Source: a virus. Taken from it: a DNA stretch of 31,680 bases. The stretch is from the IMG/VR virus record IMGVR_UViG_3300047323_000334, positions 1-31,680 of that record; one strand, 5' to 3'. Shown here one piece after another: positions 1 through 31,680 of this stretch; the stretch's first letter is position 1, and every line of letters starts with the position of its first letter. The translations under genes and the position numbers were made by a program. The notes beneath the pieces were generated by a model that saw only the letters and a list, made by a program, of their open reading frames with translations, was not told the origin of the DNA and ran no database searches.

Positions 1-853
1 CGGCACGAATAAAGAGGGCATTGCCCAACGGAGCGTGACCACCCGGATTCAATACGGTCGTCGTTTCAAACACGGGCCGCCCGAGTGCCGTACCGTCTAA
101 GCGCGCAATCGGTATCCAGTTGCCCTTGCCATCACTGCGCAAATGCCAATAATCCCCGGCCCCCATTAGGTAAAAAAAAGGATAGCCGGCCGCATTCAGA
201 TGGGTATGAAACTTGATTTTGTTGCTACCGGCCGCCTTGATCACCAACCGGTTGATGGTGTTATCGACCCGTCGCACCACCACACCACGAACACCCAGCG
301 CCGAGTTGGCATCGGGCAGTTCAACCGTCAACGCCGCCGCGCTCGCATCAATCAGGACAAGGCCCAACTCGGCCGCCACCAAAGACTTTGATGTGTTGAC
401 CTCCACTAAAGGGATTTGCATCGCGCTGTTAATCGCGTTGGTGGTTTCAGTTTTGGTGAAGGCGTCCGCGATCCCATAACCGACCAGCGTGGTGGCCTTG
501 CTAGCTTTTCCGGACAGCGCGGTGGTCATCGTCGTGGCAAAGTTGGGGTCATTACCCAACGCTTGTGCCAGCTCATTAAGCGTGTCGAGAGCCGCTGGTG
601 AAGAGGCAACCAGAGAAGCGACCGCCTCTTGTATGCTGGCGACCTGAATCGCCCGGATAGCCTGGAACACTTGCGAATCGTCAGCCGGGTTAAGAGTTAT
701 GCCAGCCTCTACGACCACGTTGACCAACTCTCGCTGTACGGCATTTAGCCAGCCCGCCGTGATCATCGTGGCATCGATACCCGATCCAGGCTGCCCCGAG
801 GTGTATTCACCAGCGCCGTTCGCTGTGCTGGTGCTGTCTCCGATTCTTTGCAT
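1..853 (-). CDS. Tail fibre protein, N-terminal part (runs off the left edge)
   Basis: The minus-strand frame opens at an ATG at 853 and has no stop before position 1, giving at least 284 residues. It starts MQRIGDSTSTANGAGEYTSG and then has AGWLNAVQRELVNVVVEAGI, the N-terminal signature of tail fibres in Mu-like and P2-like Pseudomonas phages, which attaches the fibre to the baseplate. Residues around 80-120 (ALDTLNELAQALGNDPNFAT) match the repeated segment of such fibres. The start overlaps the stop of the gp48-like gene (TGATG) and a GGAG lies 7 bases upstream. It sits at the S (gp49) position of Mu. The receptor-binding C-terminus and any chaperone gene lie outside the window. Confidence 0.9.
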   Translation of the reverse strand, partial: MQRIGDSTSTANGAGEYTSGQPGSGIDATMITAGWLNAVQRELVNVVVEAGITLNPADDSQVFQAIRAIQVASIQEAVASLVASSPAALDTLNELAQALGNDPNFATTMTTALSGKASKATTLVGYGIADAFTKTETTNAINSAMQIPLVEVNTSKSLVAAELGLVLIDASAAALTVELPDANSALGVRGVVVRRVDNTINRLVIKAAGSNKIKFHTHLNAAGYPFFYLMGAGDYWHLRSDGKGNWIPIARLDGTALGRPVFETTTVLNPGGHAPLGNALFIRA

Positions 854-1428
854 CAGTTGTCTCCGTAGCCAAATAACAAAATGGACTCGGCCGGTTTCAT
901 CTGGCTGAGTCGGCATTCAAGTGTTTTGTTACCCCAGGACGCCAAGGGGTCACCTGCGGCGGTTAAGCCCGCCACGGCGTAGGTGACGGTCACAGCGGGG
1001 GCATTGACGCGCCAAGTGAAGCTCCAGTCGCCGCCATAGAGTCGGTCGCCCGCTCGCGCAATGCCTGCGCGGGCCGGTCGAAAGGTGGTGATGGTGACGT
1101 CGTAGCCTAGGGACTTGGCCAGGGCGATGAAAAAGGGTCTGCTCTGCCCGCCACGAGCTCGTAGCTTGCTGATAACCGCCTGGATGCGTTGGCGGACAGA
1201 TTGCGGCACGCCGATCAGGCATGGGTCAGGCAGGGCCAGTACCCGCTCCCAGTCAGCCAACCCCATGCCAGAGTCGGCAAAGATCGTGCTGTAGACCGCT
1301 TCCGCCTGCGCATCTGTCTGGGTGAGAGCGTTTGCCTCGGCTTCGATGGCGGCGGACAACAGAGGCGCCATACCGTCGTAAGAGACGGGTGGCAGCAGCA
1401 ACCGCAACTGATCGGCAAGCCGAGTCAT
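853..1428 (-). CDS. Mu gp48-like baseplate/tail protein (DUF2313, YmfQ type)
   Basis: A 191-aa protein lying between a baseplate J-like gene and the tail fibre, the place of gp48 in Mu. It begins MTRLADQLRLLLPPVSYDG and contains the region ADWERVLALPDPCLIG followed by RQRIQAVISKLRARGGQ, typical of the DUF2313/YmfQ family that helps connect the tail fibre to the baseplate. The C-terminal part (LASWGNKTLECRLSQMKPAE) is the usual family ending. The start overlaps the end of the J gene by four bases (ATGA), which suggests coupled translation. No odd features were seen. Confidence 0.9.
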   Translation of the reverse strand: MTRLADQLRLLLPPVSYDGMAPLLSAAIEAEANALTQTDAQAEAVYSTIFADSGMGLADWERVLALPDPCLIGVPQSVRQRIQAVISKLRARGGQSRPFFIALAKSLGYDVTITTFRPARAGIARAGDRLYGGDWSFTWRVNAPAVTVTYAVAGLTAAGDPLASWGNKTLECRLSQMKPAESILLFGYGDN

Positions 1429-2495
1429 TCCAGTAGGCCTAGGGTGATAGTGCCAGGGCGAATCCAGCCAATTAGAAGCGGATCATCAGACGCTTTGACA
1501 TTGCCAACTGGCGTGGTGACGGATCGATCAACGACGCCTGCCAGGTTGTTGATCATGGCCTCTATCTGCGAGCGCTTAAGTGTTTCTCGGGGCTTCATGG
1601 CACCCAACAGCGCGTTGTATCCGATCTGAGCTGCTGCCTGCACGTCCGCCAAGGTATAGCCGTCGGCCAGTTCAATCAGCGCGGCGGAGTCGACGGTTCG
1701 AATGGTCGGGACATACACCCACACGTCCGCAATGACTGAACACAGGCTAAGCACGTGGTCCCTGCAAAGAGCAATGACCTCGGTCGAGGGATTGCCGGTG
1801 CTGGCGGTGATGACCAGGTCAATTGAACCGCCGCCTCGACGACCGGGCAGCACCAGAGCGTCGGCCACGCCGTCCACCTCTTTAGCCCAGCGTTTGAAGT
1901 CGTAGATGGTGCCGCCCGCAGGTGGCGACTGGATGATGTCGAGCAGGCGCGCGAGCAGAGACTCTGGCTTCTCCAGATCCTCGCCCCCGGTGGTTGCCCC
2001 GACGAAACTGGCGTTGGCGTCCATACCTAATGGTGGGCTGGTGAGGATCAGGTCGCCGGTCAGCCCGTTGAGTGACGCACCCAGTATTTGCGCCCTGGCT
2101 TGGACTGTAGCGGTTCCGTCAGTGCCAAGTGTCGCGCTAACCAGGGCATCGAACTTTTCGCCGGTCGTGACGTGGGTCAAGGTCGAGCCTTGTAGCAGCT
2201 CAACGTCCACAACGCCTTTCAAGCCCACGATACCGGTGGCGGCAACGGGGTCTTTACGTGGTACACCCCGGATCGCGGCGGCATGCACCAGTTCTTCTTC
2301 GTCGGCGGTGTCCGGGAAGATCTGCCGGTAGAGCCAGGCCAGTTTCTGATAGAGACCTTCGATGGCGGCAGCGACGGCCGCTGACCGGATGTAGTGGTCG
2401 CTGTCGCTGCCGATATCGGCTTCGTCGTTGAGCGCTTTAATGTCCCGCAGGATGCCTGCCAGGATGTTCTCAAGGGCGGGAGTGGAAAAGGCCAT
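1425..2495 (-). CDS. Baseplate J-like protein (Mu gp47)
   Basis: A 356-aa protein of the baseplate J / gp47 family, a wedge component of contractile tails. It starts MAFSTPALENILAGILRDIK. It has the family's early helix region (YIRSAAVAAAIEGLYQKLAW) and DTADEEELVHAAAIRGVPRK, then a central beta-rich part and the GGTIYDFKRWAKEVDGVADA segment near residues 195-215. It lies one base after the W-like gene and overlaps the gp48-like gene, as in Mu. The length is normal for the family. Confidence 0.93.
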   Translation of the reverse strand: MAFSTPALENILAGILRDIKALNDEADIGSDSDHYIRSAAVAAAIEGLYQKLAWLYRQIFPDTADEEELVHAAAIRGVPRKDPVAATGIVGLKGVVDVELLQGSTLTHVTTGEKFDALVSATLGTDGTATVQARAQILGASLNGLTGDLILTSPPLGMDANASFVGATTGGEDLEKPESLLARLLDIIQSPPAGGTIYDFKRWAKEVDGVADALVLPGRRGGGSIDLVITASTGNPSTEVIALCRDHVLSLCSVIADVWVYVPTIRTVDSAALIELADGYTLADVQAAAQIGYNALLGAMKPRETLKRSQIEAMINNLAGVVDRSVTTPVGNVKASDDPLLIGWIRPGTITLGLLE

Positions 2496-2496
2496 G

Positions 2497-2847
2497 TCAA
2501 ATCACCCTTACAGGTTGGCGAAACACCTGCGGATTGCCGGTGGCGTCGATGATGTCGATTTGCAGGACGAGCCAACCGTTGTGGGGCTGCTCGGCGGTGA
2601 TGGTGATCTTCTTGGCGCGGCCGTCATCGAGCAGCGGTTTGAGCGCTTGCTCAGCGTACTGCTTAGCAAGGATGCCCACCCGAGGGCGGTCTTTTTCGCG
2701 GCGAAGTTCGTGCAGGCGGGAGCCCAGGGTGGGATCTTTCCACCAGCTGCCAAGGGGTGTCATGAGGCGCACGTAAACGGCGTTTGCCAGCGTATTGATC
2801 CGCTGGCCCGTCAAGTCGCCTGTAGTTGGGTTTATGCCTGCGTCCAT
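2497..2847 (-). CDS. Baseplate wedge protein, gp25/W family (Mu gp46)
   Basis: A 116-aa protein with the gp25/GPW pattern: an N-terminal segment MDAGINPTTGDLTG, the core LMTPLGSWWKDPTLGSRLHE at about residues 29-48, and an EQALKPLLDDGRAKKITITA beta strand. gp25-like proteins act in the baseplate wedge beside the J protein. The ATG at 2847 has no clear Shine-Dalgarno sequence, which is unusual here. The gene follows a non-coding stretch that carries the repeated element at 2884-2910, so its transcription may restart there after the cargo gene. Confidence 0.9.
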   Translation of the reverse strand: MDAGINPTTGDLTGQRINTLANAVYVRLMTPLGSWWKDPTLGSRLHELRREKDRPRVGILAKQYAEQALKPLLDDGRAKKITITAEQPHNGWLVLQIDIIDATGNPQVFRQPVRVI

Positions 2848-2883
2848 GGGGGGGCATGTTGCAGGGTTACGCGAAGGGAGTGT

Positions 2884-2910
2884 ATTTCAGGGGGGGTTAA
2901 GGTTTGTTCC
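2884..2910 (-). promoter_or_regulatory. Repeated intergenic element, copy B: candidate internal late promoter
   Basis: On the minus strand this reads GGAACAAACCTTAACCCC followed by CCCTGAAAT. It closely matches the element at 15059-15084. Both lie between a minus-strand cargo gene and the next structural gene, and this copy ends 37 bases before the W-like start codon. Conserved non-coding sequence in that place fits a late promoter or activator site, possibly for the Mor/C-type protein encoded in the window. No textbook -10/-35 pair is evident, so the promoter role is inferred. Confidence 0.5.
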
Positions 2911-2934
2911 GCCTGGCGGCACCCCTAAGAGGAT

Positions 2935-3648
2935 TTAATCGTTCTCAATCATGATGAAATGTTTGTGGAAATCCGCCTTGGAGCAGTTGAAAACGATATC
3001 CGATATATCCCCCATGTTTATCACTCTTGGATCGTCTCCTGAGGTTCCGTTATCGACGCAGATCCGATACTCCTTCTGGTGACTGAAACAGTTCTTTTTC
3101 CGAAATATCGCCTCATTCTCATCGAACGAACCGTTGAAGGTATCAGGATCAAAATACTCCACCAGGGCCCGTGAATAACCATTACCTGCTTTCTGCTCAG
3201 CTTTGAGTGCCTTATCCAAGCGACCAATGAACTTGCTAACGTCAACGATTGAGCAATAGTCCCCTAGATCTCCTTTTTTGACGTCCAGCATCATGCTTGA
3301 CCTCATCTCTTCGAACGTCTCAAATCTCGCTTCATCATCGACATGAATAGCTGACATGCAATAGACATGGTAGTCATCGTGGCGATTCAAACCCATCACT
3401 ACGGGAGCGGCAAAGTCCTCAATGACGAACTCTTCTCCCGTCTCGGGGATTTGAATTTTCAGCTTCACTTGACCTGGCTGAAACCATCCAATGGTCCCCT
3501 CATGCTTATCTCCGATATTGCAAACGTCTTCCTCCTCATACGCCTTAAAATACTTCAGACGATTCATGTACAAATCGCCGCGCAGGAAAGAGTCGCGATG
3601 TGCTTCCGTTTTAAAAAAACGGACCAGTGCGTAAAGTTGGGTCGTCAT
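2935..3648 (-). CDS. Cargo (moron) protein of unknown function, 237 aa
   Basis: I do not recognise a function. The protein begins MTTQLYALVRFFKTEAHRDS and has a conserved-looking start (FLRGDLYMNRLKYFKAYEEE) and a CFSHQKEYRI motif near residues 188-197, which recalls families of phage-inserted proteins with an N-terminal LY-RFF segment. There is no signal peptide and no membrane segment. It sits between the V and W baseplate genes, where Mu has nothing, and its base composition is richer in A and T than its neighbours. Both facts point to a separately acquired gene. A TTGACG hexamer at 3679-3684 on the minus strand could be part of its own promoter, but no good -10 was seen. Confidence 0.75.
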   Translation of the reverse strand: MTTQLYALVRFFKTEAHRDSFLRGDLYMNRLKYFKAYEEEDVCNIGDKHEGTIGWFQPGQVKLKIQIPETGEEFVIEDFAAPVVMGLNRHDDYHVYCMSAIHVDDEARFETFEEMRSSMMLDVKKGDLGDYCSIVDVSKFIGRLDKALKAEQKAGNGYSRALVEYFDPDTFNGSFDENEAIFRKKNCFSHQKEYRICVDNGTSGDDPRVINMGDISDIVFNCSKADFHKHFIMIEND

Positions 3649-3709
3649 CTCGTGCCTGCTTAAAATTCATGTGTGGAACGTCAACCGCGTTCAGATGAAT
3701 AGCAGAAAC

Positions 3710-4270
3710 TCACTGCAATGGCGATGGCTTTGCGCCACCCCCATGATCGTGTTGATTGTAGAGGTATCTATCTTCCTGCATAGATCGCGTATGGTCCGCC
3801 ACTTCGCCATCGGCCTTGATGCTGCCCAGGACGTGTTCATCACCGGTCATCTCGACCACGGGAGTTTCAAAACGCACTTTGTTCTTGACCTTAAACACCA
3901 GCTCATCAGTCACGACCTCAATCATCCGGCCGCGCTTCATATGCACGTAATCTCCCTCATCGGTATAGAGCGACACCTCTCCATCCTGAAGCGTCAGTCG
4001 ATACCGACCATCTTCACTGGCGACAACCACGGCGTGCTTGCTGTTGCCGCCGACAGGAATAACCAGGTACTCAGCACCGGCCAGTGGCGCCGAGCTGAAT
4101 CCGTAGTGCTGGAAGAGGTCACCAGTAACTTTTTCGCCCGCCAGCCCCTGCATGTCCACACCAATCAACGCACTGTGGGTGTTACGTGCGGCGGTGGCTT
4201 TGAAGGGCATACGGAAGTTTGCCATTGCCCTTGCGATTTGCTCGCGCATCAAGCGCGCCATGGTGCTCAT
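3710..4270 (-). CDS. Baseplate assembly protein V / tail spike (Mu gp45)
   Basis: A 186-aa protein of the gpV family, the trimeric membrane-piercing spike of contractile tails. An N-terminal helix (MARLMREQIARAMANFRMPF) leads into an OB-fold-like part with YLVIPVGGNSKHAVVVASED, then beta-helix strands with evenly spaced repeats (GEVSLYTDEGDYVHMKRGR). Near the C-terminus is NQHDHGGG; the HxH motif binds the metal ion at the spike tip in Mu and P2 spikes. The start overlaps the stop of the P-like gene (TGATG). Confidence 0.93.
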   Translation of the reverse strand: MSTMARLMREQIARAMANFRMPFKATAARNTHSALIGVDMQGLAGEKVTGDLFQHYGFSSAPLAGAEYLVIPVGGNSKHAVVVASEDGRYRLTLQDGEVSLYTDEGDYVHMKRGRMIEVVTDELVFKVKNKVRFETPVVEMTGDEHVLGSIKADGEVADHTRSMQEDRYLYNQHDHGGGAKPSPLQ

Positions 4271-5388
4271 CAGAGGATCTTGATCTGTTTGATAAACGCT
4301 GCATCCTGGTCGATTTTTCCCCGGCGCTTTTTCAGGGGATTAGCATCCAGTACCCACATTTTGTCTTCCCTCAGACTTAGTTCAGTGATGGCACCCTCGC
4401 TGCGACTGGTGCGCAGGGTACGGGACATCAGAAAGTACGTGCCATCCAGTTGGTGGGGTTCGCTGTACACCATGACCCGTTGACCAGGTGTCCACACTTG
4501 GCCGTTGCCTGCCCGGTGCCCCTCGACGACGGCGCGAATCTCGAAACCTTCCAGTCGGCTGTCCGCCAGCAACTTGCGTGCACGGGTCGTGGCCATGTCC
4601 TGGCTCTCGCTGGAGCTGTCAATGACCACCTTCGGACGGAAGATGCCACGCTGCACCAGGGCGACGTCCTGAACCACAGACCGCAGGTGCGACTGGCCGC
4701 CGGTCACGCCGCCGTTGACGTACTGACCATGCTGGCCGAGGACGGTGATCTGGCTAAACCGTCCGGCGATTGAGCGTCGGACACTCAATCGTTCCACGTT
4801 GTTTCCCAGACCATCCTCACGCATTACCAGTTTCGATACCGGATCGGTCGTATAGTCAGGCCCGCCAATGATCAGGCGTCCGTCTGGTTCTATCCATGGC
4901 CATAAACCGTTGGCTACTGCGACTTGCAGCAAGGCCTCCCACGCGCTTTGCCCTGGTTCTATCTGGATACGGCGACGGGTCTTGGCCGTTGCTGCGCGAA
5001 TCTCGACTTTAGAAAACCCGAGCGGCTTGATGACCTGGTCAATAATTTCCGCCAGTGAGGCCTCGCGCATCGACACGAAAGGAGCAGAACAATCGACTAG
5101 GGGCGCGGCACTGTCTCGGCCATTGATCCGAATGGCGATGCCTTGCCGAGAAATTTCATGTTCAAACTCGTCAATCTGCCCAGTCAGGACGCGGTCGCTG
5201 CCTAGGCTCAAAGAACAGGGCGCACCTTCTGCTAGGACACGGGGCAGTTGTACCGTGCCCTTAGTGAACAGTTCCAGCTCGAAGCCATCGGCCGGGGTCA
5301 ACAAGTCCGATTCGATTGACCAGGCGTCCCACGTCTCGTGGGTCAGGCCACCGATAGCCAGTGTTATCGCTTCACTCTGCGTAGGCAC
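4270..5388 (-). CDS. Baseplate hub protein P (Mu gp44, late control D-like)
   Basis: A 372-aa hub protein of the Mu P / phage late control D type, which forms the central baseplate hub between tail tube and spike. It begins with GTG at 5388, supported by AGAGGTG upstream, and overlaps the N-like gene by 17 bases. Typical segments are TADGFELELF-like early strands (LTPADGFELELFTKGTVQLP), GQIDEFEHEISRQGIAIRIN, the QSAWEALLQVAVANGLWPWI region and the C-terminal TYFLMSRTLRTSRSEGAITE. The length matches Mu P (379 aa). Confidence 0.9.
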   Translation of the reverse strand: MPTQSEAITLAIGGLTHETWDAWSIESDLLTPADGFELELFTKGTVQLPRVLAEGAPCSLSLGSDRVLTGQIDEFEHEISRQGIAIRINGRDSAAPLVDCSAPFVSMREASLAEIIDQVIKPLGFSKVEIRAATAKTRRRIQIEPGQSAWEALLQVAVANGLWPWIEPDGRLIIGGPDYTTDPVSKLVMREDGLGNNVERLSVRRSIAGRFSQITVLGQHGQYVNGGVTGGQSHLRSVVQDVALVQRGIFRPKVVIDSSSESQDMATTRARKLLADSRLEGFEIRAVVEGHRAGNGQVWTPGQRVMVYSEPHQLDGTYFLMSRTLRTSRSEGAITELSLREDKMWVLDANPLKKRRGKIDQDAAFIKQIKIL

Positions 5389-6697
5389 GTAGCACCTCTC
5401 CGACCGGGATGTTGTGGGGTGTCTTCAAGCCTGGGTTGAGGCGTATCAGTTCAATAGCGCGGGAGTGGTCGCCGTACCACCGATGCGCCAGCAGACGCAG
5501 GCTCGCAGGGGACTCAACCTCGCGTTCAATCATTGGCGGGCTTAACAAAATCACTTGGCGTGCTCGGGCTTGAATTTGCGCGGCGATGTTGCGCAGTCCT
5601 TCAATAGTTGGCCGAGAGTTTTCGAGATCGAATAGGCGACGGTGTAGCAATATCGAGGCTTGGATTAATGAACGTGTCAGGTTCACCAGCCCTTCTAGAT
5701 CAATGGGGCTGAGTGTCGGCTTTTTGCGTTGATCTTCAATGATGATCGCCACCGCTTGAGCATGCGAAAGGGCCAGTTCAGTGATGATCAGCAGAACCAG
5801 AACAAAGCTGGTGGCCACGACAGGATCATCTGGCATGCCGTCCGGCAGCAGGTCGGCATTTGGCTCGACGCCATGCCGTGCACCGATCAGAAACGCATTG
5901 CCCGCACGCTCGGCCTCATTGGCCAGTGTGCCCCCGCCAGGGAAACTTGCCGGTACGCCGGACCGGGTCAATAACTGCGTCGGCTCACTTGGGGTACTGC
6001 CGTCAATGGCTGCGCGGATTTGTGCGGGTGTCTGCATCAGATCCACCAACGGGTCAAACGCTGGGGACGGTTGCTTGGCCATCGAAGCAACGCCCGACAC
6101 AACGCCGAGGATCTGTGAACGAAGCTGTTGCAGACGCAAGCCAATACCAGGCAAGCCCAGGGCTTTTTCGATCAAACCGACCCAGCCGCCGCCGATCCAC
6201 GACTGAATTTCGCTGACCAGGGAATCGATACGTCCAAGCAGATCGAAAATGCCGTCCTGCCAGCGGTAACCATCTTCCTCTTCTGGCGTTGCAACATCGA
6301 CGAACTCAAACTGCCGTGCAAAGAATGGCGCGTCCGGTACGTCCTCGACGAACTGCAAACTGATCTCCGCGTAATCGGGACGTTCGGCACTGTGCCGGAC
6401 ATCCCAGTTCTGCGTGACGACGGTCAAGCTGCCATAGATCGGGTGAATCAGTTCACCCGGCCCTGGTGTGTCCACCGCCGCCAGAATGTTCTGCAACTCG
6501 ATTTCGTAGTTGATGCCATACACCACGATCCTGATCGCAAACTGGCGGCCAGTACGGCCCATGTCTTTGACTTGGTCACCGTCTCGAAAGGGAACCCCGT
6601 GTCGCGCCAGCGCACGTTCGCCCCACAAGCCTTCCTCTACGACCTCCAACGGGACGCCGCGAAAAGACGCATCGAGCAGCGTTTCCGACCAGCTCAT
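5372..6697 (-). CDS. DNA circularisation protein N (Mu gp43)
   Basis: A 441-aa protein of the Mu N family, injected with phage DNA and also needed for tail assembly. The N-terminus MSWSETLLDASFRGVPLEVV and the following WGERALARHGVPFRDGDQVK and RQFAIRIVVYG segments are the hallmark of the DNA circularisation N-terminal domain (about residues 7-95). The rest is largely helical, ending in the HRWYGDHSRAIELIRLNPGL motif common to phage hub-associated proteins. It overlaps the tape-measure gene by four bases (ATGA). Confidence 0.92.
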   Translation of the reverse strand: MSWSETLLDASFRGVPLEVVEEGLWGERALARHGVPFRDGDQVKDMGRTGRQFAIRIVVYGINYEIELQNILAAVDTPGPGELIHPIYGSLTVVTQNWDVRHSAERPDYAEISLQFVEDVPDAPFFARQFEFVDVATPEEEDGYRWQDGIFDLLGRIDSLVSEIQSWIGGGWVGLIEKALGLPGIGLRLQQLRSQILGVVSGVASMAKQPSPAFDPLVDLMQTPAQIRAAIDGSTPSEPTQLLTRSGVPASFPGGGTLANEAERAGNAFLIGARHGVEPNADLLPDGMPDDPVVATSFVLVLLIITELALSHAQAVAIIIEDQRKKPTLSPIDLEGLVNLTRSLIQASILLHRRLFDLENSRPTIEGLRNIAAQIQARARQVILLSPPMIEREVESPASLRLLAHRWYGDHSRAIELIRLNPGLKTPHNIPVGEVLRAYAE

Positions 6698-8925
6698 TCG
6701 CCGCGCCTCACTTGAATTCCGGCGCGGCGCTCCATTTCGGCCATGATCAGTTTCGAATCAGATCTAACCTCGATAATCAGTGGCTGCGACAACAACGCTC
6801 GCAATCGCTCAGCGGCAGCTTGCGTAGCAACCCCTGCCGTGACCGCACGAGCCGATACTCCCGCCGCCCAGGTATTGGCGCTCGTTACCGTCTTGCCGGA
6901 TGACGTCATGTCGGTTTCTTCATGCGCCAGACGTTGAGCCTGCTCCGACAGCCAGTTTTGCGGTTGGTTGGGATTCTGACCGGCCAGTGCAATGCGGTTG
7001 CGGTAGAACGCCGACTGATAGGTGCGTTGGTTTTCATCCAGCAGCTTGTTGCGGGCGACCATGGCCAGGCGATCTTCGTCAGAGTTCTGAGCTGTTGCGC
7101 CGCCTAGCTGGGTCGCTGTGGCTGTTACGGCCACTGGCCCTAACCAAGGTGCAACAAACCCGCCTGACTTGCCCTTGGAGGATCCAGTGCCCGGTACATC
7201 TGACAAGCCGCCACCACCCGACGTCATATCGCCAGGCCAGTTAGTGACGAACACTGATGTTACGCCCGTGGCTTCCTCCAAAACTTTGCCAACGGCAATA
7301 TTCTTGAGGGTTTCAGGACCGCCCAGGAATTTGTTGAATAGTGCCCCAGCGCCTGCTTTGGCACCACGTCCAGCGTAGTAGCCGCCAACACCCATGAGTG
7401 CACCACCAGCAAGCATCTGCTCGCCGGACAAGTTCAGGTCATCGAGCAGATAGTTGCCCATTTCGGCAAAACCTTTGTTCAATGGTGTCGCCATACGGTC
7501 AATGGCTTCACCCAAAGTTGCTTTCATTCGGGCAGCTGTGCCGCTGGTACTTTGTGTGTTTTCCTTAAGATCGCTATTGAAAATGGGCTCGGCTTTTTTG
7601 AGTTCGGTAGTGCCTTTACGGAAGTCGTCCAAGCGGTCACCGGTCAACATACTGCGCATCCCACGAACGGTGTCCTGGTCCATGCCCTTAAATACAATCC
7701 CCATGAACTTTGCACGTTGCTCATCGGTTTTCATTCCACTGTATTTTCTTTTCAGCTCTTCGAATACTTCGACGGGGTTTTTAGAGGAACCGTCTTTTTT
7801 ATTAAAAAAGGTAACGCCACTGGTCTTAGTAATTTGCTCTCGATATTGTTTGCTGCTGAAAACACGCAGAGTTGACTCAGCCAATGTCCCCAGCCGGTCA
7901 GGTTGTAGCTCCACTTTGGACAACGCCTCAGTAAATGCCAAAGCTTGCTCAATAGACATTCCCGCCGCAGCTGCAACCCCACCAATTTTGGGGAAAAGAT
8001 CGGACAGATTCTCAAGCTCTGCATTCCCCAAACGTCCGGCAACAGTCATTTTCTGCAACAGATCAAGCGCTGCATCACCTTTATTCAGATCAATGTTAAA
8101 GGCACTCGCGGCAGCAACAACGGCCTTCCCTAGTACGCCAGAGTCAGCACCCGTAACACTAGACGCCTGGCCAATTGCATCAGCCGTCTTTTTCGCTGGC
8201 GCATACTTAACACCCGATGCAATTAGCGTATTGAATCCAGTGTCCACGCTCTCGCGACTGAGGCCATATTTCATGGCGATTCTAAAGCCCTCCCTTTTCC
8301 AGTCGTCTTTTTCCTCCGGTGACATATTGGCGGTTTGCTTGGTACGAATCAGTTGTCGTTCCAGATTGGCGCTGGTGGTTAAACCGGCAACGACACCAAG
8401 TCCGACACCGACACCAGCGAGTTGTCCCTGGGCGCTACTGCCCAAACCCTTGAGCCGGTCAAACTCCTGACGCACCCCCATCGCAATAGTTTTCAAGGCC
8501 CGCAAATGACGCCCGCTGTTCTGGGCCATTCGGCGGAAAGACGATTCGGTCTTTTCCACGCTCTGGCGCAGAGGCTGAACACCTTGCCGATCAGCGTTGG
8601 CCAGCTCAGTTTTGGTGTCTCGCGCCGCTTTACGGGCGGCACTGGCCATTGCCTTCAACTCGGCTGACGTTTTGGTGACCTCGATCCGCGTGTCGGAACC
8701 TGCCTTCGCTGTCTCACGCATGGCGTTGCGGATGACTTTGTAACTGACCGCCCCGGCCTGACCGACCTTGGTAATGGCTGCACCAGCCTTCCAGCTCTCA
8801 TCGGCCAGCGACTTGGCGCCTTCCTTACCGGCTTTGCGCAGGTCGCGATTAAGCTCTCCGATCTCGCGTCGACTGTTGCCCGAATGGGCCTGAATACGAA
8901 GCGCGACGCGTAGGTCGGAACTCAT
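6694..8925 (-). CDS. Tail tape measure protein
   Basis: A 743-aa protein counted from the ATG at 8925, which has AGGAG six bases upstream; a TTG one codon earlier is less likely. The first 200 residues are charged, helical and Lys/Ala rich, as in tape measures. A TP901-1-type core follows (about residues 190-400) with MSPEEKDDWKREGFRIAMKY and TADAIGQASSVTGADSGVLG. A glycine-rich hydrophobic stretch lies near residues 510-535 (MLAGGALMGVGGYYAGRGAK). It sets tail length and is placed between the frameshifted chaperone and N, as in Mu (gp42). Confidence 0.93.
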   Translation of the reverse strand: MSSDLRVALRIQAHSGNSRREIGELNRDLRKAGKEGAKSLADESWKAGAAITKVGQAGAVSYKVIRNAMRETAKAGSDTRIEVTKTSAELKAMASAARKAARDTKTELANADRQGVQPLRQSVEKTESSFRRMAQNSGRHLRALKTIAMGVRQEFDRLKGLGSSAQGQLAGVGVGLGVVAGLTTSANLERQLIRTKQTANMSPEEKDDWKREGFRIAMKYGLSRESVDTGFNTLIASGVKYAPAKKTADAIGQASSVTGADSGVLGKAVVAAASAFNIDLNKGDAALDLLQKMTVAGRLGNAELENLSDLFPKIGGVAAAAGMSIEQALAFTEALSKVELQPDRLGTLAESTLRVFSSKQYREQITKTSGVTFFNKKDGSSKNPVEVFEELKRKYSGMKTDEQRAKFMGIVFKGMDQDTVRGMRSMLTGDRLDDFRKGTTELKKAEPIFNSDLKENTQSTSGTAARMKATLGEAIDRMATPLNKGFAEMGNYLLDDLNLSGEQMLAGGALMGVGGYYAGRGAKAGAGALFNKFLGGPETLKNIAVGKVLEEATGVTSVFVTNWPGDMTSGGGGLSDVPGTGSSKGKSGGFVAPWLGPVAVTATATQLGGATAQNSDEDRLAMVARNKLLDENQRTYQSAFYRNRIALAGQNPNQPQNWLSEQAQRLAHEETDMTSSGKTVTSANTWAAGVSARAVTAGVATQAAAERLRALLSQPLIIEVRSDSKLIMAEMERRAGIQVRRGE

Positions 8926-8961
8926 CAAATTCTCCTGGTAGTGATGCAGGCAAGGGGCGGT

Positions 8962-9470
8962 TTACTTCGGCTTTGGCAATGGCTTGCGAGTCCGCTTGCT
9001 GACATAGCGAGTGGTTTTGGGCTTTCCGATGATCAGATCGATACGCGCATCAATCTCGGCACGGGTCATCCGACGCAGTTCGTCTAGCCGGTAACCGTGT
9101 CGGATGAAGACGTGCTCGATGCGTCGCCAGTCGGTGTTGCCGCGCTCGGCGGCGCGAGCTTTTTTTCGAGTTCCGCATCGGAGTTCGCAATGATGGCCAA
9201 GTCGGTTTCTGCCAGGTTCTCGCGCAACAGTTCGACGGTCAAAGCTTCAGCCGGGATATCGCCCAGAGAGAGCAACTGGCGGCGATACACTTCCAGGGTG
9301 GTCAACTGGAATGGCCCATCGGGATGCAGCTCTTGAGCAGCGACTAGGTCACCCGACATACCGACGCGCAGGGTGAAGCGCTTGTGACGCATGCCGGAGT
9401 AGTAGACGCCAATATGCAGCTCGCCGTTGATGGTCAGGCCGTCCCACTGTTTGTTCGTTTGCTCGTTCAT
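8962..9470 (-). CDS. Tail assembly chaperone, long -1 frameshift product
   Basis: Reading continues past the 128-aa product if ribosomes slip back one base at the heptamer A AAA AAG (9165-9159). The zero frame up to residue 104 then joins 65 residues in the -1 frame, which begin ARAAERGNTDWRRIEHVF and end RKPLPKPK at a TAA at 8962-8964, giving about 169 aa. The extension has an HTH-like helical stretch (HGYRLDELRRMTRAEIDARI) and a basic tail. It fills the gap before the tape measure gene that would otherwise be non-coding. This is the G/GT-type arrangement known from lambda and from many contractile-tail phages, including Mu gp41/gp41', although Mu itself uses a different slip. Confidence 0.85.
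9084..9470 (-). CDS. Tail assembly chaperone, short product (Mu gp41-like)
   Basis: The unshifted reading gives a 128-aa protein starting MNEQTNKQWDGLTINGELHI. It holds the tail-chaperone fold region (RLTLRVGMSGDLVA-like, here FTLRVGMSGDLVAAQELHP) and ends in a low-complexity Ser/Thr tail (SSTSSSDTVTG), which is what one expects of a frame read past a slip site. It follows the tail tube gene by four bases. The protein is thought to hold the tape measure in solution while the tube polymerises. It shares its first 104 residues with the longer product. Confidence 0.88.
   Translation of the reverse strand: MNEQTNKQWDGLTINGELHIGVYYSGMRHKRFTLRVGMSGDLVAAQELHPDGPFQLTTLEVYRRQLLSLGDIPAEALTVELLRENLAETDLAIIANSDAELEKKLAPPSAATPTGDASSTSSSDTVTG
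9139..9165 (-). promoter_or_regulatory. Programmed -1 ribosomal frameshift site
   Basis: On the minus strand the zero-frame codons GAA AAA AAG create the heptamer A AAA AAG, the most efficient -1 slip site in Escherichia coli and the one used in dnaX. Five bases later the sequence GCCGC-CGAGC-GCGGC can fold into a five-base-pair hairpin (9139-9153), a plausible stimulator. The -1 frame is open from here to 8962. The gene context (tail chaperone before tape measure) is where such sites are conserved. Confidence 0.85.
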
Positions 9471-9474
9471 CGTA

Positions 9475-9846
9475 TTACTCCGTGTAGTAGTTCAATGCGG
9501 CGACAGTCAGGTCGCGAGTGGCTTCGCCTTCCAATTGGTACTTGCTCCCCATTTCCAGCAGAGCGCATCCGGTCCAGGTTTGGCGCTCGCTGCCACCATC
9601 CTGGGGATAGATGGTGATCTTGGCGTCCATCAGGGCGCGCCAGTCCGGCTCACCCGCCTTCGGAATCGGAACAGCGATCTTGAGTTCATGCTCTTCAATA
9701 CCCTTGGCCGTCCCGGTCGCCCGGCCGGAGCGGTTCATCGTCTTGACCACCTTGCGCCCGGTCTTGAGGCTCGGCTCAACGCTGGTCACCTCGTAATCAG
9801 TGCCGTTAATCTCCAAGACGATCAGTCCCACATAGCTGTCAGCCAT
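9475..9846 (-). CDS. Tail tube protein (Mu gpM type)
   Basis: A 123-aa protein with the small tail tube fold: LIVLEINGTDYEVTSVEPSL at the N-terminus, then VKTMNRSGRATGTAKGIEEH, and the DWRALMDAKITIYPQDGGSE segment. It forms the inner tube of the contractile tail. It lies between the sheath gene and the tail chaperone gene, the order of Mu L, M and gp41. Length is close to Mu gpM (118 aa). Confidence 0.93.
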   Translation of the reverse strand: MADSYVGLIVLEINGTDYEVTSVEPSLKTGRKVVKTMNRSGRATGTAKGIEEHELKIAVPIPKAGEPDWRALMDAKITIYPQDGGSERQTWTGCALLEMGSKYQLEGEATRDLTVAALNYYTE

Positions 9847-9859
9847 TTAGATTTACCTC

Positions 9860-10957
9860 TTACAAGAGCAAGTCGATGCGACCGGCGAACACATGCAGGC
9901 CGTTGACGACATCGACGGGAATGGATGAATTGAGCCTGTTAACGTCCTGCTTTGAGCGCTCAACTACCAAGTTGTCGGCGTTGGCCTCGACCTCTTCTAC
10001 GATCTCCAGTTCTTCCAGCTTGAGCAGCACGTCCAGCAACTCGCCACGGACAGCTTCCGGGGTTTTCTTGGAGAGCTTGGCGCGTGGGAAGCGCAGGCGG
10101 ATGCGCTCACGGCAGGCATTGCGCACGTAGTACAGGGTGCGCATGGTAGTCAGATCGAGTAGCGACACGTCCGTCGCCCCGGCCGCTGACTTGGTGTAGG
10201 TCGTAACGGCGCGAACGATCTGGATGACATCACCGGCCGCAACCTCCAGCGGCGTCACGCCGTTGGCCAGTGCAGTTTCCTGCTCAACTCGGCCGAGGCG
10301 CTTGGTAATTGGCGGGATTTGAATACCATTGAGCACCAGGGTATTCAGCGGCCGCGCCGGATCTTCCTCTGAAGCGATCTTCGCCGCATAAGCACATGCG
10401 ACCTGGCGAGGGGTCGAAGCCGTACCAGGCAATACGGCCAGAGTGATCGGGCCAGAGTTCAGCGAAGCGGCAAGGGTAGTCGCGGCAGACAGTGTGCTGG
10501 TGACCGCCGCAACGCCAATAATGCTCTGCTGTTCGATAGAGTCGGTGTATGTCTGGATATGTGTACGCAGGGCCGTAAGTGCGGGTTGGCTGTACCAAGC
10601 TGGCACCAAAATAGTGAAGCTACCCAGAGCCGTTGAATCCAACGCAGCAACAATGCTTGGCTCCACTTCGCCTTCGACCACTACGCCTACGATTGAAAGG
10701 GACGCGTAGCGATAAGAAGCGATGACAGCGTCGACCATCTCCTCGGCAATGGCGCTACCGGTCAGGGCTTTGGCTTCAACAGCGCTGTAGACCGGAGTCG
10801 GTACGTGAGCTTCCAAAGTCGCTTCGGCACCTAGCGGAACAATCAGGCAGATGCTCTGCTTATTGGTCGGCAGGTTGCGCACTGCCAAGCTGGTGTTGAA
10901 TTCGAAGTAAGCACCAGGCTTACGGATCGATGCCGAAATGGTTTCAAATTCAATCAT
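9860..10957 (-). CDS. Tail sheath protein, short form (Mu gpL position)
   Basis: A 365-aa protein beginning MIEFETISASIRKPGAYFEF, the usual sheath N-terminus, and ending in a clear sheath C-terminal domain (about residues 215-365) with LGRVEQETALANGVTPLEVA and TMRTLYYVRNACRERIRLRF, followed by the C-terminal strand DVVNGLHVFAGRIDLLL. It forms the contracting outer sheath. It is shorter than Mu L (495 aa): the middle, surface-facing domain appears reduced. It overlaps the DUF2635 gene by four bases. Confidence 0.88.
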   Translation of the reverse strand: MIEFETISASIRKPGAYFEFNTSLAVRNLPTNKQSICLIVPLGAEATLEAHVPTPVYSAVEAKALTGSAIAEEMVDAVIASYRYASLSIVGVVVEGEVEPSIVAALDSTALGSFTILVPAWYSQPALTALRTHIQTYTDSIEQQSIIGVAAVTSTLSAATTLAASLNSGPITLAVLPGTASTPRQVACAYAAKIASEEDPARPLNTLVLNGIQIPPITKRLGRVEQETALANGVTPLEVAAGDVIQIVRAVTTYTKSAAGATDVSLLDLTTMRTLYYVRNACRERIRLRFPRAKLSKKTPEAVRGELLDVLLKLEELEIVEEVEANADNLVVERSKQDVNRLNSSIPVDVVNGLHVFAGRIDLLL

Positions 10958-11151
10958 TCGTCGACTCCTTTAGCGGACTCTTTGGCACCACCACGAGGCT
11001 TCTTAGCAGGCAAGAGCTCACCTTCAGCCAAGCGGCGGCGGTAGTAGGAGGTATCGGGCACTTCGATAGCGTCGGCGGGAGCCGCTTCAATGTGCTTGCG
11101 TGGGTCATCCTGCATAGGAACCCGATGACCTGGTGCGGCGATTACTTGCAT
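10954..11151 (-). CDS. DUF2635 family small protein (Mu gp38)
   Basis: A 65-aa protein, MQVIAAPGHRVPMQDDPRKH followed by a proline- and alanine-rich linker and the motif DTSYYRRRLAEGELLP. That motif at the C-terminal half is characteristic of DUF2635. The function is unknown; it is always found just before the sheath gene in Mu-like phages. The start overlaps the stop of the DUF1834 gene (TAATG) and the end overlaps the sheath start (ATGA). Confidence 0.9.
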   Translation of the reverse strand: MQVIAAPGHRVPMQDDPRKHIEAAPADAIEVPDTSYYRRRLAEGELLPAKKPRGGAKESAKGVDE

Positions 11152-11702
11152 TACACGTCCCTCAATTCGATGGTTTCACTGGCTGCCACCTCGGCATTGC
11201 TTGCCGGTAGGTGGTACTCGACCCCTATACGTTTCAGCTCCGGCCAATCGGGCTCCGGTACATTCCAATCCAGATCGATGGCGAACGACTGACCCAGCAC
11301 CGAAAGGTGCTGGGCTTGAAACTTGCCGTTCACCAGGTTGGAAAACTCAGTCGGCCGAACCATGGCGCGGTCCTCCTTGTGCTGCCAGTTGGTGAGCAGC
11401 GCCAGACAGGACTCCCACAACCAGTAGCTACCGGGGTCGCTGTGCTTGGGTGTCACCTTTCGCTCACTCCCGGAAGAGATCACCAGGCGAAACACTAGGG
11501 CAGCGGAGTAGCGTCGATTCGACTTCTGTCTAAAGCTGATCTTGGGGGTGGTGATCAGGATCGAAGGCCCGCCAGAAATCAGGCCAACCATCAGATCCGG
11601 GTCACTCAGTTCACCGCCATAGGTAGCTAGGCGCAAACGAGGAATTGCTGTTTTAAGCTCTCCGAGCCTGGCCAGCACTCCATCCTCCAGTTCCCCCAAC
11701 AT
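11151..11702 (-). CDS. DUF1834 protein, tail terminator-like (Mu gp37)
   Basis: A 183-aa protein from the ATG at 11702; a GTG one codon earlier is possible. It begins MLGELEDGVLARLGELK and includes YGGELSDPDLMVGLISGGPS, RRYSAALVFRLVISSG and the DPGSYWLWESCLALLTNWQH segment, which fit the DUF1834 / gp37 family. Family members probably act at the head-proximal end of the tail. The start overlaps the stop of the DUF1320 gene (TGATG) and the stop overlaps the DUF2635 start. Confidence 0.88.
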   Translation of the reverse strand: MLGELEDGVLARLGELKTAIPRLRLATYGGELSDPDLMVGLISGGPSILITTPKISFRQKSNRRYSAALVFRLVISSGSERKVTPKHSDPGSYWLWESCLALLTNWQHKEDRAMVRPTEFSNLVNGKFQAQHLSVLGQSFAIDLDWNVPEPDWPELKRIGVEYHLPASNAEVAASETIELRDV

Positions 11703-12190
11703 CACAGCGCCCGCAAGGTGTTACGAGAAAACAGCCGCGATTGATGGGTGATCTGTAAGCCCGAATCACCTGCTTCAGAAGCGCCCCGCGCTTCATCTTC
11801 AGTCGCCAGTTTTTCCAGGCGTTTTATGATGTCGCGATAACGAAGACGCATCGTCGAATCCTCTACGGCTGTACCTTCCAAGTGGTATCGAGCCAGCTCA
11901 GGGAGGTCATCCTTGACCCAATCAGGTGCATCCTCACCAGCCTTGCGGAACCGCAGATAGAACGAAACCTCACTGCGAGAGCGGCTGATGGCATCGGCGA
12001 TCCTGGCCAATGCGTCCACCGCTGTTTCCACTTCTTCGGCGGTCCAGTCATCCAGCGGCTTGCCTTCAGCCGCCGCCAGCAACAGGCTCGAATCAATGGG
12101 GGCTCGCGGCGGCTTGACTGCCGACTTGGTGATTTCCTCCTCACCAAATCGGTGCATCAACTGAACCGCACTTGGCAGCGAAATGTTCAT
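11702..12190 (-). CDS. DUF1320 protein, head-tail connector-like (Mu gp36)
   Basis: A 162-aa protein with the DUF1320 layout: MHRFGEEEITKSA near residues 12-24, a variable stretch, then the helical core EEVETAVDALARIADAISRS, YLRFRKAGEDAPDWVKDDLP and a C-terminal RLRYRDIIKRLEKLA helix. The family is a head completion or adaptor protein that sits between the portal and the tail. It overlaps the HI1506-like gene by four bases (ATGA). Confidence 0.88.
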   Translation of the reverse strand: MNISLPSAVQLMHRFGEEEITKSAVKPPRAPIDSSLLLAAAEGKPLDDWTAEEVETAVDALARIADAISRSRSEVSFYLRFRKAGEDAPDWVKDDLPELARYHLEGTAVEDSTMRLRYRDIIKRLEKLATEDEARGASEAGDSGLQITHQSRLFSRNTLRAL

Positions 12191-12702
12191 TTGTCGTCAT
12201 CCTTGGGCTTGACCCGTGACTTCACGGGCTTGACCGGGGTGTCGGCGACGGTCTGCGCTTCAGCGCCGGCCTGATCTGTCGTGCCCACGCCATCGACTGG
12301 AGCGGCAGAACCGTCGGTCATAGAGCCAAGATTCCCCACCTGGTCGCCGCCATTTGCTCCAGAGAAGCTGTGCTCGTCGTTGCCCAGGAGCTGCTGCCGG
12401 ATTGTGTCCACCGCATAGCCCAGAGGCGTAGCGCTTGTTTCAAGCGTTTGCGACTGGGGAGTTTCTGGGGTGAAGGACGTTTGCGGTAACGAGCCGGGCG
12501 ATGCGAGTTCATGGCGTGGCTCCAGTACCAGATCCATATCTCTTTCTTCGACGGAGAGAAACAGTTGGGGCTCCTTGATCAGCTCCACCCATTGCTCATC
12601 CGTGAAGTCGTGCTGTTGCCATGTGGTGGGCTGGTCAGAGTGAGAGACGCCACACCGACGGAAGCCATTGCGCTTGGCCGTTATAACGATGACGGTAGTC
12701 AT
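12187..12702 (-). CDS. Mu gp35-like / HI1506-related protein
   Basis: A 171-aa protein. The first 55 residues carry the HI1506 pattern, RRCGVSHSDQPTTWQQHDFT followed by EQWVELIKEPQLFLSVEER, seen in FluMu-type prophages just after the major head gene. The rest is a low-complexity, Pro/Thr/Gly-rich and finally Lys/Asp-rich tail, with no recognisable domain. Its role is not established; the position suggests a structural or head-accessory protein. SD-like AGGGGG lies before the start. Confidence 0.8.
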   Translation of the reverse strand: MTTVIVITAKRNGFRRCGVSHSDQPTTWQQHDFTDEQWVELIKEPQLFLSVEERDMDLVLEPRHELASPGSLPQTSFTPETPQSQTLETSATPLGYAVDTIRQQLLGNDEHSFSGANGGDQVGNLGSMTDGSAAPVDGVGTTDQAGAEAQTVADTPVKPVKSRVKPKDDDK

Positions 12703-12711
12703 GTCGCCCCC

Positions 12712-13617
12712 TTACGCTTCGCCAGTAGAGCCGAAGGCCAATTGCCAGAAACCGTAACCACCAGCCGCTCGCGCTTCTGCACCGAACTTGAATTTCTTGC
12801 GGCTGAATACGTCGTCGGCTTCGGGATCGGTCTGCTGGACGAAATTCGGCGCTTTGCGTTCCTGGTAGATGAAGGGCCGAACCGGCTTGCTGGTATCCAG
12901 GAGGAACCAGGCTGTGTCAGAGGTAATGCGGGTGGAAACCACTAGCTCGGCGGTGCCCTTGTAGAGGTTGACCTTGCCGTCTTCCAGGCGATCACTGGTC
13001 AGCAATGCGCGTGCGGTGTCCTCCAGGCCCGGACCGACCAGCAGAATCGTCGGGCGCACATCCAGAGGGCGACCGTCGTCGTCCTTGAACTTGCCCATGG
13101 CGGTACGTGCTGCGCCGTAACTGGCCTTCGCCGCTGCTTGGGTTGCGATAGAGAGCGCAGTAGTGCCCTTGTTGCTAACGCTCCCATTGCCGACGACGTG
13201 GTCGGTGTCGAAGAAGTACTGCCCGTCATAGCAGAGGTTGCCGAAACCGCCGTTCACCAGCTCAAACACGATCTCATCCGGTAACTGTTTGGCCGAGAAA
13301 CCCGCCATCTGCGCCTGGGGCGCATAGATCCCCAACTGGTCGTCTTCGATGTGGTTGCGATCCACTTCGACGGTCGCTTCGAAATCTTCGTTTTCCACGG
13401 TGTAGCTGAAAGCCTTGAGGCTCTTAACGTGCTTTTCACCGACCCAACGGCGCATTTTTGGAAACGCCGACAACCAGGCATACATGTTGCTGCCGGTCGT
13501 GCTCGGCACCTTCATGGCAATCTTTTCCCAGGAGCTGGGTGCGGCCGCAAAGGCGTTATTGAAGAGGGATTTCAGGGCAACGAAGGCTGCCTGGATCGAG
13601 GACTTGTTAACTAACAT
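12712..13617 (-). CDS. Major head (capsid) protein T (Mu gp34 type)
   Basis: A 301-aa protein counted from the ATG at 13617, which has AGGAG ten bases before it. It begins MLVNKSSIQAAFVALKSLFN and has the T-family features AWLSAFPKMRRWVGEKHVKS, the TVENEDFEATVEVDRNHIED loop and, at the C-terminus, the RKKFKFGAEARAAGGYGFWQ motif. This HK97-fold protein builds the icosahedral shell. It follows the protease and decoration genes and precedes gp35, as in Mu. Confidence 0.95.
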   Translation of the reverse strand: MLVNKSSIQAAFVALKSLFNNAFAAAPSSWEKIAMKVPSTTGSNMYAWLSAFPKMRRWVGEKHVKSLKAFSYTVENEDFEATVEVDRNHIEDDQLGIYAPQAQMAGFSAKQLPDEIVFELVNGGFGNLCYDGQYFFDTDHVVGNGSVSNKGTTALSIATQAAAKASYGAARTAMGKFKDDDGRPLDVRPTILLVGPGLEDTARALLTSDRLEDGKVNLYKGTAELVVSTRITSDTAWFLLDTSKPVRPFIYQERKAPNFVQQTDPEADDVFSRKKFKFGAEARAAGGYGFWQLAFGSTGEA

Positions 13618-13644
13618 GCGCAATGCGCTCCTATATAAAGGTGA

Positions 13645-14040
13645 TTACTCGACCCAAACGCCGTTGGTATCGATGCCGATAATTCGACCGGCTGCCGAGC
13701 GCGTGCCGGAGGCATCGCCCGCAGCAACCGTTTCGTCGTCGACGATGTAAGCGGTCTTAAAGAGGTGGGCCTGGGTGATCGTGCCGTCGTTGGCCCAGCA
13801 GAAGGCTTTGCCATGGCGGATCTCGATTTGGTCCGCACCTGCTGCACCACCACGGTTGTCGACAGACTCTTCGGCTCGGCCCAGATAGGACAGGTTGAGG
13901 GCGGACGAACCCGGTGCCGCGAAGCCGGTAGCGTTGGCCACCACCAGAGCCCCAGCAAAAATCCGAGTGTTCGCTGCCATTGGGATCACCAGGACTTCGG
14001 TGGACTTCATGGCTGTGTTGCGGTCTTGAGTCAGCGCCAT
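13645..14040 (-). CDS. Head decoration or stabilising protein (gp33-position)
   Basis: A 131-aa protein, MALTQDRNTAMKSTEVLVIP, with a small beta-rich body of DUF2190-like character: IFAGALVVANATGFAAPGSS and YIVDDETVAAGDASGTRSAA, ending in RIIGIDTNGVWVE. It lies between the protease/scaffold and the major head protein, where Mu-like phages often encode a decoration protein. GAGGG with a seven-base spacer precedes the start. The exact role is inferred from position. Confidence 0.75.
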   Translation of the reverse strand: MALTQDRNTAMKSTEVLVIPMAANTRIFAGALVVANATGFAAPGSSALNLSYLGRAEESVDNRGGAAGADQIEIRHGKAFCWANDGTITQAHLFKTAYIVDDETVAAGDASGTRSAAGRIIGIDTNGVWVE

Positions 14041-14043
14041 GGT

Positions 14044-15024
14044 TTAGCCCTCGCTCAGTTTGGTTTTGGCGAACTCGACAGGGTCTACACCCATCTGCCG
14101 ACACATGGCCTGTTCTTCAGCGTTCAGGGCCGTGGAGGTTTTGGGGTTTGGCTGCTGACCAGTCAGGGCCGATGGTTCAGCGACCACCGGGGCGGCATCA
14201 ACAAAGTCCTTGAAGCGCTTTAGGCCGGTTTCGTCCTGGCACATCGCACGGTGGTAATCCGCCGTGGCCGGGGTGATTTTCCCGGCCTGAGTTGCCAAAG
14301 TGATCAACACATCGACGGCCTTTGTGTGTTCAGCAGTCTTGAGAGTGGCCAGCGCCTGCTCGGCATTGGAGGCACGCAATGCCACGGCGTCGTAATCGGC
14401 GCGCGGCATGAACTGTTCCAGGTTGCGTTGCTCAGAGTTCACAGCCTGAGCAGTGGTCTTGAGTTGAGTGGTGGCCGCGATGGCCTGTTCTTCAGTGGCG
14501 GTTTCGGGCAAGCCGAGCGCGGCCAAAAGCGCAGGTGAAAGCTTCACTGGCGTGTTCTCCGGGTTTTCTTGATTGAGGGCTGTCAGCAGGAAATTGGGCT
14601 TGTTGGTCAGGCCTGCGCTGACCAAACGCGCAATGCGCGTCGTATCGGGATCGAAGTCGAAGACTGGGGAGAGGAAGCGGTACTCGCGGTTGATGACTTG
14701 AGCCGAAGCGCGAGGCGTCCAGTCGACGAGCCCCCACAAGGCACCGCCACGGATCTCCAATTGCTTGATCCAGCCAGCGGCCGGGGCGTCTTCGCCCTTG
14801 ATAGCCCGGTGCTGGGTGGCGTGCTCCCAATCAATGGGCAGGTCGATAGCTCGACCAGTGAAGCTGGATTGCACCAGCATCCCGGCTTGCTCATCGAACA
14901 GCCATTGCCGACCGTCGCGGCCGATGACCTGTGGACCTGGGGGGATTAGTTCGACCCACTCAGGCGCCTTGCCGTCAGAGACGGTGGCGGATAGGTCAGT
15001 GTTGAGGGCGAGTTGTGTTTTCAT
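14044..15024 (-). CDS. Head maturation protease and scaffold (Mu gpI, gp32)
   Basis: A 326-aa protein from the ATG at 15024 (MKTQLALNTDLS); earlier in-frame residues run through the non-coding upstream element and are unlikely to be translated. The I-family protease signature AIDLPIDWEHATQ lies near residues 58-70, followed by WIKQLEIRGGALWGLVDWTP and REYRFLSPVFDFD. The C-terminal half is helical and Ala/Gln rich, as in the internal scaffold Z that is made in the same frame in Mu. It processes the scaffold during prohead maturation. Confidence 0.9.
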   Translation of the reverse strand: MKTQLALNTDLSATVSDGKAPEWVELIPPGPQVIGRDGRQWLFDEQAGMLVQSSFTGRAIDLPIDWEHATQHRAIKGEDAPAAGWIKQLEIRGGALWGLVDWTPRASAQVINREYRFLSPVFDFDPDTTRIARLVSAGLTNKPNFLLTALNQENPENTPVKLSPALLAALGLPETATEEQAIAATTQLKTTAQAVNSEQRNLEQFMPRADYDAVALRASNAEQALATLKTAEHTKAVDVLITLATQAGKITPATADYHRAMCQDETGLKRFKDFVDAAPVVAEPSALTGQQPNPKTSTALNAEEQAMCRQMGVDPVEFAKTKLSEG

Positions 15025-15058
15025 GCCGCCAGTGTCGACGGGGCATGTAAGGTAGGTG

Positions 15059-15084
15059 ATTTCAGCGGGGTTTAAGGTTGCTCC
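15059..15084 (-). promoter_or_regulatory. Repeated intergenic element, copy A: candidate late promoter at the PI position
   Basis: On the minus strand this reads GGAGCAACCTTAAACCCC followed by GCTGAAAT. It matches the element at 2884-2910 in nearly every position. It ends 35 bases before the protease start codon, the same distance as copy B from its gene. In Mu one of the C-activated late promoters (PI) lies just upstream of gene I, the gene that follows here. Promoter function is inferred from repetition and position. Confidence 0.55.
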
Positions 15085-15106
15085 ATTATTTAGGAGCGAA
15101 TGAGGC

Positions 15107-15154
15107 CTACACCCTTGCCCCATTCTTTACGTAGAGAATGGGGTAAGAGTGTAG
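15107..15154. repeat. Imperfect 48-bp palindrome after the cargo gene
   Basis: The arms (CTACACCCTTGCCCCATTCT... and ...AGAATGGGGTAAGAGTGTAG) can pair along nearly their whole 24-base length; the three mismatched positions would be G-U type in one RNA strand. It lies between the end of the cargo gene (15176) and copy A of the repeated element. It has no T-run on either side, so a simple intrinsic terminator is not obvious. It could be a processing signal, a protein site or a terminator without a U-tract. Confidence 0.6.
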
Positions 15155-15175
15155 ATCGCATCTAAAAATGGCTGA

Positions 15176-15676
15176 CTAATGGCTTAACCCGAGGAAGGGG
15201 TAGAATCTTGAATCAATGTTCTCCCAATGGGTATGCATTTCTCCCAGGACATCGAGCTGTTTTTCTGCAGCTTCACGTTTTTCGTTTGGGGACGCGCCTA
15301 TCTGTTGTATGTGAATAACATGGAGCCTGGAGATTAAGCCCCACAGTTCAACGCTCAAATACTTATGCATTTTTTCGTCGAATAGCCATTTTGCCCCAGC
15401 GATGCCTGTCAAGTATGCAGTAAAGACTTCAGCCGAAGGTTTACCGTGAGTCGTTATTTCGCCCATTGCATTCCGAACCGCATCGTAGACCACAATCCTT
15501 TTCTCGAATAAATCGAGTTTGAGTTTCATCCGTGCCGTTTTCCATTGACTCCGCGCGATCCATATTCCAAAACCAGCCACTATCGGCGTGAGAGAAGCTG
15601 TGAGGTACGACAGCCAGTCAACTTCTTTGGTGGCCTCAATGACCGGCGTGAAGATTTGGAGCGTGTAAAGATCCAT
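15176..15676 (-). CDS. Cargo (moron) membrane-anchored protein, unknown function
   Basis: A 166-aa protein read from the ATG at 15676 (MDLYTLQIFTPVIEATKEVD). An earlier start at 15793 would add an unlikely N-terminus over a promoter-like stretch. One membrane segment (YLTASLTPIVAGFGIWIA, about residues 24-41) is followed by a charged helical domain (WKTARMKLKLDLFEKRIVVY). This is the layout of a small anchored protein with a cytoplasmic helical part. It interrupts the G-to-I order and is richer in A and T than neighbours, so it looks acquired. It may change the lysogen, for example in superinfection control, but nothing in the sequence proves this. Confidence 0.75.
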   Translation of the reverse strand: MDLYTLQIFTPVIEATKEVDWLSYLTASLTPIVAGFGIWIARSQWKTARMKLKLDLFEKRIVVYDAVRNAMGEITTHGKPSAEVFTAYLTGIAGAKWLFDEKMHKYLSVELWGLISRLHVIHIQQIGASPNEKREAAEKQLDVLGEMHTHWENIDSRFYPFLGLSH

Positions 15677-15721
15677 GCATGTTCGTCCGTGGCTATTCAA
15701 GACATTGATTTTCGCAGCAGT

Positions 15722-15750
15722 GATATAGGCAATACATGCCCCAACCTCAA
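15722..15750 (-). promoter_or_regulatory. Candidate sigma-70 promoter for the cargo gene
   Basis: On the minus strand TTGAGG (15750-15745) and TATATC (15727-15722) are separated by 17 bases, ahead of the cargo ATG at 15676. The whole gap 15677-15890 has no other gene. Further upstream an 8-bp direct repeat TCTAACGC occurs twice in 19 bases (15794-15801 and 15805-15812). A promoter of its own would let the cargo gene be expressed in the lysogen. Confidence 0.4.
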
Positions 15751-15890
15751 ACTGGCCCCCGACGCCGCGAGCGTGATAGAGCTTTAAAGCCAATCTAACG
15801 CATGTCTAACGCTTGTAGCGACTACAGGCTGCCCCGGTTGTACCTGCAAGCCACCTAAAATGCCCTGAGCGAGCTTTCTCTCGACCACCC

Positions 15891-16445
15891 TTAAAGTGGC
15901 GCTAATAGGTAGTCCGCGACGATGGCGAGGATCTCAGCGTCATCCTCGGATGACAGACCTATGTAAGGTCTAGCGGGCATCTCTGCCGAGTGCGCACCAC
16001 GAGTCACCCACTGAGCAAAGTTGGACTTGTTCCGCTTCACAAAGCGATTTCCGACAACGCCATTCTTATGACTGAAGTAAACCTGCTGAGACCTGGCTGC
16101 GTGTTCGATCTTACCGCCGAACTGGTGGATGGCGCCGTAGGGCCGGTCTGTACCAAAGTCGAGCTCATTGCCGCTGACGCTGTGTCGGATGGTGTCCTGG
16201 AGGTGACCGTCTTGGCGAAGGATCTTGTTCGACTTCTTTCGCGCAAGCGTGGAAGGAGCCAGCGGCGCCCAGGGCGAACCGTCTGGAGCTACTTGTCGAC
16301 TGAACCTATTGTCTGTCGACTGGTGAAGGTACTCCGCAATATCCAGCAGTGGTGTTTGCAGATCCCCCAGCCGGCTCATCAACTCAGCCAGCGCGGCACC
16401 TGTCCGGCTGTCGTCGAGTTCCACATTAAGCATTGCACCAGCCAC
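15891..16445 (-). CDS. Virion morphogenesis protein G (Mu gp31)
   Basis: A 184-aa protein. I chose the GTG at 16445 because AGGAGG lies five bases before it; an ATG at 16433 is also possible, and the GTG at 16451 overlaps the AGGAGG and can be dropped. Family segments are MLNVELDDSRTGAALAELMS, TDNRFSRQVAPDGSPWAPLA, LRQDGHLQDTIRHSV and PYGAIHQFGGKIEH. The family (phage virion morphogenesis, gpG/tail completion) acts at head-tail joining. It follows the F-type gene, as in Mu. Confidence 0.9.
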   Translation of the reverse strand: MAGAMLNVELDDSRTGAALAELMSRLGDLQTPLLDIAEYLHQSTDNRFSRQVAPDGSPWAPLAPSTLARKKSNKILRQDGHLQDTIRHSVSGNELDFGTDRPYGAIHQFGGKIEHAARSQQVYFSHKNGVVGNRFVKRNKSNFAQWVTRGAHSAEMPARPYIGLSSEDDAEILAIVADYLLAPL

Positions 16446-16549
16446 ACGCACCTCCTAATATCAGGCTTCGCCCATTGAGTGAGCAGTCCCCGCCAGGACC
16501 TCCAGGCCTACACTCAGGGTGTAATCGCGTGTGGCGGCGCGCGGTTTTT

Positions 16550-17836
16550 TTATTTTTTCTCGATCTGCGGTCGCCGATACAGGCGGACACCAATCCTGAG
16601 CTGCTCCAGATAGTCAGGGTCATTCGGCTCAGGCGAGAACGTTGTCACGCCGTCCCACCCGTCATCACCCACCTCAAACACTGACAATGCTGGTACAGCC
16701 TCGCCATCGACCTGATAGCGCGAGATGTAACGGCGTCGCACCACCGCTTTGTTCCTGGAATAGAGCCACTCCAGCCGCACCCATACCTCATCTGGATCTT
16801 TGATCGCATCGGCGAGCAACAGCAGCTCGCGCGCGTGACCACGCTTTCTAATCTTCAAAGCGCCTGTTTTGGCATTGGTGAACAACTCACGTCCTACCAC
16901 TACGGCATCTCCGGTGACATCCCGAAACACCGTAGGCTTAGCCTCCGTCGCGCCGAACTCGGCCAGGAAACGGTCTACATATTCGGTATCGCTTAAGCCC
17001 GCCGGTAGTAGCCGATCTGGCGCCATCTCACGGGCCGCTGGTAACGCACCAGGTGCACGGCGATTTGGCAATCCCGCGCCTTGGACGCTACTGGCCCGCG
17101 CACCCGGATCTGGTAAAGGATCGTAGGCACGGAGCGGTGGGACAGCGGCATTCAGCCTGGACTGACCAGGGGCATAGTCGAACCCTGGATCAATCCCTTT
17201 TGGCACCTGGACAACACGCGGACCATTTGGGCTGTTCACTCCAATGGTTCTGCTCTCGTACACTACGACCGGCGCAGGGCCAATCTTGAGCCCTTGCCGG
17301 TCTACGTCGCGCTGGCTCAGCATGAACTTTTTGCACTTACAGCCCCAACCATTTTGCGGGCTGTGGGTCGCCCACCAAGAATCATCCAATGGCAACACCG
17401 TGCCATTCCAAGCCAAATGCTGAGGCCGAGGGTGTGCGCTATCCCCGTGACGATACAGTCCGAAGGGGCGACGCTTGCGCAACTCTGGGTCTGCCATCTG
17501 AGTCTCACGACCAGCGTTGTAGGACTGCCGCAGATTGGTTTCATAGATGACGCGGGTACGCCAACCACGGCCGCCGTTGTACTGCCAGCCATGCTTGCCG
17601 ACGATCTGGTCAAAGTCTTTTCGGAACTGCTCAAGAGTCAGCCCCTGGCTGATGAACTTCTCAACCGCTCCATGCATGTCGCTCAACAGGTCCCGCTTCA
17701 TGGTCCCTGCAACGACAAAAGCCCAGTCGTGCTCAACGTTGTAAATGTCGGTCCAGGCACGGGTAGGAATGTCCGTCTTGCCACGGAAGTAGTTGATCTG
17801 CTCCTTAAACGGTAGCGAACCGTGAGAGACGGCCAT
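16550..17836 (-). CDS. Minor head protein F (Mu gp30, SPP1 gp7-like) with C-terminal nuclease-like domain
   Basis: A 428-aa protein. Residues 1-175 are the Mu F / SPP1 gp7 head morphogenesis domain, with SLPFKEQINYFRGKTDIPTR, RTRVIYETNLRQSYNAGRET and NGWGCKCKK near 162-170. A Pro/Ala/Arg-rich linker covers about 220-280. Residues about 285-425 resemble the phage-Barnase-EndoU-colicin-RelE (PBECR) nucleases: FRDVTGDAVVVGRELFTNAK, GHARELLLLADAIKDPDEVW and VRRRYISRY. Such domains are known fused to phage head proteins and may be carried in with the virion; activity is inferred. GAGG precedes the start. Confidence 0.88.
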   Translation of the reverse strand: MAVSHGSLPFKEQINYFRGKTDIPTRAWTDIYNVEHDWAFVVAGTMKRDLLSDMHGAVEKFISQGLTLEQFRKDFDQIVGKHGWQYNGGRGWRTRVIYETNLRQSYNAGRETQMADPELRKRRPFGLYRHGDSAHPRPQHLAWNGTVLPLDDSWWATHSPQNGWGCKCKKFMLSQRDVDRQGLKIGPAPVVVYESRTIGVNSPNGPRVVQVPKGIDPGFDYAPGQSRLNAAVPPLRAYDPLPDPGARASSVQGAGLPNRRAPGALPAAREMAPDRLLPAGLSDTEYVDRFLAEFGATEAKPTVFRDVTGDAVVVGRELFTNAKTGALKIRKRGHARELLLLADAIKDPDEVWVRLEWLYSRNKAVVRRRYISRYQVDGEAVPALSVFEVGDDGWDGVTTFSPEPNDPDYLEQLRIGVRLYRRPQIEKK

Positions 17837-17866
17837 TTGCTATACCTCAAACTCTGAAATTATGAT
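17837..17866 (+). promoter_or_regulatory. Candidate sigma-70 promoter for the plus-strand cargo gene
   Basis: TTGCTA (17837-17842) and TATGAT (17861-17866) are 18 bases apart on the plus strand, 34 bases before the ATG at 17900. The element lies in the short gap between the divergently read F gene and the cargo gene. A GGAA with an ATG-proximal spacer acts as a weak ribosome site. It is the best promoter match in this part of the window. Confidence 0.5.
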
Positions 17867-17899
17867 TACTGCTCATCAAGCTAGGAAACGGAATGCCTC

Positions 17900-18256
17900 A
17901 TGAATATCGCAGCGTTAAGACACATCGTTGAAAACAGCCCAGAACTGATCGAAGAAAACGTACCAGCGAGGGGTAACTCTGCGGCGGCGATAGGTGTCGC
18001 CAAGTTTCTCGTGGGCAACAATGGCAACGTGGAAGCACTGTCGGAAAACCAGCGCTATCACTACGAAAACTACATTCGCTCGCTAGTCGAAAATGTCCCA
18101 TGCAACGGGGTTTTCGGCCCCGAAGATGAGGATGGGTATGGTGGCTGCATTGGCAGCGGCAGTATTGATGACGAAGATTTAGACGGTTGCTACATGCTGG
18201 ATGAGATGCTTTGCCAGGAATGCCAAGGCCTTCAGACCAGAATGCAAGACGCTTAA
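17900..18256 (+). CDS. Plus-strand cargo (moron) protein, acidic, unknown function
   Basis: A 118-aa protein on the strand opposite to the head genes, MNIAALRHIVENSPELIEEN. The first half is helical; the second half is acidic and Gly-rich (PEDEDGYGGCIGSGSIDDED) and ends with CYMLDEMLCQECQGLQTRMQ, whose Cys residues could bind a metal. I recognise no family. It sits between portal and F, and its stop codon overlaps the portal stop codon on the other strand by three bases. With its own promoter it is a typical moron, likely read in the lysogen. Confidence 0.75.
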   Translation: MNIAALRHIVENSPELIEENVPARGNSAAAIGVAKFLVGNNGNVEALSENQRYHYENYIRSLVENVPCNGVFGPEDEDGYGGCIGSGSIDDEDLDGCYMLDEMLCQECQGLQTRMQDA

Positions 18257-19806
18257 AGCCCTCTCAAAATGTCATCGCGACCAGCCAGGCTGGCAGCTGC
18301 CAGCCCATCGGCAATAGCATCAGCCATCTGGTTAATGCTCATCATTGGGTAGGTTTCAATCAACCGATCCCTAAACTCTTCCAGGCTATCCACATGGTCG
18401 AGCAGTTCCTTGAGCTGTTCGACCATGTCATCCAGTGGCGCTGCCACGATCTGCTCCAAGGTACGCACCTGGTTATCCACGATGTCCGTCGATGCGGCTG
18501 GTTTCGCGGGTCTCAGTTCGCGGTTGGCGGCTTGCGCCAACGCTGGAGCAGCAGACGCAGTCATGCCCAGCAGCTTGGCGCCCTTGGCTGGCTCAGGAAT
18601 GCTGAGCTTGTCTCGGATAACTGACTGTTCGACTTCCAACCCCAGTGGCACCAACTTCTCTAAGGCCGTCACCAGGAGCTGAGTGTTTTCTGGTTGCGGT
18701 ACGTCAATGATCAGTCGCGGATAATTTCGACCTGGTGCGAAATTCAGATCGCACCAGGGACGGACGAAGTAGCGATTTAGCGTATTGGATTCGGCCTTGG
18801 CATCCGCGAGCAGCAGATCGAGGCGAACCTCGTTGTGGATGGTTGCTTGGGCTTGGCTGGAGCCGTCATCGGTAGACATGGTTTGCCCAACCACGGCTTT
18901 GCTGACCTGCTTGTCCCACCACTCGGCCAGACCTTTGAAGAAGTCACCCGCACCGGTGACGTTGGCTGCCTGGGTGAAGTCGATGCGCATGCTGTCAGGG
19001 ATCACTGCCGCCGCATCGCTTCCCAGGTTGGCCACTGCGGACATGAGCGTTGAGATGTCATCCTTACTGGCGCCTGGCCCATAACGACCAACACGCATAG
19101 GCATGCCGAAGATATCGGCAAAGCCCATCCAGTCCTTCCAGGTCCAGGCCTTGCACATGTAGCCAACTGCCGCGAGACGAGCCAGGCCGCCCCGGATCGG
19201 CAGCCCCGAACGGATACGCGGTAGGTGGACGATGAATTTATAAGGAGCCAGCGCGATGCCGTTGACCGGGTCAGCCTCATCGAGCAGACGCAGTTCCCGA
19301 CCAGTTTCGCGGTCGTACTGGAAGAAGCGTTGATCGCGAGGCTCGAAGCGTGATGGGTTCCAGGTCTTGCCGCTACGGTCCCACATGATTTCCGACACCG
19401 CGTAGCCTTTGCCCATGGCGTCAGTAAGGTCGGCTTGAAGTTCGCCGAACTCAGGCGAGTCGACAATCTCCTTGAGTGCATCGGCCCGACGAATATCCTC
19501 GGCGTCGTCGCTGGCGGCTTCGACACGGATACTCAGGCCAGATACCGCCAGTTTGCGAGTGCCCAGGACTGAAGCGTAATGCAGGTCGCGCTCCTCCATT
19601 TCCTCGGCCAGGGTCAGGTAGTCATGGGCGGAGCCTTCGGCAGCAGCCTGTAGGATGCTGGCCAGGCGGCCGGGTGTCAGACCGCTGGCCACCGACTGGT
19701 GCCAAACCTGACGAATGCCGGTGGTGCGGGCGGCGGCTAGCTCTTCGGTGAGTTTGTCGTACTGGATCGGGCGACCGTATTGATCGACGATGCGGGAATC
19801 AGCCAT
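18253..19806 (-). CDS. Portal protein, DUF935 family (Mu gp29)
   Basis: A 517-aa protein from the ATG at 19806, which overlaps the terminase stop (TAATG). An in-frame start at 19833 lies inside terL and is less likely. Family features are IVDQYGRPIQYDKL at the N-terminus, GLTPGRLASILQAAAEGSAH, the WDRSGKTWNPSRFEPRDQRF region and DWMGFADIFGMPMRVGRYGP in the middle. The portal forms the ring through which DNA enters and leaves the head. Length matches the family. Confidence 0.95.
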   Translation of the reverse strand: MADSRIVDQYGRPIQYDKLTEELAAARTTGIRQVWHQSVASGLTPGRLASILQAAAEGSAHDYLTLAEEMEERDLHYASVLGTRKLAVSGLSIRVEAASDDAEDIRRADALKEIVDSPEFGELQADLTDAMGKGYAVSEIMWDRSGKTWNPSRFEPRDQRFFQYDRETGRELRLLDEADPVNGIALAPYKFIVHLPRIRSGLPIRGGLARLAAVGYMCKAWTWKDWMGFADIFGMPMRVGRYGPGASKDDISTLMSAVANLGSDAAAVIPDSMRIDFTQAANVTGAGDFFKGLAEWWDKQVSKAVVGQTMSTDDGSSQAQATIHNEVRLDLLLADAKAESNTLNRYFVRPWCDLNFAPGRNYPRLIIDVPQPENTQLLVTALEKLVPLGLEVEQSVIRDKLSIPEPAKGAKLLGMTASAAPALAQAANRELRPAKPAASTDIVDNQVRTLEQIVAAPLDDMVEQLKELLDHVDSLEEFRDRLIETYPMMSINQMADAIADGLAAASLAGRDDILRGL

Positions 19807-21359
19807 TACCAAATGCCTTTCTGGGTGCGCCAACCTGCGCCGAGCTTGATCTCGCGATCCTGCTGGGCGGCGGGCTGGACTCTGTGATATTCGAAGATCT
19901 CGGTTTCCTGCCGTGAGGCGTAGTCCGCTAGCACGGCTGCGATACCGGCGTCACCATGGCGCTTCGGCCCGGTCTTTTCGCCTTTCTCGTTGGTGCGTTT
20001 TTCCGGGATACGGGCCACCCCCTTGACCATGCGGAAGGCGCGTACATCGCTGAGCACATCCTTGTCGGCTGGGATGCCATAGAAAGTGTCGTCTTCCAGG
20101 GAGGCTTTAAAGGACGGCATGTTGTCGCGATACCAGCCTTCGGTGAGCATCACCCGCTCAATGCGGTTGAAGCCGAACTCAATGGCGGTGTCCTCGGACA
20201 GTTGCGAACCGTTGCCCCTGGCGTCGTCGGCGCCTTTGAGAAAATTGGGCAGGCGACGCAGGATGTAGAACTTGATCTGGAGCTGCTGCTTGAATGGGAC
20301 GTTGCGCAGCTCGACCACAAAGGGCGTTCGCTTTCGTAGGTTCTGTTCCTTGAGCAGCGGCCAGATCACGGACAAGTCACCGCTACGCCCAAAGTCCATG
20401 CCATAGAAGCTTTGAACGTCCAATGGAATCGCGGCTAGCAGTGGCTTGAGATGTTCCTCGCACCACTCTAGGGATTCAGCCAGGCGCAGATGTTCGGGTA
20501 TGGTCTCGTAACCCTGCGGGTAAGCCAGGCGCAACACCGGCACGTCCCGGCTACTGCGTTGCTCGACCAGGGCCAGGCTGAGGAAGGCACCGCCGCCTTG
20601 GGACGGAACGCAATCCAGTTCCTCTTCCGAGGCGTCGCCATAGAAGTCATAGACGTCCTGGACCCAGGCGGCTTCCTCTTCTTGCTTGTACTCGATGCCC
20701 TTACGCAAACAGACGCGCTGATAAAGTCCGTCCTCGACCGCTTCGCGGAAAGGGCAGCGGAACAGCACGCCTTTGCGCTTGCCTGCGCGGATGTCGTTGA
20801 TTAGTTCGTTAAAAGCGTTTTCGGTGCCATCGTGCGTGCTGATGACATGCACTTCGCCGCCCCAGATCAACAGAGCCAGTGCTGCTTTCAGCAGCTCGGC
20901 CAGATCCTGGTGAAACGCAGCTTCGTCGATTACGACCACACCCTGACGGCCCCGCAGGTTGGATGGGCGACTGGTCAGCGCGACGATGCGGTGTCCACTT
21001 GGGAAGGCGATGGTGTAAGTCTTGATGTGCTTATCGGGATCACTATCAGGCCAGATGCCTTCCTCGATTTCTTCGGCGGCATAGTTGTAGGCGCGAGCCC
21101 ACATCGCGCAGGCCTGTATGTATTCGACTGTCATGTCCTGGTTGTATCCCAAGTAATAAACAGTCTGCCCACCAGCAGGTTTCTCTGCCGCAGCCACCAG
21201 CACATTGTCCGCAGCCTCCGCCCAGGTCAAACCGATCCGGCGAGATTTCTCCCCGACCTTGAGCGGCGCGCGTATTCCGATCCACTCTTTTTGGTAGTCG
21301 AGCAATACCGCAGGGGCGTCAATGCGGGCGGTGTTTTCAAGAACAATAGGAAGGCTCAT
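19806..21359 (-). CDS. terL: Terminase large subunit (Mu gp28)
   Basis: A 517-aa DNA-packaging motor. The ATPase half begins after KEWIGIRAPLKVGEKSRRIG, with the Mu-type variant of the Walker A loop (GEKSRRIGLTWAEA, about residues 37-50) and a Walker B strand GVVVIDEAAF near 138-147. The nuclease half starts at FYGMDFGRSGDLSVIWPL (about residues 315-332), with a conserved Asp, and has the late acidic GDAGIAAVLADYAS. The order DUF3486, terL, portal is that of Mu. AAGG with an eight-base spacer precedes the start. Confidence 0.95.
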   Translation of the reverse strand: MSLPIVLENTARIDAPAVLLDYQKEWIGIRAPLKVGEKSRRIGLTWAEAADNVLVAAAEKPAGGQTVYYLGYNQDMTVEYIQACAMWARAYNYAAEEIEEGIWPDSDPDKHIKTYTIAFPSGHRIVALTSRPSNLRGRQGVVVIDEAAFHQDLAELLKAALALLIWGGEVHVISTHDGTENAFNELINDIRAGKRKGVLFRCPFREAVEDGLYQRVCLRKGIEYKQEEEAAWVQDVYDFYGDASEEELDCVPSQGGGAFLSLALVEQRSSRDVPVLRLAYPQGYETIPEHLRLAESLEWCEEHLKPLLAAIPLDVQSFYGMDFGRSGDLSVIWPLLKEQNLRKRTPFVVELRNVPFKQQLQIKFYILRRLPNFLKGADDARGNGSQLSEDTAIEFGFNRIERVMLTEGWYRDNMPSFKASLEDDTFYGIPADKDVLSDVRAFRMVKGVARIPEKRTNEKGEKTGPKRHGDAGIAAVLADYASRQETEIFEYHRVQPAAQQDREIKLGAGWRTQKGIW

Positions 21360-21418
21360 GATGTGAACCTTTTAGGCCATAGCACTTCTCGACTAATAAC
21401 GTTCAAGGGACATGACTG

Positions 21419-21898
21419 ATGATGGATTGGGTTGCTGCCGCATTCACGAGTGCGAAGACTGCCGGAGATATCGCCAAAAGCCTGGTAACTCTGAGGGATG
21501 AAGGCCTTATAAGAAGCCGGGTTATGGATCTCACCGGGAGCTTGATGGATTTGCAACAGCAAATGATGGCGGGCCAGTTGGAGCAAATGGCTCTGATCAA
21601 AAAAATAGCTGAGCTGGAAGATGCGCTCAACAGCATGAAAGCTAAGCAAAGCGTTCTTGACCGCTATGAATTGCGGGGGGTGGGTCCAGCAAAAGTCGTG
21701 TACGCCCTTAAAGCGGAGTTTGAAGCGACGGAACCAGCCCACCTGTGTTGCACAAATTGTTACGACAAAGGCCATCGCTCCGTTCTCAAAGCGATGAAGC
21801 AGAGTGGATCGACTTCGATGAAATTCTCGTGTCCCGACTGCGCAAACACTTTCTACATTACTGGAGATTTTCTCCCGGCAGCCCTCAAGGTTAGCTAA
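21419..21898 (+). CDS. Plus-strand cargo (moron) protein with zinc-ribbon-like C-terminus
   Basis: A 159-aa protein between the DUF3486 gene and terL, on the opposite strand. It starts MMDWVAAAFTSAKTAGDIAK, a hydrophobic/amphipathic helix also seen in small phage-inserted proteins. A coiled coil spans about residues 38-80 (MDLQQQMMAGQLEQMALIKK, IAELEDALNSMKAK). The C-terminus has CCTNC at 110-114 and CPDC at 138-141, which together form a zinc-ribbon-like set. AAGGGA eight bases before the ATG supports the start. Function unknown; the coil plus zinc ribbon suggests an oligomeric nucleic-acid or protein binder. Confidence 0.8.
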   Translation: MMDWVAAAFTSAKTAGDIAKSLVTLRDEGLIRSRVMDLTGSLMDLQQQMMAGQLEQMALIKKIAELEDALNSMKAKQSVLDRYELRGVGPAKVVYALKAEFEATEPAHLCCTNCYDKGHRSVLKAMKQSGSTSMKFSCPDCANTFYITGDFLPAALKVS

Positions 21899-21906
21899 GC
21901 GATCAC

Positions 21907-22419
21907 TCATGCTGCCATCCCAAGAATCTCGCGGCGGATCTCATCGACCGTCGCTTGATTCAAACCACCTTTCTTGGCAATTTTCTCAACTCGAGACGCC
22001 GCTGCTTCGGCCTTCTCGCGATACTCGGCCTGCCATTTCTTCTGCACGACAGATGCCTTGCCTAGCTCAGCGACGGCCTTGGCGACTTTCGGTAAGTCCA
22101 TTTTGTCGCCGTCGGTCATCAGCAACTTGAACAGATGCTCCTGGACCAGTCGCATCAGCGCTTCGTTGACCGCGCCTTCCTCATCTGGCGCAGCAGCCAC
22201 GACTGCACGCGCTTGCTCGCTCGCGACTTTGAGTGCCGATAGCTTGGACTCGAAGTCCTGACCATAGCGATGCAGTGCTGACTTGCTGATCGAAAATCCC
22301 TGGGCCAAAAGCTCGGCCGCGAGGCTTTCGTACTCACTGAAACTGTTTTCGGCGAGGGCCTTGTCGAGCCAAGCTTTAACGGCCTTGGGTAGGCTGGCGA
22401 CTTTGCTGCGAGGGGGCAT
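21907..22419 (-). CDS. DUF3486 protein, probable small terminase (Mu gp27 type)
   Basis: A 170-aa helical protein with the DUF3486 layout: RSKVASLPKAVKAWLDKALA at the N-terminus, GFSISKSALHRYGQDFESKL as a DNA-binding helix-turn-helix region (about residues 41-60), then long helices and the C-terminal GGLNQATVDEIRREILGMAA. In Mu-like phages this family precedes terL and is taken as the small terminase that picks phage DNA. GGAG with a seven-base spacer supports the ATG at 22419. A plus-strand cargo gene separates it from terL here. Confidence 0.9.
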   Translation of the reverse strand: MPPRSKVASLPKAVKAWLDKALAENSFSEYESLAAELLAQGFSISKSALHRYGQDFESKLSALKVASEQARAVVAAAPDEEGAVNEALMRLVQEHLFKLLMTDGDKMDLPKVAKAVAELGKASVVQKKWQAEYREKAEAAASRVEKIAKKGGLNQATVDEIRREILGMAA

Positions 22420-22422
22420 GGC

Positions 22423-22731
22423 TTAGCTCCAATATTTTTCGGGGCGGGCAATACCTGGATTGCAGGGGATGGTGTACTCGGTGATGTCGACCCCGTAATG
22501 GGTCAAGCCGCAGATCCATACACCGTTGGGTTGTTTGTCCAGGGTGACCAGGCTTCGGTCGGCCAGGTAGTCGAGTTCGCGGCGCAACTCCATGGTCGTG
22601 GAGTCGGGATAGATACCCTGGATGGTGGCGAGCACCACCGCTTCGTGCGGATCTACGGGGCGCGAAGTGTCGAGGGTTTTCAGGATGTACCAGCGTAGGG
22701 ATTCCCGACGCGTTTTGGCTGGGTCGATCAT
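22423..22731 (-). CDS. Small winged-helix-like late protein (Mu gp25/gp26 position)
   Basis: A 102-aa protein common in Mu-like prophages, MIDPAKTRRESLRWYILKTL. It has a helix-rich first half and a wing-like pair of strands (RELDYLADRSLVTLDKQPNG, then WICGLTHYGVDITEYT), ending in CNPGIARPEKYWS. The shape resembles a winged-helix DNA-binding fold. It overlaps the previous gene by four bases (ATGA). No specific role is known; the place beside the small terminase suggests a packaging or late-regulation task. Confidence 0.8.
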   Translation of the reverse strand: MIDPAKTRRESLRWYILKTLDTSRPVDPHEAVVLATIQGIYPDSTTMELRRELDYLADRSLVTLDKQPNGVWICGLTHYGVDITEYTIPCNPGIARPEKYWS

Positions 22732-23060
22732 TTGGCAATTCCTTTGAGTTGAACGTTTTCTAGCTTTATCGCTAGGGCATCGAGCTTGGCTTCGATTACG
22801 GTCTGGTTGCGCACGTAGTCTTCCCGGCGCACGTAGTGCAACGGCATGTCTCCGCGCAGTCGTTCAAAGCCCAGCTCAAGCTGACGCAGCCGATCACTGT
22901 CCTTTGCAATGGCATTAAACCGGTCATCCATCACCGCGTTGCGTTGATCCAGACGGCGCTCCATTTGCAGCAGCAAAAGCTTCACCAGTCCGGCAAATCC
23001 ACCCAAGACCGTGGCTGCTACGCCGATCAACTGCCAGGCCGGCATTTCGATCATCATCAT
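22728..23060 (-). CDS. Membrane-anchored coiled-coil protein (Mu gp24/gp25-position, DUF2730-like)
   Basis: A 110-aa protein with one N-terminal membrane segment (QLIGVAATVLGGFAGLVKLL, about residues 10-29) and a long coiled-coil tail (MERRLDQRNAVMDDRFNAIA, then LRQLELGFERLRGDM). This layout is shared by small proteins after the lysis genes in Mu-like phages. Three tandem ATG codons start it, overlapping the upstream stop. Role unknown; the family is often grouped with DUF2730. Confidence 0.7.
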   Translation of the reverse strand: MMMIEMPAWQLIGVAATVLGGFAGLVKLLLLQMERRLDQRNAVMDDRFNAIAKDSDRLRQLELGFERLRGDMPLHYVRREDYVRNQTVIEAKLDALAIKLENVQLKGIAK

Positions 23061-23278
23061 TTGATGGCCCTTTTATCGCGACGCGATTGGCATTCGGCGC
23101 AGTACTGCACACCCTCGATAGCCAGGCGCCGGCCTTCTGGAATTGGCATGTCACAATCAGGCATCTTGCAGAACTCGGCAGATGGGCCAGTCAAGGTTTC
23201 CCGTTGTGCCAAATGAGCCGCTAAAGCACTTTCGTTATGGATGGCCTCCAGCTTGCTGGCGAAATCAATTGCTTCCAT
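23057..23278 (-). CDS. DksA/TraR-type C4 zinc-finger protein
   Basis: A 73-aa protein from the ATG at 23278 (MEAIDFASKLEAIHNESALA); a TTG further up is possible but lies deep in the Rz gene. Cys37, Cys42, Cys60 and Cys63 form a C4 zinc finger around CDMPIPEGRRLAIEGVQYC, the TraR signature. Members bind RNA polymerase in the secondary channel and can change promoter choice, so it may tune host or late phage transcription. The first Cys pair is spaced by four residues, wider than the common two. It overlaps Rz by 14 bases. Confidence 0.88.
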   Translation of the reverse strand: MEAIDFASKLEAIHNESALAAHLAQRETLTGPSAEFCKMPDCDMPIPEGRRLAIEGVQYCAECQSRRDKRAIK

Positions 23279-23900
23279 TGCGAGTCCAATCAATCAAGTT
23301 ATTGAGCTGCGCTCGGCAGGTTCCATGCAGCTCGGCGTTCCGTACCTGGTTGGTCAGGAGCCGAGCCTGGCCAAGGCCGGAGTCGAGGTCGTCAGCGGCT
23401 CCGGCTCCGTTGGACGGCGCAGCAGTTCCGCTGGCGCTGTTCGGGGTTGGCATTGAGGTACTGATGCCGTTGGCGGTGTTCCACACGCGGACAAAGCCAG
23501 TAGTGAACACAGCAGTAGGCAGCGGTTCTGGTTGCGCATCGAGGGCACGCCGGTAAAGTTTGGTGACATGGTCTATCTCCCCTGTGAGCTGTTCGGTTGT
23601 TTGGCGCAGGTGGTCTTTTGTGTCAGCGAGTTGGTTGGCAAGCTGGTTGCCCTTGACCTGCTCGGCGCGCAAATCGGCAACGGCCTTTTGCGCAGCAGTA
23701 GTGGCAGCTTCGGCCATTGCCAGTTTTTCCCCGGCGAAGGTTTCGCGCAGTTTGAATACGGTTGCTTCACCATTTGCTGTGGCCAGGGCATGGCCTTCGT
23801 CATAGCCTTCCTGACGGTTCAGGTGCAGGCCGTAAACCACAGCAATGATCAGTGCCACGCACCAAGTTGCTGGGATAATAAGATCCAGCAGACGTTTCAT
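23265..23900 (-). CDS. Rz: Rz-type inner-membrane spanin
   Basis: A 211-aa protein from the ATG at 23900, which overlaps the endolysin stop (ATGA) and has GGGAG seven bases upstream. A GTG two codons earlier is less likely. One N-terminal membrane segment (LIIPATWCVALIIAVVYGL, about residues 6-24) is followed by a long coiled coil rich in Ala/Gln/Glu and a C-terminal tail with Cys. This is the inner-membrane spanin layout. A second gene, Rz1, is nested in another frame (23354-23569), so the pair can span the periplasm and fuse the two membranes in lysis. Confidence 0.88.
   Translation of the reverse strand: MKRLLDLIIPATWCVALIIAVVYGLHLNRQEGYDEGHALATANGEATVFKLRETFAGEKLAMAEAATTAAQKAVADLRAEQVKGNQLANQLADTKDHLRQTTEQLTGEIDHVTKLYRRALDAQPEPLPTAVFTTGFVRVWNTANGISTSMPTPNSASGTAAPSNGAGAADDLDSGLGQARLLTNQVRNAELHGTCRAQLNNLIDWTRNGSN
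23354..23569 (-). CDS. Rz1: Rz1-type outer-membrane lipoprotein spanin, nested within Rz
   Basis: A 71-aa protein read in a different frame wholly inside Rz. A signal sequence ends in the lipobox LSAC (CLLLCSLLALSAC), with the lipid-bearing Cys followed by a short, Pro-rich mature part (GTPPTASVPQCQPRTAPAEL). GGGGAG seven bases upstream supports the ATG at 23569; an inner ATG at 23539 is an alternative. A nested Pro-rich lipoprotein is the classic Rz1 arrangement. Confidence 0.87.
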   Translation of the reverse strand: MSPNFTGVPSMRNQNRCLLLCSLLALSACGTPPTASVPQCQPRTAPAELLRRPTEPEPLTTSTPALARLGS

Positions 23901-24529
23901 TGGCACACTCCCTGGCCCCAGCCATCAGCGATGTACAGGGCTTCCCAGCGCAATAGGATCAGGCGCGGGTATTGGCGGTTTTCCTTGAAGGCGGCAGCAG
24001 AACGGCCCGAGTTGTGTCGCTCTACGGAGTCGAACCAGGTCAGCGGATCGGCGCCCTTTGCCGATGCCAACTTACGGTCACGAATCACCCAGCCCAGCCC
24101 GCCGTTGTAGGCAGAGAGCATCAACGCCCCTTGCTCGCACACTCCGCGGGCCTTGATGCGATTTGCCAGCCAGCGGTCATAGCTGACCAGCGCCTGCATG
24201 GACCAAATCGGATTGAACGGCTCGACCTTGCCGAGGGCCTTGGGGAACAGCTGAGCCAACCAGGTGGCGGTCGAAGGCATCACCTGACCCAAGCCTTGCG
24301 CACCGACAGGCGATTTCGCGTCGAACTTCCAGCGGCTTTCTTGATGGATCTGGGCGGCAAAGGTCGCCACTGGAGCATCGAGGCCCCACTCAGCCTGGGC
24401 GATCCGGGTCAGATCACGTCGATAGCGTTCAGCCTGCTGAGGGATCTCAGCTCTGGCCTGACCATAGATGGCCAGGCCTACGACCAGGATCAAGAATATG
24501 GCGGTTGAGCCTGTACGAAGTGGGCGCAT
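23897..24529 (-). CDS. Endolysin, lytic transglycosylase (SLT domain)
   Basis: A 210-aa protein with an N-terminal hydrophobic segment (IFLILVVGLAIYGQARAE, residues 11-28) that may be a cleaved signal or a signal-anchor-release segment. The SLT/lysozyme-like domain has the catalytic Glu64 in AAQIHQESRWKFD, then GAQGLGQVMPSTA (77-89) and the AYNGG motif (140-144). It cleaves the glycan strands of peptidoglycan and may reach the periplasm without holin. It lies two bases after the holin gene and overlaps Rz. Confidence 0.93.
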   Translation of the reverse strand: MRPLRTGSTAIFLILVVGLAIYGQARAEIPQQAERYRRDLTRIAQAEWGLDAPVATFAAQIHQESRWKFDAKSPVGAQGLGQVMPSTATWLAQLFPKALGKVEPFNPIWSMQALVSYDRWLANRIKARGVCEQGALMLSAYNGGLGWVIRDRKLASAKGADPLTWFDSVERHNSGRSAAAFKENRQYPRLILLRWEALYIADGWGQGVCQ

Positions 24530-24531
24530 AT

Positions 24532-24819
24532 TCAGAGCCCCAGCGTCAGACCGAGAATGCAGGCCAGCACAACCAGGGCGCGGCGAATGCCAGCCATGGC
24601 TCGCTCCGTACGCATTACCTGGTTTGGGCGGGCATATGGGAACAACGCCCGGTCGATCCAGTAGCCCAGGACGCCGCCTAGTGTTACCAAGCCAGCTTTA
24701 TAGAGCACCACCGGTAGTTTGGTTGGCGCGACCAGGGCCAGACAGATCAGGAGGGCTAAGGTGATCAGAGTCCAGTCGGTCATACGTGGCGCACGGCGGC
24801 GCCGATGGATGTAAGCCAT
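24532..24819 (-). CDS. Holin candidate (2/3 transmembrane type)
   Basis: A 95-aa protein from the ATG at 24819, with AAGGAAG upstream and the stop of the previous gene overlapping (TGATG). Two to three hydrophobic stretches are visible (WTLITLALLICLALVAP, LPVVLYKAGLVTLGGVLGYW and ALVVLACILGLTLGL) plus a basic N-terminus. The LYKAGLVTLGGVLGYWIDRA and LFPYARP motif is typical of putative holins ahead of transglycosylase endolysins in Pseudomonas Mu-like phages. It would form the lesion that starts lysis. Confidence 0.82.
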   Translation of the reverse strand: MAYIHRRRRAPRMTDWTLITLALLICLALVAPTKLPVVLYKAGLVTLGGVLGYWIDRALFPYARPNQVMRTERAMAGIRRALVVLACILGLTLGL

Positions 24820-25136
24820 CAACGAACTTCCTTTGTTGGTTTGAGTGCGGCGCGGATATCCGCAATTGAGCGCGCAGCAATAACGGGATTTCCCCGTGCT
24901 GACTCTGCGGCTGTATAAGTTCCGAGCTTCGGCGACATGTCGCGTAGTTGCGGACGAAGTTTTTCTTTCTGCCGAACATGCTCGGCAACTCGGCGCTCAT
25001 GGCTTGCAACCATCAGTTCGACAGTGGCGCGCCACTGCGGGGGACATTTGTCCAGAAGCGCCTGAACCTCGTCGGCAAATGGAGTCTCGATAACGAGCTG
25101 GGCGTATTGCCTGGATGAACGGGGCGCAGTGGCCAT
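24819..25136 (-). CDS. First gene of the late/lysis block, unknown function
   Basis: A 105-aa protein, MATAPRSSRQYAQLVIETPF, helical and basic, with no membrane segment. I recognise no domain; similar small proteins lie at the start of lysis regions in Mu-like Pseudomonas phages. AGG eight bases before the ATG and the overlap with the holin start (TGATG) support it. It is the first gene after the terminator at 25215-25240, so a late promoter must lie in the roughly 75-base gap between them. Confidence 0.75.
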   Translation of the reverse strand: MATAPRSSRQYAQLVIETPFADEVQALLDKCPPQWRATVELMVASHERRVAEHVRQKEKLRPQLRDMSPKLGTYTAAESARGNPVIAARSIADIRAALKPTKEVR

Positions 25137-25147
25137 ATGCGAACCTG

Positions 25148-25164
25148 CCGGAGTAGATGTCCGG
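25148..25164. promoter_or_regulatory. Perfect dyad CCGGA-N7-TCCGG before the late genes
   Basis: A 5-bp inverted repeat with a 7-base centre lies 12 bases before the first late gene, inside the only gap between early and late blocks. Mor/C-type activators bind short dyads next to phage promoters, so this is a candidate site. However, it is nearer to the start codon than an activator site should be, and the repeat is short enough to occur by chance. Confidence 0.25.
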
Positions 25165-25214
25165 TCTAGATTCGCTTGGGAAGGGGTGTCGCAGTGTTTC
25201 TTACGCGCACAAGA

Positions 25215-25240
25215 AAAAGCCCCGACTAAGCGGGGCTTTT
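25215..25240. terminator. Bidirectional intrinsic terminator between early and late regions
   Basis: AAAAGCCCCG and CGGGGCTTTT pair over ten bases around a six-base loop (ACTAAG). On the minus strand the hairpin is followed by a run of T, so it can stop the early operon just after the last early gene (stop at 25243). On the plus strand it also ends in T bases. Confidence 0.92.
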
Positions 25241-25242
25241 GA

Positions 25243-25746
25243 CTAAAGGCTTCTTATCTCCTTCATAAGCTGTATTTCTGATTCCGACGCTCCGTCCTTT
25301 CGTCGCTCCGCTTCCCAATCGGTATCCGACAGCGCTTCAGTTTTGTCCGAAGTGCTCTCTAATTGCCTTGCGCAATCCGCGTTATCTCTTGTCCAGTTAG
25401 CCCTCGCGCGATCCAACTCCTTTTGAGAAAACTTGCCGGTGTAGCAACCGCCATTGAAATACAGAACATCGAGCAATAGCACATGGCAACTCGGGAAAAA
25501 CGAGCCGGAAATGTTGTTGCGGGAATGGAGCTGTTGATTGGCCAGGCGTTGGATCTCCGCCAGCGTTGAGTCATCACGGGTCAAACAAGCATCAAGATTT
25601 TTCGACCACAATTGCTGGGCTATCGACTGGCTAGACTTGGCGTGACTCATGTCAGCTACAAGAGTGGGGTGGAGTCTCGGTGCCGAGGAAGCCATAGGCA
25701 TATACAAGGCCGAAACCGCTAACGCCACTCTCAAAGCCATCATCAT
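25243..25746 (-). CDS. Secreted small protein at the end of the early operon
   Basis: A 167-aa protein beginning MMMALRVALAVSALYMPMAS, a signal peptide likely cleaved near residues 21-23. The mature part has four Cys (DACLTRDD, SCHVLLLD, GGCYTGKF, DCARQLES), fit for periplasmic disulfides, and a segment RANWTRDNADCARQL that recalls the C-terminal motif of LprI/DUF1311 proteins. That likeness is weak. It overlaps the Mor-like gene (TAATG) and is followed by the terminator. It may be a moron acting in the periplasm. Confidence 0.75.
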   Translation of the reverse strand: MMMALRVALAVSALYMPMASSAPRLHPTLVADMSHAKSSQSIAQQLWSKNLDACLTRDDSTLAEIQRLANQQLHSRNNISGSFFPSCHVLLLDVLYFNGGCYTGKFSQKELDRARANWTRDNADCARQLESTSDKTEALSDTDWEAERRKDGASESEIQLMKEIRSL

Positions 25747-26189
25747 TAATGGACAGTCCTGTCATCAAAGCCGAATAGGTCGGGCTCGTTGCGGCGATGC
25801 AACACCCTTTGGCGCGCGATGATGTCATATATAGTTGGTGATGCAAGCTTGTACTTACGCACCAGGTCCGTTGGCTGGATACCCGCGTCGCGCCAATCCC
25901 GATAGATCGCCGCGTCACGCATTGCCTTCTTCAGCGAGTCACCTCGGGGAAGGTAAACCACTGCTCCGCCCATCGTGTCGCAAATTGCAAAGACCACCGA
26001 CCTAGCGATTTCAGGCACAGCATCCGGGTTGTCTTGCAATCTCCCCCGTAGCTCCGCCTCAGCGATCTCGACCATTTCCTTGATGGTGCCTTCCCAGCGA
26101 TGCATGACCGTTGGATCTTCCATATGGGCAAGCACTTTGTTCGGATCTAGCCTATCGGTGTCGTCGGGAAAAAGCTGATCGCCACTCAT
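25746..26189 (-). CDS. mor: Mor/C-type middle or late transcription activator
   Basis: A 147-aa protein with the Mor activator domain at residues about 60-140. The segment AICDTMGGAVVYLPRGDSLK is the beta-strand and start of the DNA-binding part, and AIYRDWRDAGIQPTDLVRKY followed by SPTIYDIIARQRVLH is the helix-turn-helix. Mu Mor (129 aa) turns on middle transcription and Mu C late transcription; only one such gene is seen here, so it may do both. It overlaps the gp16-family gene (ATGA). It is the best candidate to act on the repeated late elements. Confidence 0.93.
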   Translation of the reverse strand: MSGDQLFPDDTDRLDPNKVLAHMEDPTVMHRWEGTIKEMVEIAEAELRGRLQDNPDAVPEIARSVVFAICDTMGGAVVYLPRGDSLKKAMRDAAIYRDWRDAGIQPTDLVRKYKLASPTIYDIIARQRVLHRRNEPDLFGFDDRTVH

Positions 26190-26599
26190 TGGGTCGGCCT
26201 CTTGTTGCGCTTCGCGTCATAGGTCAACGCCGAAACCATGCTCCCCAGTTGCTTGGCATCCAGCCACTCCACTCGATCCACTTTGAACATCCGTTTTGCC
26301 ATTCCATCGGCGTATTCCCAAGGTCGTTGGGCCTCTGCCATGAATGCCTCAATTTTGCCAACCAGCTTTGCTCTATCGGGTGCAACGTTGGGGGCAGAAC
26401 GCCCCTTGGGTTTGGATTTTGGTTGCCACCCAAGCCTCCCGAGCTCTGCAAGTACTGCCACAACCTGCATCGGTCCAAGATCTTTTGCGGAGGTGGCACC
26501 CGTTACACGCTTGAGCAAAGACCGGTAGGTTTCCTCATCAAGTCCCAAATCTTTCTTTGCTATGTGGATCTTCGATAGCTGTACGTTACGTCGATTCAT
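26186..26599 (-). CDS. gp16 family protein (DUF1018)
   Basis: A 137-aa protein from the ATG at 26599 (MNRRNVQLSKIHIAKKDLGL), supported by GAGGAG and GGAG runs upstream; a GTG at 26617 lies within that SD stretch. The LDEETYRSLLKRVTGATSAK motif and the later EYADGMAKRMFKVDRVEWLD are typical of the Mu gp16 regulatory family, found just before mor. The function is not known in detail. The hammerhead ribozyme at 26623-26699 lies directly upstream in the same transcript. Confidence 0.9.
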   Translation of the reverse strand: MNRRNVQLSKIHIAKKDLGLDEETYRSLLKRVTGATSAKDLGPMQVVAVLAELGRLGWQPKSKPKGRSAPNVAPDRAKLVGKIEAFMAEAQRPWEYADGMAKRMFKVDRVEWLDAKQLGSMVSALTYDAKRNKRPTQ

Positions 26600-26622
26600 T
26601 TTCTCCTTTCTCCTCACTTCAT

Positions 26623-26699
26623 CGGCAGCTCATCAGTACCTGGTTGCCATGCCGGGTAGACCGTCCAGTTACCTGGAGCGGTTTCGCTCAGTGAAGCCG
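26623..26699 (-). ncRNA. Type II hammerhead ribozyme, copy 1 (between 134-aa gene and gp16-family gene)
   Basis: All core elements are present on the minus strand in type II order. GC-GAAA lies at 26687-26682. Stem III pairs CCG/CGG and UCCAG/CUGGA with a bulged C and a GUAA loop, closed by the A15.1-U16.1 pair. The cleavage triplet is GUC (26661-26659). Stem I pairs UACC/GGUA and GG/CC around one mismatch, with a loop CAUGGCAA. CUGAUGA is at 26636-26630, followed by GC that pairs with the GC before GAAA. Stem II can extend by GCCG (26626-26623) with CGGC (26699-26696). The upstream gene's TGA ends one base before the GC. Cleavage is expected after C26659. Confidence 0.93.
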
Positions 26700-27092
26700 C
26701 TCGATGGACGTGTTGTTAGTGAGCAGATGTTTTTTGAGTGAGTTGAAGCTTTTCCAGGAAGGGTCGAAGTGGAACCACTTTTTCGCAGCGACCTTGTCAG
26801 CTTCGCGCTTCCCCCAAAGCTTTCGATACACCTCGACTTCTTTCTTCGAATGCAATGCACGACCAACCTTGCGCATGAAGCGGCGCGACTCTTCGTGCTT
26901 CGGCTCACCGTCATCCGAGCGCATCCATTCGCCTTTGAATACACCGTCCACATAAACGTTTGTGGACCAGCTCCGACTCTTGCCGCATGCCCCTTGCTGT
27001 AGGGTCAGAACAAACTGATCACACTTCAACGTCATTGAGCCCCACGGGCTTGCCATCTGCGCCTTGAGCGCATCCCAATCCTCTTGAACCAT
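26688..27092 (-). CDS. 134-aa phage protein flanked by two hammerhead ribozymes
   Basis: A conserved-looking 134-aa protein of unknown function, MVQEDWDALKAQMASPWGSM. The centre has GKSRSWSTNVYVDGVFKGEW, then HEESRRFMRKVGRALHSKKE and a basic, aromatic C-terminal half (YRKLWGKREADKVAAKKWFH, then FDPSWKSFNSLKKHL). The basic nature would suit nucleic acid binding. AGGG precedes the ATG. Its TGA stop lies at the first bases of hammerhead copy 1, and its 5' leader is the end of hammerhead copy 2. Cleavage at both sites would leave an RNA of about 478 nt coding for this protein alone. Confidence 0.85.
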   Translation of the reverse strand: MVQEDWDALKAQMASPWGSMTLKCDQFVLTLQQGACGKSRSWSTNVYVDGVFKGEWMRSDDGEPKHEESRRFMRKVGRALHSKKEVEVYRKLWGKREADKVAAKKWFHFDPSWKSFNSLKKHLLTNNTSIERLH

Positions 27093-27094
27093 GT

Positions 27095-27177
27095 ATCCCT
27101 CGGATGCTCATCAGTACTCGGCCACCGCGCCGAGCAGACCACCCCAGTCTCCTGAGGTGGTTTCGCTTAGTGGATGG
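27095..27177 (-). ncRNA. Type II hammerhead ribozyme, copy 2 (between 77-aa gene and 134-aa gene)
   Basis: On the minus strand GC-GAAA lies at 27166-27161. Stem III is a perfect ten-pair hairpin (ACCACCUCAG, loop GAGA, CUGGGGUGGU), including the A15.1-U16.1 pair. The cleavage triplet is GUC (27139-27137). Stem I is an eight-pair hairpin (UGCUCGGC, loop GCGGUG, GCCGAGUA). CUGAUGA is at 27114-27108, then GC pairs with the first GC. Stem II may extend by GGAU (27098-27095) with AUCC (27175-27172), which would cover the ribosome site of the next gene. Stems differ from copy 1 but still pair, a covariation signature. Cleavage is expected after C27137. Confidence 0.95.
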
Positions 27178-27400
27178 TTGGGTTGATGGTCATCTTTTCC
27201 CGCATCGCTTGGCAGATTTCGCAGTCGCAGCCAAGGTGGCGAGCTGTGCCTTCGAGGGGAATGCGAGCGATGAGTCGTGCGCTGTGAACCATCATGCTGG
27301 CGACACGACCTGCTGTGCTGGCACCCAACTGATTGGAGTTATCTACGGAGATGGACACGCCATCGGTGCTGTCTTCGATAGTGATTTGGAACTTGGCCAT
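27167..27400 (-). CDS. Small early protein with CxxC motif, unknown function
   Basis: A 77-aa protein, MAKFQITIEDSTDGVSISVD, a beta-rich start, followed by a helix (TAGRVASMMVHSARLIARIP) and CDCEIC near residues 58-63 that may bind a metal. I do not know the family; short proteins like this are common in the early regions of B3-like phages. Its TAA stop lies inside the 3' strand of stem II of hammerhead copy 2 (CACUAAGC), so translation of its last codons and folding of the ribozyme compete. Confidence 0.75.
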   Translation of the reverse strand: MAKFQITIEDSTDGVSISVDNSNQLGASTAGRVASMMVHSARLIARIPLEGTARHLGCDCEICQAMREKMTINPTIH

Positions 27401-27441
27401 TTGAATTGATCTCGTGTGTGGTCTGGATAGGCTGGTGATGG

Positions 27442-27458
27442 TTGAGGGGCAACCTCAA
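27442..27458. other. Small hairpin after the DUF3164 gene
   Basis: TTGAGG and CCTCAA pair over six bases around a five-base loop in the 59-base gap between the DUF3164 stop (27460) and the 77-aa gene. There is no T-run, so it is not an obvious terminator. It may only slow processing or translation coupling. The gap has no hammerhead core. Confidence 0.35.
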
Positions 27459-27459
27459 A

Positions 27460-28101
27460 TCAATGCAACGTCGAAGGTGTTCTGTCTTGTTCGAAGATGC
27501 TCGCGATATCCAAAGGGATAGGCGCGTACTGGTCGGAATCACCGATACGCTCATACACACGGATGTAACTCTTGGAGCCGACCACCTGGACGGCTTCGCT
27601 GATGGCTTGCATCGCGCGTTGCCATCGTTTGTCCTGAATCTCCAGCCTGCGAAGACCAAGTACGCGACCCGTACTGATCTCTCCCGCTTTGTCAGCGCGG
27701 AATGCTTCGTTGACCAGAACGCGGACCTCACTGCGGGCGTCCTGAGTCCATTCAACGGCGCATTCATCAATCAGAATTCGCGCCGCTTGGAGACGCTCAT
27801 CAAATTTGATCGAGTCCTGAACCGCATGAATGATCTTGTAGCGGCCATCGAAAGACAGCAGCGTGACGTTCCCTTTTTTCCCCCCGATAGATGCCTTGTA
27901 CTGCTCGGCAGACATCTCCACGAATGCCTTGATGTCTCCAAATGCCTGGGCTTTAAAAGCACCTAGAGCCTCAGAAACTGTGTTGGCCTTTTTGACAAGC
28001 TCAATAACCAGCTCATCGCGGGCCAAATCAATTGGTTTGATCATGTCGACCGGAACCAAGTGACCCTTGGCATCCTGGCGAAATCCTTCTGGAATAATCA
28101 T
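27460..28101 (-). CDS. DUF3164 family protein
   Basis: A 213-aa protein with the full DUF3164 pattern: MIIPEGFRQDAKGHLVPVDM at the N-terminus, ALGAFKAQAFGDIKAFVEMS, then the highly conserved GGKKGNVTLLSFDGRYKI (about residues 73-90), and FRADKAGEISTGRVLGLRRL. Widely found in early regions of Mu-like phages and prophages; the molecular function is unknown (once misnamed a sulfate transporter). AGGA six bases before the ATG supports the start. Two hammerhead ribozymes lie downstream in the same operon. Confidence 0.93.
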   Translation of the reverse strand: MIIPEGFRQDAKGHLVPVDMIKPIDLARDELVIELVKKANTVSEALGAFKAQAFGDIKAFVEMSAEQYKASIGGKKGNVTLLSFDGRYKIIHAVQDSIKFDERLQAARILIDECAVEWTQDARSEVRVLVNEAFRADKAGEISTGRVLGLRRLEIQDKRWQRAMQAISEAVQVVGSKSYIRVYERIGDSDQYAPIPLDIASIFEQDRTPSTLH

Positions 28102-28490
28102 TGTTTGTCCTGCTCCGTATTCGTTTCATGTTTGGTGTTGCTGTACTTCAAGGCGCCGAGGATCTCCCCGATCCGGCGACGCCCGTTGGCGCGTTGTTCT
28201 TCTGTGAGTGCCGGTTTGGGCAATGCCTGCTGGCCCTGCCGAGCCGGTATCGCTCGAATTAACGCAGCCGGTGCCGGCCAGCGCTCGCAGCTTGCGAACA
28301 ACGTCTCGAAAGCAGCTTTAACCCGCGCCCCGTCTGTGACTTCGTTCCAACGCTGAGCCTTTTTCAAAGCCACCAGCCATATATCGAGTGTGTGAGTAAT
28401 AGCGTCGGCAGCAGGTGCACCGTCCAGGCGTAAGGCAACTAAGCCCATTAACCCTGCGATAACCTCACGCTCTAGCCATTCCTCAACCAT
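28098..28490 (-). CDS. Conserved early phage protein, unknown function
   Basis: A 130-aa protein, MVEEWLEREVIAGLMGLVAL. It is helical, with WLVALKKAQRWNEVTDGARV and a segment ERWPAPAALIRAIPARQGQQ that recalls the W-P-x-P motif found in some phage replication-accessory proteins, followed by EEQRANGRRRIGEILGALKY. The likeness is too weak for a function. It overlaps the upstream gene by eight bases and the DUF3164 gene by four (ATGA), so it is part of the coupled early operon. Confidence 0.72.
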   Translation of the reverse strand: MVEEWLEREVIAGLMGLVALRLDGAPAADAITHTLDIWLVALKKAQRWNEVTDGARVKAAFETLFASCERWPAPAALIRAIPARQGQQALPKPALTEEQRANGRRRIGEILGALKYSNTKHETNTEQDKQ

Positions 28491-28971
28491 TCAACCGCCC
28501 CTGTAATGCAGTGAGAGCCGCAGTTGTCTGGCTCGGGCGGGCAAGCACGGTTTGCTTCGATGCACTGGATTCCGGCAACAGGACCGAAGTTGATTCGCCT
28601 TGCCATTGACTCATCACCTGGTACAACCAACCGTGCCCCTTGAGCGGCGTTGCGAGCCGACCGGAATCGCGAGCGCCTACCGCTTGCTCCATTGCCCAGA
28701 CCCAGCAAGCCGGGGGAGCCTTGAACACAACCCCATTGCGCTCGATGCGCTGGGCTTGCAGATCTGGCAGCAACTCGTTGAGGATCTTGCCCACCCGATC
28801 CATGGTCAGCTCCCGTGTTTCCGGCCGGAACAAGCCAACATAACGAACCAAGGCATTGCCCAGTTGGCCGGACAATTTGAAAGCCACCCCCAACGCGTCA
28901 CGAGCGCCATCATGTGCAATGAGGGCATCCAGACTCAGCGTCGTCCCACAGTTAGGGCATCGAGTGCGCAT
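28483..28971 (-). CDS. Early phage protein with N-terminal zinc-binding motif
   Basis: A 162-aa protein from the ATG at 28971, coupled to the upstream stop (TGATG) and preceded by AGGAGG eight bases before. It opens MRTRCPNCGTTLSLDALIAH; the CxxC at residues 5-8 and the style of the segment suggest a zinc-knuckle start, although only one CxxC is seen. Later regions are LFRPETRELTMDRVGKILNE and KGHGWLYQVMSQW, both common in Mu-like early proteins. Function unknown; DNA or RNA binding is possible. Confidence 0.78.
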   Translation of the reverse strand: MRTRCPNCGTTLSLDALIAHDGARDALGVAFKLSGQLGNALVRYVGLFRPETRELTMDRVGKILNELLPDLQAQRIERNGVVFKAPPACWVWAMEQAVGARDSGRLATPLKGHGWLYQVMSQWQGESTSVLLPESSASKQTVLARPSQTTAALTALQGRLNG

Positions 28972-29153
28972 CAATGCACCTCCTGCGCAGGCTTGGCCTG
29001 CTCCAACTCATCCGCCCGAATCCGAGCGAACTTGTAGGTTTCAGAAAACCCTACGCATTTCTCTCCCATGTAGAGGCGGATCAGGCTGCGGCCAGATATG
29101 TAGATCTGAACTACGGGAATTTGCGGGCGAACGCTGTCAGTGGACGGTTGCAT
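28971..29153 (-). CDS. Small early protein, 60 aa, unknown function
   Basis: The frame is open further upstream, but the ATG at 29153 (MQPSTDSVRPQIPVVQIYIS) overlaps the HTH gene by only 17 bases and has GCAGGTG before it, so I take that start over one at 29288. The core PVVQIYISGRSLIRLYMGEK looks like a short beta sheet and may be a small fold. The stop overlaps the next ATG. No family is recognised. Confidence 0.6.
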   Translation of the reverse strand: MQPSTDSVRPQIPVVQIYISGRSLIRLYMGEKCVGFSETYKFARIRADELEQAKPAQEVH

Positions 29154-29511
29154 TTCCGGCACCTGCGCAAGTTGGGTTGAAGGGGCAGTGCTGGCAGGCT
29201 CGCCAGCACTGCATCGCTTGCGGGTTGTGCGTTGGAGGCGCCTTTTCGCGGTAGTTTTGGCACTGCTCAATGGAAACAGTCTCGCCAACGGCAGCGCACT
29301 CGATACGTCCGAGAGCAGCCATCACTCGGCGCTCCACGCCTTTTGTCGTTGGGCTGGCGTACTTGTTATTGAGTACCAGACTTACCGCCGTGCGGCTCAT
29401 CCCAATACGAGCAGCCGCTTGGGCGCGATTGGTTTCTCCAACCTCTGCGGCCAGAAGGCGTACGAACAGAGGTGGCTCATTTCCCCAGCACGAAATATCT
29501 ATCTGACCCAT
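29137..29511 (-). CDS. Helix-turn-helix protein with Cys-rich C-terminus
   Basis: A 124-aa protein. An XRE-like helix-turn-helix lies at about residues 29-51 (AQAAARIGMSRTAVSLVLNN). The C-terminal third has six Cys (72, 84, 102, 106, 109, 115), including CWRACQHCPFNPTC (C-x3-C-x2-C-x5-C), which could bind zinc or an iron-sulfur cluster. Similar HTH-plus-Cys proteins occur in the early regions of Mu-like phages. It is likely a DNA-binding regulator. Its start overlaps the upstream stop (TAATG). Confidence 0.82.
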   Translation of the reverse strand: MGQIDISCWGNEPPLFVRLLAAEVGETNRAQAAARIGMSRTAVSLVLNNKYASPTTKGVERRVMAALGRIECAAVGETVSIEQCQNYREKAPPTHNPQAMQCWRACQHCPFNPTCAGAGNATVH

Positions 29512-30248
29512 TACGCCAACTCCAACTGCGCGCGTTGGAGCAGATCTATTTTTGGGCCTTTCTGACCGGCAGATACGAATTCAGCCAGCAACTTTTTCAG
29601 CCTGGAGTTCTGCTCCCGCATATCGTTGCTGGGTGAGGATTCACCCGATACTCCGCCCGACTCAACGCACGAGAAAACAACCTTGTTCAGGTTCGGATCG
29701 AACACTTGAAACGAGACTGAGCGCTGAACGATTGGGTGGCGCGGCCCAGTTGAAAGGCCTGGTGCGAGCTTGTAGGTAATGGGCCCAACAAAGTCGTGTT
29801 CATTCGCAACGAGATACCCTGCGCGAACCAATGAGCAGAAGTAGTTGGACGCTGATGCCTGGGAAATTTTTACGTCCCCAACACTCGCTAGTTCCGCCGC
29901 TTGTGCTGCGGTCATCTCGCCCATGATGCGAAGGCTTCGCCAAAGATTCTCCAGCCCCGATCCTTGAGTGGAGCGCTTGCCTGACACCGTTACTCGCGGA
30001 TATTCGGCCCCTTCGTCCTGGACGAGGCGCCATCGATTGTCGGTAAAATCTGCCGCACCATCGACCAGCTCAATAAGCGCTGCTTTATTAAGGGCGCGAA
30101 TGTAGTCTTTGACGCTGCTATCTGTTTGGCCTGAAAGCTGAGCAATCTGTCGAGAGGTGAAACCCGTTCGGTTAGCGCGGACCGCTTCCCACATGTGCTG
30201 ACGAGGTTCTTTTCCGCCCACCAGGCGAAGATCAGTTCGCTTACCCAT
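29511..30248 (-). CDS. Winged-helix DNA-binding protein, early region
   Basis: A 245-aa protein from the ATG at 30248, coupled to the B gene stop (TGATG); a TTG codon just before is not needed. Two winged-helix-like units can be seen: TGFTSRQIAQLSGQTDSSVK with DYIRALNKAALIELV (about 28-63), and MTAAQAAELASVGDVKISQA with NYFCSLVRAGYLVANE (about 110-150). The tail is a coil (NDMREQNSRLKKLLAEF). The double HTH layout suggests a DNA-binding accessory protein for replication or regulation. Specific role unknown. Confidence 0.8.
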   Translation of the reverse strand: MGKRTDLRLVGGKEPRQHMWEAVRANRTGFTSRQIAQLSGQTDSSVKDYIRALNKAALIELVDGAADFTDNRWRLVQDEGAEYPRVTVSGKRSTQGSGLENLWRSLRIMGEMTAAQAAELASVGDVKISQASASNYFCSLVRAGYLVANEHDFVGPITYKLAPGLSTGPRHPIVQRSVSFQVFDPNLNKVVFSCVESGGVSGESSPSNDMREQNSRLKKLLAEFVSAGQKGPKIDLLQRAQLELA

Positions 30249-30970
30249 CAACGAGTCCTCCGAGCCGGAGCCTCGCCGTTATCCCAGCCGCGTTTGCCCC
30301 ATGTAGCAAGATCGATCTTGTCACGCATCAAGGCCGCAGCCTCAGATTGGACCCGGTACAGATTCACTGCTGCACGGCGCAGGCAGCCCCCTGTCGCCCG
30401 GTTGAGGTCTTCAAGCAAGTCGTCGGTGATTTCAAGCTTGGGATAGCTGGCACTGGCTAACTGTTTCAAGTCCTCCAGCGTCGCAGCCTGAGCTGGCACC
30501 CATTCCAAGACGCGATTGTGCAGACGTTCCAACTTGGATAGTGATGCAGGTACTCGCTCCTCTCCGATGAGGACGATGGTTCCCTGGCTCGCGTTGTAGA
30601 TATCAGTGAGGACGTTTGCAGCCGCCTTATCGAGCAGATATTGAACGTCATCAATGATCAGCGGGCGCCCCGAGGCCGTGAGCTGCACGGCAATCTGGTC
30701 CACCATTTCAGACATAGTTCGTGTCGGATGGACTGACATTTCCCGCAACACAGCTTGGAGGAATGCTTTTTTGCTCCATGTATCCCGACACTCGACGTAG
30801 TAGGCGCGGTGCATATTTGCAGCAAATGCTGCGGCTGCACTTTTCCCGAAGCCACTCGGTCCATACATCGTGACCAATCCAGGCAGTCCAGCAGGGCGTA
30901 CTTGAGCGCGTTTCATAGCTCCTGCAAGCAAGCCAACATTTGTCAATGGAACGATTTTGGTTACACTCAT
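30248..30970 (-). CDS. Transposition target-capture ATPase (MuB-type, AAA+)
   Basis: A 240-aa AAA+ ATPase. Walker A is GPSGFGKS (residues 37-44) and Walker B is LIIDDVQ (103-109), with a sensor-like TIVLIGEERVPASL segment and a C-terminal TGGCLRRAAVNLYRVQ lid part. MuB binds target DNA and activates the MuA transposome. This form is shorter than Mu B (312 aa), lacking the N-terminal HTH appendix, as in B3-like phages. It follows the A gene by 59 bases. AGGAG precedes the ATG. Confidence 0.93.
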   Translation of the reverse strand: MSVTKIVPLTNVGLLAGAMKRAQVRPAGLPGLVTMYGPSGFGKSAAAAFAANMHRAYYVECRDTWSKKAFLQAVLREMSVHPTRTMSEMVDQIAVQLTASGRPLIIDDVQYLLDKAAANVLTDIYNASQGTIVLIGEERVPASLSKLERLHNRVLEWVPAQAATLEDLKQLASASYPKLEITDDLLEDLNRATGGCLRRAAVNLYRVQSEAAALMRDKIDLATWGKRGWDNGEAPARRTR

Positions 30971-31021
30971 TGTGTTGTATCTCCTTTAAGTCGAGCTGGC
31001 AGGCTCGTCTACTGCTTAAAT

Positions 31022-31039
31022 CGCGGGTCTCACCCCGCG
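31022..31039. other. Hairpin spanning the transposase stop codon
   Basis: CGCGGG and CCCGCG pair over six bases with a six-base loop that contains the A-gene stop codon. On the minus strand the hairpin is followed by ATTTAAG, not a full U-run, so it may act as a weak attenuator between A and B or protect the RNA. The gap 30971-31029 shows nothing else besides the B ribosome site. Confidence 0.4.
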
Positions 31040-31680
31040 CGTTGAAACACTTCTTTCATCGCTGTGAAGTCCGGGTGGGAGGGATAACGCTCCCACCACC
31101 TGGCTTCTTCAGCGTTTAACTCTTCCCCTGACTTCACGCGCTCATCCAGCTTGATCCAGAGCCGATAGCGGGCTACGTCATCTCCAGGCACATCAAACTG
31201 CGGACGCTCGGCCTCTAGCGTTTGGGCGAACTCTTGAGCAAGCGTGAGCGCTTCATGGCTCAGGGTTGCGGATCGTCTGGTCGTTGGGGCGATCATTTCC
31301 ACCCGATGCCCTGTCAACGTCTCCAGCTTGTCCATCGAACGCTTGACCTGTCCTTGTTCTCGCTTGGCTCGACTTCTTTCCAGCAAGCTCATCGGCATGT
31401 AATCCGAGGAGTTGCCATCAAGTAGCGCCTCTCCGATCAACTCACCGTCTAACGCGTATGCCCATATGCGTGCAGCATCTCTAACGTCGTAGGCCAGCCG
31501 TATTTCTTGGCCATGCAAGGCCCGCAGGTCATCTAGGAAATAGGTCTGGTTTAACCACTGAATTTCCCCTCGATGCGTCTTGCGGATGACTTGGGGACGC
31601 ATCAGCGTCTCGACCAGTTCCGGGGGCGCAACCAATGGCTCCCAGCCTTGATCAATCGCCAGTTGCCATGCCTCATCAGG
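31030..31680 (-). CDS. Mu-type transposase A, C-terminal part (runs off the right edge)
   Basis: The frame is open from the right edge to a TGA at 31030, leaving 216 residues of the C-terminal part; the catalytic DDE core lies outside. Visible is the beta-barrel domain of MuA (about the first 90 residues: GEIQWLNQTYFLDDLRALHG, IRLAYDVRDAARIWAYALDG), then a helical tail with SLLERSRAKREQGQVKRSMD that would contact the B protein. A TTG-started reading at 31635 is only an artefact of the edge. It is the DNA-joining enzyme of replicative transposition. Confidence 0.92.
   Translation of the reverse strand, partial: PDEAWQLAIDQGWEPLVAPPELVETLMRPQVIRKTHRGEIQWLNQTYFLDDLRALHGQEIRLAYDVRDAARIWAYALDGELIGEALLDGNSSDYMPMSLLERSRAKREQGQVKRSMDKLETLTGHRVEMIAPTTRRSATLSHEALTLAQEFAQTLEAERPQFDVPGDDVARYRLWIKLDERVKSGEELNAEEARWWERYPSHPDFTAMKEVFQRAG

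Follow-up and report, generated by a model that had tools for sequence, protein, structure and literature searches.

Two type II hammerhead ribozymes bracket a small gene in the early operon of a Mu-like phage and may act as sites of mRNA cutting and gene exchange

Introduction

Hammerhead ribozymes flanking single prophage genes were reported in 2011 by Perreault et al. (PMC3088659), together with three tandem arrangements that cut in vitro—one of them also in E. coli. In type II hammerheads the 3' strand alone forms a pseudoknot; once this pseudoknot had formed, cleavage by a type II construct was fast even at 0.5 mM Mg, and cleavage became about 20-fold slower when the pseudoknot was cut down from six to four pairs (PMC3088659). 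Stop codons, translation and recombination are not mentioned in the text of that study. A more recent paper from 2023 recalls earlier work in which hammerhead and twister ribozymes were enriched near Mu-like phage genes (PMC10085705), and a 2017 review describes the role of hammerheads as an open question (PMC6155905).

Here, we analyze a viral record of 31680 bases—the whole stretch being termed the window—in which two type II hammerheads, HHR-A and HHR-B, flank a 134-aa gene. Hammerheads around phage genes are already known, and these paired ribozymes belong to that kind. They share the core, the helix order, the two-pair stem II and the loop I-tail pseudoknot of RF02276 and of the 2011 type II motifs, which are likewise clustered around single prophage genes, and differ from them in detail only, i.e., in the new phage and in one pseudoknot pair lost from HHR-A (PMC3088659). 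The triple arrangement at ardA of Agrobacterium tumefaciens, which cut both in vitro and in E. coli (PMC3088659), also places several same-strand ribozymes around short phage genes; however, the genes differ, since the bracketed gene (phrog_5671) lies here in a Mu-like early operon. The association with Mu-like phages is shared with the ribozymes of PMC10085705, whereas the present analysis documents the exact stop-to-start position and recombination within the ribozyme. Plant retrozymes and viroid-like circular RNAs resemble this locus in that hammerhead pairs bound an RNA unit, yet their ribozymes are of types I/III, their RNA is circular and they serve replication or retrotransposition, whereas the present pair is of type II. 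Three points could not be found in the literature examined: the abutment of the ribozymes on stop codons (70/77 copies), the existence of hybrid ribozymes and the copies carried by laboratory phages.

Results

Gene content of the Mu-like early operon

Judging from profile matches and open reading frames, the minus strand carries a Mu-like early operon, with the genes arranged in the order Mu transposase (C-terminal part, since the record ends inside this gene at its right edge), AAA/TniB-like ATPase, DUF3164, 77-aa gene, 134-aa gene, GemA and Mor. The 77-aa gene (27167-27400, with a weak match to phrog_3652) and the 134-aa gene (26688-27092, a phrog_5671 match) end in stop codons, TAA and TGA, that adjoin HHR-A and HHR-B, respectively. 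They are followed on the same strand by gemA (26186-26617; PF06252, E 6e-27), the likely start of which is the ATG at 26599 preceded by AAGGAG, and by the Mu-type middle activator gene mor (25746-26189; PF08765, E 3.5e-19). The phage host is probably Pseudomonas, because, among bacterial genomes carrying the 134-aa gene, the closest come from Pseudomonas species; no plasmid relatives were found. The 134-aa protein (26691-27092) has no Pfam match and, despite an AlphaFold pLDDT of 92.5, no fold match in the PDB—possibly representing a new small fold. Reading the role of the ribozymes from the gene that they bracket was thus abandoned, as phrog_5671 is a family of unassigned function. No terminator-like sites were detected on the minus strand between 24500 and 31680; one terminator-like and one promoter-like site, fewer than in shuffled sequences, are both located on the other strand, and these sole two candidates therefore do not make a cut in the early transcript redundant.

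HHR-A is a complete type II hammerhead

An initial annotation, made from the letters of the DNA, had proposed a complete type II hammerhead on the sense strand of the early operon, cutting after C27137, and had suggested an Infernal search with the Rfam models. A cmscan search of the window against all of Rfam 15 returned two matches above cut-off, both to RF02276 (Hammerhead_II) and both on the minus strand. The first, HHR-A (27168-27098, minus strand, between the 77-aa and 134-aa genes), scored 64.1 bits (E 2.7e-11) over the full model (1-66), against a gathering cut-off of 37 bits. Together with the conservation and covariation described below, this match bears out the assignment, and the predicted cleavage site (C27137/U27136) agrees with the Rfam model, C27137 occupying core position C17. 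A chance match is ruled out by the E-value, by the presence of a second copy and by the conservation in relatives.

All of the elements listed by the annotation (CUGAUGA, GAAA, a ten-pair stem III, a GUC cleavage triplet and an eight-pair stem I) are present, as are the closing pairs A15.1-U16.1 and G10.1-C11.1 that it had claimed. HHR-A begins at the stop of the 77-aa gene in the order TAA-GC-GAAA, with the stop codon at 27169-27167, the 5' strand of stem II at 27166-27165 and GAAA at 27164-27161. Stem III (27138-27161) pairs 27161-27152 with 27147-27138 around a 4-nt loop and is followed directly by C27137; stem I (27115-27136) pairs 27136-27129 with 27122-27115 around a 6-nt loop. CUGAUGA (27114-27108) and the 3' strand of stem II (GC, 27107-27106) complete the core. 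All stem III pairs (10/10) and stem I pairs (8/8) are intact, stem II consists of two pairs only, and both hairpins appear in the RNAfold output (-32.3 kcal/mol, z -3.1). Stems I and III are closed by loops and stem II is open, which is the type II arrangement; both copies in the window contain the conserved core (CUGANGA, GAAA and a UH cleavage site) and the two closing pairs.

In line with the type II consensus, a pseudoknot is predicted between loop I and the 3' tail of HHR-A (27101-27104), with one of the four pairs being U.U. The Shine-Dalgarno-like GAGGG of the 134-aa gene (27097-27101) adjoins this pseudoknot strand. The annotation had envisaged an extension of stem II that would use, and thereby hide, the ribosome site; a contiguous extension is ruled out by an A.A at the third position, the tail being paired with loop I instead. 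The notion of a hidden site survives in another form, through a possible weak alternative hairpin (AUCC-GAG-GGAU, about -1.9 kcal/mol). This small hairpin, AUCCGAGGGAU, follows the HHR-A core at 27094-27104 and could compete with the pseudoknot as well as cover the ribosome site; the siblings examined lack it.

A second ribozyme and a 478-nt unit

The second match, HHR-B (26620-26689, minus strand; RF02276, 44.8 bits, E 3.1e-6), lies between the 134-aa gene and gemA, and begins at the 134-aa stop codon (TGA-GC-GAAA). The initial annotation did not include it, and its discovery changes the picture: instead of one cut, there is a gene with a ribozyme on either side. Its core is intact, stem III has nine pairs and one bulged C, stem I is interrupted by a single C.A mismatch, and UGGCA could pair with UGCCG in a five-pair pseudoknot; the minimum-energy fold of this segment differs from the ribozyme fold. 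Cleavage is predicted at C26659/U26658. The 3' tails of both ribozymes run toward the ribosome sites of the next genes, and the 134-aa gene and gemA have Shine-Dalgarno-like sites of their own. A two-codon frame, AUG AAG UGA, was observed between HHR-B and gemA (26614-26625) and may be due to chance.

Two same-strand copies thus flank the 134-aa gene of a phage with GemA, Mor and a Mu transposase—an arrangement of the prophage-cluster kind—with their predicted cuts 478 nt apart. The two cuts would free an RNA of 478 nt (26659-27136) containing the whole 134-aa frame. A retrozyme-like tandem of type I or III hammerheads was also considered and rejected, as both copies are of type II.

Conservation and covariation among relatives

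The position of HHR-A, 5 nt before the 134-aa homologue, is kept in 12/13 viral loci and in 4/4 Pseudomonas genomes. The 134-aa proteins of the 12 viral contigs with an upstream ribozyme are 53-67% identical; the single exception has a 29% identical relative of the protein and no ribozyme. RF02276 was detected, in one or two copies, in 37 of 39 near-relative records (drawn in by their 134-aa, 77-aa or GemA proteins) and, with strict filters, in 11 of the 199 Pseudomonas genomes sampled. More distant GemA phages carried it in 3/23 cases, so that the hammerhead is not essential for a GemA-type operon. Chromohalobacter phage YPCBV-1 and Alteromonadaceae phage B23, the 134-aa relatives of which are about 30% identical, each have one copy in the neighborhood. 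An Rfam scan of 20 loci of relatives without RF02276 disclosed no other ribozyme class at the same place.

When 40 distinct sequences were aligned without gaps, 98.1% of the pairing cells proved to be paired (92.6% in shuffles), changes on both sides occur in 12 of the 24 pairs (5.7 in shuffles), and pairing falls below 50% when the partners are slid by 1-3 columns. Over the family, 99.4% of the cells of the loop I-tail pseudoknot pair, and its G43-C67 is replaced by A43-U67 in one aligned sequence (L019), a type of change also seen in copies outside the alignment, e.g., the second copy of L008. HHR-A of the window is the sole aligned copy (1/40) with an unpaired pseudoknot position; the other 39 keep the pair. 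Covariation in both the helices and the pseudoknot indicates selection on the folded RNA.

Two side observations emerged among the relatives. A divergent second hammerhead in one locus (L005:2916-2987, 45.1 bits) has a CUGAGGA core with U.G at 10.1-11.1, and its stem III, unrelated in sequence, is paired throughout; elsewhere, adjacent matches to isrK and C4 antisense RNA lie near gemA of another phage (L085:3563-3735).

Placement between stop and start codons

In 70 of the 77 distinct copies collected from relatives, the first letter of the upstream stop codon lies 3-4 nt ahead of stem II; start codons lie 5-31 nt past stem II. This abutment spans 11 upstream families without detected mutual similarity, eight of them represented once. 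Such placement suggests a coupling with translation, while falling short of proof because a compact genome favors short gaps. In one downstream family, encoding proteins of 92-98 aa, no Shine-Dalgarno sequence is found between the ribozyme and the ATG in 28/28 distinct sequences, and codon-position differences indicate that the N-terminus of the gene is coding. This family occurs at L162:2636-2740 (JBD5, gp19 type) as well as in L004, L007, L009, L161 and L168-L170; the annotated starts of DMS3-17 and D3112 orf17, about 114 nt further on, are probably wrong.

Copies in laboratory phages

RF02276 is matched at 66.2 bits in phages DMS3, JBD30, D3112, JBD5, MP22, H70 and Nox, in each case between the genes named gp18 and gp19 in JBD5; the P. 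aeruginosa phages DMS3, JBD30, D3112, JBD5 and MP22 have one copy each there. The 181-bp region has matches in 121 phage records. A literature search, with subscription papers mostly outside its coverage, returned no report of a hammerhead in DMS3, JBD30 or D3112, or of a hammerhead as a recombination site.

Hybrid ribozymes

The gene between paired ribozymes varies among relatives, and some relatives have the same flanking genes, no middle gene and a single ribozyme. In L044, the stretch of the single ribozyme between GCGAAA and CUGAUGAGCA is identical to HHR-A of L047, while the remainder is the tail of HHR-B, and the flanks of these two loci are 92% (upstream) and 96% (downstream) identical. 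The switch occurs before stem I in L019 (compared with L020) and L027 (compared with L025), and after stem I in L035 (compared with L036/L009). Every hybrid shows a single clear switch point: of 22-37 informative sites, 1-5 do not fit. Since flanking positions are counted among these sites, the computed switch probabilities are overstated; within the ribozyme alone the pattern is still visible by eye. As judged from these alignments, the one hybrid ribozyme in phages without the middle gene is the mark of recombination inside the ribozyme. The switch points lie at different places, a pattern that fits ordinary homologous recombination better than an RNA-based or site-specific event. In a pooled test, stem I tracked the downstream gene (0/300 permutations), and no significant tracking was found for the 5' half with the upstream gene or for the 7-nt tail; the claim of exchange therefore rests on the individual hybrids.

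Discussion

The reading that we favor, to which we assign a probability of roughly 0.7, is that the early polycistronic RNA is cut co-transcriptionally at gene borders into hairpin-capped mRNAs, with the cutting sites serving also as joints for gene exchange. HHR-A and HHR-B would each fold and self-cut while RNA polymerase passes. The upstream mRNA would then end in the stem III hairpin with a 2',3'-cyclic phosphate, the middle product would be a 478-nt message encoding the 134-aa protein, and the gemA-mor mRNA would carry a 5'-hydroxyl and the stem I hairpin at its beginning. Terminal hairpins should slow decay from the new ends, and the levels of neighboring early genes could consequently be set separately, with no extra promoters or terminators. 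Ribosomes should compete with cutting, as they would cover the GAAA strand when terminating at the abutting stop and the pseudoknot strand when initiating on the next gene. We infer cleavage in the cell, the effect on RNA stability and the competition with ribosomes. Their shared sequence and intergenic position would further allow the ribozymes to act as recombination joints that add or remove the middle gene. Several points count against this reading. HHR-A has lost one of its four pseudoknot pairs, and its cutting is possibly slowed, considering the effect of shortening the pseudoknot (PMC3088659); HHR-B has a mismatched stem I and a minimum-energy fold other than the ribozyme; and most of the more distant GemA phages lack the element.

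The lost pseudoknot pair of HHR-A, along with the mismatched stem I of HHR-B, might be taken to mean that both copies are decaying relics in this phage, but with two intact cores, two scores above the Rfam cut-off and every stem I and stem III pair of HHR-A in place, we regard this as the least probable of the explanations. An unlikely, though somewhat better founded, proposal is that the sequences persist chiefly for their use as DNA joints at which gene cassettes recombine, with RNA cleavage being incidental. The variable middle gene and the hybrids in L044, L019/L020, L027/L025 and L035/L036, each with one switch at a differing place, speak for such joints; recombination alone, however, fails to explain the compensatory changes in stems and pseudoknot, many one-copy phages (e.g., DMS3, JBD30 and D3112) keep the ribozyme intact, and the pooled test links only stem I with a neighboring gene.

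Control of translation could likewise be the main role, the fold juxtaposing a stop with the next start and cutting either ending the coupling or exposing the ribosome site. The stop codons adjoining stem II, the nearby starts and the downstream family devoid of Shine-Dalgarno sequences fit this idea; yet the 134-aa gene and gemA carry such sites of their own, and a compact phage genome puts any intergenic element near a stop codon—making this role, on balance, quite improbable. Tandem hammerheads make circles in plant retrozymes, and the released 478-nt RNA might similarly become a circular mRNA encoding the 134-aa protein, either by religation or through a ligase. Two same-strand copies bound the unit from cleavage to cleavage, and its ends would hold stem III-GUC (HHR-B) and stem I-CUGAUGA (HHR-A) with a compatible GC/GC stem II; but stem II has just two pairs, many relatives are single-copy and could form no circle, and spliced or circular products of tandem hammerheads were sought and not found (PMC3088659). 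We therefore consider circularization very unlikely.

Co-transcriptional cutting at gene borders, the preferred reading, can be pursued in phages of P. aeruginosa laboratory strains, i.e., DMS3, JBD30 and D3112, where mapping of RNA ends and a point mutant make the purpose of the copy testable. The stop abutment and the hybrid ribozymes lead to concrete predictions by which mRNA cutting, translation coupling and gene exchange can be told apart. The ribozyme fills the gap from stop to start, and its halves are separate hairpins joined only by the invariant two-pair stem II. On a more tentative note, and with the odds somewhat against it, the hammerhead may be both a gene boundary and an exchange joint, with recombination inside it swapping genes while leaving a working ribozyme behind—the unit of DNA exchanged being the unit of RNA released. 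If this holds true, each acquired gene would gain its own mRNA without a promoter or a terminator.
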